Source: a candidate division WOR-3 bacterium
GTDB taxonomy: Bacteria > Hydrothermota > UBA3072
Length of the DNA: 64,000 nt
Assembly: GCA_039804165.1 (NCBI GenBank)
Contig: JBDRZZ010000001.1
Span: 92,962-156,961 of the forward strand
Reading direction: 5' to 3'
In this document: positions 1-64,000 of the stretch, piece after piece
Numbering within the stretch: the stretch's first letter is position 1
Layout: the number at the start of each line of letters is the position of its first letter
Notes under the pieces: model-generated
The model's input: the letters and a program-made list of their open reading frames with translations, nothing else
What the model was told of the DNA's origin: nothing
Database searches by the model: none
Program-made: the position numbers and the translations under genes

Positions 1-507
1 GATGCAAATAAAGGATGGATTGGAGCGAATGCACCAGGAAACCCAGGATGGAACGGGATTCTTTATACTTCAAATGGGGGGACAAGCTGGGAATTGCAGG
101 AAATACCTTTTCTTTCTGACACTAACCCAGTATTCAGCATCTTTTTCTTAGATGCTGAGACCGGTTGGTTTACAGCAGATCTTGGAATTATAGGATATAC
201 CACAACTGGTGGTTTAGGAGTTGGGGAGGTAACAAATAAAAAAGAAGGAATTCTTTCTTTAAAACAAGTACCTTTTGGTTTAAATGTAGAAATTTCTTTT
301 TGTATTCTGAAGAGGTCACAAGTGAATTTGAAGATTTATAATTTGATTGGGGAAGAAGTAGAGACAATTGTTAATGATGAAATACTGAAAGAAGGTGTTT
401 ATAATAAGTTATGGGATACTAAAAACTTATCAAGTGGTATATATTTTTGTAGATTGGAAGTGGGAGGTTTTTTGGCGGATATTAGGAAGATTGTTTTAGT
501 TAGATGA
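1..507 (+). CDS. Secreted beta-propeller protein with C-terminal sorting-type domain (5' partial)
   Basis: The reading frame is open from base 1, so the gene starts outside the window and about 168 C-terminal residues are visible. The first part has two BNR/Ycf48-like propeller signatures (ILYTSNGGTSWELQ, then DAETGWFTADLGIIGYTTTGG). The last 85 or so residues resemble the FlgD-like/type IX-type C-terminal domains of Bacteroidetes-related bacteria (LKIYNLIGEEVETIVN, then SSGIYFCRLEVGG and a final basic-hydrophobic strand KIVLVR). It is probably an exported or surface protein. Its substrate or role cannot be told. Which secretion route recognises the domain in this organism is inference. Confidence 0.75.
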   Translation, partial: DANKGWIGANAPGNPGWNGILYTSNGGTSWELQEIPFLSDTNPVFSIFFLDAETGWFTADLGIIGYTTTGGLGVGEVTNKKEGILSLKQVPFGLNVEISFCILKRSQVNLKIYNLIGEEVETIVNDEILKEGVYNKLWDTKNLSSGIYFCRLEVGGFLADIRKIVLVR

Positions 508-589
508 GAAAAGGCTTTTTATTAAATGGTGGAAGAGGAATTCCGGAGAGTTTGAGGAATATAAATTTCCTTTGTAGAATGGGGAAAAG

Positions 590-1294
590 ATGAATAATAA
601 GTCGTTTACTCTCCGTGATTTGCCAAAAGAAGATAGGCCAAGAGAGAGATTGAAGCTTTTGGGAGTGGATAATCTTTCAATTCAGGAGTTGTTAGCTTTA
701 GTTATTGAAAGAGGAAGGAAGGGAAGTAATGTTTTGACAATTGCCCAGAATCTTCTTGCGAGATTTGGAAATCTTTCCAGTATTAAAGAAGCTTCTATAG
801 AAGAATTAAAAGAGATTTATGGGATTGGTTTTGCTACAGCTTGTAAATTAAAAGCCGCTTTTAAATTGGGTGAGAAGGCGTTAAATAAAGAAGATAGATA
901 TAACTCTAAAATCACCAATCCTGAGGTTGTGTTTAAGTTACTCAAAGATGATATGGGGAATAAGAAGAAAGAGTATTTTAAAATTTTGTCTTTAAATACA
1001 CGAAAGAGGCTAATTAGTATTGATGATATCTCAATAGGAAATTTGGATAGTTCTATTGCTCATCCAAGAGAAATCTTTAAAGCAGCTATTCAGAATTCGG
1101 CTGCTTCTATAATATTGGTTCATAATCATCCTTCCGGCGATCCAAAGCCAAGTAATGATGATGTAAGGCTTACTGAGAGAATGATAGAGGTTGGGAGAAT
1201 TGTAGGGATAGAGGTGGATGACCATATAATAATTGGGGATAATTCTTATGTAAGTCTTCGAGCTTCTCTAAATACAACAGGACTTTGGAAATAA
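590..1294 (+). CDS. radC: RadC family JAB/MPN domain protein
   Basis: 234 aa, the usual RadC length. The N-terminal half has a helix-hairpin-helix-like segment (ELKEIYGIGFATACKLKAAF, about residues 66-85). The C-terminal half is the JAB/MPN domain with the JAMM metal-binding signature HNHPSGDPKPSNDD near residues 178-191. The family was named from DNA repair work, but its biochemical role is not settled. The start ATG has GGGGAAAAG just upstream. The gene stands alone between the secreted protein gene and the fmdB-type gene. Confidence 0.93.
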   Translation: MNNKSFTLRDLPKEDRPRERLKLLGVDNLSIQELLALVIERGRKGSNVLTIAQNLLARFGNLSSIKEASIEELKEIYGIGFATACKLKAAFKLGEKALNKEDRYNSKITNPEVVFKLLKDDMGNKKKEYFKILSLNTRKRLISIDDISIGNLDSSIAHPREIFKAAIQNSAASIILVHNHPSGDPKPSNDDVRLTERMIEVGRIVGIEVDDHIIIGDNSYVSLRASLNTTGLWK

Positions 1295-1317
1295 ATAGGA
1301 ATTTTGTTAACTTTCTC

Positions 1318-1345
1318 TTGACAAATGAAGATAAGAATATATTTT
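1318..1345 (+). promoter_or_regulatory. Predicted sigma70 promoter of the fmdB-type gene
   Basis: TTGACA at 1318-1323 and TATTTT at 1340-1345 with a 16-nt spacer (the -10 lies inside TATATTTTT, so the exact hexamer is uncertain). A strong AAAAGGAGGTGGTG ribosome binding site follows before the ATG at 1364. Confidence 0.5.
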
Positions 1346-1363
1346 TAAAAGGAGGTGGTGTAG

Positions 1364-1618
1364 ATGCCGACTTATGAATATGAATGTTTAGAATGTAAAT
1401 ATAGATTTGAGAGATTTCAGAGCATTAAAGAACCTCCTTTAAGGAAATGCCCTACCTGTGGTGGGGAAGTTAGGCGACTTATAGGAGTGGGGGCTGGGAT
1501 AATTTTTAAAGGGCAAGGTTTTTACCATACTGATTATGTAAGAAGAAATAGCGATGAGAGAAAGAAGAAGAGGGAGGAAAGTAAAGAAAAAAGTGCAGTC
1601 GGAGGAAGCTCCGACTAA
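1364..1618 (+). CDS. FmdB family zinc ribbon protein
   Basis: 84 aa. It begins MPTYEYECLECKYRFE, the typical start of FmdB/regulatory zinc ribbon proteins, with CxxC pairs CLEC (residues 8-11) and CPTC (about 29-32). A conserved-looking FKGQGFYHTDY stretch follows, and the charged tail is low in complexity (KKKREESKEKS). The family is widespread, small and cytoplasmic, and has no settled function. A strong RBS (AAAAGGAGGTGG) precedes the start. The gene has its own promoter and terminator, so it is probably monocistronic. Confidence 0.88.
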   Translation: MPTYEYECLECKYRFERFQSIKEPPLRKCPTCGGEVRRLIGVGAGIIFKGQGFYHTDYVRRNSDERKKKREESKEKSAVGGSSD

Positions 1619-1630
1619 CTTTATTTTTTT
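1597..1630 (+). terminator. Rho-independent terminator overlapping the fmdB stop codon
   Basis: Perfect 8-bp stem AGTCGGAG / CTCCGACT with loop GAAG (1597-1616), followed by AACTTTATTTTTTT. The stop codon TAA (1616-1618) begins on the last base of the stem, so the hairpin is made mostly from coding sequence. Confidence 0.8.
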
Positions 1631-1641
1631 AAATAAATTTA

Positions 1642-2436
1642 ATGCTTTCCTTTCTTTTCTTCTTTCTTTCTCTTTTATTCTTGTTCTTTTTCATTAAGTA
1701 TTGGGAACATGTAAAGATTTATCGCCCAAAAGAGGATTTTTTTGTCTATCCTTCTGAATTTGGGATTGATTTTGAGGATGTCAATTTTTCTTCTCGCGAC
1801 CACGTTTTGCTTAATGGCTGGTTTTTTAAGGGTATTTCTAAAAAAGTTATTCTTTTCTGCCATGGGAATTTTGGAAATATTTCTTCTGGAATAGAGATTG
1901 TTAGAGAATTGAATTTAATGAGATACAACGTTTTTATTTTTGATTACAGGGGTTTTGGGAAAAGCGATGGGATTCCAACTGAGAGGGGTCTTTATTATGA
2001 TGCTTTAGGGGCCATATCTTATTTAAGAGAAAGAGGTTTTAAAAAAAATGAGATTGTTCTTTTTGGTAACTCTTTAGGAGGAGCTGTTGCTATTTTTGTT
2101 GGTAGTGTAATAAGAGACTTAGGTGGAATTATAATAGATAGTACCTTTCAATCTATTCGGAGTCTTAGTTATGATATTTTCGGTTTCCATTTCCCAAGGT
2201 TTCTTATCTCCAATCGTTTTGAATCCATTAAAAGAATAAAGAAAATAAGAGCTCCAAAGTTAATCATACATAGTGAAGAGGATGATCTTATTCCTTTCTA
2301 TCATGGTTTAAAATTATTTGAAGAGGCTTTGCCTCCTAAGCAGTTTCTCAAAGTTAAGGGGTTTCATAATTCTTCTTTTTCTGAATCTAAAGAAACTTAT
2401 ATAAAAGGAATTAAACATTTCATTGAAAGTTTGTGA
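1642..2436 (+). CDS. Membrane-anchored alpha/beta hydrolase
   Basis: 264 aa. An N-terminal hydrophobic segment (residues 1-18, MLSFLFFFLSLLFLFFFI) should anchor or export it. The hydrolase body has an oxyanion region (ILFCHGNFGN, about 69-78), YRGFGKSDG, the nucleophile elbow GNSLGG (Ser near 144), a late Asp (HSEEDDLIP) and His in KGFHNSS, giving a full Ser-Asp-His triad. It resembles the YfhR/BEM46-like group of serine hydrolases. The substrate is unknown. No clear Shine-Dalgarno precedes the ATG, which lies just after the upstream terminator, so its promoter is not obvious. Confidence 0.8.
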   Translation: MLSFLFFFLSLLFLFFFIKYWEHVKIYRPKEDFFVYPSEFGIDFEDVNFSSRDHVLLNGWFFKGISKKVILFCHGNFGNISSGIEIVRELNLMRYNVFIFDYRGFGKSDGIPTERGLYYDALGAISYLRERGFKKNEIVLFGNSLGGAVAIFVGSVIRDLGGIIIDSTFQSIRSLSYDIFGFHFPRFLISNRFESIKRIKKIRAPKLIIHSEEDDLIPFYHGLKLFEEALPPKQFLKVKGFHNSSFSESKETYIKGIKHFIESL

Positions 2437-2462
2437 AAGTGATGAAAGATAATTATAGCCCC

Positions 2463-2490
2463 TTGCCTTGGGAAGTAAAAGTGATATACT
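2463..2490 (+). promoter_or_regulatory. Predicted promoter of the lolC-topA operon
   Basis: TTGCCT (2463-2468), 16-nt spacer, TATACT (2485-2490). The expected start of transcription (near 2497) is only about 5 nt before the ATG at 2502, and no Shine-Dalgarno is present (AATCCTTTAAG before ATG), so the transcript may be leaderless. Confidence 0.55.
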
Positions 2491-2501
2491 AATCCTTTAA
2501 G

Positions 2502-3728
2502 ATGAAAAACCTATTTAACCTTGTTTTTTTTCTTGCTCGGAGATATGTTCGGATTAAAAAGGGGGAGGGGTTCAGATCTTTAATAACACTTTTTGCAGGA
2601 GGAGGAATAGGTTTAGGTGTTGCAACGCTTTTGGTTGTTCTTTCTGTGATGAATGGGATGCAGAGTGATCTTAAGAATAAGGTTCTTGGAGGAAGTTCTC
2701 CATTAACTATTATGAGGATTGGAGAGGAACCCATTTCTGATTGGGAGGCGGTTGTTGAGAGTGTAAGAGGAAAAGTAAGAGGAGTTAAGGAAGCTTCTCC
2801 TTATATTTTAGAAAAAGCTCTTTTAAAGCATAATAAAAGAACAGATGGAGCTTTAGTAAGAGGCGTGGATCCTAATTCGTTTTCTCTTGTTTCAGATATT
2901 CCCAAAAATATTAAAATGGGGAATTTTGACCTTTCTGGGAAGAAAGTAATTCTTGGGAACTACTTGGCAGATCGTCTTTGGGCTCAAGTTGGAGACACAA
3001 TTACTATATCTTTTCCTTTTTCTTTTACTGCAACTCCTTTTGGTTTTATAGTTCCTTCTGGAGATTATGTGCTTGCAGGAGTTTTTGATATGGGTATGTA
3101 TGAATATAATGCAACTTTAGCCATAATTTCTCTTGAAGAGGCGAAAAAACTATTTGGAATTGATGGGGTTACAGGCGTAGATTTTACATTAGAGAACCCA
3201 TATAAAGCTCAAGAGATTTCAATTGATATTGTTGGGGAACTTGGTTTTCCTTATAGAGCTATTAGCTGGATGGATAGGAATAGAACTCTTTTAAGGGCTT
3301 TGGAAATAGAAAAGAAGGTGATGTTTATAATATTGATCTTAATAATAATAGTGGCTGCTTTTAATATTATTTCTTCTCTTGTTTTGATTGTTCTTGGGAA
3401 GATGAGGGAAATAGGAATTCTTAAGGCGTTGGGAGCTTCTGCTTCTTTAATTAGAAGGATTTTTTTGCTTGCTGGTCTTTTAGTTGGGGGAAGTGGAACA
3501 ATAGGCGGTATTATAATTGCCTGGATTTTATGCTTCCTTTTGGGAAAATACAAATTTATTGATTTACCTTCCGATGTTTATTTCCTTACTAAATTACCAG
3601 TGAAAATGCAAATCTTTGATTTTGTTTTGGTGGCTTTTTCTGCTATTATTCTTTCTTTGCTTGCAGCTTTGTATCCAGCTATAAAAGCTTCTAATCTTGA
3701 TCCTGTGGATGCGATTAGAAATGAGTGA
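2502..3728 (+). CDS. lolC: Lipoprotein-releasing ABC transporter permease (LolC/LolE family)
   Basis: 408 aa. The N-terminal signature LARRYVRIKKGEGFRSLITL leads into the first transmembrane segment (about 25-50), followed by a large periplasmic domain. Three further membrane segments near 275-300, 320-345 and 375-400 form the FtsX-like C-terminal half, including MREIGILKALGAS. In the Lol system such permeases extract lipoproteins from the inner membrane and pass them to LolA. Only one permease gene is present, as in bacteria with a single LolF-like homodimer, so the lolC symbol is approximate. It overlaps the ATPase gene by 8 nt. It heads a 12-gene operon. Confidence 0.88.
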   Translation: MKNLFNLVFFLARRYVRIKKGEGFRSLITLFAGGGIGLGVATLLVVLSVMNGMQSDLKNKVLGGSSPLTIMRIGEEPISDWEAVVESVRGKVRGVKEASPYILEKALLKHNKRTDGALVRGVDPNSFSLVSDIPKNIKMGNFDLSGKKVILGNYLADRLWAQVGDTITISFPFSFTATPFGFIVPSGDYVLAGVFDMGMYEYNATLAIISLEEAKKLFGIDGVTGVDFTLENPYKAQEISIDIVGELGFPYRAISWMDRNRTLLRALEIEKKVMFIILILIIIVAAFNIISSLVLIVLGKMREIGILKALGASASLIRRIFLLAGLLVGGSGTIGGIIIAWILCFLLGKYKFIDLPSDVYFLTKLPVKMQIFDFVLVAFSAIILSLLAALYPAIKASNLDPVDAIRNE

Positions 3729-4392
3729 GATAATAAAATTAAATAATGTTAAGAAGAAATTTGTTTCTGGAACTGAAGAAGTAAGAGTCCTGGAGGGAAT
3801 TAATTTAGAGGTAAGAAGAGGAGATTTTATAACCATAACAGGACCTTCAGGATCTGGGAAAAGCACCCTTCTTAATATAATGGGTGGACTTTTGCATCCT
3901 GATGAAGGAGAGGTTTTACTTGAGGGGAAGTCTCTTTATGAATACCAAGATAAAGAACTTGCAAGAATAAGGAATGAAAAAATAGGTTTTATATTTCAGT
4001 TTCATCATCTTCTTGTTGATTTTACGGTTTTAGAAAATTTGGCAATCCCTCTTTTGATGAAAGGCAGGGATCTTAAAGAGGCTTATAGAGAGGCAGAAAG
4101 ATTGCTTTCTATTGTGGATCTTAGGGAAAGGATTTATGCTAAGCCAAGAACTCTTTCAGGGGGGGAATGCCAGAGAGTGGCTATCCTTCGTGCTATTATA
4201 ACTCAACCCATATTGCTTCTTGCAGATGAGCCCACGGGAGATTTAGATGAAGCTCACGCAGAGGTTGTTTTGAAGATGATTAAAGAGATACATATAGAGA
4301 GGGGAATGACTGTTGTTCTTGTTAGCCATAACGAGAGGGTTGCACAAATGGGGAAAAAGATATATAATTTAAGTGGAGGAAGGTTAAGATGA
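3721..4392 (+). CDS. lolD: Lipoprotein-releasing ABC transporter ATPase
   Basis: 223 aa from ATG 3721 (MSEIIKLNNVKKKF), chosen over upstream codons because it makes the typical short overlap with the permease stop. Walker A GPSGSGKST, Q-loop FIFQFHHL, signature LSGGECQR, Walker B LLADEPTGDLD and the H-loop VSHN are all intact. It belongs to the LolD/MacB-type ATPases. It should pair with the adjacent permease to drive lipoprotein release from the inner membrane. Confidence 0.92.
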   Translation: MSEIIKLNNVKKKFVSGTEEVRVLEGINLEVRRGDFITITGPSGSGKSTLLNIMGGLLHPDEGEVLLEGKSLYEYQDKELARIRNEKIGFIFQFHHLLVDFTVLENLAIPLLMKGRDLKEAYREAERLLSIVDLRERIYAKPRTLSGGECQRVAILRAIITQPILLLADEPTGDLDEAHAEVVLKMIKEIHIERGMTVVLVSHNERVAQMGKKIYNLSGGRLR

Positions 4393-4856
4393 AGTGTGAT
4401 TTATGTGGTAATAATGAGGCAAAATTTAAGTATTATGAAGTAGATTCTGATAAGGTTCGGGAAATGAATATTTGTGAAGGATGTGCCAGAGAGAAAGGGA
4501 TTGAAAGTAAAATAGAGGAAGAACCAATAGGAGAGAAAAACAAAGTTTGTGGTAATTGTGGACTTAGCTTTGAGGAATATAATGAGACTAAAACACTGGG
4601 ATGTCCTGATTGCTATAAGACTTTTAATAAATGGATTAAGATTTCCTTAAAGAAGATTCAGAAGGATGTTGTTCATAGAGGAAAAGAAGCAATTAGAAAT
4701 TCAAGGATTATGGATGTTAAAAGGGAAATTCAGGAACTAAAGAGGAAACTTGAAAGTTTTGTAGAAAGCGAAAGATTTGAAGAAGCGCTTAAGTTGAGGG
4801 ATGAAATTGAAAAAAGAAAAAAGGAACTTAAAGCCATTAGGGGTAAAGGTGATTGA
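4389..4856 (+). CDS. mcsA: McsA-like zinc/UVR-motif protein
   Basis: 155 aa. Four CxxC pairs (CDLC 3-6, CEGC, CGNC, CPDC) form two zinc sites, and the segment GCPDCYKTF matches McsA of Firmicutes. The C-terminus is a UVR (UvrB/UvrC) coiled motif, ESERFEEALKLRDEI. In Bacillus, McsA activates the protein arginine kinase McsB and works with ClpC. ATGA overlap with lolD. No ctsR gene precedes it, unlike the classical ctsR-mcsA-mcsB-clpC operon. Confidence 0.9.
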   Translation: MKCDLCGNNEAKFKYYEVDSDKVREMNICEGCAREKGIESKIEEEPIGEKNKVCGNCGLSFEEYNETKTLGCPDCYKTFNKWIKISLKKIQKDVVHRGKEAIRNSRIMDVKREIQELKRKLESFVESERFEEALKLRDEIEKRKKELKAIRGKGD

Positions 4857-5901
4857 TTATCTTGTGGATAAATTTCCTTCCTGGATTGAAAAATTAGGCC
4901 CTTATTCAGATATGATTCTATTCTCTAAGGTTTCTTTATACCGTAACTTGGGGGGCTATAAATTTAATTTCAAAAATTCGGAGAAGGAAAAGGAGGAAAT
5001 TTTAGAGTTACTACGAGAAGGATTTTCTGCTCTTCCTTTATTTGAAAATATTATTTTTTTAAGAGAGCTTAATAATAACGAGAGGCAATTTTTGATGGAA
5101 AGAGAATTTATTTCAAAAGATTGTTTGAAGAACTTTCATTTTGTTGGGTTGGGTTTAGATGCCTCCCAAGAGAAGATATGTGTTTTAAATGGAAAAGAGC
5201 ATGTTGAGATTTCTTGTTTTTGCCCTGAATTATTGGTTAGGGATGCTTATACAGAATGTGATAGGTTAGATGATGAATTGAATGAGGAGTTTGGTTTTGC
5301 TTATGATGAGGAATTGGGTTTTCTTACTTCTTCAATTGAGAAGCTTGGAACCGGAATGATTGTCTCTTCGGTAGTTCATCTACCTGCCCTTGTTATTACA
5401 GGAGAGATTGTAGAGGTTATTGAGGATATTGAGGATTCCCTTTTTCATATTGAGGGAATTTTTAATATTGAAGAAAATGTTGCGGGAAGCTATTTTAGGA
5501 TTAGTAACAGATTTACTCTTGGGATATCTGAGGAGGAAATATTAGACTTGTTTGAAGGAAAAATAAAGGATGTTATTAAAGAAGAAGTCGCAAGTAGAGA
5601 GTATTTAACCCAAAAAGCGGGATATGAAACTGAAGATAAAATTTGTAGGTCTTATGGTATATTGGAGAATGCAAGAATGCTATCTATAAATGAGTTTTTG
5701 AATTTATCTTCAGCTGTTAGGCTTGGTTTGAGTTTGGGGATTATAAAAGATATAAATATAAAAGAGTTAAATAAATGGATTTTGCAAGCTTTACCAGGAT
5801 ATATAAGGGTTTTAAATCCAGAAATTAATGACATTAAAGAAGAAAATATTGTTAGGGCAAAATTAATAAGAAGTAATTTAGGAGGAGAAAAATGTTCATA
5901 G
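4849..5901 (+). CDS. mcsB: McsB-like protein arginine kinase homologue, probable pseudokinase
   Basis: 350 aa from GTG 4849. This start was chosen for the AGGGG at 4839-4843 and the 8-nt overlap with mcsA; an ATG at 4801 is less likely. The whole length aligns with Bacillus McsB (shared GPxSD, GTG, HLPALV, RSYGIL, VRLGLSLGIIK). Many catalytic residues differ. By my recalled alignment, R29 becomes K27, R31 becomes S29, NEEDH becomes NGKEH (114-118), C167 becomes S162, R176 becomes I171, R207 becomes E202 and E212 becomes I207. In the C-terminal phosphoarginine pocket the RDxxRA motif reads ENIVRA. The fold seems kept and kinase activity is doubtful. It lies between mcsA and clpC, so a scaffold or adaptor role for ClpC is plausible. 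Confidence 0.85.
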   Translation: MIDYLVDKFPSWIEKLGPYSDMILFSKVSLYRNLGGYKFNFKNSEKEKEEILELLREGFSALPLFENIIFLRELNNNERQFLMEREFISKDCLKNFHFVGLGLDASQEKICVLNGKEHVEISCFCPELLVRDAYTECDRLDDELNEEFGFAYDEELGFLTSSIEKLGTGMIVSSVVHLPALVITGEIVEVIEDIEDSLFHIEGIFNIEENVAGSYFRISNRFTLGISEEEILDLFEGKIKDVIKEEVASREYLTQKAGYETEDKICRSYGILENARMLSINEFLNLSSAVRLGLSLGIIKDINIKELNKWILQALPGYIRVLNPEINDIKEENIVRAKLIRSNLGGEKCS

Positions 5902-8330
5902 ATGAAGGTTTTACGAAAAAACTTATAGATGTTATAAAGATAGCAAAGGATATAGCTAAAGGAGCAGATTTAGAAGAAGTAACTCCTTTAATTCTTTTTC
6001 TTGCTTTGCTAAAACATCGTAACAATACAGCTGTTACAATAATGGATGAGTTGGGGATAGATATTGATATGGCCGAGAGCAGGATTATGAAGTTCCTTAG
6101 TATTAATGAGGAAAGAATGAAATCAGATGAACCTATTGGGTTGTCTGAAAGCTGTATCAGCATTATGGAGCAGGCAAAAGAGGAAGCTTTGATGCTTGGT
6201 AAACAGGTAATAGGAACCGAACATCTACTTTTGGCATTGCTTAAGTCAAAAGAAAGTAGTTTTGTTAAAATCTTACGGTTAGAACCTCTTGAATATTATT
6301 CTGCAAAGAGAATTCTTCTTGACCTTTTTGAGAGAGAAATACCTCAGGATAAAGAAAAGACTAAGTCTTCTGATAGAACTTTAGAGTTTTATACCAGGGA
6401 TCTTACAGAACTTGCAAGAGAGGGGAAAATTGATCCTGTTATTGGAAGAGAGGGAGAGATTGAAAGAGTTATTCAGACTTTGTGTAGGAGAAAGAAAAAT
6501 AATCCTGTTCTTGTTGGAGAACCTGGGGTTGGTAAAACTGCAATAGTTGAAGGTCTTGCCCAAAGAATTGTTTCTGGTAGAGTTCCTAAGGTTTTGCAGA
6601 ATAAAAGAATTCTTTCTTTAGATCTTGCTTCTGTTATTGCAGGAACGAAATATCGTGGGCAATTTGAAAAAAGATTAAAACAGATTTTAGATTCATTAAG
6701 AGAATCTAACTATATTCTTTTCATTGATGAGATTCACACTATTGTAGGTGCTGGAGCTGCTGAGGGAGCCATAGATGCTTCTAATATGTTAAAACCTGTT
6801 CTTGCAAGTGGAGAGATTCAAACGATTGGTGCAACAACCCATGAAGAGTATAGGAAATATATTGAAAAAGACGGAGCTCTTGAAAGAAGGCTCCAGATGA
6901 TTATTGTAGAGCCTCCTACGATAGAAGAGACAATAGAGATTTTAAAAGGAATTAAACGTAAATATGAGGATTTTCATAAGGTTATTTATCCTGATGATGT
7001 GATTGCTGTGGCGGTTAAACTTTCTGCTCAATACATTCAGGGTAGAAATCTTCCAGATAAAGCTATTGATGTTCTGGATGAGACAGGAGCAAGGGTAAGA
7101 TTGAGAGAGACAAAGGTTCCTGATGAGATTGTAAAATTAGAAGAGGAGCTAAGAGAAGTTAAGGAGAAATTGGTTAAAGCAAGAGAAGAAGGCAGATATG
7201 AGGTTGCGATTGAACTTAGGGATAAGAGGGATGAACTTGAGGAGAAGTTAGAGAGAAGTCTACAAGAATGGGGTAAGTATGGAAGTTTTAAAAGCGTTGA
7301 AGTGACAGAAGATGATATTAGAGAGGTTGTTTCCCTCTGGACAGGGATTCCTCTTAAGAGACTGAAAGAGGAAGAAACAGAGCGTCTTCTCTCTATGGAG
7401 AAAGAGATCAAAAAGAGAGTTGTTGGACAAGATGAAGCTGTTAAGGTTGTTTCCCAGGCGATAAGAAGAAGTAGGGCTGGTTTGCGTGATATGAGAAGAC
7501 CTTTGGGTGCTTTTCTTTTCCTTGGACCGACTGGAGTAGGGAAAACTGAGCTTGCTAAGCAACTTGCAAGATTTCTCTTTAATACCGAAGATGCTTTAAT
7601 TAGAATAGATATGAGTGAATTTATGGAAAGATTCAATGTTTCAAAGTTGATTGGAGCTCCTCCTGGATATGTTGGGTATGAAGAAGGGGGGACTCTTACA
7701 GAGGCTGTTAGAAGAAGACCTTATGCTGTCGTTCTTTTGGATGAGATAGAAAAGGCACATCCGGAAGTTTACAATATCCTTCTTCAGGTTTTTGATGAAG
7801 GGATTTTAACTGATGCCTGTGGTAGGAAGATTTCTTTTAGAAACACAGTTATAATTATGACTTCAAATATAGGAACAAAGGAAATAATGCAGGGGACTCA
7901 TTTAGGCTTTAAGAAGAGCGGTAAAATTGAATATGAGGAAATGAAGGAATATCTTCTTGAAGAGATTAAGAACAGATTTAACCCTGAGTTCTTAAATAGA
8001 ATTGATGAATGCGTTGTTTTTAGGCCTCTTGATAGAAAAATGATGTCTTCAATTGTGGATATATTCTTTGATGAGGTAAAGAAGAGAGTGGAGGAGAAAG
8101 GTTTTGAGATCTCTCTTACTGAGGAAGCAAAAGAGTTTCTTATTGAGAAAGGGTTTGATCCAGAGTTTGGAGCAAGACCTTTAAAGAGAATTATTCAGAG
8201 GGAATTAGAGGATAAATTGGCGGAGGCTTTCTTAAAGGGAGAATGGAAGGAAGGCAGTAAAATCGTGGTTGCCAGAGAGGGTAATGACTTGATATTCTTT
8301 ACCTCTCATTCTGTGGCTGAAGTTATCTAA
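5892..8330 (+). CDS. clpC: ATP-dependent Clp protease ATPase subunit ClpC
   Basis: 812 aa, the usual ClpC length. Order: Clp N-domain repeats (1-145), first AAA+ domain with Walker A GEPGVGKTA and Walker B FIDEIHTI, a middle domain with a UVR-type motif (AREEGRYEVAIELRDKRDEL) typical of ClpC, then the second AAA+ with GPTGVGKTE, the GYVGYE pore loop and a C-terminal D2-small domain. It unfolds substrates for ClpP, with McsA/McsB as adaptors in Firmicutes. The strong RBS TTAGGAGGAGAAAA lies at the end of mcsB, overlapping it by 10 nt. Confidence 0.95.
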   Translation: MFIDEGFTKKLIDVIKIAKDIAKGADLEEVTPLILFLALLKHRNNTAVTIMDELGIDIDMAESRIMKFLSINEERMKSDEPIGLSESCISIMEQAKEEALMLGKQVIGTEHLLLALLKSKESSFVKILRLEPLEYYSAKRILLDLFEREIPQDKEKTKSSDRTLEFYTRDLTELAREGKIDPVIGREGEIERVIQTLCRRKKNNPVLVGEPGVGKTAIVEGLAQRIVSGRVPKVLQNKRILSLDLASVIAGTKYRGQFEKRLKQILDSLRESNYILFIDEIHTIVGAGAAEGAIDASNMLKPVLASGEIQTIGATTHEEYRKYIEKDGALERRLQMIIVEPPTIEETIEILKGIKRKYEDFHKVIYPDDVIAVAVKLSAQYIQGRNLPDKAIDVLDETGARVRLRETKVPDEIVKLEEELREVKEKLVKAREEGRYEVAIELRDKRDELEEKLERSLQEWGKYGSFKSVEVTEDDIREVVSLWTGIPLKRLKEEETERLLSMEKEIKKRVVGQDEAVKVVSQAIRRSRAGLRDMRRPLGAFLFLGPTGVGKTELAKQLARFLFNTEDALIRIDMSEFMERFNVSKLIGAPPGYVGYEEGGTLTEAVRRRPYAVVLLDEIEKAHPEVYNILLQVFDEGILTDACGRKISFRNTVIIMTSNIGTKEIMQGTHLGFKKSGKIEYEEMKEYLLEEIKNRFNPEFLNRIDECVVFRPLDRKMMSSIVDIFFDEVKKRVEEKGFEISLTEEAKEFLIEKGFDPEFGARPLKRIIQRELEDKLAEAFLKGEWKEGSKIVVAREGNDLIFFTSHSVAEVI

Positions 8331-8334
8331 ATAT

Positions 8335-9117
8335 ATGGGGAAAGTTATTTCGATTGTCAACCAGAAGGGTGGTGTGGGGAAAACTACAACTGCAATAAAT
8401 TTAGGTGCTGCGCTTGCACTATACAAACAAAAGACCCTAATAATTGATATGGATCCCCAATCAAATGCTACAAGTGGTCTTGGCCTTAGTGGGAAGACCC
8501 CAACTGTTTATGATATGCTTTTAAGAGGTAATTCTCCAGAAGAGGTTATACAAAAAACAAGCACTGAAAATCTTTTCATTATTCCTTCTGATATTTCTCT
8601 TGTTGGGGCTGAAGTCGAACTTGTGGATGTTCGAGGAAGAGAAATGCAATTGAAAAGGAAAGTAATGCCCCTAAAGAGTGAATATGATTTTATTTTAATT
8701 GACGCTCCTCCTTCTCTTGGACTACTTACAGTAAATACTCTTGTGGGTTCTGATTCTGTTCTTATTCCAATTCAAACAGAGTTCTATGCAATGGAAGGAC
8801 TAAGTAAGCTTTTAAATACAGTCTGGAGCATTCAAAAAGAATTAAATTCTCGATTAACAATTGAAGGAGTCCTTCTAACTCTTTTTGATACAAGGCTAAA
8901 TCTTGCAAGTGAAGTCACAAATGAGGTTCATAAGTATTTTGGAGATAAAGTATTTGAGGTTATAATTCCAAGAAGCGTTAAGCTTGCTGAAGCTCCAAGC
9001 TATGGGAAAAATATTTTCGATTATGACCCGAAGTCAAAAGGAGCTATAGCTTATAAAATGCTTGCAAAGGAGGTAATGCAAAGGAATGGTAAGACGGGCT
9101 CTTGGAAAGGGATTTGA
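8335..9117 (+). CDS. parA: Chromosome partitioning ATPase ParA/Soj
   Basis: 260 aa. The deviant Walker A KGGVGKTTT (residues 11-19), Walker A' DMDPQSNATSGLG and Walker B LIDAPPSLG identify a chromosomal Soj/ParA ATPase. It begins directly with the P-loop strand and lacks the N-terminal DNA-binding extension of plasmid ParA. It lies 4 nt after clpC with no clear Shine-Dalgarno, so translation is probably coupled. It overlaps parB by 32 nt. The pair segregates the origin region by ParB-parS complexes. Confidence 0.95.
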   Translation: MGKVISIVNQKGGVGKTTTAINLGAALALYKQKTLIIDMDPQSNATSGLGLSGKTPTVYDMLLRGNSPEEVIQKTSTENLFIIPSDISLVGAEVELVDVRGREMQLKRKVMPLKSEYDFILIDAPPSLGLLTVNTLVGSDSVLIPIQTEFYAMEGLSKLLNTVWSIQKELNSRLTIEGVLLTLFDTRLNLASEVTNEVHKYFGDKVFEVIIPRSVKLAEAPSYGKNIFDYDPKSKGAIAYKMLAKEVMQRNGKTGSWKGI

Positions 9118-9895
9118 TGCTTTAATTCCTAAAATTGAAGAAGATAAAGTTCCAATAGACCAGATAATACATTCTCCTTTACAACCAAGGAAAAAGATAA
9201 ATGATGAGGAATTAGAAGGGCTTGTAGCTTCAATAAAGCAGAATGGAATTTTACAACCCGTTCTTTTAAGAAGATTGGAAGATGGTAAATACGAATTAGT
9301 TTATGGACATCGGAGATTTGAAGCAGCTAAAAGAGCAGGGCTTAAAGAAATACCAGCAGTTTTTAGAAAACTTTCAGATAGGGAAGTTTTGGAGCTTGCA
9401 ATTATTGAAAATATTCAAAGGGAAGATTTGACTCCTCTTGAGGAAGCTTGGGCGTATTACCGATTGAATGTGGAGTTTAATCTAACTCAAGAGGAGATTG
9501 CAGAAAGGGTTGGGAAAGCAAGGACCACAATAACAAATAAAATGAGGTTACTTTCTCTACCCGAAGAAGTTAAAGAGGCTTTAAATCTCGGGAAAATAAC
9601 AGAAGGTCATGCGAGAGCTCTTTTGGGTTTTGGCGATGATAAGAAGAGGATTTTAAAAGAGTTAGAGAAGATAATAAGAGGAGAAAAGACTGTAAGAGAA
9701 GTAGAGAAAGCTTCCAAGGGGAAATTAAAGAGGGAAAAAATTCCTCTTGAGTATGAAGAATTGCAGGAGGAACTTATGCATTTTTTTAATTCTGAGGTGC
9801 GGATAAAATTGGGAAAGAAAAAGGGACAATTGATAATTGAGTTTTATTCGAATAAAGATTTGGAGAGGATTGTTGGTTTGATAAAAGGGAAATAA
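9086..9895 (+). CDS. parB: Chromosome partitioning protein ParB/Spo0J
   Basis: 269 aa. It starts with the ParA-stimulating N-terminal peptide RRALGKGFDALIP. The ParB/Srx-like CTPase domain follows with YELVYGHRRFEAAKRAGL (Box II, GHRR near 73-76) and ENIQREDLTPLEEA, then a helix-turn-helix (TQEEIAERVGKARTTITNKMRLL) and a C-terminal dimer domain. It binds parS sites. No parS-like palindrome (TGTTTCACGTGAAACA type) was noticed in the window. Confidence 0.95.
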   Translation: MVRRALGKGFDALIPKIEEDKVPIDQIIHSPLQPRKKINDEELEGLVASIKQNGILQPVLLRRLEDGKYELVYGHRRFEAAKRAGLKEIPAVFRKLSDREVLELAIIENIQREDLTPLEEAWAYYRLNVEFNLTQEEIAERVGKARTTITNKMRLLSLPEEVKEALNLGKITEGHARALLGFGDDKKRILKELEKIIRGEKTVREVEKASKGKLKREKIPLEYEELQEELMHFFNSEVRIKLGKKKGQLIIEFYSNKDLERIVGLIKGK

Positions 9896-10689
9896 TGGGA
9901 ATTATAAAAAAATATACAATTCAAATTGTTCCTGAGGAAGGAGAAATTAAAGAAATAAATTTGTCGCCTAAAATGGTTGTCTTTTGGTTGATTTTGATTT
10001 GTTTTATTTTTTTGGGAACAACTTGTTTTCTGGTAATTTTTAGCAAGTTAGCTATGGATAAAGCAGAATATAACTTATTAAAGAAGAAAATTGCTTATCT
10101 TGAGAATAGAGAAATTGAAATTAAGAAACTGAATAATAGGATGAGGAAGTTATATGATATGGCTGATAAACTGAATAGGGCTCTTGGTCTCGAACTTTCA
10201 CTGGAAGAATTCTATGACAATTATAATAAATATAATAAAGAAGAGAGAAAAACACCCTTAGAGGTTGACTCTCCAATGGGTGAGATAGATGAAATAAAAG
10301 AAGCTGCTATTTTGCATAATTTTATTCCAGATATTTTGCCAACTCAAGAAGGATGGATAAGTAAGAAGTTTTCTCCGGAACATAAGGCAATTGATATTTC
10401 TTTGAAAGAAGGAACGCCTCTTTATTCTACTATAGATGGGATAGTTTTTTCTGTTGAGGAGGACGAATATCTTGGAAAGACATTGGAGATTCGTAATGAT
10501 GAAGGTTTTGCAATTTTTCTTGGTCATCTTAAAGAAGTTTTGGTGAAAAAAGGAGATAATGTTAAGAAGAATCAACTCATTGCTCTTTCTGGAAGTAGTG
10601 GAAAGACCGAAGCTCCTCATCTTCATTATGGAGTAAAAGTGGAGGGCAAATGGGTTGATCCAAGTGATTATTTATTAATTAGGAGGTGA
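9895..10689 (+). CDS. Membrane-anchored M23 (LytM) peptidoglycan endopeptidase
   Basis: 264 aa. A short cytoplasmic N-terminus precedes a transmembrane helix (about 27-50, MVVFWLILICFIFLGTTCFLVIF), then a coiled-coil linker (55-100) and the LytM domain (about 150-264). Zinc ligands are present: HKAID, GHLKE and HLHYG (HxH). It is predicted to cleave peptide crosslinks of peptidoglycan. A membrane M23 peptidase next to a bactofilin matches the LmdC/CcmA-type partnership that shapes cells, so it is likely bactofilin-guided. The start overlaps the parB stop by one base. Confidence 0.88.
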   Translation: MGIIKKYTIQIVPEEGEIKEINLSPKMVVFWLILICFIFLGTTCFLVIFSKLAMDKAEYNLLKKKIAYLENREIEIKKLNNRMRKLYDMADKLNRALGLELSLEEFYDNYNKYNKEERKTPLEVDSPMGEIDEIKEAAILHNFIPDILPTQEGWISKKFSPEHKAIDISLKEGTPLYSTIDGIVFSVEEDEYLGKTLEIRNDEGFAIFLGHLKEVLVKKGDNVKKNQLIALSGSSGKTEAPHLHYGVKVEGKWVDPSDYLLIRR

Positions 10690-10691
10690 TT

Positions 10692-11054
10692 ATGCGACAA
10701 GAAGCAATAATGAATGTTTTTCATAAGGGTTCTACTTTGGATGGGACTATGCGAATAAATGGTTCTATAAGAATTGATGGAAAACTTCGAGGAGATATTG
10801 ATGCAACTGAAGCGGTCATTGTGGGCGAAACTGGTGTTATTGAGGGAAATATTAAGGCCAAAGAAATAAATATTTCTGGAAAATTCACGGGCAAGATTGT
10901 TGCTGAAAATTGTGTTGTTCTTCACGCTACAGCGGAGATAAATGGAGATATCAAATGTAAGAAATTGGTGGTTGATGAGGGGGTTGTAATTGATGGTAAT
11001 ATTACGATGAGAGAGAAAGATAGAAGTGCTCAGGGAGAAAAAAGAAAAGAGTAA
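10692..11054 (+). CDS. Bactofilin
   Basis: 120 aa from ATG 10692, placed by AGGAGG at 10681-10686. The core (about 18-105) is a regular beta-helix of short repeats such as GSIRIDGKLRGDI, GVIEGNIKAKEI and EINGDIKCKKL, typical of bactofilins (DUF583). These proteins polymerise into non-nucleotide filaments at the membrane and recruit cell-wall enzymes. The neighbours M23 peptidase and ParAB support a morphogenesis or chromosome-pole link, as seen for Myxococcus and Helicobacter bactofilins. It overlaps rph by 29 nt. Confidence 0.93.
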   Translation: MRQEAIMNVFHKGSTLDGTMRINGSIRIDGKLRGDIDATEAVIVGETGVIEGNIKAKEINISGKFTGKIVAENCVVLHATAEINGDIKCKKLVVDEGVVIDGNITMREKDRSAQGEKRKE

Positions 11055-11739
11055 AATTCGTTCTGTAAATATAAAGGTAAATTATCTTAATCTTGTTCCT
11101 ACCTCTGTTTTAATAGAGGAAGGTAATACAATTGTTCTTGTCTCTTCCACTATTACAGATACTGTTCCTCCTTTTCTTAAAGGATTAGGGGAAGGATGGA
11201 TTACAGCACAATATGGAATGTTACCAAAAAGCACAAGTTCAAGAGTGAATAGAGAGAGACAAGGACTCTCTGGAAGAATTTATGAAATTCAAAGGCTAAT
11301 TGGGCGTTCATTAAGACAAGCTTTTGATTTAAGTTTACTTGGGGAAAAAACAATTATTGTGGATTGCGATGTGATTCAAGCTGATGGGGGAACAAGAGCA
11401 GCTTCAATAACGGGAGGAATGGTGTCTTTGTATGAACTTTTTAGAGAAATGGTTGTAATGAAAGAAATTGAAAAAATCCCCTTGGTTCGTTGGATAGCAG
11501 CGATTTCTGTTGGAATTGTTGATGGGGAGATTTTTGTTGATCTTAATTTCGAGGAAGATTCAAATGCAGAAGTCGATGCTACTCTCGTTATGGATGAAGA
11601 GGAAAATCTAATAGAGGTTCAAGCTTCAGGAGAAAAGAGACCTTTCACAGAGGATGAGCTTAAAGAGATGATAAAGATAGGGAGAGAAGGGATAAAGGAA
11701 CTTATTGCTAAACAGAAAGAAGCACTTGGAATAAGATGA
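11026..11739 (+). CDS. rph: Ribonuclease PH
   Basis: 237 aa from GTG 11026. Strong family motifs are GEGWITAQYGMLPKST, SGRIYEIQRLIGRSLR, DCDVIQADGGTRAASITGG and DLNFEEDSNAEVD. RNase PH is a phosphate-dependent 3'-5' exonuclease that trims tRNA 3' ends. The start overlaps the bactofilin gene, with GAGAGAAAG upstream. The length agrees with the family. Confidence 0.94.
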   Translation: MLREKKEKSKIRSVNIKVNYLNLVPTSVLIEEGNTIVLVSSTITDTVPPFLKGLGEGWITAQYGMLPKSTSSRVNRERQGLSGRIYEIQRLIGRSLRQAFDLSLLGEKTIIVDCDVIQADGGTRAASITGGMVSLYELFREMVVMKEIEKIPLVRWIAAISVGIVDGEIFVDLNFEEDSNAEVDATLVMDEEENLIEVQASGEKRPFTEDELKEMIKIGREGIKELIAKQKEALGIR

Positions 11740-11755
11740 GTTTGGGTTCTTTTCT

Positions 11756-12763
11756 GTGGCTCCAAATTTAGAGAATATTAATTCTAATGGAACGAAGATT
11801 TGGAAAGAAGAAGTAAGAAGCAACAACATAAGGCTTGATGTTTATCTTTCGCAAACCCCACTTCCTTTTAGTAGAAGTAAAATAAAAAAGAAAATTCAAG
11901 ATAAGGAGGTTCTTGTGAATGGTAAGGTTGCCAAACCTTCTTATCTTGTTAAGAAAGGGGATATAATTGAGGTTATTTATAAAGAACCAAGACCTTTTGA
12001 GATAAAACCTCAAAATATCCCTATTTCAATTATTTATGAGGATGAGGATATAATTGTTTTGAATAAGCAAAAAGGAGTTGTTGTTCATCCTGCAAAAGGG
12101 AATCTTGAAGGAACTCTTCTTAATGCCCTTTTATATCATTGCTCCACTCTATCAAAGGGAGTAAGTAAAGAGAGACCCGGAGTTATTCATAGATTAGACG
12201 AAGATACCACTGGAGTTATAGTTTTTGCAAAGAATGAGGAAGTTCATTCTAAAATTGCGGAGCAGTTTAGAAAAAGGGAAGTAGATAAGGTTTACCTTGC
12301 AATTGTATGGGGAACACCTCCAATGGAGGAAGGAGAAATAAGTTCTCCAATTGGAAGAAATTTTTTTGATAGGAAATTGATGGCTGTTACTCCTTTAAGT
12401 TCTAAGGATTCTCTTACTCGTTTTAAAATCTTACATTCCTATGGGTTTGCTTCAATTCTTAAGGTTAATTTGGAAACAGGTAGAACCCATCAGATTAGAG
12501 TTCATCTTTCTCATTTTGGATACCCTGTAATTGGGGATCCTGATTATGGTGGAAGAGACAAGAAAATATTAAGGAGTATAGGTCTTGACTACCATGATGT
12601 ATTTAATAAAATAATGGAAATTATGGATAGACAAGCTCTCCACGCTGTAGCGGTTGAGTTTTTCCATCCAAGAAAGAAAAAAAGGATGCGTTTTGTGGCT
12701 CCAATCCATCCTGATATGAAGGAACTAATAAAATTTTTGAATGAGATAGAGAGAAAAAGATAA
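11756..12763 (+). CDS. rluD: RluA/RluD family 23S rRNA pseudouridine synthase
   Basis: 335 aa if GTG 11756 is the start (no strong RBS, so the first 20 or so residues are uncertain). An S4 RNA-binding domain (about 25-85, LDVYLSQTPLPFSRSKIKKKI) precedes the catalytic domain with HRLDEDTTGVIVFAKN, which contains the catalytic Asp, and GRTHQIRVHLSHFGYPVIGD. It modifies uridines in 23S rRNA. Assignment to RluD rather than another RluA-type member rests on the S4 domain. It ends exactly one codon before topA. Confidence 0.9.
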   Translation: MAPNLENINSNGTKIWKEEVRSNNIRLDVYLSQTPLPFSRSKIKKKIQDKEVLVNGKVAKPSYLVKKGDIIEVIYKEPRPFEIKPQNIPISIIYEDEDIIVLNKQKGVVVHPAKGNLEGTLLNALLYHCSTLSKGVSKERPGVIHRLDEDTTGVIVFAKNEEVHSKIAEQFRKREVDKVYLAIVWGTPPMEEGEISSPIGRNFFDRKLMAVTPLSSKDSLTRFKILHSYGFASILKVNLETGRTHQIRVHLSHFGYPVIGDPDYGGRDKKILRSIGLDYHDVFNKIMEIMDRQALHAVAVEFFHPRKKKRMRFVAPIHPDMKELIKFLNEIERKR

Positions 12764-14926
12764 ATGGATTTAATAATTGTTGAGTCTCCTACAAAGGTAA
12801 AGACAATAACAACTTATTTAAAAAAGACAAAAGTGCTTGCCACGATGGGTCATATTAAAGATCTACCAAAAAGTAGAATGGGGATAGATATTAATGATGG
12901 TTTTAGACCGGAATACAAAATAATAAAAGGTAAAAAGAAAATTATTAAAGAGATAGTAGAGGAAAGTAAAAAAAGTGATAGGGTTTTTATAGCGACAGAT
13001 CCCGATAGAGAAGGTGAAGCCATTGCATATCATATAGCAGAAGAACTACCTGTTAAACCTAAAAGGGTTTTGTTCTATGAAATGACAAAAAGTGGAATAG
13101 AAAAGGGAATGAGTGAACCAATAGATATAGATATGAACAAAGTTTTTTCTCAAAGGACAAGGAGAATCTTAGATAGACTTGTAGGATATGAAATTAGCCC
13201 ATTATTATGGAAGCTCATTAAAAAGGGTTTATCAGCTGGAAGGGTTCAAAGTGTTGTTCTTAGGTTAATCTGTGAGAGGGAAGAGGAGATCGAAAAATTT
13301 GTCCCAAAGGATTATTGGGTTCTTAGGGGTAGATTTATTCATCCAGAAGGAGAATTTGAAGCAATTCTTCAAAAGATTAATGGAAAAAAGGTAGAAATTT
13401 TAAGTATAGAAGAGGCAGAAAAGCTAAAAGAAAAAATAGAAAAAACAAAATTCTTTGTTAAAAAATTCATAAGAGAAGATGTAGAGCAATTTCCATTACC
13501 TCCTCTTATTACAAGCACTCTTCAGAGAAGTGCCTCCACAAGTTTTGGTTTTTCTATTAGTAAGACAATGCTAATTGCTCAGAGGTTGTATGAAGGGGTA
13601 GACCTTCCTGAAGGGACAACAGGCCTTATTACCTATATGAGAACAGATTCCTATAGGATTTCAAAAGAGGCAGAAGAGAGTATTCGGGAGTTTATTAAAA
13701 ACGAATATGGAGAGGAATATTTACCTTTAAAACCCAATGTGTTTAAGTCAAAAGAGACAGCTCAAGAAGCACATGAGGCAATTAGGCCTACTGATATAAG
13801 AAGAACCCCTGAGGCTGTGAAAGCTTTTTTAACCCCTGATGAGTATAAGATCTATAAGCTAATTTGGGAGAGAGCTCTTGCGAGTCAGTTTAAACCGGCT
13901 ATTTTTGATTCTAAGGTAGTTATTGTGGAAGGCTCTTCCTTTGAATTTAAAGGTTCTTCTAAAAATTTGAAATTTGAAGGTTTTTATAAAATTCTTACCC
14001 CTCCAAAAGAAGAGGAGGAAATTCCTTTGATGAAAGAAGGCGATTCGGTTGAACTTAAAACTTTAATAACCGATAAGAAAACAACAGAGCCTCCTCCAAG
14101 ATATTCTGAAGCATCAATGGTAAGAGAAATGGAAAAACGAGGAATTGGTCGTCCAAGCACTTATTCCCCAATCATTTCCACACTATTTAAAAGGAATTAT
14201 ATAAAAAAGGTTAAAGGTTTTCTTGTCCCTCAAGAAATTGGTAGGATTGTAAACAAGATCTTGGTTAAGCATTTTGGAGATACAATAATCAATTGTGAAT
14301 TTACATCAGAGATGGAAAAAACCTTAGATGAAATTGAGGATGGGGAAAAAGACTGGCGAGGTTCTATTGAAGAGTTCTATTCTTCTTTTAGGAATTATTT
14401 GGATGCCATTGAGATGAAAATTTCTGAGATTAGAGATAGTATAACTGAAGAAGTGGATAAAAAATGCCCTAAATGTGGTAAGAATTTGATTGTGAGATGG
14501 GGAAAATTTGGGAAGTTTCTTGCTTGTCCAGGATATCCAGGGGATTGCGAAGGATATAGAGAACCCATCTCAGAGGAAGTTCTTAATGAAAAATGCCCGA
14601 AATGTGGAGGAGAGGTAATTTTAAAAGAAGGTAAGTTTGGAAGATTCAAGGCTTGTAAAAATTATCCTGATTGCGATTGGACTGCTTCTATTTCTACAGG
14701 GGTTAGGTGCCCTCAATGTGAGAATGGAGAATTTTTAGAGAAAAGATCTAAAAAAGGGAGAATTTATTATCCTTGTTCAAATGAGAATTGTAATAACATT
14801 TTGTGGAATAAACCAATTCTTCGGGAGTGTTCTAATTGTGGTGCTCCATTTATGGTGGAAAAAATAAAGAGAAAAGAAAATTATTTTTATTGTATTAAAT
14901 GCAAAAACGAGGAAAAGAGTTCTTAA
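12764..14926 (+). CDS. topA: DNA topoisomerase I
   Basis: 720 aa. A Toprim domain (1-110, IVESPTKVKTI, then ATDPDREGEAIA) leads to the catalytic core with the active-site tyrosine in GLITYMRTDS (about residue 290). The C-terminus carries four zinc-ribbon units (about 560-720; CPKC, CPKC, CPQC, CSNC starts). It relaxes negative supercoils. The ATG follows the rluD stop with no gap. It is the last gene of the long plus-strand operon and is convergent with the hydrolase gene. Confidence 0.95.
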   Translation: MDLIIVESPTKVKTITTYLKKTKVLATMGHIKDLPKSRMGIDINDGFRPEYKIIKGKKKIIKEIVEESKKSDRVFIATDPDREGEAIAYHIAEELPVKPKRVLFYEMTKSGIEKGMSEPIDIDMNKVFSQRTRRILDRLVGYEISPLLWKLIKKGLSAGRVQSVVLRLICEREEEIEKFVPKDYWVLRGRFIHPEGEFEAILQKINGKKVEILSIEEAEKLKEKIEKTKFFVKKFIREDVEQFPLPPLITSTLQRSASTSFGFSISKTMLIAQRLYEGVDLPEGTTGLITYMRTDSYRISKEAEESIREFIKNEYGEEYLPLKPNVFKSKETAQEAHEAIRPTDIRRTPEAVKAFLTPDEYKIYKLIWERALASQFKPAIFDSKVVIVEGSSFEFKGSSKNLKFEGFYKILTPPKEEEEIPLMKEGDSVELKTLITDKKTTEPPPRYSEASMVREMEKRGIGRPSTYSPIISTLFKRNYIKKVKGFLVPQEIGRIVNKILVKHFGDTIINCEFTSEMEKTLDEIEDGEKDWRGSIEEFYSSFRNYLDAIEMKISEIRDSITEEVDKKCPKCGKNLIVRWGKFGKFLACPGYPGDCEGYREPISEEVLNEKCPKCGGEVILKEGKFGRFKACKNYPDCDWTASISTGVRCPQCENGEFLEKRSKKGRIYYPCSNENCNNILWNKPILRECSNCGAPFMVEKIKRKENYFYCIKCKNEEKSS

Positions 14927-15820
14927 TTATTGGAGAAAACTTTTTATTTTTGAAATTATTGAATTTCTAAATAGATGGAGTTGAAGATGCCCTGTTGGAA
15001 ACCAGATTATCTTTGGCTTTCCTAAAGCCTTGTGTAAAAGAATGGTTGATTTTCTTGGTATTATTAAGTCAAATAGAGCATTTATCATAAGAACTTTTTC
15101 GGGTTTAATCATAGGGGCAAAACATAAAGGATCAAAGTAAAGACAAATAATGTTTGTTTTAATGTTAAAAGGAATTTCTCCTTTTATTACAGATTCTAAA
15201 AAGGGCTTAAGGAGAGTTCTTGCTTTTATGCAATTTTTATAAGTTATACCTTTCTTTTTATAAGCTGTTCTTAATTTAAAAAGGAGAGGACTCTTCCAAG
15301 TTATTATACTATAATCACCACCTCCTAAGATAAAAACACCTTTATTAATTCTCTTATCTAGAGCCATAGCCATAATGGAAAAAATGCTTCCAAGACTTAT
15401 TCCTATTATTGAGATTTCTTTATATCCGAGTTTCTTTAGGATATTTACAGTTTTAATTATATCCAAGGTTCCCTGTTTAAAAAAATTTAAAGTGAAGATT
15501 CCATCCCAAAGAGAAGAAAGCAAATCTTTTCCTGTTCTACGGTGTCTTTGATAGGGGAGGTCTATATAACAAGCTCCTATTTGAGGAGGAACAATCTTTA
15601 TATATGAGTCCCATTTTGACCCTAATTCCATTCCAAGCCCATGAACTAAAATACAAACTTTTCTTTTTTGAGGTGAATCTTTAAGTAGCAAGTATACGTT
15701 ATCGTTTATTTCGTTAAATGTATTTACTGGGGATTTAAATCTAATTTCAAATAGGTCATTTTTTAATTTTGTTTTTTTAAATGAAGGAACTTCTTCAAAG
15801 ATCCTAGGAGGAAGAATCAT
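14927..15820 (-). CDS. Alpha/beta hydrolase of unknown substrate
   Basis: 297 aa, cytoplasmic, with no signal peptide. Oxyanion segment ILVHGLGMELG (about 57-67), nucleophile elbow GISLGS (Ser near 142), a possible Asp in MINALFDLIIPRKS and His in PTGHLQLHLF fit a serine hydrolase triad. I do not recognise the subfamily. Its stop codon begins one base after the topA stop on the other strand, so the two genes converge without any spacer. It is last in a small minus-strand operon with the zinc ribbon and ptsN genes. Confidence 0.7.
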   Translation of the reverse strand: MILPPRIFEEVPSFKKTKLKNDLFEIRFKSPVNTFNEINDNVYLLLKDSPQKRKVCILVHGLGMELGSKWDSYIKIVPPQIGACYIDLPYQRHRRTGKDLLSSLWDGIFTLNFFKQGTLDIIKTVNILKKLGYKEISIIGISLGSIFSIMAMALDKRINKGVFILGGGDYSIITWKSPLLFKLRTAYKKKGITYKNCIKARTLLKPFLESVIKGEIPFNIKTNIICLYFDPLCFAPMIKPEKVLMINALFDLIIPRKSTILLHKALGKPKIIWFPTGHLQLHLFRNSIISKIKSFLQ

Positions 15821-15838
15821 TAAATTAATTTATTCTAT

Positions 15839-16171
15839 TTAGTCAATCCAGTATAGAATTCTTCCACAATTTGGGCAGGTAATAACAGATTTATTTTTTT
15901 GCTCAGGAGCAATCATTTGAGTTGGAAAAAGTAGGTAACATCCTTGACAGATATTGTTTACCACAGGAACTACAGCACTACCATATCTTTTTGTCAATCT
16001 GCTATATTTTCTATACAAGTGATCCTTTATTTGAGAGACAATGCTTGCCCTTGCTTCTTCCATTTTTTTCATATTGTCTATCTCAAAGCCTACTTCTTCT
16101 TCTCCTTTTTTCTCTTTCCGAAGAATATCTAATTCCTGTAAAGAAATTAAAAGTAAAAGTTGTTTATCCAT
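15839..16171 (-). CDS. Short C4-type zinc ribbon protein
   Basis: 110 aa. The C-terminal half has CQGCYLLFPTQM and CPNCGRILYW, the C4 zinc ribbon found at the end of a widespread family of coiled-coil proteins. Those are usually about 230-250 aa with two long helices. Here only a short helical part (residues 1-60) remains, so this is a shortened form. Function unknown. It abuts ptsN (stop of ptsN next to its start) and is probably co-transcribed. Confidence 0.7.
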   Translation of the reverse strand: MDKQLLLLISLQELDILRKEKKGEEEVGFEIDNMKKMEEARASIVSQIKDHLYRKYSRLTKRYGSAVVPVVNNICQGCYLLFPTQMIAPEQKNKSVITCPNCGRILYWID

Positions 16172-16636
16172 TTAAACTCCAAAAAGGTTACTAAGTTCAA
16201 CTTTGAATTCTTCTTCATTATTTATTTTAAACAATTTTTCATCAGATGAGATTTCATTAAATGTCTCGGCTATTTTCCCAAGAAGAATCAGATATTCCCT
16301 TTTTGAAGAATAAGGAGGTGCCACTACAAGAAAAACAAGCCGAACTGGCTTTTTATCCTGTGATTCAAAATCTATCGGCCTTTTAGGACGTCCTACAACA
16401 ACCATCAGGTCTTTTACTGCTAAACTTCTTGTGTGAGGAATTGCTATACCGTTGCCAATTCCTGTAGAGCCAATTTTTTCCCTTTGTATAACTGCATTTG
16501 TTAGAATTTCTTCTTTATCTTTACTTAAATTTAAAGCCTTAACCAAAATCTTTATTAACTCAAATTTCTCTTCTGCCTCAATATTCAATAAAACTTTTAT
16601 ATCTTTAAGAATTTTACTAACTAAGGCTTTTTCCAT
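16172..16636 (-). CDS. ptsN: PTS EIIA-like (PtsN/fructose-type) protein
   Basis: 154 aa. The active-site histidine lies in GIAIPHTRS (His near residue 67), and the order of motifs matches EIIA-Fru/Ntr domains. With no EIIB or EIIC nearby, it is more likely a regulatory PtsN-type protein than a sugar transporter part. The HPr kinase gene elsewhere in the window fits a regulatory PTS. The start ATG has no Shine-Dalgarno, and a promoter lies so close that the mRNA should be leaderless. Confidence 0.85.
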   Translation of the reverse strand: MEKALVSKILKDIKVLLNIEAEEKFELIKILVKALNLSKDKEEILTNAVIQREKIGSTGIGNGIAIPHTRSLAVKDLMVVVGRPKRPIDFESQDKKPVRLVFLVVAPPYSSKREYLILLGKIAETFNEISSDEKLFKINNEEEFKVELSNLFGV

Positions 16637-16645
16637 ATTTAATAA

Positions 16646-16673
16646 AGTATAATGTTATTTAATTTCTTGTCAA
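16646..16673 (-). promoter_or_regulatory. Predicted promoter of ptsN operon
   Basis: On the minus strand TTGACA (16673-16668), 16-nt spacer and TATACT (16651-16646). The expected transcription start is about 3 nt from the ptsN ATG (16636-16634). It is divergent from the glyQ promoter. Confidence 0.65.
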
Positions 16674-16717
16674 TACCTAAAATTATAGAAAATGTCTATT
16701 TTAGAGATTTTTACCAT

Positions 16718-16745
16718 TTGACAAAATTAAAAAATTGTATATATT
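16718..16745 (+). promoter_or_regulatory. Predicted promoter of glyQS
   Basis: TTGACA (16718-16723), 16-nt spacer, TATATT (16740-16745). The leader to the ATG at 16771 is about 20 nt and holds AAAAGGAAAAAAG as RBS. That is too short for a T-box. Confidence 0.7.
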
Positions 16746-16770
16746 TTATCCAACTTTAAAAGGAAAAAAG

Positions 16771-17613
16771 ATGGATTTTCAAACTGTATATTTAAAATTG
16801 CAAGATTTTTGGGCTAAAAAAGGATGCACGATAGGGCTTCCCTATACATCTGAGGTAGGAGCTGGGACCTTTAATCCATTAACTTTTTTTGGGGCTCTTG
16901 GTAAGAATCCATTAAAAGTTGCTTATATTGAGACTTCAAGAAGACCAAAAGATGGGCGGTATGCCGAGAATCCCAATAGGCTTCAGCAATTTCAACAATA
17001 TCAGGTGATTCTGAAACCTTCTCCAACCAATGTTCAAGATTTGTACCTTGAGAGTCTTAAGTATCTTTCACTAAATATAAATGAGCATGATGTCCGGTTT
17101 GTTGAGGATGATTGGGAGTCACCCACTCTTGGGGCTTGGGGTTTGGGTTGGGAGGTGTGGTTGGATGGGCAAGAAATTACCCAATTTACTTATTTTCAGC
17201 AAGTTGGAGGGGTAGATCTTGATCCTATTTCTGCTGAGCTAACCTATGGTCTTGAGAGAATAGCAATCATTCTTTCTGGAGCTACTTCTGTCTTTGATCT
17301 TCCATGGTCAAAAGATAAGACTTGGACAGATTTAAATAAAGATCAAGAATATCAGTTTTGTGTTTATAATTTTGATGAAGCGGAAGTAAACTTTCTTTTT
17401 GATTATTTTGAAGAATGTAAAAAGGAAGCCAAAAGATTAATTAATAAAAATCTTCTTTACCCTGGTTATGATTTTGTTGTTAAGGCTTCCCATACATTTA
17501 ATCTTCTTGATGCGCGAGGCGCTCTTTCGGTAGAACAGAGGAATAATTATATTCTTGAAATAAGAAAATTAGCAAATATGGCGGCTCGGAAATGGATAGA
17601 GATGTACTCATAG
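16771..17613 (+). CDS. glyQ: Glycyl-tRNA synthetase alpha subunit
   Basis: 280 aa from ATG 16771 (MDFQTVYLKLQDFWAKKGC), chosen for the AAAAGGAAAAAAG upstream. The class II core is clear: EVGAGTFNPLTF, YIETSRRPKDGRYAENPNR, QQFQQYQVILKPSP, GWEVWLDGQEITQFTYFQQ and GLERIA. It is the catalytic subunit of the alpha2beta2 bacterial GlyRS and charges tRNA-Gly. It overlaps glyS by 22 nt. Confidence 0.96.
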   Translation: MDFQTVYLKLQDFWAKKGCTIGLPYTSEVGAGTFNPLTFFGALGKNPLKVAYIETSRRPKDGRYAENPNRLQQFQQYQVILKPSPTNVQDLYLESLKYLSLNINEHDVRFVEDDWESPTLGAWGLGWEVWLDGQEITQFTYFQQVGGVDLDPISAELTYGLERIAIILSGATSVFDLPWSKDKTWTDLNKDQEYQFCVYNFDEAEVNFLFDYFEECKKEAKRLINKNLLYPGYDFVVKASHTFNLLDARGALSVEQRNNYILEIRKLANMAARKWIEMYS

Positions 17614-19649
17614 AAATTGGAACGGAAGAGATCCCTGCAGGTTATTTAGAAAATGCTATAAATTCTTTTGAAAAAGGATTAAAAGATGTGTTTTGCTCTA
17701 ATGGGATTTCTTATTCAAGTATTGAAAAGTTTTATACTCCAAGAAGACTTGCTCTTATAGTTAAGAATGTTAAGAAGAAAAAGGAGAAGAAAATAAATAA
17801 GATAAAAGGACCCCCAGCACATCTTGCTTTTAAAGATGGAAAACCAACCGAGATGGCTAAAGGTTTCGCTTCTTCAAAAGGTGTTTCTATTGATTCTTTA
17901 AAAATTGAGGAGATTGATGGTAATAAATATGTTGTGGCTGAGATTTTAGAAAAACCTAAAAAGGTAGAGGAGATCCTTAAAGAAAACTTACTCTCCTTAA
18001 TTAAAAATATTGAATTTCCAAAGAAAATGAGATGGGAAGAAACTGGTTTTGCTTTTGCAAGACCAATAAGATGGCTTATTGTTATGTTTGGAGAAAAAGT
18101 CATTTCTCTCTCTATAGCTGGGGTAAGGAGTTCTAATACCACTTTTGGACATCGCTTGTTGAGCTTTGGGAAGATAAAAGTCACTCCTAAGAATTATGAA
18201 GAAAAACTTGAAAAAGCATTTGTCATCGCTAATCCAGAGAAGAGGAAAAGACTTCTTAAAAGTTTAATAGAAAGGGAGGCGAAAAAGCTTGGGGCTTCTC
18301 CCATTTTCTCTGTGGGTCTTCTGGAAGAGGTTTCTAATCTTATAGAATATCCTTTTGTAATTCTTGGTTCTTTCCAGGAAGAGTTTCTTAAGTTACCTGA
18401 AGGGGTAATAATCTCAGCAATGGAGACCCATCAAAGGTATTTTCCTTTAAAAAAGAATGGGAAACTCATTCCGTATTTTATCTCAGGAATAAATAATAAA
18501 CCAACTGAGGAAATAATAAAAGGCAATGAAAGGGTTTTAACTGCAAGACTTGAAGATGCAAAATTTTACTGGGAAGTAGATAATAGGTTACCTATAAGAG
18601 AAAGGATTCAGAGCCTCTCAGGAATTAAATGGCATAAGAACTTGGGTAATCTATTGGATAGAACGAAAAGGTTGGTTGAGTTAAGTGAATGGATTGGAAA
18701 AATTTTGGATGGGATAAATCTTGAGGTCTTAAAAGAAGGTGCAGAACTTTGTAAAGTTGATTTAACAACTCTTATGATAAGAGATGGCAAAGAGTTTACA
18801 AGCCTTGAGGGGTATATAGGAGCGGAATATGGAAGAGCCCAGGGTTTGAAAGAGGAGGTTTGTAAGATAATAGAGGAGCATTATAAACCTAAAAATGTAG
18901 AAGATACTCTTCCTACTACAAAAGAAGGGGCTGTTCTTTCTCTTGCTGATAGAATAGACCTTATGGTTGGGAGTTTTGTTGCCGGAGAAAAGCCAACAGG
19001 TTCAAGAGACCCATTTGGACTTCGTCAGGCAATGAATGGTGCTATAAGGATTGTTTTAGATTTTAAGTTTTCTTTTCCAATGGATGAATTAATAAAAAAG
19101 AGTCTTAAATTATTTGGGGTAGATTACAAGGAAGAAATTTTTGAGGAGATTAAACAGTTTATGATAGAAAGAATGGAGGGTTATCTTGAGAGCAAAAATA
19201 TAAGATATGATATAGCTAAAGCAGTTCTTTCTGAAAAATGGAACGATCTCTTAGAGTCTTACCTTGTTGCCTTGGCTATGATGGAAATTAGGAAAGATGA
19301 GAAAGAGTTTGAGAAAATTGTAATAGGACAGAAGAGGGTTTCTAATATATTGGAAGGGGTGGTACAAGGAGAAGTTAAAGAAACTCTTTTAATAGAGAAA
19401 GAAGAAAAGGATTTATTTAGAGAAGCAAAAGCCTTAGAACCAATTTTAAATAATTTTATAAAGAATAGACAGTATCTTGAAGGGTTAAAAGAATTAAAGA
19501 AGCTAAGACCTTATATTGATAATTTCTTTGATTCGGTTTTAGTGATGGTTGATGATGAAGATTTGAGGAATAATAGACTAGCTCTTCTTTATTATGTGAG
19601 AGGGTTATTTCATCTTTTCTGTGATTTTGAAGAAATCGTTATTGATTAG
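17592..19649 (+). CDS. glyS: Glycyl-tRNA synthetase beta subunit
   Basis: 685 aa, standard length. It begins DVLIEIGTEEIPAGYL, and also has YTPRRLA, KKMRWEETGFAFARPIRWL, METHQRYFPL and FTSLEGYIGAEYGRAQG (HD-like part). The C-terminal DALR-type anticodon-binding region ends NNRLALLYYVRGLF. It provides tRNA recognition for GlyQ. Translation is probably coupled to glyQ. Confidence 0.96.
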   Translation: MDRDVLIEIGTEEIPAGYLENAINSFEKGLKDVFCSNGISYSSIEKFYTPRRLALIVKNVKKKKEKKINKIKGPPAHLAFKDGKPTEMAKGFASSKGVSIDSLKIEEIDGNKYVVAEILEKPKKVEEILKENLLSLIKNIEFPKKMRWEETGFAFARPIRWLIVMFGEKVISLSIAGVRSSNTTFGHRLLSFGKIKVTPKNYEEKLEKAFVIANPEKRKRLLKSLIEREAKKLGASPIFSVGLLEEVSNLIEYPFVILGSFQEEFLKLPEGVIISAMETHQRYFPLKKNGKLIPYFISGINNKPTEEIIKGNERVLTARLEDAKFYWEVDNRLPIRERIQSLSGIKWHKNLGNLLDRTKRLVELSEWIGKILDGINLEVLKEGAELCKVDLTTLMIRDGKEFTSLEGYIGAEYGRAQGLKEEVCKIIEEHYKPKNVEDTLPTTKEGAVLSLADRIDLMVGSFVAGEKPTGSRDPFGLRQAMNGAIRIVLDFKFSFPMDELIKKSLKLFGVDYKEEIFEEIKQFMIERMEGYLESKNIRYDIAKAVLSEKWNDLLESYLVALAMMEIRKDEKEFEKIVIGQKRVSNILEGVVQGEVKETLLIEKEEKDLFREAKALEPILNNFIKNRQYLEGLKELKKLRPYIDNFFDSVLVMVDDEDLRNNRLALLYYVRGLFHLFCDFEEIVID

Positions 19650-19660
19650 AAAGGCTTAGA

Positions 19661-21016
19661 ATGAAAATCGAGTTTTATGGTGCTACAAAAGAGGTTACGG
19701 GTAGTAAGTTTATTTTAGACACAGGAACGCAAAGAATTCTCGTGGAATGTGGTCTTTTCCAAGGTAAAAGGAAAGAATCCGAAAAGAAAAATCGGGAATT
19801 TCTATTTGATGTTAAAGAAATTGATTTTATGATTCTTTCTCACGCTCATATTGACCACTCCGGTAATATTCCGAATCTTGTAAAAAATGGCTTTTCAAAA
19901 AAAATTTATGCCACTTCAGCTACAATAGATCTTCTTAAGCATCTTCTTCTTGATTCTGCTCATATTCACGAAAGAGATGCGGAGTATTTAAATAAGAAGC
20001 ACAAAGAGGAGAAAATTGAGCCCCTTTACACAATAAAAGATGTGGAAAAGTCCTTTGAGCTTTTTGTTCCTATTCCTTATAGAACTAAAGAAGAAAGAGG
20101 AATTAGCTTTGAGTTTTTTGATGCAGGGCATATTTTAGGTTCGGCAGAAGTTTTGTTTGAAGTGGATGGGCAGAAAATTCTTTTTACTGGGGATCTTGGA
20201 AGAAGTAATTTGCCAATATTAAGAGATCCGGAAATTCCTGGGAAGGTTGATATACTTATTATGGAAAGCACTTATGGGAATAAGGTTCATCGTGATATTG
20301 AGTATGTTAAAAAAGACCTTGAAGAAGTTTTGAAAAAAGCAATAGAAAGAAGAAGTAAAGTTATAATACCTTCTTTTGCCTTAGAGAGGGCTCAAGAAGT
20401 TATATACGCAATAAACTCTCTTATTTTGGAGAAAAGAGTTCCCAAGATTCCCATCTACGTTGATTCTCCTCTTACTGTTGAGATAACGGGTGTTTTTATG
20501 AAGCATCCAGAGTATTTTGATGAAGAAGCTTATAGGCTTTTGCGGGAAAATCATCTTTTTAATTTTGGAGAGATAACTTATATAAGAGATGTTGAAGAAT
20601 CTAAAGCTCTGAATGATAAAAAAGGCCCGATGGTGATTATTTCTGCTTCTGGAATGTGTGAGCATGGAAGGATTCTTCATCATTTGAAGAATAATATTGA
20701 AGACGAAAAAAATATAATTTTAATTGTTGGGTATCAAGCTGAGAATACCCTTGGCAGAAAACTCGTTGAGAAAGAAGAAGTAGTAAATATTTTTGGAGAG
20801 CCTTATAAAAGGAAAGCCGAGGTTGTTGTCCTTAACGAATTTAGTGCTCATGCAGATAGGAACGATCTTATCTCCTTTGTAGAAAAAGTCTCTCCAAAGA
20901 GAATAATTCTTGTGCATGGGGAAGAATCTCAGATAATCCCATTTGGTTTGACACTAAGGGAGATGGGATATAAGGTCGACATTCCTGAAAAATTGGGGTC
21001 AGGTCTTGATTTTTGA
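19661..21016 (+). CDS. Metallo-beta-lactamase/beta-CASP RNase
   Basis: 451 aa. The MBL motif HAHIDHSG (about 61-68), DAGHILGSAE, and FTGDLGR provide metal ligands. Beta-CASP motifs follow, including IIPSFALERAQEV, SGMCEHGRI, and the RNA-metabolising MBL motif with the late His in LNEFSAHADR and VHGE. This is the CPSF/Ysh1-like group that acts on RNA. The last codons (LGSGLDF and stop) lie in the left terminal repeat of the following transposase element, so the natural C-terminus seems to have been replaced over the final seven or so residues. Confidence 0.88.
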   Translation: MKIEFYGATKEVTGSKFILDTGTQRILVECGLFQGKRKESEKKNREFLFDVKEIDFMILSHAHIDHSGNIPNLVKNGFSKKIYATSATIDLLKHLLLDSAHIHERDAEYLNKKHKEEKIEPLYTIKDVEKSFELFVPIPYRTKEERGISFEFFDAGHILGSAEVLFEVDGQKILFTGDLGRSNLPILRDPEIPGKVDILIMESTYGNKVHRDIEYVKKDLEEVLKKAIERRSKVIIPSFALERAQEVIYAINSLILEKRVPKIPIYVDSPLTVEITGVFMKHPEYFDEEAYRLLRENHLFNFGEITYIRDVEESKALNDKKGPMVIISASGMCEHGRILHHLKNNIEDEKNIILIVGYQAENTLGRKLVEKEEVVNIFGEPYKRKAEVVVLNEFSAHADRNDLISFVEKVSPKRIILVHGEESQIIPFGLTLREMGYKVDIPEKLGSGLDF

Positions 21017-21019
21017 ATT
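20992..21019 (+). repeat. Left 28-nt inverted repeat of the transposase element
   Basis: Perfect reverse complement of 21889-21916. It covers the end and stop codon of the beta-CASP RNase gene. The bases just outside the 28 do not continue the match. Confidence 0.9.
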
Positions 21020-21040
21020 TATCTTCTTAAATTATTATTG

Positions 21041-21922
21041 ATGAGCAGGCCATTAAGAATAGAGTTTTCTGGTGCTGTTTATCATATAACATCCCGGGGG
21101 AATGGGAAAGAGGACATATTTTTTGATGATAGTGATAGGAAGCTCTTTCTCTCTATTTTTTGGGAAGTTGTAAAGAGGGAAAAGTGGATTTGTTATGCAT
21201 ATTGTCTTATGAATAATCACTATCATTTGTTAATAGAGACGCCTAAGCCAAATCTTTCAGAGGGAATGAGACAGCTAAATGGAAATTATGCGCAGAAACT
21301 AAATTATAAAAGGAAGAGTGTTGGCCATATTTTTCAAGATAGATTTAAGTCAATTCTTGTGGAAAAGGAAAATTATCTTTTAGAATTGTGTAGATATATT
21401 GTGTTAAATCCTGTTAGGGCCGGATTAGTTGAAGCTCCTGAGGAATGGGAGTGGAGTAGTTATAAGGCAATGATTGGCTTGGTTAAGCCCCCAGAACTTC
21501 TTAATATTTCGTGGATTTTATCAAATTTTGATGAGGATTTAGAAAAAGCCATGGAAAGGTATAAAAAATTTGTGCTTGAGGGAATTGGGAAGGAGAGCCC
21601 TTGGAAGGAATTACGAGGTAGGATCTTCCTGGGAAGTAAAAATTTTATTGAGAAGTATGAAGAAAAGTTATTGGAGAAGGAGAAGGATGTAGAAATTGCA
21701 AAAGTGGAGAGGTTTGCGAATAGACCAGAATTGGAACAAATATTTAGAAACATAAAGACAAAAGAGGAAAAGGAAGGGAAAATATATCAAGCATATGAAG
21801 AATTTAGATATAACCTGAAGGAGATTGGAAACTTTCTTGGGATTCATTATTCAACGGTTAGCAAAATTGTTAAGAGACAGAAAAATGGAATTCAAAAATC
21901 AAGACCTGACCCCAATGGGTAG
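21041..21922 (+). CDS. REP-associated tyrosine transposase (Y1, IS200-like)
   Basis: 293 aa from ATG 21041. The start SRPLRIEFSGAVYHITSRGN and the HUH motif in CLMNNHYHLLIE (about 57-68) are diagnostic. The catalytic tyrosine region is LLELCRYIVLNPVRAGLV. A C-terminal extension (about 190-293) ends in a helix-turn-helix-like stretch (LKEIGNFLGIHYSTVSKIVKR), common in RAYT proteins of this size. The last residues KSRPDPN are encoded by the right inverted repeat, with the stop just outside it. It looks intact, with no frameshift. Confidence 0.92.
   Translation: MSRPLRIEFSGAVYHITSRGNGKEDIFFDDSDRKLFLSIFWEVVKREKWICYAYCLMNNHYHLLIETPKPNLSEGMRQLNGNYAQKLNYKRKSVGHIFQDRFKSILVEKENYLLELCRYIVLNPVRAGLVEAPEEWEWSSYKAMIGLVKPPELLNISWILSNFDEDLEKAMERYKKFVLEGIGKESPWKELRGRIFLGSKNFIEKYEEKLLEKEKDVEIAKVERFANRPELEQIFRNIKTKEEKEGKIYQAYEEFRYNLKEIGNFLGIHYSTVSKIVKRQKNGIQKSRPDPNG
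21889..21916 (-). repeat. Right 28-nt inverted repeat of the transposase element
   Basis: Perfect reverse complement of 20992-21019. It codes for the C-terminal residues of the transposase in the plus direction. Confidence 0.9.
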
Positions 21923-21935
21923 GGAGGTGCATAGG

Positions 21936-21953
21936 TGTGTAAAGGATTACACA
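21936..21953 (+). other. Small hairpin downstream of the transposase
   Basis: TGTGTAA-AGGA-TTACACA, a perfect 7-bp stem, without a U-tract. It lies between the element and the pilin operon. It could be a weak structure at the element end or a pause site. Confidence 0.35.
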
Positions 21954-22034
21954 GGTTGTGGAGATTAAGTTTTTGAAAATTAAGGACTTATTTTTTGGAA
22001 TGAAGTTTGTATATTTTAAAAAGAAGGAGGAAAA

Positions 22035-22481
22035 ATGAAAAGGAAGGGTTTTACAATAATTGAATTATTGGTTGTAATTGCTGCAATAGGGATTTTAGCT
22101 CTTTTGGGTGTTCCTGCTTTTAGTAGGTTATATCAGAGAAATAAAATAGAGGAGACAAAGAATGCAATTGTTAGTTTTTATCAAAGAGTTAATAGATATG
22201 CAGCTTCAGAAGGTGTGGATTATATAATGAAAATTGGAGGAGACTCTTTGGAATGTGTGAAAGATACTCTGGTAAGTTGGGCGCCAAAAGATTACTTTGT
22301 TTTGGAGCCAAGGTTTTCTTTAAATTGTGGGGGTGGGCCACTCATCTTAACTGTAGAAAGAGACGGCTTTGTTAGAGCAAGAAATAATCGGAGAAGTTTT
22401 GAAGTTGAGGATAAGAAAACCGGCATTAAATTAGAGTTTTATATTTCGCCTATTGGCGTTATGGAGGTGAGGAGAAAATGA
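22035..22481 (+). CDS. Type IV prepilin-like protein (GspH/FimT type)
   Basis: 148 aa. The type III signal peptide MKRKG/FTIIELLVVIAAIGILALLG has the G/F cleavage site and the conserved Glu at +5. A C-terminal region has CxxxL and a single pair of Cys residues. It is the first gene of a minor-pilin set, in the place of FimT/FimU. Strong RBS GAAGGAGGAAAA. The following prepilin overlaps by 4 nt. Confidence 0.88.
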   Translation: MKRKGFTIIELLVVIAAIGILALLGVPAFSRLYQRNKIEETKNAIVSFYQRVNRYAASEGVDYIMKIGGDSLECVKDTLVSWAPKDYFVLEPRFSLNCGGGPLILTVERDGFVRARNNRRSFEVEDKKTGIKLEFYISPIGVMEVRRK

Positions 22482-22900
22482 AAAGAGGATTTACTCTGAT
22501 AGAACTTATTGTCAGCATATTAATTTTTACTATTGTAATGGTTGGGGTTGTTATGTTTAATGCCCAGAATAGCCGTTCGATTACGAAGTCAGAAAGAGAC
22601 GCAAGGAAAGCTCTTCTTAGAGAAAGAGCAATTGAGGAATTTAAGGGGTGGTTAAAAGCTTCACCTGTTGCGGGAGAAAGATTTGATTTTATTTGGAATA
22701 ATCTTGCTATAGGAGACTCTATTGGAGGAGCTATTGATTCTGGAACAGGGATAAGAGTGAGATTAGAAGTTGGTTCATTTTATCCTGAGAAAGAAGTTAA
22801 TTTAGGTAGACCAGGGGTATATTTAGGAGTTAGAACGATAACTTCTGATCCAAGGAGTAAGGTTGATACACAGCTTGTTTTTATTTCCAGGCATAATTAG
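22478..22900 (+). CDS. Type IV prepilin-like protein (PilV type)
   Basis: 140 aa. Prepilin leader MKRG/FTLIELIVSILIFTIVMVGVV with Glu at +5. The remaining part is a small globular domain. By position (second of four, after a FimT-type gene and before a PilW-like one) it matches PilV/GspI minor pilins. ATGA overlap with the previous gene. Confidence 0.85.
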   Translation: MKRGFTLIELIVSILIFTIVMVGVVMFNAQNSRSITKSERDARKALLRERAIEEFKGWLKASPVAGERFDFIWNNLAIGDSIGGAIDSGTGIRVRLEVGSFYPEKEVNLGRPGVYLGVRTITSDPRSKVDTQLVFISRHN

Positions 22901-22908
22901 GAGGAAAG

Positions 22909-23508
22909 ATGAAGAATAAAGGTTTCACTCTTATTGAAATTGTTGTAGTTGTGGTTGTGCTTGGGATAGTGGTTGGGATGATATATGAAAATTTCTTTTA
23001 TAATGAGAAGGCTTTACGAAGGCAAAGATCGTGGTCTGAGATGAATACAAAAGCAAGAAAAGCTTCTACATATATTTCAAAAGAAATTAGAATGATTGGT
23101 TATTCTGGAAAGGATCCTGGGAGACCTTCGCAGTCTTTTGGAATAATAAGTGGAGAGCCAAATAGACTTGTTTATTCTCACGATATTGATGGTCCTGAGT
23201 TAGGAGTTGTTGATTCGGTAGATATTCATTCTATAGAATTGAGGCATGATACATTATATATAGATGGGAATTTTGCAATGGATAATGTAATTTCGCTTAG
23301 ATTTACCTATGTGGATGAAGCTGGAAATGAGGTTAATAATTTCCCTATTAGAGAAGTTGATCCCTCAGGAAATTGGATTTTTCCTCCTGGAGCTTCTTTA
23401 GTAGACCATATAGAATATCATCTTCAAATTTTGAATCCTTTTGTTTCAGTTAGAGACACAATTCATTATAGAGGTCTTGCATCTTTAAGAAATAGTAGAC
23501 CAAATTAG
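22909..23508 (+). CDS. Type IV prepilin-like protein (PilW type)
   Basis: 199 aa. Leader MKNKG/FTLIEIVVVVVVLGIVVGMIYENFF. The segment SEMNTKARKASTYISKEIRMIGYSG resembles the PilW/GspJ pattern after the first helix. RBS AGGAGGAAAG. It is a probable minor pilin that helps prime pilus assembly with PilV, PilX and PilY1. Confidence 0.87.
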   Translation: MKNKGFTLIEIVVVVVVLGIVVGMIYENFFYNEKALRRQRSWSEMNTKARKASTYISKEIRMIGYSGKDPGRPSQSFGIISGEPNRLVYSHDIDGPELGVVDSVDIHSIELRHDTLYIDGNFAMDNVISLRFTYVDEAGNEVNNFPIREVDPSGNWIFPPGASLVDHIEYHLQILNPFVSVRDTIHYRGLASLRNSRPN

Positions 23509-23517
23509 GAGGTTCAA

Positions 23518-24039
23518 ATGAATGAGAAAAGCAAAGAAGGTATTTCAATGGTAATTATCCTCTGGATTATGGCAATTCTTACAATTTTAACAACTGCGAC
23601 AGCTCTTATGACAAAAGGAGATATAGCTTCCACTTTAAACTTAATAAAAAGAAAAGGAGCTCTTCAACTTGCTGAAAATGGAGCGGAATATTTTATTGCA
23701 ATGATTCCAGATGTTAGTTTAATAGATTCTGTGATAACTTCTAATGATTCAATGGAGGTTTTTCCAGGAGATGAAAAAATAGGTGTTCACAGAGTTTATA
23801 TGGAAGGCGATACGATGAGGTCTTTTATTATTGCTCCAGTCCCAATAGTTTACAGCAACGAACGAGGAAATAATCCTTATGGGCCTGTTTCTTCGGGTGG
23901 TTCTGGAAGTTATTGGGTTTATGAATTTACCACAGGAGGATTAATGGGTAGGCCAGAGGCACCCCAGAAAGTTGTTGAAGTTGCAGCAGGTTGGTGGACG
24001 CCTCTTGGTGAGAGTTCTTTTGGTCATACAATGTATTAA
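23518..24039 (+). CDS. PilX-like minor pilin component
   Basis: 173 aa. The N-terminus EKSKEGISMVIILWIMAILTILTTATALMTKGDIASTLN has the layout of PilX/GspK-type proteins (short basic leader, G/I site, hydrophobic helix) but lacks the usual FTLIE sequence. AENGAEYFIAMIP follows, as expected for PilX. RBS AGGAGGTTCAA. In other bacteria this product pairs with PilY1 at the pilus tip. Confidence 0.75.
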   Translation: MNEKSKEGISMVIILWIMAILTILTTATALMTKGDIASTLNLIKRKGALQLAENGAEYFIAMIPDVSLIDSVITSNDSMEVFPGDEKIGVHRVYMEGDTMRSFIIAPVPIVYSNERGNNPYGPVSSGGSGSYWVYEFTTGGLMGRPEAPQKVVEVAAGWWTPLGESSFGHTMY

Positions 24040-24051
24040 AAAGGAGGGAAG

Positions 24052-24732
24052 ATGGTTTTATTTTTATTGTTCTCTATAGGATTAAATGAGATTATGAAGC
24101 CTATTGAAAAAGAGATATTTAAAGGATACCGGGGGACAGTTATGGTAACTTACGAACAAGGCGGGGGAGAAATGCAGATAATAAAGTCAGGGAAAGAGAT
24201 ATTGATTCAATATGTAATTCCGACTGAACAGTTGGAAAATATGCCCTTAGATTATTTTTCTCTCGATATACCCCCTATAAATGAAGAAGTGGTTCAGATG
24301 AATAGGAAGGATAAGAGTGCAAGGAGAACCACGATAGAAATTCCTGTTATTTACTCTAATGGTGAGACTTTTATTGGAGGAGACATAAGTAAACTTCTCT
24401 CTTATATATTTATAGGTTATAGAAGCTCTCTTTTACATTTAATAGATGAATACAGAGAGGAGGACTTCAGATTGATAGGAGAGAAGTATGGATACAGAAT
24501 TGAGTTTGAGCGTGGTTCATGCTTACCAATGTATATTAAAACACCAGGAAAAGAAATAATATTCGATGGATGGAGAAAAGTGGAAGGATTGGGCTATTTA
24601 CCTGAAAATGTGGAAGTCTGGATAGGTGGTAAAAAAGCTGGAGAAAGAAAATTGAAATCTGTTACCAACCCTATGCTCGAAACTTCGTTCTTTTCTGTTA
24701 AAAAGAACAAAATTCCAATAGTAATGGAGTAA
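24052..24732 (+). CDS. Exported protein of unknown function in the minor-pilin operon
   Basis: 226 aa with a strong RBS (AAAAGGAGGGAAG). A short hydrophobic N-terminus (MVLFLLFSIGLNEI) suggests export. The middle and end (strands such as GTVMVTYEQGGGEMQIIKSG and YLPENVEVWIGGKKAGERKLKSV) recall LolA-like periplasmic beta proteins, though this is only a shape impression. It lies between PilX-like and PilY1 genes, a position not filled in the classic operon, so it may help the tip complex. Confidence 0.6.
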   Translation: MVLFLLFSIGLNEIMKPIEKEIFKGYRGTVMVTYEQGGGEMQIIKSGKEILIQYVIPTEQLENMPLDYFSLDIPPINEEVVQMNRKDKSARRTTIEIPVIYSNGETFIGGDISKLLSYIFIGYRSSLLHLIDEYREEDFRLIGEKYGYRIEFERGSCLPMYIKTPGKEIIFDGWRKVEGLGYLPENVEVWIGGKKAGERKLKSVTNPMLETSFFSVKKNKIPIVME

Positions 24733-24742
24733 GGAGGGGCCT

Positions 24743-27742
24743 ATGAAGAAGATATTTGTTATTTTAACTTTATTGTGTTTTGTGCCAAAGCTTGGCAGTC
24801 ATCTACAGGATGAAAAATTTTTCTCTCAATTTGTGGCTCCTTATGTTATGATAATTTTAGACTCTTCCGGCAGTATGACTGAGAATATGGCAGGTGAACT
24901 TTGTGACGGTGATGGAACGGTTGGGGGAGCGAACACTATAGATGGTCATTATATTGAAAATCCGTTTTACGGAAGATCTCCGGGTAAACCAAGATGGCAA
25001 ATTAGAACGTGGCCTAGGAGAGATTCTACTCTTATAGAGGATCCTGATCGTTATGGAGACAAGTCAAGACTATATATAGTTAAGAAGGCAATTTGTCAAG
25101 TTTTGGATGAGATCGGAGGTGATGTCCGGTGGGGTCTTGCAACATTTTATCAGCAGAAGAATCCAGAGGCTCACTGGACTGTGAATTTTTATAAAGGTTA
25201 TTACGGTCATAGAGATAATCAATATGTAACGCCTGAGCTGCAATGGAATGGTGCTAAAACCACTTACGCAAATGAGCAGTTTATGTTAAGAGTAACCATT
25301 TCTGAAGCAAAGGGTGAAAACGAATCTCATATAAACAATATAAAAAAATTTATGGATAGTAAAGTAAATAGCTACGAAGACCAAAATGAAGTGAGGGGTT
25401 CCTGCTGGACTCCTATAGCTCCGGCTCTCCGTGGTGCGAGATACTGGTATGCAAATGAAATCAAAAATCTGAATAGTGAAGAAAAATGGTGTAGAAAATA
25501 TTATGTTATCCTTCTAACGGATGGAGAACCTACAGTCGGTATATTGCAGACAGATTATGGGAAGAAAGGTGATAAGGCAGGATTAAGTGGAACGGACGGA
25601 AGTAGCCCTCAATGGATGAAAGACCAGTGTTACTGGGAAGCCGAGTCCCTCCGTAATACTTTAGTTCCTGCGCATGGAGGACATCCTGCTACAACTTTTG
25701 ATATTAAGACCTTCGTTATAGGAATTGGAATTGCAACTCAGACCCTTGATAATATCGCCATAAGAGGGGGAACTAAGCATTATTATTATGCTGGTTCTCC
25801 TGAAGAGGTTGTTAAGGCATTAAGAGATATTTTGGCTCAGATTATCGAAGAAGCGCATTCATTCGCAGCTGGAGAAGTTACAAGCATTGAAGAGGAGTTT
25901 ATCTCTACTAAATATGAAACAAGGTTATATCTTGCTTCTTTTTATCCGAGTTCGGGGCCATTCTGGGAGGGACATTTTAGGGCAATAAAACTTGATTCTT
26001 TGAGCTCAATTAATTTTGATTCTATTCCTTCAAGGTTTGTTGTTTGGAACGCAGGAGATTTACTTAGAAAAAGGGATCCTTCTACAAGAAATATATATGG
26101 AATAAAAAATGGGAGTATGATTCCATTTACTGCTTCATATATCACTCCGGCAGACCTTGGTGTTTTTTCAACTGCAAGTAGGGATACAATAATAAATCTT
26201 GTTAGAGGAGGTTCTCCTACTTCTACTACTACTTCCTATCTGGGGGATATCTTCCATTCTTCTCCTCTTAGAATTGGAACTCCTAATTTCTTTTATCATG
26301 ATGATGATTTTTATAAATATAGAGAATTAATGAGTAAATCAAGGTCTGCTGTTATTTATGCTGGAAGTAATACTGGGATGTTGCATGCCTTTTCTGATTC
26401 TACAGGAGAGGAACTATTTGCTGTTATTCCTGAGAATTTACTCCCTGATTTGAAGACTTTAAAAGATTCTCATAGATTTTATGTAGATGCAGAGCCAATG
26501 GCAGCGGACGTCTGGTTTCCTTCCAGTTATGATGACGATTTTAAAGATGCAACAGAGTGGAGAACAGTTCTTGTGGCTTCTCAGGGTGAAGGTGGTAGAG
26601 GAATGACTTTTCTTGATGTCACAAATCCAAGCTCACCTTCCCATCTATTTAGTTTTTATCCTGCTTTAATGGATGGAAATATTTTAGGATTTACAACTTC
26701 TGTCCCTGTAATACATAAGGTGAAGAGAGAAATTTTAGGAGATACTGTTGAGAGATTTTTTGCTTTCTTTGGAGGAGGGGAATGGCCAGATTCCTTGAAT
26801 GGGAAACCTTTGTTTAATAGATATGATCCTCTTTCTTCTGATTCTCTAAGAGGAAATGTTATTGTTGCAGTTGATGTTTATGATGCTGCTACTAGAGGTC
26901 TTTCTTATGGGAATAATTATTGGTATATACCTCCTGCACCTGGAGACGAGAACAAGATGTTATATCCTTTTGCTGCAGCAGGAAGTATGATAAATTTGAA
27001 TCCGAAAATGGATAATTGCTATGATTTGTTATATATTCCGGATCTTGCAGGACAACTGTGGAAAGTTGATGTTCGTTCTCCTGATGTTTCAAGTTGGAAA
27101 GCAAGATGTATCTTTAAGCCTCCAATACCAACTAAGAAAGCAGATGATACTCCTTCCAAAGTTCCTTCTCAACCTGCCTTCTTCCATCCAATAATTCATA
27201 GAGATGCTATTGGTTTCCTCTGGATATTTTATGGAACTGGAGATAGGGCTAAGGTATTTAGGAAAGGTGTTTCAAATAGATTCTATGCTATAATAGATAG
27301 TTTGGGAATAGGGGAAAGCTATCCCTTGACAGAAGGGGATCTCAAGAAGGTTTCTCCAGGTGGTTCTTTTGATGTATTTAAAGATTTTCCAGGAAAGAAA
27401 GGTTGGTATATCTTATATGATGATTATGGAAGAGTTGATGAAAAGACAGTGGCTGCTCCTATTATGTTTTTAGACACCCTTAATTTTGTAACTTTCTCTC
27501 CAAGTACAACAAATGATCCTTGCAATCCTTCTGGTGGTTTGGCAACAGAATATTCTATTCATTTTAGAAGTGGAACCGGAAGGATGAGAAATATTGGAAC
27601 TGGGATTCCACAATCTCCAAAGTATCATATTGGTATTGATGGAGAGGTAATTAAGATTGGACAGACTTCTGATTCTCTATGGATTGAGAGAGGAAGAGGA
27701 GTTGGAGCTCTTAAGAGGATTTTGAGATGGAAAGAAAGATAA
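24743..27742 (+). CDS. pilY1: PilY1-like pilus tip adhesin
   Basis: 999 aa with an N-terminal signal peptide (about 1-18). A von Willebrand factor A domain has the MIDAS motif DSSGS (about 36-40) and runs to about 370. The C-terminal PilY1 beta-propeller has YAGSNTGMLHAF, HRFYVDAEPMAADVW, WRTVLVASQGEGGRGMTFLDVT and YIPDLAGQLWKVDV. In other species PilY1 sits at the type IV pilus tip and controls extension and adhesion. The usual acidic calcium loop before the last motif is reduced to NPKMDNCYD. RBS AAGGAGGGG. Confidence 0.9.
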   Translation: MKKIFVILTLLCFVPKLGSHLQDEKFFSQFVAPYVMIILDSSGSMTENMAGELCDGDGTVGGANTIDGHYIENPFYGRSPGKPRWQIRTWPRRDSTLIEDPDRYGDKSRLYIVKKAICQVLDEIGGDVRWGLATFYQQKNPEAHWTVNFYKGYYGHRDNQYVTPELQWNGAKTTYANEQFMLRVTISEAKGENESHINNIKKFMDSKVNSYEDQNEVRGSCWTPIAPALRGARYWYANEIKNLNSEEKWCRKYYVILLTDGEPTVGILQTDYGKKGDKAGLSGTDGSSPQWMKDQCYWEAESLRNTLVPAHGGHPATTFDIKTFVIGIGIATQTLDNIAIRGGTKHYYYAGSPEEVVKALRDILAQIIEEAHSFAAGEVTSIEEEFISTKYETRLYLASFYPSSGPFWEGHFRAIKLDSLSSINFDSIPSRFVVWNAGDLLRKRDPSTRNIYGIKNGSMIPFTASYITPADLGVFSTASRDTIINLVRGGSPTSTTTSYLGDIFHSSPLRIGTPNFFYHDDDFYKYRELMSKSRSAVIYAGSNTGMLHAFSDSTGEELFAVIPENLLPDLKTLKDSHRFYVDAEPMAADVWFPSSYDDDFKDATEWRTVLVASQGEGGRGMTFLDVTNPSSPSHLFSFYPALMDGNILGFTTSVPVIHKVKREILGDTVERFFAFFGGGEWPDSLNGKPLFNRYDPLSSDSLRGNVIVAVDVYDAATRGLSYGNNYWYIPPAPGDENKMLYPFAAAGSMINLNPKMDNCYDLLYIPDLAGQLWKVDVRSPDVSSWKARCIFKPPIPTKKADDTPSKVPSQPAFFHPIIHRDAIGFLWIFYGTGDRAKVFRKGVSNRFYAIIDSLGIGESYPLTEGDLKKVSPGGSFDVFKDFPGKKGWYILYDDYGRVDEKTVAAPIMFLDTLNFVTFSPSTTNDPCNPSGGLATEYSIHFRSGTGRMRNIGTGIPQSPKYHIGIDGEVIKIGQTSDSLWIERGRGVGALKRILRWKER

Positions 27743-28590
27743 AAATTTTGATTTTCCTTCTTTTTCTTATATCTGGATGCGGAGGGTCTTCCTCCGCATC
27801 TAAAAAAGAAGGGAGAGTGATTTCAGGAGATTTTTCTCCTACGAATCCTACTTCTTCAGATGTTATAACCCTTAAAATCACAACCTTAACTTTAAAATCT
27901 CCCGAATTTCGTTGGACTGTTAATGGGGGTCTTGTTCCTGTTAATAAGAATCAACTTGAGCCAAAATATTTTTCAAAAGGCGATACTGTGTGGTGCTCTA
28001 TTTTAATTGAAGGGGTGGAAAAGAAAAAAATCGGTCCAATTGTAATTAGAAATTCTCCCCCAAGGATTAATTCTGTTGAGATTTCTCCACCCGGTCCAAG
28101 AGCAGGTAGAGAACTTTCTGTGAAAGGAGAGGCTGTGGATGTGGATGGAGATGAGGTGGAGCTTATTCCGAGGTGGTTTATAAATGGAAAGGAAGTTGGA
28201 GAGAAAAAGATTTTAAGCGGGTCTGAGATTAAAGCAGGTGATGAGGTTTATGCTGTTGTTACACCTTTTGATGGGGAGGAGAAGGGTTTCTCGGTTAATA
28301 CAAATTTGGTTGTTGTTCAGAATACCCCTCCTGAATTTGTTTCTTTTTCTTCTTCTACGGAAGATAAAATATTGAGGTATGAAATTCAGGTTAAGGATAT
28401 AGATGGGGATAAAGTTGAGTTAGTTCTTCTTGAAGCTCCTTTAGGGGTAAGACTTGATGGGAGCACCCTTATTTTGGATGCTCCAGAAAGGGATACTTCT
28501 TTTCTTGTTAAGATAAAAGCAAAAGACGAAAGAGGTGGTGAGACCACTAATACTATTAATCTGAATATTAAAAAGAGAGAAGAAAAATAA
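27727..28590 (+). CDS. Lipoprotein with Ig-like/cadherin-like repeats
   Basis: 287 aa. Signal peptide with lipobox LISGC (Cys about residue 18), followed by a Gly/Ser linker (GGSSSAS). Then come beta-rich segments: PTNPTSSDVITLKI, PPRINSVEISPPGPRAGRELSV, and a repeat ending in VDVDGDEVELIP and DIDGDKVELVL, like bacterial Ig or cadherin modules. It is probably an outer-membrane lipoprotein linked to PilY1, whose 3' end it overlaps by 16 nt. It is last in the operon and is followed by a strong terminator. Confidence 0.8.
   Translation: MERKIKILIFLLFLISGCGGSSSASKKEGRVISGDFSPTNPTSSDVITLKITTLTLKSPEFRWTVNGGLVPVNKNQLEPKYFSKGDTVWCSILIEGVEKKKIGPIVIRNSPPRINSVEISPPGPRAGRELSVKGEAVDVDGDEVELIPRWFINGKEVGEKKILSGSEIKAGDEVYAVVTPFDGEEKGFSVNTNLVVVQNTPPEFVSFSSSTEDKILRYEIQVKDIDGDKVELVLLEAPLGVRLDGSTLILDAPERDTSFLVKIKAKDERGGETTNTINLNIKKREEK
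27776..27800 (+). other. Perfect 10-bp hairpin inside the lipoprotein gene at the lipobox
   Basis: GATGCGGAGG-GTCTT-CCTCCGCATC, a perfect 10-bp GC-rich stem in AT-rich surroundings, spanning the Cys codon and the Gly/Ser linker. No U-tract follows (TAAAAAAG), so it is not a standard terminator in the sense direction. Confidence 0.7.
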
Positions 28591-28615
28591 ATTTCCTTCC
28601 TTTCTTGCGGTTTTC

Positions 28616-28648
28616 GGGGCTTGTTCTTAATGAACAAGCCCCCTTTTT
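28616..28648 (+). terminator. Rho-independent terminator of the minor-pilin operon
   Basis: GGGGCTTGTTC-TTAAT-GAACAAGCCCC, a perfect 11-bp stem, followed by CTTTTT. It lies 25 nt after the lipoprotein stop codon. On the other strand no T-run follows, so it serves the plus strand only. Confidence 0.95.
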
Positions 28649-28877
28649 AATTTTGGATATGGTTGTATGGTTAGTATAAAATAAATGAAAAAATAAAAAA
28701 AGAAATTTAGGAGTTCAGCGAATTATACAAAATATTTTTATTTGAATAAATGATAAAGAAGGAAAATTCATTTTTGGAGTCTACATTTTAAGCTTTATGG
28801 AAAACTCTTTAGATTTTTTTAGAATTTCATAATTTAGAAGCTAAAAGAGCTTTTAAAGTTCAAAAAGATAAATGATT
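28649..28877. other. AT-rich spacer between convergent operons
   Basis: About 230 nt between the terminator and the ligA stop. I see only a weak AAGCT/AGCTT hairpin near 28839-28853 that might slow transcription from ligA, and no ORF or RNA gene. Confidence 0.5.
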
Positions 28878-32013
<3,136 letters not shown>

Positions 32014-32027
32014 TTCTTTCCTCCTTT

Positions 32028-33266
32028 TTAAAAGAATTCTTCAAACCATTGATTCATTCTTTTTAAGATTGAATCAAACATATTTTTCCCTTGGAGTTTT
32101 TTTAATTTCTTATCTGCATTTTCTAAGGCATATTTTATAAGACCAACTGATGTTGCAAAAGCAGGATCTGCGACAGCATCACGAAGTCCAACAAGACCCT
32201 CAGAAGGCACTCCAACTCTGACAGGTAATCCAAATATATCTTCTGCCAGTTCTGTAATTCCTTCAAGTTTTGCAGTCCCCCCTGTTAAGACAACACCTGC
32301 AGAAAGTAATTCGTATATAGGATCACTACTCAATTCTCTATGGGCTAACATTAGGATTTCTTCTACTCTTGGCTTTACAATTTGCTGGAGGAGGTCGAGG
32401 GTTACTTGTTTTTCTTTAGTTCCAGAAACTCCTTTTACAGAGATCATTTCTTTTCTTTTTTCTGGAGAAAGTTCTTTAACTGTTGCAAATTCGGTCTTTA
32501 TTCTTTCTGCTTCTGGATGGGAACATCTTAGACCCACTCCAATGTCGTTTGTAATATTTTCTCCACCTAAGCCAATCACCGCAGTTTTTCTTAAAGTTCC
32601 GTTATAAAAAACCGCTAAATCTGTTGTTCCCCCTCCAATATCAATGAGGATAACTCCACTTTCTTTTTCTTCTGGAGATAAAACAGCATAAGAAGAAGCA
32701 AGGGGTTGAAGTACAATATCATTTACCTCATAACCTGCTTTATTCACACATTTGCAGATGTTTTTGGCAGAAGTTACTGCCCCTGTTACTATTACAACAT
32801 TTGCTTCTAATCTTTGGGCAAACATACCCACTGGATTATCTATCCCTCCTTGGCCATCTAATATGAAGTCCGTAGGGATTACATGGATTACTTCTCTATC
32901 GATGGGTAAGGCCATTGATTTTGCTCCTTCTAAGACCCTTTCCACATCTTCAGGGGTTACCTCATTATCTGGACCGGTTACCGCTACAACTCCTCTACCT
33001 TGGACATTTCTTATATGGTCGCCTGCAATTCCTGTAAAAACTCCATCTGCTTCTCTTCCTGCCATCATTTCTGCTTCTCTCATTGCTTTAAGTATTGATT
33101 GGACAGTTTTATCTATGTTTATAACAATTCCTTTCCTGAGTCCTTCTGATGGGTATTTACCTACACCTATAATATTTACCTCTCCATTTTCTACTTCTGC
33201 AATTACAGAAGCAATTTTGGTTGTTCCAAGATCAAGACCTACAACGATATCATTTTCTTCTGCCAA
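32028..33266 (-). CDS. ftsA: Cell division protein FtsA
   Basis: 412 aa. Actin-fold motifs GLDLGTTKIASVIA (about 10-23), IDIGGGTTDLAVF and VLTGGTAKL are present, together with an inserted 1C-type domain and a C-terminal amphipathic membrane-targeting helix (MFDSILKRMNQWFEEFF). It tethers FtsZ to the membrane. The start is a TTG codon behind AAGGAGGTAAAAA, which I prefer to any later ATG. Confidence 0.96.
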   Translation of the reverse strand: MAEENDIVVGLDLGTTKIASVIAEVENGEVNIIGVGKYPSEGLRKGIVINIDKTVQSILKAMREAEMMAGREADGVFTGIAGDHIRNVQGRGVVAVTGPDNEVTPEDVERVLEGAKSMALPIDREVIHVIPTDFILDGQGGIDNPVGMFAQRLEANVVIVTGAVTSAKNICKCVNKAGYEVNDIVLQPLASSYAVLSPEEKESGVILIDIGGGTTDLAVFYNGTLRKTAVIGLGGENITNDIGVGLRCSHPEAERIKTEFATVKELSPEKRKEMISVKGVSGTKEKQVTLDLLQQIVKPRVEEILMLAHRELSSDPIYELLSAGVVLTGGTAKLEGITELAEDIFGLPVRVGVPSEGLVGLRDAVADPAFATSVGLIKYALENADKKLKKLQGKNMFDSILKRMNQWFEEFF

Positions 33267-33269
33267 TTT

Positions 33270-33920
33270 TTACCTCCTTAAAATTGCCATATTTTTGAAC
33301 CTTAAATCAATAGTGCCTTTGAGATTATTTTCTTTTTTCTTTAAGATGGCTTTTAGAATTTTGTATTCTTTCTCAAATTCCTGGGTGTCCCATAAGACTA
33401 TAAAATTAGGTAATTCCGTTTTTATTTCTTTCTTTTTTATCTCAAGATTTTTTATTTTTGATAACTCAGGAAATTCAAGAATTTTAATTGCCCTAGCCAA
33501 TTCTTCTTTAGAGAGTCTTTTTTCTATTTTTATGATTGGTAGGTTCTCAATATTATCAGCGTTTTTAAAAGTCACTCCTTCTTTATCTATGAATGTGCTG
33601 TTTTGCCCTGCAATTTTTCCTATTGGTTCTCTTGGGATGAGGTTTATTTTTAATTTCCCTAAAAGACTTTTTTCCATTTTTACCGATTTAATCCAAGAAA
33701 GATTTACAAGAGAGTCTTTTAATTCTTTTAGATTGTCCAACTCTATTCTTTTAATTATTCCGCTCACCTCCGCTTGTTTTTCTTTGGAAACCATTCCTCT
33801 ATAAGAAACTTCTGCATTTTTAATTTTAAAAGAGAAAGGTCCAATTTTATATAAGAAATATATAAGTCCAATTATCAATATGTAGCGGAGCCTAAATTTT
33901 AATTTCTTTTTCTTTCCCAA
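33270..33920 (-). CDS. ftsQ: Cell division protein FtsQ/DivIB
   Basis: 216 aa. A basic N-terminus (GKKKKLKFRLR), one transmembrane helix (about 12-25) and a POTRA-like domain with NLSWIKSVKMEKSLLGKLKINLIPREPIG, then a C-terminal beta domain. It is a divisome scaffold. Identity is helped by the dcw order between murB and ftsA. The start is TTG with GGAGGTGAT upstream, overlapping murB by 29 nt. Confidence 0.88.
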   Translation of the reverse strand: MGKKKKLKFRLRYILIIGLIYFLYKIGPFSFKIKNAEVSYRGMVSKEKQAEVSGIIKRIELDNLKELKDSLVNLSWIKSVKMEKSLLGKLKINLIPREPIGKIAGQNSTFIDKEGVTFKNADNIENLPIIKIEKRLSKEELARAIKILEFPELSKIKNLEIKKKEIKTELPNFIVLWDTQEFEKEYKILKAILKKKENNLKGTIDLRFKNMAILRR

Positions 33921-34806
33921 TTATAATCACCTCCAATTCTAAATCGATTTTAAACAAGTTTTTTACTTTTTCTTTTACAAATCTTACAAGCTCAAGAAAG
34001 TCGGAAGAAGAAGCCCCAGGTTCTACAAGGAAATAATTGCAGTGATCATTGGAAATTCTTACTCTTCCAATTTTCGTTCCTTTAAGTCCAGCTTTTTCTA
34101 TTAATTCTCCTGCAGAAAGACCTAATGGATTTTTAAATACAGACCCGCAGGTTCCTATTCCTTCTGGTATAAAAGGTTGTTTTTCTTTTCTTAGTTTTAT
34201 TACTTCTTTAATTTTTTCTTCTATTTTTTCTTTCTCTTCTTCTTTTAAGATTAACTCAACCTCCAGGACAACTTCTCCTTTAAGGTTTGAGCTTCTATAA
34301 CCAAACTGAATTTCCTTGATCTTCTCTTCTTTATTTTTTCTTAGGACTTTTATAGAACTAACAAAATTACCAATTTCGCATCCGAAAGCTCCTGCATTCA
34401 TAACCACAGCTCCGCCGATGCTTCCTGGTATTCCCCAAAGGGATTCAATTCCTGAAAGAGAGTTTTCTTTTGCAGTATTTATGACTTTTGATAAAGAGGC
34501 TCCAGCCTCGGCTATTAATTTAGGAGGAATAACAGTTATTCTTTCTAAATTTAATGTGCTTATAACAATTCCAGAAAATCCTTCATCTAAGAAAAGCAAA
34601 TTTGTTCCTTTTCCTATTATAAAGAAAGGAATTTCTTTTTTTTCTGCAAATGATATTGCTTTTGCAATATCATTTGTGGTTTCTGCAAATAAAAAATATT
34701 TTGCCTTTCCTCCCAAGTGAAGAGAGGTGTGAGACGAGAGAGGTTCATTCATTAAAATTTTACCCTCTGTTTTTAATTCCATTAAGGATCTCTTTTCCAA
34801 TCTCAT
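33892..34806 (-). CDS. murB: UDP-N-acetylenolpyruvoylglucosamine reductase MurB
   Basis: About 304 aa from ATG 34806 (AGGAAATATTT upstream). A TTG at 34824 and ATGs at 34782 and 34752 are alternatives, but Bacillus MurB has a similar lead before NEPL. FAD-binding motifs are present: IIGKGTNLLFLDEG, GIPGSIGGAVVMNAGAFG, FGYRSS and a final PEGIGTCGSVFKNP, the last holding the likely proton donor Ser/Cys. It reduces the enolpyruvyl group to lactyl in MurNAc synthesis. It overlaps murC by about 47 nt. Confidence 0.93.
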   Translation of the reverse strand: MRLEKRSLMELKTEGKILMNEPLSSHTSLHLGGKAKYFLFAETTNDIAKAISFAEKKEIPFFIIGKGTNLLFLDEGFSGIVISTLNLERITVIPPKLIAEAGASLSKVINTAKENSLSGIESLWGIPGSIGGAVVMNAGAFGCEIGNFVSSIKVLRKNKEEKIKEIQFGYRSSNLKGEVVLEVELILKEEEKEKIEEKIKEVIKLRKEKQPFIPEGIGTCGSVFKNPLGLSAGELIEKAGLKGTKIGRVRISNDHCNYFLVEPGASSSDFLELVRFVKEKVKNLFKIDLELEVIIIGKEKEIKI

Positions 34807-36136
34807 AAATATTTCCTGCTCCAAGTAGGATTACCATATCTCCTTCTTTTAGTTGAGGTATTAAGAATTCTGGAATTTCTTCTTTTTTTTCTATGTATTC
34901 TACATCTTTATGCCCAAAATTTTTACATTGTTCTTTTATTATTTCTCCAGTGATTCCTGGAATTGGTTCTTCTCTTGAGGGGTAAATATCTGTAATTATT
35001 ACTTTATCAGCTTGGAAGAAAGCTTTCCCGAATTCTTTTTTTAAGAGTATTGTTCTTGAATACAAATGAGGTTGGAAAACAGCTATTATTCTTCCATTCC
35101 ATCCCGCTCTCGCTCCAGAAAGAGTTGCTTCGATTTCTCTTGGATGATGAGCATAATCGTCTATTACAAGGATTCCCTTTTCAAAACCTAATTTTTCAAA
35201 TCTTCTTGCTATACCAGTGCAGCTAGTAATTCCCCTTTTTATGTTCTCTCCATCAATTCCTAGTTCTCTTGCGACAGAACAAGCAGCTATTGCATTTATT
35301 ACATTGTGCGCACCAGGTAAGTTTATCTTGACATTTTCTATCTTCTCTCCGTTTGTAACAATATCAAAGTAATGGATGAATCCCTCTCTTCTTATATTCA
35401 AAGCTCTAACATCTGCATTTGGAGAAAGTCCAAAGGTTACAACTTTTCTTTCAATTTCTGTTCTTATGGATATAGAAGAAGGATCATCCATTGAAAGATG
35501 CACAGAACCATAAAATGGAACAGAATTGGCAAATTTGCAAAATGCATCTTTAATATCATCAAGATCTCTATAAACATCGAGATGTTCTGCATCAATATTT
35601 GTAATAACTGCTATTGTTGGAAATAATTTTAAGAAAGAACGATCACTTTCATCTGCTTCAGCCACAAGATAGTTACTTTCCCCTAATTTTGCAGTATTGC
35701 CTGTGCTTCTTAAAATTCCTCCAACAATTATAGTAGGGTCAAGATTGCTTTCTTTTAAAATTGAAGCGATAAGAGCCGTTGTTGTTGATTTTCCATGAGT
35801 TCCTGCAACTGCTATAGAGAATTTTATTCTCATCAACTCTGCTAACATTTCAGCTCTTCTACTTATGGGTATCTTTCTTTCTCTTGCTTCTTGAAGTTCC
35901 ACATTGTCCTTAGGGATTGCAGAGGAATATACAACAACATCCGCCTTTCCAATATTGTCTTTGTGATGGGGAATGTAGATTTTTATTCCTAAAGCTTTTA
36001 GTCTTTTTACATTTTCAGACTCTCTAATATCACTTCCTGTTATGATAAAACCCATATTGTGGAGGAGTTCTGCGATTCCGCTCATTCCCATCCCACCAAT
36101 TCCAACAAAGTGAATTTTTTTAAATTTTCCAAACAT
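34760..36136 (-). CDS. murC: UDP-N-acetylmuramate-L-alanine ligase MurC
   Basis: 458 aa. The N-terminal Rossmann motif HFVGIGGMGMSGIAEL, ATP-binding AGTHGKSTTTALI, EADESDRSF and the C-terminal DDYAHHPREI motif mark a Mur ligase of the MurC type. It adds the first L-Ala to UDP-MurNAc. It overlaps murG by 17 nt and murB by about 47 nt. Confidence 0.96.
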   Translation of the reverse strand: MFGKFKKIHFVGIGGMGMSGIAELLHNMGFIITGSDIRESENVKRLKALGIKIYIPHHKDNIGKADVVVYSSAIPKDNVELQEARERKIPISRRAEMLAELMRIKFSIAVAGTHGKSTTTALIASILKESNLDPTIIVGGILRSTGNTAKLGESNYLVAEADESDRSFLKLFPTIAVITNIDAEHLDVYRDLDDIKDAFCKFANSVPFYGSVHLSMDDPSSISIRTEIERKVVTFGLSPNADVRALNIRREGFIHYFDIVTNGEKIENVKINLPGAHNVINAIAACSVARELGIDGENIKRGITSCTGIARRFEKLGFEKGILVIDDYAHHPREIEATLSGARAGWNGRIIAVFQPHLYSRTILLKKEFGKAFFQADKVIITDIYPSREEPIPGITGEIIKEQCKNFGHKDVEYIEKKEEIPEFLIPQLKEGDMVILLGAGNIYEIGKEILNGIKNRG

Positions 36137-37163
36137 AATTTGAAATCCTTTCTGCGATTTTTTGGGCAGAAGAGTTTTCTTTTGGTGGTTCTTTTCTTAG
36201 ATAAAGTTTCTCTATTAATTCTGGTAAATCTTCTACGACAACCTCTTTTTCTCTAATAACAACTATATTTTTTCTTCTTGAAGCAAGCCTTTTCGCGTTA
36301 TAAAACTGATGGTCAGACGCAGCAAAAGGATAAGGTATTAGGATGGCTGGTATTCCTAAAGCTTCAATTTCCGCTATAGTTATAGCTCCTGCTCTTCCAA
36401 TTATTACATCACTTATGGAATAAGCAAGGTCCATTCTATCTATAAAAGGAAATTCTCTTAGAAGTTTGGATTTGATTTTTAGGTTAAATTCACCTCTTTG
36501 GACAATAAACTGCCAATTTTTGCCCATTAGTGGGATTAACTTTTCCGCAAGTTGGGCAAGGAACCTTGCTCCTCTACTTCCTCCTATTATTAAAAGAGTT
36601 TTCTTACCCTTTTTAAGAGAAAAATATTTTAGAGCTTCTTCTGGATTACCTTTTAAGATTTCCTCTCTTAGAGGAATCCCTGTTATGGTTTTTTTCTTTC
36701 CAAAAATTAAAGGAAAAGTTCCTTCATAAGGTAAAAATATCTCTTTTGAAAAATGGGAAAGTAAAGTTGCGGCCTTACCAGGTTTTGAATCAAGAATTAA
36801 AGTAAAGATCGGGACTCTCAAGAAGATTCCGGCTATACTAATAGGTAAAGATACAAAAGCTCCTGTATTAAAGATTGCAAAGACTTTTTTTCGCCATACA
36901 AGAAAAAGAGAAAAGATAAATCCGGGAACAAATCGAAAACTTGAAAGCACTTTCTCAATAAATGTTTTACCTACCCAACCTGTTGTTGGTAGAAGGAACA
37001 TTTCTTCCATTTTGACAATGCTTTTTTCCAGGCCACTTTTACTCCCTATATATATTACATTAAATCCTTTTTTTTCTAATTCCTTGGCTACCGCGAGTGC
37101 CGGATAAATGTGGCCTCCTGTTCCTCCACCCGATATAATTATTGTTTTTTTGGATAGAGACAA
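36120..37163 (-). CDS. murG: N-acetylglucosaminyltransferase MurG
   Basis: 347 aa, GT28 family. The N-terminal loop SGGGTGGHIYPALAVA (residues 11-26), the GGSRGA motif and the C-terminal GRAGAITIAEIEALGIPAILIPYPFA with the following DHQFYNAK are typical. It converts lipid I to lipid II at the inner leaflet. The TTG start has a strong GGAGG five bases upstream. The first 100 or so bases overlap the end of ftsW in another frame. Confidence 0.95.
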   Translation of the reverse strand: MSLSKKTIIISGGGTGGHIYPALAVAKELEKKGFNVIYIGSKSGLEKSIVKMEEMFLLPTTGWVGKTFIEKVLSSFRFVPGFIFSLFLVWRKKVFAIFNTGAFVSLPISIAGIFLRVPIFTLILDSKPGKAATLLSHFSKEIFLPYEGTFPLIFGKKKTITGIPLREEILKGNPEEALKYFSLKKGKKTLLIIGGSRGARFLAQLAEKLIPLMGKNWQFIVQRGEFNLKIKSKLLREFPFIDRMDLAYSISDVIIGRAGAITIAEIEALGIPAILIPYPFAASDHQFYNAKRLASRRKNIVVIREKEVVVEDLPELIEKLYLRKEPPKENSSAQKIAERISNYVWKI

Positions 37164-38175
37164 TAATACCTCCTGCCATATAGGCTATTATTAAAGCTGT
37201 TCCTCCACTTGAAATAAAAGGTAGGGGTATTCCGGTTACTGGGAAAATTCCTGTTGATACATAGATGTGAATCAGGGTGAAAGCTCCTAAAAATATTATT
37301 AATCCTAACCCTAAGAGCATTGTATATTGATCTTTGGCTTTCAAACTTACCTTTATAGCACTTATAAGATAAATTAGAAATAAGCCGGCCACAAAAATAC
37401 AACCTGCAAATCCCAATTCTTCTCCGATAATTGAAAATATAAAGTCTGAATCTGGCAGAGGGATATAGAAAAATTTTTCCATTCCACTTCCTAACCCAAG
37501 GCCTGAAAAACCTCCATGAGAGATAGCTTGAACAGTTGCAGTAATTGCTTCTTTAGAGAAGTGGTTTGTGAGCCTTCTAATTGCATATCCTTTTGTACTT
37601 ATGAAAAGTATCCCTAAGAGCATTGTTGTTAAAAAGAAAATGCCGAGATTTCTAATTTCCGTTCCATTTAAGAAAAGCATTATTGTGCCAAGAAGTAAGG
37701 AAAGAAGAGCCATAGAGATGTCAGGCTGAATAATTATTAAAGCCATTATGATGGAGATAATGGAGATGGAAGTCCAGAAATTTCTCTTCTTTGCCAAAAA
37801 GAGGATAAGAGAGAATTGAGCAAAAATAGAAGGTTGAAAAGAGAACTTTAAATGGAAGGCTTTTATTAATAGCCATCTTTTTGCTCCGTTTATTTCTACT
37901 CCACAAAGATGGGTTAAAATTAAAAGGAAAATTGCAAGTATTGTGAAGAATAGACTGAATTCTTCCCAAAATTTTGGTTTTATTTTTGATATTAAAAAGA
38001 ATAATGTAAGGGCAAATGCAAATATAATTAATTGCTTGATGAAAGAGTTTGGGATTACAGTCTTAAAAATTGATATTCCAGAGCTAGCAGAGAAAACCAT
38101 AACAAGCCCAAAAGCTCCAAGAATTAAAGGGATAATTTCCACAGGTGTTATGCTTACTCTTTTTATTTTATACAT
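37060..38175 (-). CDS. ftsW: Lipid II polymerase FtsW (SEDS family)
   Basis: 371 aa, with about ten membrane helices. SEDS motifs are present: GVEINGAKRWL, GLGLGSGMEKFFYIPLPDSDFIFSIIGEELGFAGC, GIPLPFISSGGTALI. It polymerises septal glycan chains with FtsI. The last 28 or so residues (NNNYIGWRNRRPHL to RKKRI) are encoded within the first 104 nt of murG and are basic and hydrophilic, a cytoplasmic tail. FtsW rather than RodA is inferred from the dcw position. Confidence 0.93.
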   Translation of the reverse strand: MYKIKRVSITPVEIIPLILGAFGLVMVFSASSGISIFKTVIPNSFIKQLIIFAFALTLFFLISKIKPKFWEEFSLFFTILAIFLLILTHLCGVEINGAKRWLLIKAFHLKFSFQPSIFAQFSLILFLAKKRNFWTSISIISIIMALIIIQPDISMALLSLLLGTIMLFLNGTEIRNLGIFFLTTMLLGILFISTKGYAIRRLTNHFSKEAITATVQAISHGGFSGLGLGSGMEKFFYIPLPDSDFIFSIIGEELGFAGCIFVAGLFLIYLISAIKVSLKAKDQYTMLLGLGLIIFLGAFTLIHIYVSTGIFPVTGIPLPFISSGGTALIIAYMAGGIIVSIQKNNNYIGWRNRRPHLSGTRGSQGIRKKRI

Positions 38176-39458
38176 AATAATCTCTTTACCTCTTTTTTAA
38201 AGATATTACCTCTTTCTGCAAAATCTTTGAACCAATCAAAGCTTGAAGCTCCTGGAGAGAGAATAATTTTTTCGCAATTTGAATTTAAAGCCTTTTCTAT
38301 AGCTTCTTTCATTGAGGAAGCGGAGGAAAAATTATTAAATTTTGCCCTTTTTAGAGCTTTTTCCATTTCTGGAGTTGACTCTCCAATTAACACAACAAAC
38401 TTAGCCAAATTTTTTATTGCGAAGATAATTGGGTTAATATCTTTTACTTTCATTCTTCCTCCAACTATAACGCAAGAAGCGGGAAAACTCTGGAGAGATT
38501 TTACAAAAGCGATTGGATTTGTGCACATAGAGTTATTTATTATCCATAAATCTTTTCTCTTAACCACCGTTTCCATTCTATGAGGGACTCCTTTAAATGT
38601 TTTAATTCTTTTTCTTATTTCTTTTTTATTTACTCCTATAATACTTGCGATTAGAGACGCAATCATTCCATCTTCAATAAATGCTTCTCCCTTGATGAAT
38701 AAATCTTCTTCCTTAAAGATTTCTCCCCCTTCTCTATCTTTTATAGATGAACCATTAAGATATATGTCTGCGTTTCCCTTAAGGGAGAAATATAGAGTTT
38801 TTGAAGATAACTTTAAAGAAGATAAAATTTTATCGTCTTTATTGAGAATGGAATAATCTTCTTTTCTTTGATTTTTAAAAATGTTTAATTTTGCTTTTAG
38901 ATACTCTTCTAAGCTTGAATGTCTATCTAAATGGTCTGGGGAGATGTTAGTAATTGTGGCTATCCATGGGTGAAATTTTTCTATTCTTTCAAGTTGATAC
39001 GAGGAAACTTCTATCACGGTTATAGAATCTTCTTTTGTTTTTTCTACAAGGCTACTTAAGGGTTTTCCTGGATAGATGTTTCCTCCTAAAAGAACTCTTT
39101 CTTTGAGGGGTCCTTTTAGAATGTGGTGAGTTAAAGCTGCTGTCGTTGTTTTCCCATTTGTTCCTGTTATTGCTATAATCTTTCCTTTTATGTATCTTGA
39201 GGCAAATTCTATTTCTCCAATAATAGGGATTTTTTTCTCTTTCGCTTTTAGAAGAATTGGGATATTAGGAGAGACTCCAGGAGAAACAACCAATAAATCC
39301 ATTTGGAGTAATTTATCTGTGTGTTTCCCTGTTTCGTTAGGATATGGGATCTCGGAAGGCTTATGAGTTAAATCACTCACAAAAGGAGTTTCTCCTAATT
39401 TTTCTATTAGTTTTGCAACCGCTTTTCCGCTTCTTCCAAAACCTATAACACCAATCAT
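38163..39458 (-). CDS. murD: UDP-N-acetylmuramoylalanine-D-glutamate ligase MurD
   Basis: 431 aa. A Rossmann N-terminus (GVIGFGRSGKAVA), the ATP loop ITGTNGKTTTAAL (about 94-106), ITNISPDHLDRH and LSPGASSFDWFKDFAERGN near the C-terminus match MurD. It adds D-Glu. It overlaps ftsW by 13 nt. Confidence 0.95.
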   Translation of the reverse strand: MIGVIGFGRSGKAVAKLIEKLGETPFVSDLTHKPSEIPYPNETGKHTDKLLQMDLLVVSPGVSPNIPILLKAKEKKIPIIGEIEFASRYIKGKIIAITGTNGKTTTAALTHHILKGPLKERVLLGGNIYPGKPLSSLVEKTKEDSITVIEVSSYQLERIEKFHPWIATITNISPDHLDRHSSLEEYLKAKLNIFKNQRKEDYSILNKDDKILSSLKLSSKTLYFSLKGNADIYLNGSSIKDREGGEIFKEEDLFIKGEAFIEDGMIASLIASIIGVNKKEIRKRIKTFKGVPHRMETVVKRKDLWIINNSMCTNPIAFVKSLQSFPASCVIVGGRMKVKDINPIIFAIKNLAKFVVLIGESTPEMEKALKRAKFNNFSSASSMKEAIEKALNSNCEKIILSPGASSFDWFKDFAERGNIFKKEVKRLLCIK

Positions 39459-39459
39459 T

Positions 39460-40536
39460 TTATCTTATTTTTAAGGTGCTTAGTCCAAGTAAGGCAAACA
39501 TAATTCCAAAAATCCAGAATCTTATTACTATTTTTGATTCAGCCCACCCTAATAGGTGAAAATGATGATGAATGGGTGCCATTTTGAAAATTCTTTTTTT
39601 TCTCAATTTGAAAGAGCACACTTGAAGAATTACAGATATTGTTTCTATTACAAACATTCCTCCAATTATAAATAGAAGAATTTCGTGTTTTAGAAGAACG
39701 GCAGTAAGCCCTAAGATTCCTCCAATACTAAGAGAACCTGTGTCACCCATAAAAATTTCTGCCGGATGAGAATTGAACCACAAAAATCCAATAGCGGCTC
39801 CTACAAATCCGGCACAGAATACAGTTATTTCTCCGCTTCCTGGTATATAAAGAATGTTAAGATATTTTGCGAATTTTGCATTTCCAGTGACATAAGCAAT
39901 TATTGCAAAAGCAGATGCTATAATTCCAGAAAGACCGATTGCAAGCCCGTCCATTCCATCTGTTAAATTCACTGCATTTGTTGTTCCTAATATAACAAGA
40001 ATGATAAAAGGTATATAGAAGAAACCAAGATTAATAAATACATTTTTAAAAAAGGGTATGGTTGTTAAAGTTTCGTAGCCAATTTTTGATGGGAACAAAA
40101 TAAGAAGGAACCCTAAAAAGATGATAGGAATACTCTGGATAACTATTTTGGTAAGCACATTAAAACCTTCACCTCTTTTGACTTTTATGTAATCGTCAAA
40201 AATTCCGGCTCCGCCCATCCAGATAGTAATCCCAATAAGATATAAGATGAAAGGATTTCTTATATCTGCCCATAAGAGGACAGAAATAAGGAGGGAAGTT
40301 ATTATTAAGATACCCCCCATTGTTGGAGTTCCTTCTTTTTCTTTATGAGTAGCTTTTATCCATTTTGAGATCGATTCTTTTAGGTTTTTTCTTTTTAAAA
40401 AGGCGATAAATTTTCTTCCAAAAATTAAAGAAAATAGCAAAGAAGTTATTGCGGCATAGGCGGCTCTAAATGTGATATAGCGCAAGAGGTTGAAGATTAT
40501 GTGATTTTCCCTTAAAGGGGAGAGTAAGTAGAACAA
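39460..40536 (-). CDS. mraY: Phospho-N-acetylmuramoyl-pentapeptide transferase MraY
   Basis: 358 aa with ten predicted membrane helices. The signature EGTPTMGGILI, GIFDDYIKV (catalytic DD), NAVNLTDGMDGLAIG, MGDTGSLSIGG and PIHHHFHLLGW are all present. It makes lipid I from undecaprenyl phosphate. The TTG start has AAGGAGG about eight bases upstream. It overlaps murF by 25 nt. Confidence 0.96.
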   Translation of the reverse strand: MFYLLSPLRENHIIFNLLRYITFRAAYAAITSLLFSLIFGRKFIAFLKRKNLKESISKWIKATHKEKEGTPTMGGILIITSLLISVLLWADIRNPFILYLIGITIWMGGAGIFDDYIKVKRGEGFNVLTKIVIQSIPIIFLGFLLILFPSKIGYETLTTIPFFKNVFINLGFFYIPFIILVILGTTNAVNLTDGMDGLAIGLSGIIASAFAIIAYVTGNAKFAKYLNILYIPGSGEITVFCAGFVGAAIGFLWFNSHPAEIFMGDTGSLSIGGILGLTAVLLKHEILLFIIGGMFVIETISVILQVCSFKLRKKRIFKMAPIHHHFHLLGWAESKIVIRFWIFGIMFALLGLSTLKIR

Positions 40537-41852
40537 TTTTTTTCCTCCTTTATTAATTTATCCACTAAAGTTTCAAGTTTTAATGCTCTTGAGGATTTAA
40601 ATAAGATTGTATCACCACAACGAAGAATTTCCTTAAGAATCTGGAGGGCTTCTTCTTTATCTTTTGCAAAGTGACCACCTGAGAATCCTTCTAAGAAACC
40701 TTTTGCTTCTTCTCCAATCACAATTAATTCGTTTATTAAAAGTTTAAGTCGTTCCCCCATTCTTTTGTGAAGGGAAAAGCTTGCTTCTCCTAATTCTAAC
40801 ATTGGTCCAAGGACAACGACTTTTCTCCCGGGCATAAGGGGAAGAAAAGCAATGGCATTTAAAAGGGAATCAGGATTACTATTATAGGTATCATCTATAA
40901 TGTTATAGTCTCCTGTAATTTTTATTTCCATTCTATGAGGAGAATTTTTTATTTTTAAAAGCCCTTTTTGAATTTTTCTTTTTTCTAATCCATAATAAAG
41001 ACCAATGCTAACCGCAAACATAGCACATCTAAGAAGTCCTCTGCTTGGAAGTTTGATTAAGAATTGTTTATCTTTAGTGGAAAAAATAGTGCCATTTATT
41101 GATTCCTCTATTATTTTAAAAACAAAATCATTGCCTTCAGAGAAGCCTACTTTTATTAGTTTATCCATTTTGATTTTTCTGAGGAGGGGGTCATCTCCAT
41201 TTATAAATAAAGGCCCCTTAAGACCGCTTATTATATCGAGTTTCTCTCTCAGGACTCCTTCTTTATTTTTAAAAGCTTCTAAATGAGTTGAACCAATTCC
41301 TGTTATAACTCCAAGATCAGGTTCAACAATTTCAGATAATCTTTTTATTTCTCCAAATTTGTTTGTTCCTAATTCTAAAACTGCTATTTTCTCATCTTCT
41401 AATCTAAAAAGATTTAAGGGAACCCCGATAAGATTATTGTAATTTTTAAAACTTATAAGGGTTGGATAAGAAGTGCTGAAAACTGCGCCAATAAAGTCTT
41501 TTGTGGTTGTTTTACCTATTGAACCTGTCACTGCGATTGTGAAGACGTTCCTTTCTTTTTTATAATAAGAAGCCAAATCTCCTAAACTTTTTAAAGAGTC
41601 TTTAACAAGTATTATTTCACTTCCTTTTATTTCTTTTTCAGACACGGCGGGGAGTTTTGATTTTTTTGTCGCTTCTTTAATAAAATCATGCCCATCGAAG
41701 TTTTTACCTTTTAAAGCAAAAAATATTTCTTTCTCTTTTATTTTTCTTGAATCTACAGAAACTCCAGAAACAACTCTATTTTTTAAACTTTTATTTCCTA
41801 TATACTTTCCCTTTAAGACTTTTATCACTTTTTCAAGAGTTATTTCTTTCAT
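40512..41852 (-). CDS. murF: UDP-MurNAc-tripeptide-D-Ala-D-Ala ligase MurF
   Basis: 446 aa. VSVDSRKIKEKEIFFALKG at the N-terminus, the P-loop TGSIGKTTTKDFI (about 111-123), AVLELGTNKFGEI and IDDTYNSNPDSL support MurF. It adds D-Ala-D-Ala. No ddl gene for making that dipeptide is seen in this cluster. ATGA-type overlap with murE. Confidence 0.95.
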   Translation of the reverse strand: MKEITLEKVIKVLKGKYIGNKSLKNRVVSGVSVDSRKIKEKEIFFALKGKNFDGHDFIKEATKKSKLPAVSEKEIKGSEIILVKDSLKSLGDLASYYKKERNVFTIAVTGSIGKTTTKDFIGAVFSTSYPTLISFKNYNNLIGVPLNLFRLEDEKIAVLELGTNKFGEIKRLSEIVEPDLGVITGIGSTHLEAFKNKEGVLREKLDIISGLKGPLFINGDDPLLRKIKMDKLIKVGFSEGNDFVFKIIEESINGTIFSTKDKQFLIKLPSRGLLRCAMFAVSIGLYYGLEKRKIQKGLLKIKNSPHRMEIKITGDYNIIDDTYNSNPDSLLNAIAFLPLMPGRKVVVLGPMLELGEASFSLHKRMGERLKLLINELIVIGEEAKGFLEGFSGGHFAKDKEEALQILKEILRCGDTILFKSSRALKLETLVDKLIKEEKNCSTYSPL

Positions 41853-43276
41853 TTTTTATAAAACTCCTCAACGCATTCTTTGTCAGAGAAAGGGAATCTT
41901 TCCCCTTTTATTTCTTGATAATCTTCATGTCCTTTTCCTGCGATTAGGATAAAATCTCCTTCCTCTGCAATTGAAAGAGCTTTAAAGATGGCTTCTTTTC
42001 TGTCCACCAATCTCGTAGCGTTATTTTTTTCAATTCCCTTAAATATGTCATCAATTATCGCTTCGGGTTCTTCATCTCTGGGATTGTCTGAAGTTACAAT
42101 TATTAAATCTGAAAGATTTGAAGCCACATTACCCATTAAACTTCTTTTTCCTTTGTCTCTATTTCCACCCGCTCCAAAGACTGTTATTATTCTTTTGGGA
42201 TTGTATTCTCTAAGACACAAGATAGTAGAGAATAAAGCATCTGGAGTATGAGCGTAATCTATGAATACAGAAATTCCTTCTTTCGCTTTAACTTTTTGGA
42301 GCCTTCCAGGAGGAATAGGAGAATTTTCTATCCTCTCTTTTATTTCCGAGTCTTGTAGCTTCTCTAAAATTCCAATAGACGTAGCAGCGAGAATATTTAA
42401 GGCATTAAATTTACCCAAAAGGGGACTAGATATTTCAAAACTTCTTCCAAGACCTTCGATTTTTAAAACAATTCCATCTTTAGAATTTTTAAGAATTTCT
42501 CCTCTAATATTTCCTCTGTTTAGTCCAAAAGTCACAACCTTAGATTTTGAATTTCTAATTATGTTTGAAGAATTAGGGTCATCAGCATTTATTACAGCTA
42601 TTTTATCCTCTTTAAGAGTTTCAAAGAATTTTGCTTTTGCATCAAGATAATTTTCGAAGGTTTTGTGATAATCCAAGTGATCTCTTGAAATGTTTGTGAA
42701 TATAGCATAATCGAAGTCTATATCTTTAACTCTATCTTGGTCTATACCGATAGAAGAGACTTCAATAATGGCTGTTTTTAAATTATTCCTATAAGCTTCT
42801 TGTAATTCTTTGTGGAGAAGGATTGGAGAAGGGGTTGTATTTATGGCTTTTATATTACTTTTAATTCCAAAGTATTTCACTGTGGTGAAACAGATGGATG
42901 AGGGGAAGAGAGAAGAGAGGAGATAACAAGTTGTAGTTTTCCCGTTCGTTCCTGTTACTCCAATTACCTTTAATTTTTCTGAAGGATTACCATAATAATT
43001 AGAAGCAATCTTAGAAAGAGCAGTTCTTGTATTAGGAACAAGGATATAAGGAAAATTTTCCGGTGGTTCTTTCTCTACAACAAGGAGAGAAGCTCCTTTA
43101 TTTAAAGCTTCTTGACAGAATTCGTGTCCATCAAATTTTTCTCCTCTTATAGCTATAAAGAGATTCCCCTTTTTCACTGTTCGAGAGTCTGTTGATATTC
43201 CTGTAATTTCTTCTATATTATAATTTCTTTTTATAATTTCAATTCCATTTAGTAGTTCTTCAATTTTTTTGTTCAT
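41849..43276 (-). CDS. murE: UDP-MurNAc-tripeptide synthetase MurE (meso-DAP type)
   Basis: 475 aa. GISTDSRTVKKGNLFIAIRG at the N-terminus, P-loop TGTNGKTTTCYLL, FTNISRDHLDYH and DYAHTPDAL are typical. The substrate motif reads DNPRDEEP, the DNPR form of meso-diaminopimelate-adding enzymes, rather than the Lys-type sequence. This implies meso-DAP peptidoglycan. Confidence 0.95.
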   Translation of the reverse strand: MNKKIEELLNGIEIIKRNYNIEEITGISTDSRTVKKGNLFIAIRGEKFDGHEFCQEALNKGASLLVVEKEPPENFPYILVPNTRTALSKIASNYYGNPSEKLKVIGVTGTNGKTTTCYLLSSLFPSSICFTTVKYFGIKSNIKAINTTPSPILLHKELQEAYRNNLKTAIIEVSSIGIDQDRVKDIDFDYAIFTNISRDHLDYHKTFENYLDAKAKFFETLKEDKIAVINADDPNSSNIIRNSKSKVVTFGLNRGNIRGEILKNSKDGIVLKIEGLGRSFEISSPLLGKFNALNILAATSIGILEKLQDSEIKERIENSPIPPGRLQKVKAKEGISVFIDYAHTPDALFSTILCLREYNPKRIITVFGAGGNRDKGKRSLMGNVASNLSDLIIVTSDNPRDEEPEAIIDDIFKGIEKNNATRLVDRKEAIFKALSIAEEGDFILIAGKGHEDYQEIKGERFPFSDKECVEEFYKK

Positions 43277-44949
43277 AATAAATTTTCTCTATATCCTTTA
43301 TATAAAATGATTCTTTTTACAATTTCTTTGAAAGCGGGACAGGCGGTTTCAGAAGCATAATAAGGAGTTCCAATATCATCTATAAATATTCCTAACACAA
43401 ATTCTGGATCTGGGTAAGGAAAGAGTCCAATGAAAGAAGAAACATATCTCCCTTTTACATAATTCCCATCTTTTACTTTCCAGGCAGTCCCAGTTTTTCC
43501 CGCAATGGGAAGAAGAGAAAGATAAGCAGTGCTTCCCGTTCCCTCTATTGTCACCTCATGTAAGATATCAAGAAGAATTTTGCATTCTTCGGGATATGCA
43601 ATTTTCCGAATTTCCTCTTTTTTACTTCTCTTTATGATTTTACCTTCTTTTCCAATGGCTTTCATAATTCTTGGTTTAAGAAGAATACCATTATTTCCTA
43701 TAGCTTGGTAAATCATTACCATTTGGAGTGGAGTTGCTGATACTCCTTGGCCAAAAGACATTGTGGCAAGTTGGATGTTTTTCTCTTTTGGGAGATTTGG
43801 GAGTCTTCCTGGATATTCTGCGGGTAGATCCACTCCTGTTTTACAACCTATTCCCATAAGTCTTGCTGTATTGTAAAACGCTTTTTTCCCAATTTTTTCT
43901 CCGATTGTTATAAAACCAACGTTGGATGAATAAATTATGGATTCTCTAAAAGTATAAGCAGAATGAGGATGGACATCTTTGAATGTTTTTCCTGCAAATT
44001 TTATAATAGAGGTATCTACAATGGTGTCCTTTATTGGAAGCCCTTCTTTTATATAAGCAAGAGCAGGGATTAACTTGAAAATGGAACCTGGTTCAAATTC
44101 CCAAGAAATACAGGAATTAAGTTTCCATCCATTTTCTGGATTAAATTCGGGGATGTTTACCATTCCGAAAATTTCTCCTGTTTTTACGGAAACACAAATC
44201 CCCATTACTTGAGCCGCATTAGTTCTTTCTTTAAGTTTTTCTAATTCTTCATTTATGATATATTGGATTGGAAGGTCTATTGTAAGATAAATGTCGTAAC
44301 CCTTTACAGGCTCTTTATGTCCAAATTCATATCTTTTTAGAAGACTTATCCCTGAACTCCTTGGAACCTCTAAAAAGTAAGCCCATCCATCCTTCCCTTT
44401 TAGAAACTCATTATATTCAGACTCAACGCCTGCTATACCTTTTCTTTCCCAATTAAGAGCTCCCAGAAAGCTTCTCCCTAAAGATTTTGAGGGATAGAAT
44501 CTGAACCATTCTTTAACAGCGTATATTCCGGGAATATTTATTTTTTCTATAGTTGAGTCTGGAATTCCCCGGGCTATTTTTATAAATTCAGAATTGCTTT
44601 TAAGAAGGGAGAGGAGTTCTTCTTTTTTCCCTAAATTATGATAAGAGAGTTTTGTTGCAGTTTCTTCTAGATTTTTAATTGAGCCTTTTTTTGCGTAAAG
44701 AGTAAACATTTTTAAATCTGTGGCGAGAATTCTTCCATTTCTATCTAATATGTCGCCTCTACGAGCTTCTAACGAAAGTAATCTCAGCTGTTTTTCCTTT
44801 GTATATTTGCTTATTTCTTTAGATTTTATTAGTTGAAGGTAAAATAGCCTTCCCAAAATAAGAAACCATAAAAGGCAAAATAAAGTAATTATGATTTTTG
44901 CTTTTAATTTTGATTTTTCTATTTGCATAGTTTTTTTAAAAATCTTCAA
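43273..44949 (-). CDS. ftsI: Septal peptidoglycan transpeptidase FtsI/PBP3
   Basis: 558 aa from a TTG start with GGAGAGG about nine bases upstream. One N-terminal membrane helix (about 20-40) precedes the class B PBP dimerisation domain (EARRGDILDRNGRILATD) and the transpeptidase with SxxK in EPGSIFKLIP, SSN (IYSSNVGF) and KTGT. It has no PASTA domain. It crosslinks septal peptidoglycan with FtsW. It overlaps ftsL by 14 nt. Confidence 0.94.
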   Translation of the reverse strand: MKIFKKTMQIEKSKLKAKIIITLFCLLWFLILGRLFYLQLIKSKEISKYTKEKQLRLLSLEARRGDILDRNGRILATDLKMFTLYAKKGSIKNLEETATKLSYHNLGKKEELLSLLKSNSEFIKIARGIPDSTIEKINIPGIYAVKEWFRFYPSKSLGRSFLGALNWERKGIAGVESEYNEFLKGKDGWAYFLEVPRSSGISLLKRYEFGHKEPVKGYDIYLTIDLPIQYIINEELEKLKERTNAAQVMGICVSVKTGEIFGMVNIPEFNPENGWKLNSCISWEFEPGSIFKLIPALAYIKEGLPIKDTIVDTSIIKFAGKTFKDVHPHSAYTFRESIIYSSNVGFITIGEKIGKKAFYNTARLMGIGCKTGVDLPAEYPGRLPNLPKEKNIQLATMSFGQGVSATPLQMVMIYQAIGNNGILLKPRIMKAIGKEGKIIKRSKKEEIRKIAYPEECKILLDILHEVTIEGTGSTAYLSLLPIAGKTGTAWKVKDGNYVKGRYVSSFIGLFPYPDPEFVLGIFIDDIGTPYYASETACPAFKEIVKRIILYKGYRENLL

Positions 44950-45202
44950 TTTTTAAAACCTCTCCTTTTTCTGGATATTTCATATTTAAAATATTTTGCG
45001 CCTTTTTCTCTATTGCTTCTGGATGAGTTTCTTCTCTCCACATTGATTCAAGAAACATTACACTTCTTTCCAGATTTTGGACTTCTGTTGTTAATTTAGA
45101 TATTTTTATATTTAGGGAATTAATCAAATTTTTTTTAAAGATATGAAAGATAAAAGGAGATACAAGGAATAAAATTAAAATTAGTAGCTTTATTATTTTC
45201 AT
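44936..45202 (-). CDS. ftsL: FtsL-like divisome protein
   Basis: 88 aa. A membrane helix (about 3-20) and a coiled coil (about 32-60, ISKLTTEVQNLERSVMFLES) followed by HPEAIEKKAQNILNMKYPEKGE. Sequence similarity within this family is weak, so the call depends on size, topology and place between rsmH and ftsI. It is expected to bind FtsB/FtsQ in the divisome. Confidence 0.75.
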   Translation of the reverse strand: MKIIKLLILILFLVSPFIFHIFKKNLINSLNIKISKLTTEVQNLERSVMFLESMWREETHPEAIEKKAQNILNMKYPEKGEVLKIEDF

Positions 45203-46080
45203 TTTTCAAACACCCTAAGATGAGCACTTCTACATCTTGGATTTTTTAAAAATTCAGCTTTTGAGGGTAAGATGGGTTTCTTTGTGATAAATTTCAAATT
45301 GTTTTCTCTTGTTTTACTACACACTAATTTTTCTTCTTTACTATGATAAGTTATTACAACGAGTTTTCCTTTTTCTTTTAAGAGATTTGCTGCAGAGTTA
45401 ATCCCTTTTTCGATATTTAAAAACTCCTCATTCACTGCGATTCTTAAGGCTTGGAAAACCTTAGAAAGATGTTTGTGGGCTCTTTCTCTCGGCACACTTT
45501 TTCTTACAATAAGAGCAAGTTCAGAGGTGCTTTGGGGGATCTCTTTTTTTATTTTTTGAGCTATTACTTTGGAAAATTTCTCTTCTCCATATAGATAGAG
45601 TATTTCTGCTATTTTTTTCTCACTCCAGTTTTCAATTATATCTTTTGCGGTTGTTCCTCCTTTTCCGTATCTCATGTCAAGAGGTCCTTCTTTTCTGTAA
45701 GAAAAGCCTCTTTCAGGATCGTCCAATTGGTAAGAAGAAATACCGAAATCAAAGAGGATACCATCAACTTTAATATTTAGAAATCGATCCATATATCCGT
45801 AATTCCCTATAACTAATAAAACTCTTTTACCAAAGGCTCTTAATCTTTCAGAAGCAAGTTTAATTTGTTTTTTGTCAAGGTCAATCCCAATTACATTAGA
45901 TTCAGAATTTTTTAATATTGCAAGAGTATGACCTCCCAAGCCAACTGTTGCATCAATATAAACTCCTTTTTTATTCCATAAGAGATTTTTAAGAACTTCA
46001 TCCACCATTATAGGTAAATGGATGAGATTTTCTCCTCTTTTCATAAAATTTTTATATTCCAAGCTTTGAATACAAATCAT
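45199..46080 (-). CDS. rsmH: 16S rRNA (cytosine1402-N4)-methyltransferase
   Basis: 293 aa from ATG 46080 (AAGGATATAA upstream); a later ATG at 46044 has a worse RBS. Motifs HLPIMVDEVL, YIDATVGLGGHTLAIL, GILFDFGISSYQLDDPERGFSYRKEGPLDMRYG and VITYHSKEEKLV (SAM-dependent methyltransferase MraW) are clear. It modifies C1402 of 16S rRNA. It overlaps mraZ by 29 nt. Confidence 0.95.
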   Translation of the reverse strand: MICIQSLEYKNFMKRGENLIHLPIMVDEVLKNLLWNKKGVYIDATVGLGGHTLAILKNSESNVIGIDLDKKQIKLASERLRAFGKRVLLVIGNYGYMDRFLNIKVDGILFDFGISSYQLDDPERGFSYRKEGPLDMRYGKGGTTAKDIIENWSEKKIAEILYLYGEEKFSKVIAQKIKKEIPQSTSELALIVRKSVPRERAHKHLSKVFQALRIAVNEEFLNIEKGINSAANLLKEKGKLVVITYHSKEEKLVCSKTRENNLKFITKKPILPSKAEFLKNPRCRSAHLRVFEK

Positions 46081-46489
46081 TTATATCCTTAAATTCTTTT
46101 GAGGAATGTTCTTTAAAAACAATTGGAGACCATAATTCGATTTTGTCAATCGCTCCTAAAAAGAAAACTTCCTCTTCTATTTTGGCGTATTCTCGTAATT
46201 CTTTTGGGAGAACTACTCTTCCCTGAGAATCCATAGATAGCTGTTCTGCACCATAAGAGAAGGCTCTTATTGCTTCTCTAATGCTTTTTTGGGAATATTT
46301 TTTTTCAGAAAGACTTTCTATAAATTCATTCCATTTTGAAAGAGGAAAAAGTAGAAGAGAAGTCTCAAAACCTTTTACTATATAAAAACTATTTTTGTCT
46401 TCTTTTTTTAAAGCCACCCTGAATTTAACGGGAACAAAAACCCTTCCCTTGTGGTCTATTGAATATATTTCGTTACCGATAAAATACAT
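46052..46489 (-). CDS. mraZ: Transcriptional regulator MraZ
   Basis: 145 aa from ATG 46489 (MYFIGNEIYSIDHKGRVFVPVKFR), preferred because this aligns with the normal N-terminus and has GAGGAGAGG upstream. Two SpoVT/AbrB-like halves are visible, each with a DxKGR/DSQGR type motif (DHKGRVFVP, DSQGRVVLPKELR). MraZ forms a ring that binds repeated GTGGG boxes and controls the dcw operon. Three such boxes lie just upstream, so autoregulation is likely. Confidence 0.94.
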   Translation of the reverse strand: MYFIGNEIYSIDHKGRVFVPVKFRVALKKEDKNSFYIVKGFETSLLLFPLSKWNEFIESLSEKKYSQKSIREAIRAFSYGAEQLSMDSQGRVVLPKELREYAKIEEEVFFLGAIDKIELWSPIVFKEHSSKEFKDINDLYSKLGI

Positions 46490-46514
46490 AACCTCTCCTC
46501 TCTTTAATAAAATT

Positions 46515-46540
46515 CCCCACTTTTCCCCACTTATCCCCAC
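46515..46540 (-). promoter_or_regulatory. MraZ operator: three GTGGGG boxes with 10-bp period
   Basis: On the minus strand GTGGGG occurs at 46540-46535, 46530-46525 and 46520-46515, exactly 10 bp apart with AT spacers. This matches the known MraZ binding pattern. The boxes start right after the -10 and cover the expected transcription start, so bound MraZ should repress. Confidence 0.9.
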
Positions 46541-46541
46541 T

Positions 46542-46570
46542 ATTATAAACAAAAATATTTATTTTGTCAA
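46542..46570 (-). promoter_or_regulatory. Consensus promoter of the dcw operon
   Basis: On the minus strand a perfect TTGACA (46570-46565), a 17-nt spacer and a perfect TATAAT (46547-46542). Transcription should start near 46535, giving a leader of about 46 nt with an RBS. Confidence 0.9.
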
Positions 46571-46595
46571 GGGGGAGGTTTAAAAAATTTTTCTC

Positions 46596-46623
46596 TTGAC
46601 ATATTTTAATATTGTATTATATT
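46596..46623 (+). promoter_or_regulatory. Promoter of the ytrA-ABC operon
   Basis: TTGACA (46596-46601), 16-nt spacer, TATATT (46618-46623). It is divergent from the mraZ promoter, with the two -35 boxes 25 bp apart. Confidence 0.75.
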
Positions 46624-46639
46624 TTTAATACAATATTAA
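46606..46639 (+). promoter_or_regulatory. Inverted-repeat operator at the ytrA promoter
   Basis: Perfect 14-bp inverted repeat (left arm TTAATATTGTATTA, right arm TAATACAATATTAA) with a 6-nt centre. It covers the -10 and the predicted transcription start and ends on the first base of the ATG. A GntR/YtrA-type dimer is the likely ligand. Confidence 0.8.
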
Positions 46640-46986
46640 TGGAGATAGAGAAAGATAAGCCAATTTGGAAGCAGATAGTTAAGGAAGTTAAAGGAAGGAT
46701 TGTGAGGAAGGAGATTATTCGAGAGCTTCCCGCGGTGAGGGCTTTTGCAGAGGAAATTAGAGTGAATCCGAACACGGTTGCGCGTGCGTATAGGGAATTG
46801 GAGAGAGAAGGAGTTGTTGAGAGTTGGGTTGGGAGGGGGACGTGGGTAAAAGAAGGGGTAACAGAGAAACTGAAAGAGAAAATGATTAAAGATGCTGTAG
46901 ATAAATTTTTAAGGGATCTTATTTCTATAGGGTTATCAAAAAGGGAAATAAAAAAAATAGTGAGGGATTTATATGATAGAGATTAA
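46639..46986 (+). CDS. GntR family transcriptional regulator (YtrA subfamily)
   Basis: 115 aa from ATG 46639. The GntR winged helix (PIWKQIVKEVKGRIVRKEI, then LPAVRAFAEEIRVNPNTVARAYRELEREGVVESWVGRGTWV) is followed by a very short C-terminal domain, as in YtrA. Such proteins repress their own ABC transporter operons. No Shine-Dalgarno precedes the ATG and transcription should start about 9 nt upstream, so the mRNA is probably leaderless. It overlaps the ATPase gene by 14 nt. Confidence 0.92.
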   Translation: MEIEKDKPIWKQIVKEVKGRIVRKEIIRELPAVRAFAEEIRVNPNTVARAYRELEREGVVESWVGRGTWVKEGVTEKLKEKMIKDAVDKFLRDLISIGLSKREIKKIVRDLYDRD

Positions 46987-47659
46987 AAATCTTGTGAAAA
47001 GATATGGTTCTATTTATGCAATAAATGGAATTAATCTTAGAGTGGAAGATAATTCTTTTGTTGGTTTGGTTGGCCCAAATGGTAGTGGCAAGACAACGCT
47101 TCTTAAACTTATTTTCGGTTTTTTGCGTCCAAGTTATGGAGAGATTAAGGTTGATGGAGAATTTCCTGGTGTAAGGTTGAGAATGAAAGCTGCTTTTTAT
47201 TCTGAGAACGATTCCGTTTATCAGTGGATGAGGGTGGGAAGTTTAATTAAATGGTATTCAAGTTTCTTTCTTGATTGGAATAGAGAAAAGGAGGAAGAAC
47301 TTCTTGATTTTTTTAAAATTCCTTCTCGTATGTATGTAGTTCATTTATCAAAAGGATTAAAGGCAAAACTGAGAATGCTCCTTATTCTTTCCAGAGATGC
47401 AAAACTCTTTCTTTTTGATGAACCTTTTTCAGGGGTAGATCCTGCTTCAAGAGAGGCAATTGCGGAAGGAATTTTAAAAGCTTATAAGGAGGGCAAGACG
47501 TTTATTTTATCTACTCATATAGTGAGGGATGTAGAGACGCTTTTTGAAAGAACCATATTTATGAAGGAAGGTAACATTTTAATTGATGATGAAACTGATA
47601 AACTAAGAGAAGAATATGGAAAATCAGTAGAGGAGATTTTTAGAGAGATTTTTAAATGA
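46973..47659 (+). CDS. ABC transporter ATPase of the YtrA operon
   Basis: 228 aa. Walker A GPNGSGKTT, signature region HLSKGLKAKLRMLL in place of LSGGQ (usual for YtrB-like ATPases), Walker B LFLFDEPFSGVD and the H-loop STHI are present. With the following permease it forms an ABC-2 type exporter. The substrate is unknown; related YtrBCDEF-type systems respond to cell wall antibiotics. Confidence 0.9.
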   Translation: MIEIKNLVKRYGSIYAINGINLRVEDNSFVGLVGPNGSGKTTLLKLIFGFLRPSYGEIKVDGEFPGVRLRMKAAFYSENDSVYQWMRVGSLIKWYSSFFLDWNREKEEELLDFFKIPSRMYVVHLSKGLKAKLRMLLILSRDAKLFLFDEPFSGVDPASREAIAEGILKAYKEGKTFILSTHIVRDVETLFERTIFMKEGNILIDDETDKLREEYGKSVEEIFREIFK

Positions 47660-48363
47660 AAAAATTATTTAAAAAAGAACTTTTGGGAGAAAAGAACTGG
47701 ATTATTGGTTTCTGTTGTTTTGTTTTTGGAGTTAATTTTCTTCTTTTCCCTTTAACAAGAATTACTGAAGGGTTTATGGCTATAATGGCAATCTTTTTAA
47801 CTTTACCTGGTTTCTTTCTTATGTCTCTGGTAAGAGCTTTTCTTATATGGAAGGACGAATGGGACTCAAATACAGGCTTTACTCTTTTCTCTTTACCTGT
47901 GAAAGGATATAATTTAGTTTTAAGTAAAATGGGAGTTCTTGGAATAGAAATATTCCTCTATATTCTTTTTGTTTTTTTGGTTCCTTATCTAATATTAAAA
48001 GGATATTCTTATAATTTAAAAGTGGATTCTTTGACTTTTTTTAAATTGTGGTTCTTAACTGGTTTTAGGATTTTTCTTTTTGTGCCTTTTGCTATGGTAT
48101 CATATCTTTTAGGTAGAGTTTTTTCTTTAGGAAGGGGATGGATTACCGCTGGGAGTTTTGTTGGGTTATTGATAATATATTCTCGTTATTTGTATTTTGG
48201 AAGAAAGATTTTTTCGAGCCTTCCAGAGGTTTTTATGAAAGTTACTATTATGGGAGATGTTGAAACTTTTAGTTTAAGTTTGGCAACCTTAATGGCTACA
48301 TTTATATTTAGCGTTTTTCTTACTTTTGCCTCTTGCTTTTTGGTGGAAAAAGTAGAAATTTAG
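47656..48363 (+). CDS. ABC-2 type permease of the YtrA operon
   Basis: 235 aa with six predicted membrane helices (about 17-37, 40-65, 92-115, 130-155, 160-180, 205-230). It overlaps the ATPase by ATGA. The layout regulator-ATPase-permease indicates a two-component exporter. I do not see a substrate-specific domain. Confidence 0.8.
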   Translation: MKKLFKKELLGEKNWIIGFCCFVFGVNFLLFPLTRITEGFMAIMAIFLTLPGFFLMSLVRAFLIWKDEWDSNTGFTLFSLPVKGYNLVLSKMGVLGIEIFLYILFVFLVPYLILKGYSYNLKVDSLTFFKLWFLTGFRIFLFVPFAMVSYLLGRVFSLGRGWITAGSFVGLLIIYSRYLYFGRKIFSSLPEVFMKVTIMGDVETFSLSLATLMATFIFSVFLTFASCFLVEKVEI

Positions 48364-48386
48364 TTTAAAATTAGAAAGGAGGAGAA

Positions 48387-48746
48387 ATGGAAAGTCATAT
48401 AAAAGCTGTTGGAATAATTCATATAGTTTTTAGCGCTTTATTAATATTACTTGCAATTCTTGTATTCGGAGTGCTCACTTTGGTGGCGAAGTTACCCACT
48501 ATAAATGAAGAAGCGGTTCGTATTCTTGAGATAATTGCATTGGCTATTTTATGGTTTTTTTTAATTCTTTCTTTACCGGGAATTATTGGAGGAGTGGGTC
48601 TTCTAAAATTTCAAGGATGGGCAAGGATTGTTGTTCTTATTTTATCATTTATTGAATTAGTGAAATTTCCTATTGGAACTGCAATTGGGATTTATTCAAT
48701 ATGGGTACTACTGGACAAAAAAACAGAGAAACTTTTTAAAAAGTAA
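48387..48746 (+). CDS. Small membrane protein of unknown function
   Basis: 119 aa with three or four hydrophobic helices (about 8-32, 45-70, 78-110) and a strong RBS (AAAGGAGGAGAA). It resembles small multi-helix membrane proteins often found near ABC exporters, but I recognise no named family. It lies 23 nt after the permease and may belong to the same operon. Confidence 0.6.
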   Translation: MESHIKAVGIIHIVFSALLILLAILVFGVLTLVAKLPTINEEAVRILEIIALAILWFFLILSLPGIIGGVGLLKFQGWARIVVLILSFIELVKFPIGTAIGIYSIWVLLDKKTEKLFKK

Positions 48747-48794
48747 AAAGATTTTAATTTAACTGGGTAAAAGTAGAAGAAAAGACTTTTAAAA

Positions 48795-49637
48795 ATGGAA
48801 TATAAGAATTTAACCCAAGAGGTAAAGATTCCTGTTCTTGGTCTTGGAACTTGGGAAATTGGAGGTAGGTTAAGTAGAGATACATCAAAGGATAAAGAGG
48901 AAATTGATGTTATAAAGAAAGCGATAGAACTTGGATATACTCATATAGATACAGCAGAAATGTATGGAGGAGGTCATTCAGAAGAACTAATTGGAATTGC
49001 GATTAAAGATTTTAAAAGAGAATCTCTTTTTATCACAACAAAAGTTTCTCCGGAAAATCTTCGTTACAATGATGTAATTAAATCCGCAGAAAAAAGTTTA
49101 AATAGGCTTAAAACTGATTATATAGACTTGTATTTAATCCATGTTCCAAATCCTAAGATTCCTATAAAAGAAACAATGAGAGCAATGAATTTCTTAGTTA
49201 AGCGGAAGATCATAAAATTTATCGGTGTGAGTAATTTTGGGGTAGAGCAATTGAAAGAAGCTCAAAGTTATTCTGAAAATAAAATTGTAAATAACCAGAT
49301 AGAGTATAATCTTCTTACTAGACTTAAAGGTATGTATAACGATAATATAGAGTCGGAAATAATCCCTTATTGTCAGGAAAATAATATCATTATAACAGCG
49401 TGGAGACCTTTAGCCAAAGGTAAATTAATAGAAGGAAGATTCCAATTGTTAGAAGAGTTGGAAAGAAAATATAATAAAACAAGGGCTCAAATAGCAATAA
49501 ATTGGTTAATTGGGAAAAAGAATATAATCACAATTCCAAAATCTACAAACATAGAGCATCTAAAGGAAAATTTAGGATCTCTTGGTTGGAGACTTAGTGA
49601 AGAAGACAATAAACGGTTGGATGAAGAGTTTTTATGA
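48795..49637 (+). CDS. Aldo/keto reductase
   Basis: 280 aa. The TIM-barrel AKR signature GYTHIDTAEMYGGGHSEELIG holds the catalytic Asp and Tyr (about 52 and 57), with Lys in ITTKVSP and His in YLIHVPNP. It also has GVSNFGVEQL and the C-terminal NADPH-binding IPKSTNIEHLKENL. The substrate is not predictable. It is a lone gene before the tRNA pair. Confidence 0.9.
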   Translation: MEYKNLTQEVKIPVLGLGTWEIGGRLSRDTSKDKEEIDVIKKAIELGYTHIDTAEMYGGGHSEELIGIAIKDFKRESLFITTKVSPENLRYNDVIKSAEKSLNRLKTDYIDLYLIHVPNPKIPIKETMRAMNFLVKRKIIKFIGVSNFGVEQLKEAQSYSENKIVNNQIEYNLLTRLKGMYNDNIESEIIPYCQENNIIITAWRPLAKGKLIEGRFQLLEELERKYNKTRAQIAINWLIGKKNIITIPKSTNIEHLKENLGSLGWRLSEEDNKRLDEEFL

Positions 49638-49666
49638 AAATTGGTTGCTTAGTAGGAAGGAAACGC

Positions 49667-49694
49667 TTGACAAAATCTCAATATTTTATATTTT
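49667..49694 (+). promoter_or_regulatory. Predicted tRNA promoter
   Basis: TTGACA (49667-49672) and a TATATTTTTT tract whose best spaced hexamer is TATTTT (49689-49694, 16-nt spacer). It ends about 10 nt before tRNA-Glu. Confidence 0.6.
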
Positions 49695-49704
49695 TTGTAT
49701 AGAT

Positions 49705-49779
49705 GGCCCCATCGTCTAGTCTGGTCTAGGATATATGGTTCTCAGCCATAAGACAGGGGTTCAAATCCCCTTGGGGCTA
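49705..49779 (+). tRNA. tRNA-Glu (CTC)
   Basis: Cloverleaf: acceptor GGCCCCA/TGGGGCT (one G-T pair), D-arm GTCTAGTCTGGTCTAGGAT, anticodon arm TATGG-TTCTCAG-CCATA with anticodon CTC, and T-arm AGGGG-TTCAAAT-CCCCT. Discriminator A. CCA is not encoded and must be added. Confidence 0.9.
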
Positions 49780-49786
49780 TTTATCT

Positions 49787-49860
49787 TGGGGAGTCGTCTA
49801 ATGGCAAGACCCAGGACTCTGGATCCTGTTATCGGGGTTCGAATCCCTGCTCCCCAGCCA
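49787..49860 (+). tRNA. tRNA-Gln (CTG)
   Basis: Acceptor TGGGGAG/CTCCCCA, D-arm GTCTAATGGCAAGAC, anticodon arm CAGGA-CTCTGGA-TCCTG with anticodon CTG, and T-arm CGGGG-TTCGAAT-CCCTG. Discriminator G followed by an encoded CCA. It lies 7 nt after tRNA-Glu and is probably processed from the same transcript. Confidence 0.93.
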
Positions 49861-49891
49861 ATTGAAAAATTCATATCTTAGATTGAAAGTA

Positions 49892-49919
49892 TTGACTTTT
49901 ATTTTTTAAATATTATTTT
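49892..49919 (+). promoter_or_regulatory. Possible promoter of the GH130 gene
   Basis: TTGACT (49892-49897) and TATTTT (49914-49919) with a 16-nt spacer, 37 nt before the TTG start, which has a good RBS. Confidence 0.4.
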
Positions 49920-49956
49920 GTTTCAATCAAAGGGAGTTTTTAAAAGGAGGTATAAT

Positions 49957-50904
49957 TTGGCAATTTCAGAAATTAAGCCATCAGATTTGTTTAAAAGATA
50001 TGCAGGTAACCCAATATTGACTGCGAACGAATGGCCTTATTCTGTTAATTCCGTTTTTAACCCTGGAGCTACAATTTTTAATGGAGAGACGTATCTTTTG
50101 GTAAGGGCGGAAGATCATAGAGGTTTTTCCCATCTTACACTTGCAAAAAGTAAAGATGGGGTAACAAACTGGCATATCGATAATGAACCAACGCTGGATT
50201 ATTATAAAGGTCATCCTGAAGAAAAATGGGGCCTTGAGGATCCAAGAATTGTTTGGCTTGAAGATTTGGAAAAGTATGCAATAGTTTATGTTTCTTTTTC
50301 TTCTGTGGGACCAAAGGTTTCTTTAGCATTAACAAAAGATTTTCAGGTTTTTGAGAAATTTGGAGCACTTCTTCCGCCTGAGGATAAGGATGCTTCTCTC
50401 TTCCCAAGGAAGTTTGATAATAGATTTGTTTTGATTCACCGGCCAATAGTGAGGGGAGAAGCCCACATTTGGATGTCTTTCTCTCCTGATCTCATTCATT
50501 GGGGAGATCATAGAGTCCTTTTAGAAAGAAGAGGAGGGTTATGGGATAGTGTGAGAGTTGGATTGGGTCCTCAGCCAATAGAGACTCCTGATGGTTGGCT
50601 TATAATATACCATGGGGTTCGTACTACTGCTGCTGGGGCTATTTACAGGGTTGGTCTTGCTTTACTTGATCTTGATGAACCTTGGAAAGTTTTAAGGAGA
50701 AGCGAAGAATGGGTTTTTGGACCAAAAGAATCTTATGAGTTTATTGGAGATGTTCCTGGGGTTGTTTTTCCTACAGGGGCTGTGATTAATGGAGATAAAG
50801 ACGAATTGAGGTTGTATTATGGAGCCGCAGATTCAAGTGTTTGTGTGGCTTTCGCAAGTTTAAAAGAGATTCTTCGTTATTTAAAAAAATGTCCAAGGGA
50901 GTAG
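49957..50904 (+). CDS. GH130 family beta-mannoside phosphorylase-like enzyme
   Basis: 315 aa from TTG 49957, placed by AAAAGGAGGT. Five-bladed propeller motifs are present: NPILTANEWPY, FNPGATIFNGETYLLVRAEDHRGFSHL, GLEDPRIV, DKDASLFPRKF, GQP-type LGPQPIETPDGWLIIYHGV. The catalytic Asp lies in the AED segment near residue 50. Family members phosphorolyse beta-1,2- or beta-1,4-linked mannosides. The exact linkage is unknown. Confidence 0.9.
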   Translation: MAISEIKPSDLFKRYAGNPILTANEWPYSVNSVFNPGATIFNGETYLLVRAEDHRGFSHLTLAKSKDGVTNWHIDNEPTLDYYKGHPEEKWGLEDPRIVWLEDLEKYAIVYVSFSSVGPKVSLALTKDFQVFEKFGALLPPEDKDASLFPRKFDNRFVLIHRPIVRGEAHIWMSFSPDLIHWGDHRVLLERRGGLWDSVRVGLGPQPIETPDGWLIIYHGVRTTAAGAIYRVGLALLDLDEPWKVLRRSEEWVFGPKESYEFIGDVPGVVFPTGAVINGDKDELRLYYGAADSSVCVAFASLKEILRYLKKCPRE

Positions 50905-50918
50905 GGCTTAAACTACCT

Positions 50919-51518
50919 TTAATCTTTTGAAATCATAAAGATGCCAACAAGGGCAAAGAAATTTGGAAATAAATAGACTCTTTTTTTGAAACCCAAGAAA
51001 TTTGCTTTTTCTATTTTGATTTTTCTTTCTTTACAGTAATCTATAAAGTCCGAAATACTTAGAAAATGAAGATTAGGAGTATCGTACCAGGAATAAGGAA
51101 GAGAAGGAGTAACTGGAGTTTTCCCTTTGAAGAAAATTTGGAATCTCGCTTTATAATGAGCAAAATTTGAAAAACTAATTATTACTTTTTTTCCAACCCT
51201 AAGAGCTTCTTCTATTACTTTCTCAGGCTGTTTAACAACTTCTGATAAGCTCTGTTGAAGCACAATATAATCAAAAGATTTGTTTTTGTAATCTGGTAAA
51301 CCATATTCAATATCTTCATGGAGAACAGGAACTCCTCTTTCTACACATTTGTATATTTTCTTCTCATCTATTTCTATTCCTTGCCCTTTTACATTTTTAT
51401 TCTTTATTAAGCGTTCAAGGAGTTCACACTCTCCACAACCTAAATCAAGAACAGAGGAACCTTCTTTTATGTAACTACATATTGTTTGAAATTCAAGTTC
51501 TCTAATATACCTTAACAT
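50919..51518 (-). CDS. metW: MetW-like methyltransferase-fold protein
   Basis: 199 aa. The SAM-binding loop VLDLGCGECELLERL, DIEYGLPDYKNKSFDYIVLQQSLSEV and SFSNFAHYKARFQIFFKGKTPVTPSLPYSWYDTPNLHFLSI are characteristic of MetW. It is known to act with MetX in homoserine acylation. It follows metX by one base and ends convergent with the GH130 gene. Confidence 0.92.
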   Translation of the reverse strand: MLRYIRELEFQTICSYIKEGSSVLDLGCGECELLERLIKNKNVKGQGIEIDEKKIYKCVERGVPVLHEDIEYGLPDYKNKSFDYIVLQQSLSEVVKQPEKVIEEALRVGKKVIISFSNFAHYKARFQIFFKGKTPVTPSLPYSWYDTPNLHFLSISDFIDYCKERKIKIEKANFLGFKKRVYLFPNFFALVGIFMISKD

Positions 51519-51519
51519 A

Positions 51520-53936
<2,417 letters not shown>

Positions 53937-53942
53937 TTAGAT

Positions 53943-53970
53943 ATATTAGTTTTTATTGATTAATTAGCAA
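53943..53970 (-). promoter_or_regulatory. Possible internal promoter of metYXW
   Basis: Minus strand TTGCTA (53970-53965), 16-nt spacer, TAATAT (53948-53943). It fills the only sizeable gap (53 nt) of the operon. There is no room for a SAM riboswitch. Confidence 0.35.
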
Positions 53971-53980
53971 GTCCTAAAAA

Positions 53981-54673
53981 TTATCTTGAATTATTTTGCC
54001 TTTCTCCAAATATTAGAGTTCCTATTCTTATCATATTTGCACCTTCTTCAATTGCAATTTTATAGGAGTTACTCATTCCCATTGATAGGATTTCCATTTT
54101 AGAATTTATCGTTTGGACATCTTTTAGTTTTTCGAAAATTTTTCTTGTTGAGACAAAATAAGGTCTTATTTTTGAAGGCTCTTTTTCAAGAGGACCCATT
54201 GTCATAAGACCTCTAATTTCTATATATCTTAAATTTTCCATTTGAAGTAATGCTTCTTTTATGACTTCGAATTCAGGCATAAAGCCTGTTTTTGTTTTTT
54301 CTTTTGCGCTATTTATCTCTAAAAGGATTGGAACCATCACTCTTCCTGTTTCTTCAACTCTTTTATCAATTTGAATTGCTTTTTCCACAGAGTCTACTGT
54401 CTGAATTAGGTCGAAAATAGATAGAGCTTTATTTATTTTGTTTGTCTGAAGATGGCCAATTAGGTGCCATTTTACTTTAAGGGCAAGATCCCCTAATTCT
54501 TCATATTTTTTTAGAGCCTCTGGATAAACGTAATTTTCTCCTATATGTTCTGCCCCTGCTTCAATAACTTCTGAGATCTCTTTCACACTCCTTGCTTTTG
54601 TAGCCACAACTATTTTTATATCTTCTTTAATAGAATCGCGGAGTTTTTTGTAGTTATCTCCAATCCTACCCAT
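53981..54673 (-). CDS. yggS: YggS/PROSC-type PLP-binding protein
   Basis: 230 aa. Alanine-racemase-like barrel: VATKARSVKEI (PLP Lys near 26), AGAEHIGENYVYPEALKKYEEL, WHLIGHLQTNKINKAL, RGLMTMGP and LSMGMSNSYKIAIEEGANMIRIGTLIFG. It keeps cellular PLP in balance. It overlaps the radical SAM gene by 8 nt. Placement near two PLP enzymes (metY) may be incidental. Confidence 0.94.
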   Translation of the reverse strand: MGRIGDNYKKLRDSIKEDIKIVVATKARSVKEISEVIEAGAEHIGENYVYPEALKKYEELGDLALKVKWHLIGHLQTNKINKALSIFDLIQTVDSVEKAIQIDKRVEETGRVMVPILLEINSAKEKTKTGFMPEFEVIKEALLQMENLRYIEIRGLMTMGPLEKEPSKIRPYFVSTRKIFEKLKDVQTINSKMEILSMGMSNSYKIAIEEGANMIRIGTLIFGERQNNSR

Positions 54674-55628
54674 TTTTAATCTCCTTTTTTAAATTTCGCA
54701 AGAAAAATTTATTTTTTCTAAATTTCACCATCCTTATTTCTCCCTCTTTAATTAAATTTTCTACAAGACTCCAATCCTTATTTGCTTTTTTGAGGATTTT
54801 TTGGACGTCTTCTTCTTTTAGAGGATGAACTGATGTAATATTAAGAATTTCTTCTTGAACATTGCTTATCTTTGGAAATCCATGTTCTGAAAAACCTGTT
54901 AGGAGTTCAGGATTAAGATTTTTCTTTAGGAAAATATCATAGGCAGTTTTAATTATCTCTTTTTTTGGTATTTTTATCGTTTTAACAGCAGGGGGTCTTG
55001 TGGGAACCGAAATATAAACCTTCTCTCTCTTTATCTTAGAAATGAAATCAGCAGTCTCTTCTATTTGTTCTTTATTAGTATTTATTCCTTCAACTAACAT
55101 GGTTTCGGTGTTAAGACTTCCTTTATATTTATCGCTAAACTCTAAAATTCCCTCAAGGATTTCTTTAAGATTTAAATCTGGATGTGGGCGATTTATCTTT
55201 TTCCATATTTTCTCGTCCACTGTGTCAATTTTAATGGAAATCCAATTTGCTTTTAGCAAGTCTTCTTGCACATCTTTTAAATTTATAAGAGAGGAGTTGG
55301 TAAATACTGCAATTGGTATTTTTATTTCTTTGAGAAGCTCTATTTCTTTCCCTAAGTTTATGTCCAAAGTAGGTTCTCCATCTGAGACGAAACTTAAGAA
55401 ATTAATTTCTTCTTTTCTTTTTCTTAATTCTGAAATTTTCTTAAGAACTTGAGTTTGAATTTCTTCTATTTTATAAAATTCTTTTCTTTCTTTAGAGAGA
55501 AGATAAGTTTCTCCTATTTGGCAATAAATGCAAGAATAAGAGCATATTTTAGGAGGAATATTATTTATTCCTAAACTCTTTCCCACTCTTCTTGAAGGGA
55601 TAGGTCCAAATACTATTCTATTCTTCAT
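54666..55628 (-). CDS. Radical SAM protein (COG0731-like)
   Basis: 320 aa. The N-terminus FGPIPSRRVGKSLGINNIPPKICSYSCIYCQIG holds the CxxxCxxC cluster motif (residues about 28-35). SDGEPTLD is the second typical motif. The group is distantly related to wybutosine enzyme TYW1, but its reaction is unknown. A C-terminal helical part (about 225-310) may be a helix-turn-helix. It overlaps hprK by 11 nt. Confidence 0.85.
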   Translation of the reverse strand: MKNRIVFGPIPSRRVGKSLGINNIPPKICSYSCIYCQIGETYLLSKERKEFYKIEEIQTQVLKKISELRKRKEEINFLSFVSDGEPTLDINLGKEIELLKEIKIPIAVFTNSSLINLKDVQEDLLKANWISIKIDTVDEKIWKKINRPHPDLNLKEILEGILEFSDKYKGSLNTETMLVEGINTNKEQIEETADFISKIKREKVYISVPTRPPAVKTIKIPKKEIIKTAYDIFLKKNLNPELLTGFSEHGFPKISNVQEEILNITSVHPLKEEDVQKILKKANKDWSLVENLIKEGEIRMVKFRKNKFFLRNLKKEIKNG

Positions 55629-56598
55629 CTTCTTCTAATCGCATATACTTTTTCTGTCTTTTCTGGAGTTTTTTTATTAACTCATGTTCAAATATTTCTC
55701 CAGAATAAAATCCAACACCTTTTCCCAAGTAATCTATTGCGATTACTTCTGCAATGGTTGCGATATTTTTTCCAGGAATTAGAGGAATTGTTATTTTTGG
55801 AATAGGCACACCTAATATTTCTGTTTCTTCCATTTCAAGACCTGTTCTTGTATAATCTTTACTTTTTTCCCACCTTACTAAGTCTAATTGCATTTCTACT
55901 CTTTTTTTCATTCTTATTGCTTTTACTCCAAAAAGTGCTGCCACATTTAGGATTCCTACTCCTCGTATTTCAATATTATGTCGTAGGATATTTTCTTTTT
56001 CTTTCTCTTCGCCAAAAAGAACGTCTCTTTTTCTTTTTATACAGACGATATCATCAGCAACGAGACGATGGCCTCTGTTTACTAAATCTAAAGCCAACTC
56101 GCTTTTTCCCATTCCGCTTTCTCCGGTAATAAGAAGCCCTATCCCAAATACATCAACTAGATCTCCGTGAATATAAACAACGTCTGCTAACCTTTCTTCC
56201 AAACAGTATTGAATTATCTCAGAGACTTTGGCAGAAGGAGCATCGGTTCTCATAAGAGGGATTTTTAGTTCTGAACACCCTTTTATTAAAGGAGAAGGGG
56301 CCTCATGACCCCATGCTATTACAATTCCTGGGGGATTAAAAGAAAGAAATCTTTCGATTTTCTTTTGGAGTTCTTCTTTATTGAGAGTAGAAAGATAGCC
56401 GATATCTCTATTTCCAAGAATTTGGATTGAATCAGCCGGGAAATGTTCTTCATAACCTGCTAAGAGGTATCCCGGTCTACTAATGTATTTTTCTGAGACT
56501 TTTCTATTTAACCCTTTTTCTCCAGCAATTATTTCTATATTAATATAACTCTTTACATCCTCGATTAACTCTTTAATTGTTATTTCATTTTTTCCCAT
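55618..56598 (-). CDS. hprK: HPr kinase/phosphorylase
   Basis: 326 aa. The N-terminal HprK domain (1-130) is followed by the kinase with Walker A TGESGMGKSELALDL (about 157-171), LVADDIVCIKR, and the family signature EIRGVGILNVAALFGVKAIR. It phosphorylates and dephosphorylates Ser-46 of HPr. In Gram-negative lineages it often has a regulatory role with PtsN-type IIA proteins; such a gene occurs at 16172. No HPr gene is in the window. Confidence 0.95.
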   Translation of the reverse strand: MGKNEITIKELIEDVKSYINIEIIAGEKGLNRKVSEKYISRPGYLLAGYEEHFPADSIQILGNRDIGYLSTLNKEELQKKIERFLSFNPPGIVIAWGHEAPSPLIKGCSELKIPLMRTDAPSAKVSEIIQYCLEERLADVVYIHGDLVDVFGIGLLITGESGMGKSELALDLVNRGHRLVADDIVCIKRKRDVLFGEEKEKENILRHNIEIRGVGILNVAALFGVKAIRMKKRVEMQLDLVRWEKSKDYTRTGLEMEETEILGVPIPKITIPLIPGKNIATIAEVIAIDYLGKGVGFYSGEIFEHELIKKLQKRQKKYMRLEEDEE

Positions 56599-56884
56599 GA
56601 TGGTTAATTATTTTCTCCTCCACTTTTTTGAATTGTCTTATGATTTTATCAAAAGCTTCTGTAACAGTCTTAAAATCGTCTTCTCCTTCGGCTTTTGCAT
56701 TTATTTTTTTGTGGTTCATTGATAGATTTATTTCTGTTTTCTTTCTACTTCCCTCGCTATCTATTATTATTTCAAGATGATTTATCCACTTTGAAAATCT
56801 TGCGAGTTTTTTAAGTTTTTTTGCTATGTGTTCTTCCAATTCCTTGGTTGGTTCAAAATGTCGGGTTATTAATTTGTAGTCCAT
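56585..56884 (-). CDS. hpf: Short ribosome hibernation promoting factor
   Basis: 99 aa, the short HPF/YfiA form. FEPTKELEEHIAKKLKKLARF, EVNLS-like ETINLSMNHKKINAKAEGEDDF and AFDKIIRQFKKVEEKI match the S30AE domain. It binds the 30S subunit and stabilises inactive ribosomes. It overlaps hprK and nadB by about 15 nt each. Confidence 0.9.
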   Translation of the reverse strand: MDYKLITRHFEPTKELEEHIAKKLKKLARFSKWINHLEIIIDSEGSRKKTEINLSMNHKKINAKAEGEDDFKTVTEAFDKIIRQFKKVEEKIINHHGKK

Positions 56885-58458
56885 AAATCCTCCTTTTTTA
56901 AAAAAGTGTGTTTTTTAAATTCTCTTTTCTCTTCAGGATGATCTTTATTGTAATGGAGGCCTCTGGATTCTTTTCTTGTTATAGCTGATTTTGTGATTAG
57001 GTAAGCTACTGTAGCGAGAGAGCGTAGTTCTATTAAATCTTTTGAAAGGCTACTTGTTTTATACAAATCTTCAATTTCTTCTAAGTACAATTCGAATCTT
57101 CTTAAGGCTCTATTTAAAAGATAGTCTCTTCTTACAATCCCTACGTAATCCCACATTGTTTGTTTTATTTCTTTTTTTGTGTGAATAGCCAGAACACTTT
57201 CTTCCATTATGGCTTTTTTCTTATTTTTAGACCTTTCTTTTTTAGGAAAAGTTTCGTTCTTCCATTCTTCTACTATACTAGCAGCTCTTTTTGAAAAAAC
57301 TAAAGCCTCAAGCAAAGAATTACTTGCAAGCCTATTTGCTCCGTGAACTCCAGTGAAGGCCACTTCTCCAGCTGCAAGAAGTCCTTTTAAGTCTGTTCTT
57401 CCATATAGGTCCGTCCAAATCCCTCCACACATATAATGAGCTGCCGGAACAACAGGTATTGGTTGTTTTGTAATGTCAATTGAATATTTAAGGCATTCTT
57501 TATAAATGTGGGGAAAAGTCTTCTTTATAAATTCTGGGTCTTTATGGGAAATGTCAAGCAAAACATACTCATATCCCTTTTCTTTTAAGACATAGTCACA
57601 AGCACGAGCCACTACATCTCTTGGAGCAAGTTCCAGTCTTGGATCAAATTCTTTCATAAATCTATTCCCTTCAAGGTCCAAAAGAATTCCTCCTTCTCCA
57701 CGAATAGCTTCTGAGATTAAGAATTGTCTTTCCCCATGGGTTGGCGTCCATAAAGTTGTTGGGTGAAATTGAAAAAATTCCATATTCACAATTCTGCATC
57801 CAGCATTATATGCAAGAGTTATCCCATCCCCAGTTGCAACTGAAGGATTAGAGGTATATTGATAGACTTGACCTGCACCTCCTGTAGCAAGGAAGGTTAC
57901 TTTTCCAAGAACCTGGATGATTTCTCCTGTAGATACATCTAAGGCATAGGCGCCTTGAACACTATTATTTTCTTTAATGAGTTCAAAAGCAATGTGATGT
58001 TCAAAAATTCTTATATTTGAATGTCTTTTTATTACCGACATTAATTTTCTTTCTATTTCTCTTCCTGTTAGGTCCCCAGAGTGGACAATTCTTCTATGGG
58101 AATGTCCTCCTTCCATCCACAGCTCAATTTTTTGGTTTTCGTCTTTTGAAAATTCAACACCCCAATTAATCAAATCTTCTAAAACCGAGGGGCCTTCTTT
58201 AACCATAACTTCAACAGCTTCCTTTATGCAAAGTCCTGCTCCAACTTTGCAGGTATCTTCAATATGCGAAGAGAAGGAATCTTTGCTATCTAAAACAACA
58301 GCTATTCCTCCTTGAGCGTAATTTGTGTTGGCTTCCGTTCTTTCTTTTTTTGTAAGAATAAGAACATTCCCCTTTTCGGAAACTCTAAGAGCAAAATTTA
58401 AAGCTGAGATCCCGCTTCCTATTATTAAGAAGTCGGTTTCTATCCTTTTTGTCTCCAT
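56869..58458 (-). CDS. nadB: L-aspartate oxidase
   Basis: 529 aa. FAD-binding IIGSGISALNFALRVSEKG, the ERTEANTNYAQGGIAVV motif, GHSHRRIVHSGDLTGREIERKL, HPTTLW and CGGIWTDLYGRTDLKGLLAAGEVAFTGVHGANRLASNSLLEALVF mark NadB. It oxidises aspartate to iminoaspartate in NAD synthesis. The C-terminal helical domain (about 420-529) is normal. nadA and nadC are not in the window. Confidence 0.94.
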   Translation of the reverse strand: METKRIETDFLIIGSGISALNFALRVSEKGNVLILTKKERTEANTNYAQGGIAVVLDSKDSFSSHIEDTCKVGAGLCIKEAVEVMVKEGPSVLEDLINWGVEFSKDENQKIELWMEGGHSHRRIVHSGDLTGREIERKLMSVIKRHSNIRIFEHHIAFELIKENNSVQGAYALDVSTGEIIQVLGKVTFLATGGAGQVYQYTSNPSVATGDGITLAYNAGCRIVNMEFFQFHPTTLWTPTHGERQFLISEAIRGEGGILLDLEGNRFMKEFDPRLELAPRDVVARACDYVLKEKGYEYVLLDISHKDPEFIKKTFPHIYKECLKYSIDITKQPIPVVPAAHYMCGGIWTDLYGRTDLKGLLAAGEVAFTGVHGANRLASNSLLEALVFSKRAASIVEEWKNETFPKKERSKNKKKAIMEESVLAIHTKKEIKQTMWDYVGIVRRDYLLNRALRRFELYLEEIEDLYKTSSLSKDLIELRSLATVAYLITKSAITRKESRGLHYNKDHPEEKREFKKHTFLKKEDLWTTN

Positions 58459-59702
58459 ATGTGAGCACCTAATCTCCTTAATCTTTCTTCAATGCTTTCG
58501 TAACCTCTATCAATATGGTAAACCCTGCTTATTTCTGTAATTCCTTGTGCTGATAAACCTGCTAAAACAAGAGCAGCAGAAGCTCTGAGATCCGAAGCCA
58601 TAACTTTTGCACCATATAGAGAAGGGACTCCTTTTACAATAGCACAGTCACCTTCCTTTTTTATATTTGCTCCCATTCTGACCAATTCAGAAATGTGCAT
58701 AAATCTGTCTTCAAAAATTGTTTCTTTTATAACCGAGATACCGTCCGAGAGGGAAAGAAGGGCTGTAAATTGTGCTTGCATATCTGTTGGGAAACCAGGG
58801 AAAGGAGCTGTTTCTATATCTGTACTTTGGATTTCTTTTTCCATTTTTATTCCAATACCATCTTTTTCTATAATTATTTTTGCTCCGATTTCTTGTAGCT
58901 TCTTCAAGATAGATTGAAGATGGATTGGGATTGCACCCTTTAGGAACACATCACCCTTTGTTATTGCTGCGCCCACGGCAAAAGTTCCGGCTTCAATCCT
59001 ATCTGGAATGACTTTATATTTGCAACCGTGAAGTTTTTTTACTCCTCTTATTTCTATTCTCCTTGTCCCATGACCTTTTATGTTTGCCCCACATTTATTT
59101 AGGAAGTTAGCAACATCTTCAACCTCTGGTTCCATTGCAGCTCCCTCAATAATTGTTTTTCCTGAAGAAAGAGTTGCTGCTGTCATCACGTTTATTGTTG
59201 CGCCAACTGATGGTCCATTTGGTCCTTCTAAGAAAATTCTTTTTCCTTTTAATCCATTTGCATAGGCATCTATATATCCTTGAGTGATTGAAATCTCTGC
59301 TCCTAATTCTCTAAGCCCTTTTATATGTAGATCCACAGGCCTTGTTCCAATCGCACAACCTCCAGGAAGAGAAACAAGAGCTCTCCCAATTCTGGCAATT
59401 AAAGGTCCAAGAACATAATAACTTGCTCTCATCTGGCTTACTAATTCATATGGAGCTTCATAACCAACAGCTCCTCTTGTGTCTATTTTTACCGTATTTT
59501 TTTCTATCTTTACTGAAGCCCCAAGGACCTCAAGAAGTTTTTTTATGGTGAAAATGTCTCTTACCATAGGGACATTTTCTATTAAGAATTCGTCTTCACA
59601 GAGTAGTGTTGCGGCAAGAATTGGAAGGGAAGAATTTTTTGCTCCTTTTATTTCTACTTCTCCTTCTAATCTATATCCACCTTCTATAATTAGCTTATCC
59701 AT
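58440..59702 (-). CDS. murA: UDP-N-acetylglucosamine 1-carboxyvinyltransferase MurA
   Basis: 420 aa. KGAKNSSLPILAATLLCEDE at the N-terminus, the catalytic Cys in LPGGCAIGTRPVDLH (about 115, the fosfomycin-sensitive form), AEVEDVANFLNKCGANI-like middle and DLRASAALVLAGLSAQG are all conserved. It starts peptidoglycan precursor synthesis. It is separate from the dcw cluster and overlaps nadB by 19 nt. Confidence 0.96.
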   Translation of the reverse strand: MDKLIIEGGYRLEGEVEIKGAKNSSLPILAATLLCEDEFLIENVPMVRDIFTIKKLLEVLGASVKIEKNTVKIDTRGAVGYEAPYELVSQMRASYYVLGPLIARIGRALVSLPGGCAIGTRPVDLHIKGLRELGAEISITQGYIDAYANGLKGKRIFLEGPNGPSVGATINVMTAATLSSGKTIIEGAAMEPEVEDVANFLNKCGANIKGHGTRRIEIRGVKKLHGCKYKVIPDRIEAGTFAVGAAITKGDVFLKGAIPIHLQSILKKLQEIGAKIIIEKDGIGIKMEKEIQSTDIETAPFPGFPTDMQAQFTALLSLSDGISVIKETIFEDRFMHISELVRMGANIKKEGDCAIVKGVPSLYGAKVMASDLRASAALVLAGLSAQGITEISRVYHIDRGYESIEERLRRLGAHIWRQKG

Positions 59703-61413
59703 TCTTTTTAAGAAATTTTGAAATATCGTTAAGAGGGTAAGAATTTATAACCGCCTCAGCAGGAATCCAAGCTCTTCTTGCTATTCCAATTCCTAATTTT
59801 ATCCATCTAAACATATCAAAATTGTGAGCGTCTGTATTTATACAAAATTTTATTCCTCTTTTATAAGCTTCTCTTGAATTTATTTCATCTAAGTCTAATC
59901 TATCATAGTAAGCATTTATTTCAAGGATCTTTCCTTTTTCTTTTGCTTTTTCCATTACCCTATCTAAGTCAACTTTGTATCCTGTTCTACTTGAGATTAA
60001 ACGACCTGTTGGATGTGCTAAGATTGTAAGATAGGGATTTTCCAAAGCTCTTTCCATTCTTTCAGTTACATTCTTTTTGAATCCTGTATGAATAGCCCCT
60101 ATTACAAAATCAAGTTTTTCTAATAGCTTGTCTTCAAAATCAAGAGAACCATCAGGTAAAATGTCACTTTCTATACCTTTTAATATTTTAAAATCTTTTG
60201 TTTGTTCGTTTAATTGGTCTATTTCATCTATTTGGCGTTTTAGCTCATCTTCTTTTATTCCTTTTGCATAAGAAGCTGATTTTGAGTGGTCAGAGATGCC
60301 TATATAGGAATAACCAAGATTTTTTGCGAATAGAGCGAGTTCTTTAATACTATTTTGCCCATCCGAGTAATCACTGTGAATGTGTAGGTCTCCTTTTATT
60401 TCAGTGTAGTCTATTATGGATGGTAAGCTATTATTGAGAGCTAATTCAACCTCTCCTCTGTCTTCTCTAAGTTCAGGGGGAATAAATTCCATTTTTAATA
60501 GTTCGTATATCTCTTCTTCAGTTTTCCCTGCTACCATTTCCTCTCCTCTAAAAACGCCATATTCGTTAATTTTTAATCCCAATTTCATTGCCAAACTTCT
60601 TATTTTAACGTTATGATCTTTTGAGCCTGTGAAATACAAAAGAGCTGCTCCGTAAGAAGAAGGAGAAACGATTCTGAGATCCATTTGTATATCAAGACCC
60701 TTTAATAAGACTGAAACTTTGGTTTTCCCTTTTTCTAAGACTTTTTTGATAATAGGAAAGGAAACAAAATTCCTTGCAACTTCTTCAGGATTTTCTGATT
60801 CTACAAGAATGTCAATGTCTCCTACAGTTTCTTTCATTCTTCTAAAAGATCCTGCAGGAGAAACTCTTTTAACTGATTTTAATTCTTTTAGTCTTTTTAC
60901 TACTTCTTCAACAAGGAAAAAAACTTCTCCAAGAGTAAATCTTTTATTCTCACCAATCTTTTCTTCATATAATTTTATATTTTCCAAAATTTTTTCTGCT
61001 TTTTTATCGCCAAGACCTTCTACTTTTGCAAAACTTCCATCTTCAATGACTCTTTTAAGATCCTTTAAGTTTTTGACTCCTAATTCCTTATAAAGAGCGT
61101 TAATCGTTTTAGGACCTAAATCTCTTATCTGAAGAAGTTCAAAGAGGGATTCAGGTATGTCTTTTGAGACTTCTTCAAGCTTTGTCATTTTTCCTGTTTT
61201 TAGATATTCTTCTATTTTTTTTGCAATTCCAGAACCAACACCTTCAATTTCAGTGAGTTTTCCTTCTTTATATATTTTTTCAATGTCTTCTGGTAAATCT
61301 TTTATTGCTCTTGCTGCTCTTCTATAAGCGCGAATTTTAAAGAAATCTCCATTTGATAAATCCAGAGCATCAGCGATTTTAAATAGGAGATCTGCAATCT
61401 CACGATTCTTCAT
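59695..61413 (-). CDS. polX: DNA polymerase X family (PolX) with PHP domain
   Basis: 572 aa. An 8-kDa-like N-terminal domain and helix-hairpin-helix motifs (IEGVGSGIAKKIEEYLKTG, IRDLGPKTINALYKELG) are followed by the polymerase palm with the metal-binding pair in VGDIDILVES (about 220) and a C-terminal PHP domain (about 335-572, DLHIHSDYSDG, GISDHS, NAYYDRLDLDE, NTDAHN). It acts in base excision and gap repair. No Shine-Dalgarno precedes the ATG, and the -10 box ends 8 nt upstream, implying a leaderless start. Confidence 0.94.
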   Translation of the reverse strand: MKNREIADLLFKIADALDLSNGDFFKIRAYRRAARAIKDLPEDIEKIYKEGKLTEIEGVGSGIAKKIEEYLKTGKMTKLEEVSKDIPESLFELLQIRDLGPKTINALYKELGVKNLKDLKRVIEDGSFAKVEGLGDKKAEKILENIKLYEEKIGENKRFTLGEVFFLVEEVVKRLKELKSVKRVSPAGSFRRMKETVGDIDILVESENPEEVARNFVSFPIIKKVLEKGKTKVSVLLKGLDIQMDLRIVSPSSYGAALLYFTGSKDHNVKIRSLAMKLGLKINEYGVFRGEEMVAGKTEEEIYELLKMEFIPPELREDRGEVELALNNSLPSIIDYTEIKGDLHIHSDYSDGQNSIKELALFAKNLGYSYIGISDHSKSASYAKGIKEDELKRQIDEIDQLNEQTKDFKILKGIESDILPDGSLDFEDKLLEKLDFVIGAIHTGFKKNVTERMERALENPYLTILAHPTGRLISSRTGYKVDLDRVMEKAKEKGKILEINAYYDRLDLDEINSREAYKRGIKFCINTDAHNFDMFRWIKLGIGIARRAWIPAEAVINSYPLNDISKFLKKNG

Positions 61414-61421
61414 TTAGTAAT

Positions 61422-61450
61422 ATTATAAAAATTCTTTTATGAAAAGTCAA
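61422..61450 (-). promoter_or_regulatory. Promoter of the polX-metW operon
   Basis: Minus strand TTGACT (61450-61445), 17-nt spacer and perfect TATAAT (61427-61422). Expected transcription start near 61415, two bases from the polX ATG. Confidence 0.8.
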
Positions 61451-61481
61451 GATTTAAAAAACTTGGTGTAATTTGAAAGAG

Positions 61482-61820
61482 TTACGAGATTGAAAAAGAT
61501 AAGTTATCAATAATTGTATTTAAGAGTAAATCCAATAATCTATTTTTAAATAGTTCTATTTTCACCTTCGCAACGCCTTGTTGGTGTAATTTCATGCATT
61601 CAAAAGTCTGAATCTGTGTTTTTATTAAATATTCAAATTCTTCTTGGTTGATTTTACCTTCTTCCAAAGCATTTGTCCATATTTTTACATCTTCTTTTAG
61701 GGAATCTAAAAATGCTTCGCACTCTTTTTCTGCTTGAATTATGTTTTCTTTTAACAAATCTTTTGCTAATTCAAGAACTTTCTTTTTTAAATCTTCAAAT
61801 ATTACTTCAAAGTTTATCAT
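61482..61820 (-). CDS. Small helical protein of unknown function
   Basis: 112 aa, very rich in Glu, Lys, Leu and Ile and predicted all-helical, with a coiled-coil-like N-terminal half (FEDLKKKVLELAKDLLKENIIQAEKEC). No signal peptide or known motif. It lies 5 nt after the lipoprotein gene and belongs to the same operon. I do not recognise it. Confidence 0.55.
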   Translation of the reverse strand: MINFEVIFEDLKKKVLELAKDLLKENIIQAEKECEAFLDSLKEDVKIWTNALEEGKINQEEFEYLIKTQIQTFECMKLHQQGVAKVKIELFKNRLLDLLLNTIIDNLSFSIS

Positions 61821-61825
61821 AAAGA

Positions 61826-62260
61826 TTATTGTTTATAATTTTCAATAAAAGATTGAACTTCTTCTTTCTTAATTTTTTTGCTTTCTAAATCAATGATTAA
61901 ATTAAAAATCTTTTCTACTTTTATCTTAACTTCATTAATAAAAAAATCATTCAGCCTTTCATTTTTTCTCCATATTTCAATAAACCCATTGAACATCTCT
62001 AAAATAATTTCCCACATTTTAGAGGTTTCGTAATTTTTAGGCTTATTTTTCTCGTATTCATATTGTTTTTTTAAGTTCAGTAAAACTTTCTCAATTTGAT
62101 CTTCATACTTAAGATATTCTTTAGTTCCTTTACCCATTAGCTCCAAGGTTTCTACCTTAGCAGAGATAGTCTCTTTGTATGAATAACTGTCAAAATAGGA
62201 GATTGTTGGAGCACATTTAATAAAGAAAATGCTGAAAAAAAGAAAGAAAAAATTTTTCAT
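61826..62260 (-). CDS. Small lipoprotein of unknown function
   Basis: 144 aa. Signal peptide MKNFFFLFFSIFF with a lipobox ending in IKC (Cys 16). The rest is helical and charged (KYEDQIEKVLLNLKKQYEYEKNK). It overlaps the upstream TolB-like gene by 4 nt. It has no similarity I can name; Asn, Lys and Ile content is high. Confidence 0.6.
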   Translation of the reverse strand: MKNFFFLFFSIFFIKCAPTISYFDSYSYKETISAKVETLELMGKGTKEYLKYEDQIEKVLLNLKKQYEYEKNKPKNYETSKMWEIILEMFNGFIEIWRKNERLNDFFINEVKIKVEKIFNLIIDLESKKIKKEEVQSFIENYKQ

Positions 62261-63759
62261 CTTACTATTTTTGTGGCACCTGATAGAGCATCTATATTAA
62301 CTGTTGAATCAAACATTGTTTCTAAGGGTGTTTTTTTGGTAACCTTCAAAAGCTTCCAATGACTAATTTTTATAGGTCCTTTAATCAATTCTGGGACATT
62401 ATAATTTTTAATGTAAGTGTCGTAAAATGTTGGATCTTTTTGTGGCATTAAAAATGGCTTATAGGCATTTCCAAGAGAATCAACATAACTGAAATATAAT
62501 CTGGAGCAAAGACCATCTTCTCTTTTACTTGCAAAAACAAACCAATGACTATTACTTGACCAACTATGATAGCTTTCGCTTTGTTCGCTATTTATATTGA
62601 GTTTCCAATACTTTTTTGTTTTAAGATCCAACATATAAAGATCACTGGATTTAAAATGTATTGAAAAATATCCATAATCACTCATACAGAATAGTAAGAA
62701 TTTCCCGTTAGGGGAAATTCTTGGGAAAGAAATGCTTTTTCCTGTTTCTTTTGAAGTGAGAACTGGTTCCACTTCCCCCCATTCATTTTTTTCGAAATCA
62801 TAGGGAATTCGCATAAGATCATATTTCAATTTTAATTCTTCTTTTCTTTTAAATTCTGGGGCACTAGTGAAATATAAATATTTCCCACAAGGGCTCCAGG
62901 TCGGTGTATTCTCTAATCTTTTTGTTGAAACTTTTGGGGATGTAGTTATTGTATTTGTTTTTATATTGTAAATAATTATATCAGAAGCCTTATCCCAAAC
63001 ATAAATGCTTTTGTCTTTTTGAGCATGGAATGATTGATATATTTTGTTAACCGAAAATGCAATGAGATTTCCATTTGGATGCCAGGAAGGATAAACCCCA
63101 GGAGACATTGTGTATTTTGTGCTAGTGTTTATTTTATTTATGCTACCATTTTTTACTAAAATTGTTCCAGGAAAATCGCCTCTTATATGGAAAATCATTT
63201 CCTCAGGGTTATTATTACAAAAAGAATGACAATTTATACAATTATGTTTTATAGCTCTATTTGTGAAAATTGGAGTTTCCTTAAAATTTTCAAGATTGCG
63301 CTCATAAATGCCCATTTCCCACCACAAAACATAGCCAGGATTTATTAATCTATAGACTACATAACTATCAATTTCTTCTTTTGCAATTTTGTTCTGAATT
63401 GTTTGAAACTTGCTCCATTTATTATTTTTACTTTTCAAGTATATATCTATATATAGCTCTTTTCCCCGATTCTCAGACAAAAGTTTTTTCCATTTTTTTA
63501 TCGGAATCTTTACAATATTTTTATGGGTTTTTATCCAGATATGCTTTTTATTCTCTCCATAAATATCTATAAAGAATTCTAAACCTTCTTCTTCAATCTT
63601 GAAATTTAAAGGGGCGATATTTGGAGGAATAATTATTTCAGTGTAATCAGGGCTAATATGGGGGGGACGGTTATTCTCTATGTAATTTGAAATAGACTTG
63701 GTACAACTAAAGACAAGGGTTATTAGGAGTGCTATTATTAATTTACAAAATATCCTCAT
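62257..63759 (-). CDS. TolB-like beta-propeller lipoprotein with a CxxCH heme-type motif
   Basis: 500 aa. Signal peptide with lipobox LVFSC (Cys 19). After a beta-rich segment a CINCH motif (about residue 174), part of HNCINCHSFCNNNPEEM, could hold one heme c. A propeller of WD40/PD40-type repeats follows (YPSWHPNGNLIAFSVN, TPTWSPCGKYLYFTS, FPRISPNGKFLLF, YHSWSSNSHWFVFAS). It is like periplasmic PD40 proteins of Bacteroidetes annotated as cytochrome c biogenesis or TolB-like. Function unknown. It overlaps the next upstream gene by 17 nt. Confidence 0.75.
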   Translation of the reverse strand: MRIFCKLIIALLITLVFSCTKSISNYIENNRPPHISPDYTEIIIPPNIAPLNFKIEEEGLEFFIDIYGENKKHIWIKTHKNIVKIPIKKWKKLLSENRGKELYIDIYLKSKNNKWSKFQTIQNKIAKEEIDSYVVYRLINPGYVLWWEMGIYERNLENFKETPIFTNRAIKHNCINCHSFCNNNPEEMIFHIRGDFPGTILVKNGSINKINTSTKYTMSPGVYPSWHPNGNLIAFSVNKIYQSFHAQKDKSIYVWDKASDIIIYNIKTNTITTSPKVSTKRLENTPTWSPCGKYLYFTSAPEFKRKEELKLKYDLMRIPYDFEKNEWGEVEPVLTSKETGKSISFPRISPNGKFLLFCMSDYGYFSIHFKSSDLYMLDLKTKKYWKLNINSEQSESYHSWSSNSHWFVFASKREDGLCSRLYFSYVDSLGNAYKPFLMPQKDPTFYDTYIKNYNVPELIKGPIKISHWKLLKVTKKTPLETMFDSTVNIDALSGATKIVR

Positions 63760-64000
63760 CGGCTATTTTACTCCTTAATTCAAGTTTTGTTCTTTTGGGG
63801 TTAAGATAAAGTAGGTAATACCAATAAGTGTTGTGAAATTCTTTCTCAAGATATTCTTTTGCCTTTTTGTCTCTTTTTGATTTAATTTTAGCTATATTGA
63901 AAAGTTTAAATTTTTCAATTGTCTCTGGACTGATTCTCCATTCTTTCATATTGATTTTTGATGGCGCACCAATCATAATTACTAAAATAGCTTCTTCTAT
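63743..64000 (-). CDS. C-terminus of a protein of unknown function (5' partial)
   Basis: The frame stays open to the window edge, so the gene starts outside. About 85 C-terminal residues are visible (ending TKLELRSKIADEDIL). The part KEFHNTYWYYLLYLN is like a motif at the end of Bacteroidetes membrane proteins found next to the CxxCH propeller lipoproteins, but I recall this only loosely. It overlaps the propeller gene and should be in its operon. Confidence 0.5.
   Translation of the reverse strand: MEEAILVIMIGAPSKINMKEWRISPETIEKFKLFNIAKIKSKRDKKAKEYLEKEFHNTYWYYLLYLNPKRTKLELRSKIADEDIL

Follow-up and report, generated by a model that had tools for sequence, protein, structure and literature searches.

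The window, that is, the whole 64,000-nucleotide stretch of candidate division WOR-3 DNA analysed here, contains a tight operon with the gene order lolC-lolD-mcsA-mcsB-clpC. Successive genes overlap, lolD with the start of mcsA by 4 bp, the mcsA stop with the GTG start of mcsB by 8 bp, and the mcsB stop with the start of clpC by 10 bp. The boundaries that a sequence-only reading had assigned to mcsB are right, as are its mcsA and clpC flanks, and the locus has the mcsA-mcsB-clpC order by which homology to McsB is judged. The product of mcsA scores 93.8 bits against NF053706, below the cut-off of 210. The genes after clpC are presumably parA, parB, an M23-like and a bactofilin-like gene. At window positions 94-507 lies the C-terminal end of an ORF, which may resemble a type IX secretion sorting tail.

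Table. Genes and diagnostic codons of the operon, in window positions; residue changes are numbered as in B. subtilis McsB
Feature	Position	Strand	Remarks
lolC/E-type permease	2502..3728	+	FtsX and MacB_PCD domains; conserved upstream neighbour (synteny)
lolD-type ABC ATPase	3697..4392	+	ABC_tran domain; synteny
mcsA	4389..4856	+	155 aa; complete UVR motif and two complete zinc fingers (8 Cys)
mcsB homologue (pseudo-McsB)	4849..5901	+	350 aa; GTG start
K27 and S29 codons	4927..4935	+	R29K, R31S; SSRxRxxRN nucleotide-binding motif
NGKEHVE replacing NEEDHxR	5188..5208	+	E120G, E121K, R125E; H123 kept
S162	5332..5334	+	C167S
I171	5359..5361	+	R176I
E202 and I207	5452..5469	+	R207E, E212I; lid region
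ENIVR replacing RDxxR	5842..5856	+	phosphoarginine pocket; R337E, D338N; R341 kept
clpC	5892..8330	+	812 aa; two AAA domains; LGF ClpP-binding loop
ClpC residue aligned to E32 of phosphoarginine pocket 1	5988..5990	+	Leu; E106 of pocket 2 kept

The product of the mcsB gene is certainly homologous to McsB. Its sole Pfam domain is PF00217 (ATP-gua_Ptrans, 121 bits), its closest matches among solved structures are the McsBs 8wtb, 6tv6, 6fh1 and 8gqd, and the alignment to 6tv6 and 6fh1 extends from residue 4 or 10, respectively, to residue 344. An AlphaFold2 model built on a 17-sequence alignment has a mean pLDDT of 91.7, and Foldseek superposes it on 6fh1 with a TM score of 0.91 and an rmsd of 2.0 A. 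It was concluded from these values that the fold is intact, as the sequence-only reading had claimed; both the phosphotransferase and the C-terminal dimerization domains are kept, and the protein is McsB-like across its full length. The NCBIfam equivalogs for arginine kinases all match it as well, all far under their cut-offs (best 271 bits versus 385), and on its defining residues the protein appears to fall outside the protein-arginine kinase enzyme family.

Alignment to the solved structures defines what has changed. The nucleotide-binding arginines have all been exchanged (R29K, R31S, R125E, R176I, R207E), as have the catalytic acids of the NEEDH motif and E212 (E120G, E121K, E212I) and the reactive cysteine (C167S), so that none of the nine active-site residues is left. 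In the allosteric phosphoarginine pocket two of three residues are gone (R337E, D338N). R34, H123 and R341 are kept, and wherever these positions were readable in other WOR-3 McsBs they are unchanged too. Each substitution listed in the sequence-only reading proved correct in this alignment, with all the active-site positions that it named substituted; R125E was absent from its list.

The consequences of such changes are known from B. subtilis, in whose McsB R29K, R31K, R34K, R125K, R176K, R207K and R337K each abolish phosphorylation in vitro, whereas R86K, R255K, R272K, R281K and R341K remove the part of the activity that McsA stimulates (PMC7235348). The window protein has changed six of the seven kinase-essential arginines (R34 stays), R29K being identical to the tested allele. 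It retains four of the five McsA-stimulation arginines, R255, R272, R281 and R341, all invariant in its family; the fifth, R86, is not conserved across WOR-3 anyway. C167S, a known kinase-dead form of the B. subtilis enzyme (PMC7235348), is the native state here, and R337A/D338A disrupts phosphoarginine-dependent oligomers of B. subtilis McsB (PMC8370763). Unlike the laboratory C167S allele, the window protein is natural, carries at least nine further active-site or pocket changes and has them fixed in its clade.

PF00217 matches occur in 122 of 147 WOR-3 genomes, in most of them as one copy. The genome of the window likewise has a single such gene, and a PF00217 profile search of that genome for a second, canonical McsB found none. 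Scoring of 115 WOR-3 McsB loci on eight catalytic residues gave 80 loci with all eight, nine with five to seven, and 26 with three or fewer, the last group being termed degenerate; 23 of these are full length, and the other three (G041, G043, G044), truncated where their contigs end, are less certain. Degenerate McsBs occur in eight families: that of the window (f1), f2 of the same order, f8, f14, f19, f21, f31 and f37. The nearest outgroups, f3 and f4, belong to the same class, have the same gene order and are fully canonical, and the order lolC-lolD-mcsA-mcsB-clpC is common to canonical and degenerate relatives. Horizontal replacement of mcsB is not supported, as the gene order matches that of the canonical outgroups.

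Most of the active-site loss is common to the whole order-level clade, f1 and its sister family f2, and degeneration recurs elsewhere in WOR-3. In a tree of RpoB and RpoC, f1 groups with f2, and canonical f3 and f4 together are the sister of that clade. Over its 40 representatives the degenerate state needs eight changes, at least seven of them forced by well-supported branches, in a count where losses and gains may be mixed. The catalytic residues were lost several times independently within WOR-3, with about seven changes on the tree. The McsBs of f8, f14, f19, f21, f31 and f37 (e.g. L041, L102, L040, L086, L096 and L093) have differing substitutions and the same kept R34, H123 and R341. Intermediate McsBs, with five to seven of the eight catalytic residues, are seen in f10 (G143, G144), f5 (G010), f28 and f27. 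Those of f10 and f5 coexist with fully canonical members of their own families and possibly represent recent or ongoing loss. The genomes of f13, f25 and f26 that were searched had no PF00217 match, and mcsB has apparently been lost from them altogether.

The distribution of changes within the protein distinguishes loss of the active site from general divergence. In the window's family none of the nine active-site residues is retained, versus 31 of 43 comparison positions, chosen for an invariance of 95% or more among canonical WOR-3 McsBs (Fisher p = 8e-5), so the loss of the active site is not due to chance. The bias is significant singly in f1, f2, f8, f14, f21, f31 and f37, and not in f19. 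Degenerate mcsB pairs with measurable dS give omega values of 0.06-0.13, within the range of canonical pairs, and the degenerate copies are under continuing purifying selection. The closest pair within the window's genus is saturated at synonymous sites, with closer pairs drawn from other degenerate families, and selection in f1 therefore rests on one pair (dS 1.7, omega 0.13) together with many invariant residues. The gene is full length and without stops in six f1 genomes of five genera.

In light of the kept fold, the clade-wide loss of every class of catalytic residue, the single copy and the purifying selection, the proposal of the sequence-only reading that the window gene encodes a McsB pseudokinase, with catalysis lost, is well supported. 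The protein would be unable to phosphorylate arginine. Since the genome has no other PF00217 gene, the cell would be without a protein-arginine kinase of the McsB type, and the suggested loss of arginine phosphorylation follows.

The partners of McsB are largely preserved. All eight zinc cysteines are present in the McsA of the window, as they are in that of most degenerate lineages; the McsA of f19 (L040, L099, L100, L103) is about 107 aa long and has no N-terminal zinc finger. The phosphoarginine pockets of ClpC include E32 and E106 (PMC12583610), and alignment to a provisional B. subtilis ClpC N-domain sequence, used as a ruler for the pocket residues, places both glutamates in most WOR-3 lineages, including most degenerate ones. 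Loss of E32 is confined to the window's genus, which has Leu or Val there, and to f19, where both glutamates are replaced in the readable ClpCs (G035, G042); the neighbouring histidine is gone in all of f1 and f2. The view that McsA and ClpC are intact thus holds for the McsA cysteines and for the AAA domains and LGF loop of ClpC, but not for phosphoarginine pocket 1. Loss of the ClpC pocket was rejected as a general correlate of McsB degeneration, the pockets being intact in most degenerate lineages.

The window's genome also has two ClpP genes and two further Hsp100 genes besides the operon ClpC; MecA was sought there and is absent. CtsR, reported missing by the sequence-only reading, is indeed absent from that genome, and it is equally absent from all 147 WOR-3 genomes searched. 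Its absence is thus uninformative about the window mcsB, and CtsR loss was rejected as a correlate of degeneration. Of the controls for these searches, L. lactis matched CtsR and a genome labelled B. subtilis matched neither CtsR nor PF00217. B. subtilis as a species has both; in the labelled control that operon is apparently missing or masked.

A low-molecular-weight phosphatase of the YwlE type is present in the window's genome (G000:C3:122506-122925, L045). It occupies the C-terminal half of a longer protein whose N-terminal half is Sua5/YrdC-like. The length of the open frames elsewhere (about 350-370 aa; L185-L254) suggests that this fusion occurs in much of WOR-3. In YwlE, position 5 of the CX5R P-loop sets specificity, Thr for phosphoarginine and Ile for phosphotyrosine (PMC8001253). 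The P-loop in the window's genome reads CSANKCRS, so that the enzyme is there and the phosphoarginine-specifying Thr is gone. This position (residue 11) is K, L, I or M in all six f1 genomes and T in the class outgroups, and is mostly Thr or Ser in genomes with canonical McsB. It is changed in f19, f21 and f37 too, but f2 and f8, with degenerate McsBs, keep the phosphoarginine-type P-loop with Thr (CSGNTCRS, CTGNTCRS). The change occurs in 5 of 8 rows with degenerate McsB and in 4 of 20 with canonical McsB (p = 0.044, uncorrected for phylogeny). Since a test on independent pairs gives no significance, its association with McsB degeneration is only suggestive as a general correlate.

The most economical reading of the operon linkage and the kept McsA-coupling arginines is that the pseudokinase probably serves as an McsA-bound adaptor or scaffold for ClpC. 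In B. subtilis the McsB C167S form has a partial effect, the half-life of MgsR still being shorter than in the deletion, which the authors interpreted as an adaptor function independent of kinase activity (PMC7235348). Stimulation of ClpC by B. subtilis McsB, however, reportedly depends on its kinase activity (PMC5506225), and a kinase-free adaptor must therefore work differently. Pseudo-McsB might act as an McsA-bound dimer that aids the loading of substrates onto ClpC by protein contact alone; alternatively, it might relieve the resting state of ClpC by contact, in the fashion of MecA, a kinase-free activator that binds the same N-domain pockets (PMC12583610). The proposed action, ClpC activation and substrate delivery by contact, would be that of MecA, although MecA is unrelated to it in sequence.

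Three changes can be placed in a plausible order from their distribution. Catalysis by McsB would have been lost in the ancestor of f1 and f2, YwlE would then have changed in f1, and pocket 1 of ClpC would have changed last, in the window's genus. The YwlE and ClpC changes would fit a stepwise disuse of the phosphoarginine signal.

A function confined to McsA is a rival to delivery of substrates to ClpC: the pseudokinase might control McsA, for example by holding this redox-sensitive zinc-finger protein, or might do some other McsA-dependent job. The gene mcsA adjoins mcsB in all loci read but one, whereas clpC is non-adjacent in most and was not found beside mcsB in five degenerate families, and the retention of both the McsA-coupling arginines and the McsA cysteines is as this rival would have it. 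It is nonetheless unlikely, as clpC overlaps or abuts mcsB in the window's order, ClpC-type genes are present elsewhere in most of the unlinked degenerate genomes tested, and an adaptor role of McsA/McsB for ClpC is known (PMC13125188).

Less probable still is a divergent yet active kinase, with a remodelled site that uses another nucleotide or another acceptor. Some pseudokinase folds elsewhere have proved to have other chemistry, and in f1 part of the active site has been re-fixed (K29, S31, E122, S167) rather than left to drift, while R34 and H123 persist. The other pocket positions, however, differ from species to species (E120 S/A/G, E121 D/E/K, R125 R/K/Q/E, R176 E/V/I, R207 E/D/Q/G); the nucleotide-phosphate cage has been lost together with the catalytic acids, and single changes of such kind kill the B. 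subtilis enzyme (PMC7235348). That mcsB is a decaying relic held only by its operon position is very improbable. Within the window's family it does diverge faster than its neighbours (identity 44-64% versus 69-78% for clpC), and several WOR-3 families, such as f13, f25 and f26, do without any PF00217 match, but the uninterrupted frames, the omega of about 0.1, the many family-invariant residues and the confident fold largely refute this explanation. An assembly or annotation artefact, conceivable as the genomes are metagenome-assembled, is refuted, since the state recurs in six genomes that were assembled separately, and may be dismissed.

The pseudokinase adaptor can be set against known systems. 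The canonical McsBs of B. subtilis, G. stearothermophilus and S. aureus share with the window protein the full-length fold, the dimerization domain, the mcsA-mcsB-clpC operon and residues R34, H123, R255, R272 and R341, and differ in the active-site arginines, catalytic acids, C167 and phosphoarginine pocket, and in that WOR-3 has no CtsR. Bacterial Ser/Thr pseudokinases, the subject of a review (PMC12599244), likewise retain a kinase fold in general after catalysis is gone; theirs is the protein-kinase-like fold, whereas that of McsB is the phosphagen-kinase fold. No description of a pseudokinase McsB was found in the open-licence papers searched.

A 2017 review noted that in McsB the kinase role is hard to separate from the adaptor role, since stimulation of ClpC in B. 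subtilis depends on catalysis (PMC5506225). A lineage without catalysis that keeps McsA, McsB and ClpC together would separate the two roles in nature. More tentatively, with the balance leaning slightly against it, the proposal may be extended to WOR-3 at large: McsA-McsB-ClpC would there be a phosphoarginine-independent adaptor-unfoldase, reached at least several times by kinase loss, with a scaffold function separable from, and outliving, arginine phosphorylation. The presence of mcsB in a genome does not amount to arginine phosphorylation, about one-fifth of the McsB loci read in WOR-3 appearing catalytically dead. Outside WOR-3, McsBs with several active-site changes (R29K, R31A, R125K and R207T; or C167S, R176C and E212K) were also observed in Clostridia (L075, L076) and Lentisphaeria (L073).

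Follow-up and report, generated by a model that had tools for sequence, protein, structure and literature searches.

The DUF6057–CxxCH propeller gene pair of a WOR-3 bacterium: a conserved two-gene module with a putative role in envelope redox chemistry

At the end of the analysed DNA (here called the window, 64,000 nucleotides from a candidate division WOR-3 bacterium) a gene of the family DUF6057 is followed by the gene of a propeller protein with a CxxCH motif, and together they are a real, widespread and conserved two-gene module. With a probability of about 0.6 we consider this pair to be an envelope redox module acquired from outside the phylum, which combines a heme c propeller with DUF6057 and in the subfamily of the window probably also contains FMN. 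According to the proposed mechanism, DUF6057 would be located in the inner membrane and expose a TPR-like domain, and the CxxCH propeller would be exported, anchored and supplied with heme c by System II (ResB/CcsA) machinery. Both proteins may then act in a complex that carries electrons with a single heme or serves as a redox enzyme, at the outer side of the membrane. ApbE would probably add covalent FMN to the flexible C-terminal tail (DALSGAT) in the subfamily of the window, and with FMN on the tail and heme in the same protein, a short path for electrons through both cofactors would be possible. We infer extracytoplasmic electron transfer as the function of this module, including the direction and the partner of the electron flow.

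The propeller gene and its DUF6057 neighbor

The propeller gene (62257..63759, minus strand) encodes a probable envelope lipoprotein of 500 amino acids. It starts with a signal peptide (63700..63759, minus strand) ending in the lipobox-like sequence VFSC with C19, which like the other lipoboxes mentioned here was judged by eye; 41 of the 75 aligned propeller members likewise have a cysteine there. Then follow CINCH (residues 174–178; 63226..63240, minus strand), the predicted covalent heme c attachment site, PD40 repeats (PF07676, E 3.5e-15 in a Pfam profile search) and, close to the end, DALSGAT (residues 490–496; 62272..62292, minus strand). A succession of lipobox, CINCH and PD40-type repeats had already been proposed in the preliminary description and is confirmed, as is the assignment to the TolB-like propellers: the structure model (pLDDT 93.7) has TolB as nearest solved fold (Z 26.4, rmsd 3.2, 276 aligned; Foldseek E 3.8e-14), followed by other matches such as the TolB-like protein 2ojh (Z 21.3, rmsd 3.4, 253 aligned) and YWTD-type propellers (Z about 20). 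Since the propeller is a common fold, these matches alone tell nothing about function. The open reading frame overlaps with the upstream DUF6057 gene by 17 bases and with the downstream gene of a 144-aa protein by 4 bases, values inflated by the mechanical choice of the first start codon.

From the upstream gene the window contains only the 3′ end (63743..64000, minus strand), with the stop codon falling within the start region of the propeller gene. This partial gene had been regarded as an orphan of unknown function, which does not hold: the complete gene cut by the window (L005:4705-6654, minus strand, 649-aa open reading frame) matches DUF6057 over its full length (PF19529, E 5e-115, profile positions 9–568 of 569, 386 bits compared with a curated cut-off of 29.8). 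Its model (pLDDT 92.1) shows long hydrophobic helices in the N-terminal half, presumably membrane helices. The C-terminal half is TPR-like and matches, e.g., Tom70 (Z 12.3, rmsd 3.9, 89 aligned), with a Z value that is common for helical repeats. Foldseek gave no PDB match for this model at E ≤ 0.001, and a further structure comparison produced matches mostly on the TPR part (residues 299–462). Comparison of the DUF6057 profile with the PDB also yielded mostly weak TPR matches, the best one (E 0.0034) being a designed TPR-fold protein, besides some matches that look like chance. Past the end of the window a GH43 enzyme with a Por_Secre_tail domain is encoded (L005:7454-9721), and the presence of this domain suggests a putative type IX-like secretion in the lineage.

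Distribution and conservation of the module

A scan with one genome per species detected at least 510 stretches encoding relatives, from which the best 77 loci were kept, so that all counts given here refer to the closer relatives within the family. According to their record titles, these best 77 of at least 510 loci represent seven or more named phyla and candidate divisions, namely Bacteroidota, Planctomycetota, the candidate divisions KSB1 and WOR-3, Calditrichaeota, Ignavibacteriae, Verrucomicrobia and Gemmatimonadaceae. Among their 84 propeller reading frames 76 have DUF6057 directly upstream on the same strand, four are located at a contig edge and four occur without DUF6057 (L022, L037, L044, L078). 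A family of unknown function is thereby tied to a CxxCH protein and gains a testable function. The pair can also be repeated in tandem, as on one Planctomycetota chromosome with four DUF6057 genes, three recognised propeller genes and a further open reading frame at the end of the locus (L090:1389-15452).

The 74 other aligned members share 39–68% identity with the propeller protein of the window. Residues invariant in 75/75 include C174, C177 and H178 of the CxxCH motif as well as R137, R154, R193 and W226. In a larger set of hits CxxCH is present in 101 of 102 (93 distinct sequences), and the sole exception ends ahead of the motif. Because of this conservation in aligned relatives and further hits, CxxCH cannot be a product of chance. 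Distant relatives with CGNCH were found near the module in Planctomycetota (L084:8688-10994, L086:2356-4656 and L048:8581-11199); they possess long C-terminal extensions that appear repeat-like by eye.

A description of the module was not found in the open-licence literature that was searched. In open-licence PMC articles nothing was retrieved for DUF6057 or for PD40 together with cytochrome and CXXCH, and among the matches listed for combinations of propeller with CXXCH or flavinylation, as far as their titles and the beginnings of their abstracts tell, there is seemingly nothing on this protein.

The C-terminal tail as putative flavinylation site

The propeller protein of the window terminates with ...NIDALSGATKIVR, in which DALSGAT ends four residues ahead of the C-terminus. 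The review PMC12052999 gives the recognition motif of ApbE as the seven residues D-x-x-[S/T]-G-A-[S/T] with FMN on the last one, and reports that tagging works best at a terminus, a short terminal tag being a laboratory tool. There, yields are also described to drop when the glycine or alanine of the motif is changed, and serine in place of the last threonine is accepted at lower yield (PMC12052999). Residues 490–496 correspond exactly to the strict motif, which places the predicted FMN on the last threonine, and the genome encodes ApbE (G000:C16, E 3.3e-68).

Among 86 distinct propeller members 15 contain the strict motif, always at most 32 residues from the C-terminus and in some cases with serine instead of threonine. 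As background served 748 other open reading frames of at least 150 aa from the same loci, of which none has the motif in its last 60 residues and three have it anywhere. The remaining 71 members, including the paralogue from the same genome, are devoid of it. The tails of the 75 aligned members comprise 15 strict, 23 near and 37 other forms; the near ones (DALSSAT, DAVTSAT, DMPITMAT and others) were set by a loose custom pattern and at least one of them (L078) looks like chance. On the tree these three tail states require 13 changes compared with a mean of 31.8 after shuffling. The strict motif occurs in Bacteroidota, KSB1, the genus of the window and Planctomycetota.

It is quite possible, though we would not favour it, that the heme is real and the protein a plain mono-heme carrier, with DALSGAT being an unrelated conserved tail, e.g., a docking or sorting signal. 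The 37 members with neither strict nor near form fit such a tail, as do many Planctomycetota sequences ending in TMAT or TSAT instead of SGAT. Against it stand the exact match over seven residues and the preference of ApbE for a terminus, as given in PMC12052999. Co-occurrence of ApbE with the motif is a weak test, as ApbE is present in 45 of 50 module genomes and, across the phylum, in 48 of 60; the module genomes were reached from 50 of the 77 loci, with the motif scored in the copies within loci only. In G065, with three strict-motif copies, ApbE was not detectable, which agrees with an unrelated tail; this genome has three FMN_bind proteins, however, and these would be expected to depend on ApbE. 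G083, to which locus L065 was assigned by accession, is also without ApbE and has FMN_bind proteins; its L065 copy shows SGAT minus the aspartate and its L046 copy no motif. The FMN_bind proteins of both genomes make a missing or divergent ApbE likely. The genomes G090, G093 and G096 contain neither ApbE nor FMN_bind, and the copies seen there (L060, L063, L068, L083) have no motif, which again speaks against a tail unconnected with flavin.

Two observations concern other flavoprotein systems. RnfG from the own genome (L094:6163-7095) reads DAITQAT without glycine where the motif expects it; if RnfG is flavinylated as elsewhere, this glycine would be dispensable in the lineage. In a chromosome without detectable ApbE, a distance of about 1 kb separates two strict-motif propeller genes (L021:9496-13443) from a cluster of Rnf type with RnfB/RnfC-like and FMN_bind genes.

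Covalent FMN on DALSGAT is plausible for the subfamily of the window. If this prediction is true, the terminal tag known from the laboratory also exists in nature, on a cytochrome, and one small envelope protein combines flavin with heme.

Heme c and its maturation

The preliminary description had made the heme dependent on a cytochrome c maturation system, and such a system is indeed encoded beside the paralogous module of the same genome. There (G000:C8) a second DUF6057 gene (L006:7147-8949) and a second propeller gene (L006:5612-7192) are followed by a Rid/FkbO-Hyg5-like (chorismatase-like) gene (L006:4416-5603, minus strand) and by a ResB/CcsA fusion with a Cytochrom_C_asm match (L006:2040-4445) on the strand opposite to the second pair, 1.2 kb from the second propeller gene. 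In the sister genome a homologous assembly gene begins 60 bases behind a propeller gene, and locus L060 has the order Cytochrom_C_asm, Rid-like gene, DUF6057, propeller. The same homology search found no further assembly homologues in the best 77 loci.

Own and sister genome contain a single Cytochrom_C_asm match each. Within the class, 2 of 10 sampled genomes have such a match and these are the two with the module, a co-occurrence that may go back to a single event; among 50 other sampled genomes of the phylum 15 have Cytochrom_C_asm without a full-length propeller gene. When 51 genomes were searched (those reached from 50 of the 77 loci plus the own genome), 48 had a match and three did not. 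A single acquired redox system may be the reason why this genus keeps cytochrome c maturation. PF13442, the plain cytochrome c domain family, has no match in its genome from the window at E ≤ 1.

With CINCH behind a lipobox-like signal and the ResB/CcsA fusion in the genome, heme c on the propeller CxxCH is likely from genome context. For the case of bound heme, a redox or sensory surface factor had been envisaged earlier; the context supports the heme part, and between the two roles we favour the redox one. Candidate distal ligands vary among the 75 members: H227 is kept in 74, H398 in 66, M188 in 63, H191 in 56, H245 in 55 and M149 in 52.

Alternatively, CxxCH could form a redox disulfide or a metal site (e.g., for zinc) in a heme-free envelope protein with a structural or sensory role, an explanation that we consider unlikely. 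In c-type hemes CxxCH is usually found in a helical setting. Here the structure model puts C174–F180 on a beta strand, and Pfam matches of the 75 members include no cytochrome c domain. In hydrazine synthase the histidine of one CxxCH ligates zinc, yet according to PMC12607021 heme is bound there too. A site without heme is opposed by the complete C-x-x-C-H with invariant histidine in all aligned members and by the assembly genes beside the module in the own, sister and L060 loci.

Chorismatase-like genes and the role of DUF6057

Relatives of the chorismatase-like gene are present in 17 of the best 77 loci and in ten of them lie directly downstream of the propeller gene; none was seen adjoining the pair of the window. 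Among solved structures the closest full-length relatives are 5ag3 (E 3.2e-10), which we take to be the chorismatase Hyg5, 5a3k (E 7.8e-9) and FkbO 4bps (E 4.3e-8). The motif D-[VI]-C-x6-E is kept in 17 of 18 distinct genes (own gene included), the remaining one being incomplete. In the alignment of the sister protein with 5ag3 the cysteine and the glutamate of this motif fall on residues 327 and 334, and Glu-334 is catalytic in Hyg5 according to PMC7170507.

The distribution of these genes touches a last explanation as well as a more far-reaching form of the main one. That DUF6057 is a GT-C-like transferase or transporter with the heme propeller as accessory or sensor, acting in envelope glycan or small-molecule chemistry and not in electron transfer, is rather improbable: the chorismatase-like genes, an N-terminal arrangement in the model where short loop helices come after the first long helix, and a conserved PGG..[ED] stretch in the N-terminal part, both features presumably resembling GT-C enzymes, would fit, but among the Pfam matches of 65 DUF6057 members (E ≤ 0.01) there is no GT-C family, and the structure matches barely cover the membrane part.

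To return to the envelope redox module, its most far-reaching form is offered tentatively and with more doubt than confidence. The propeller would be a c-type cytochrome with a natural C-terminal “flavin tag” and, with DUF6057 as membrane partner, would represent an undescribed flavo-heme envelope unit that spread between phyla and in this genus is accompanied by a gene for cytochrome assembly. Certain lineages would have gained a chorismatase-like enzyme in addition, as a possible source of a phenolic substrate or redox mediator.

Origin of the module and the small downstream genes

The phylogeny of 75 propeller members was reconstructed with a quick method, leaving out the C-terminal tail and with SH-aLRT support only. 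In it the protein of the window groups with the sister genome and KSB1 (support 99, six rows), the second copy (G000:C8) with Ignavibacteriota and a Bacteroidetes MAG (support 98, four rows), and one copy from the sister genome is placed among Planctomycetota (support 98, nine rows). Full-length copies are confined to the two genomes of this genus out of 60 from the phylum, with G001 and G060 taken as one genome because of two genes at identical coordinates; three others gave weak partial propeller matches (E 4.6e-4 to 7.5e-4). From these placements and the restriction to one genus, several separate acquisitions of the module from outside the phylum would be the simplest reading.

Behind the propeller gene two small genes form an independent unit. 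The first one (61826..62260, minus strand) encodes a probable lipoprotein of 144 aa and the second one (61482..61820, minus strand), starting five bases after it, a helical protein of 112 aa. Their homologues are also direct neighbors in a different family of the phylum, on a 7.5-kb contig (G010:C112) with neither module gene on it (39% identity to L097:1483-1908 and 32% to L097:1920-2246). As the small pair is found without the module elsewhere in the phylum, here it is an independent pair placed behind the module. In the best 77 module loci relatives of either protein were absent, and for the 144-aa protein none was found in the sister genome. The operon with orphan genes assumed in the preliminary description thus dissolves into a module whose upstream gene belongs to a named family and a separate unit. 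That the small lipoprotein and the helical protein belong to no known family was correct: the former is without any match in Pfam, NCBIfam or PHROG, the latter has only weak ones in these collections, all under the cut-offs (E 0.02 or worse), and no match among plasmid records. The lipobox of the 144-aa protein is non-canonical (FIKC; FVGC in its relative).

All four genes had also been called unusually rich in Asn, Lys and Ile. An enrichment exists (fractions of 0.294 for the propeller, 0.340 and 0.295 for the 144-aa and 112-aa proteins and 0.277 for DUF6057, with a median of 0.245 in 62 mechanically called open reading frames of the window), but it is moderate and other reading frames of the window have higher values. 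It goes along with a locally low GC content (0.25–0.31 versus 0.34). As the propeller paralogue from the same genome lacks it (0.232), the composition tells nothing about function.

Comparison with known systems

The upstream gene is a plain full-length member of DUF6057 (PF19529) with no difference noted. For the propeller several known proteins can be compared. Cytochrome cd1 nitrite reductase also combines a propeller with heme (Foldseek E 1.5e-7), but the TM-score with the propeller of the window is low (0.31); it has a separate cytochrome c domain and carries heme d1 in the propeller. Hydrazine synthase from K. stuttgartiensis is an enzyme with covalent c-type hemes. The propeller part of its chain D (5c2v, considered the alpha subunit because of its 770 residues) matches with Z 23.8, rmsd 3.7 and 294 aligned residues, ranking under twelve TolB entries and over the other propellers listed. 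Identity is 10%, and the aligned range stops at residue 552, ahead of the CxxCH of heme alpha-I (His587, as given in PMC12607021). This fold match covers the propeller only, and the solved hydrazine synthase is not among the 35 sequences from the A3 profile (E ≤ 1).

With the ApbE substrates NqrC and RnfG the protein shares the motif D-x-x-[S/T]-G-A-[S/T]; it differs from them since propeller proteins have no FMN_bind match and their motif sits on a tail. TolB provides the best fold matches and likewise has PD40 repeats, but with 32.7 bits the protein of the window scores far under the TIGR02800 equivalog cut-off (343.15 bits). Unlike TolB, it has the invariant CxxCH as well as an additional tail at the C-terminus, and it is paired with DUF6057.
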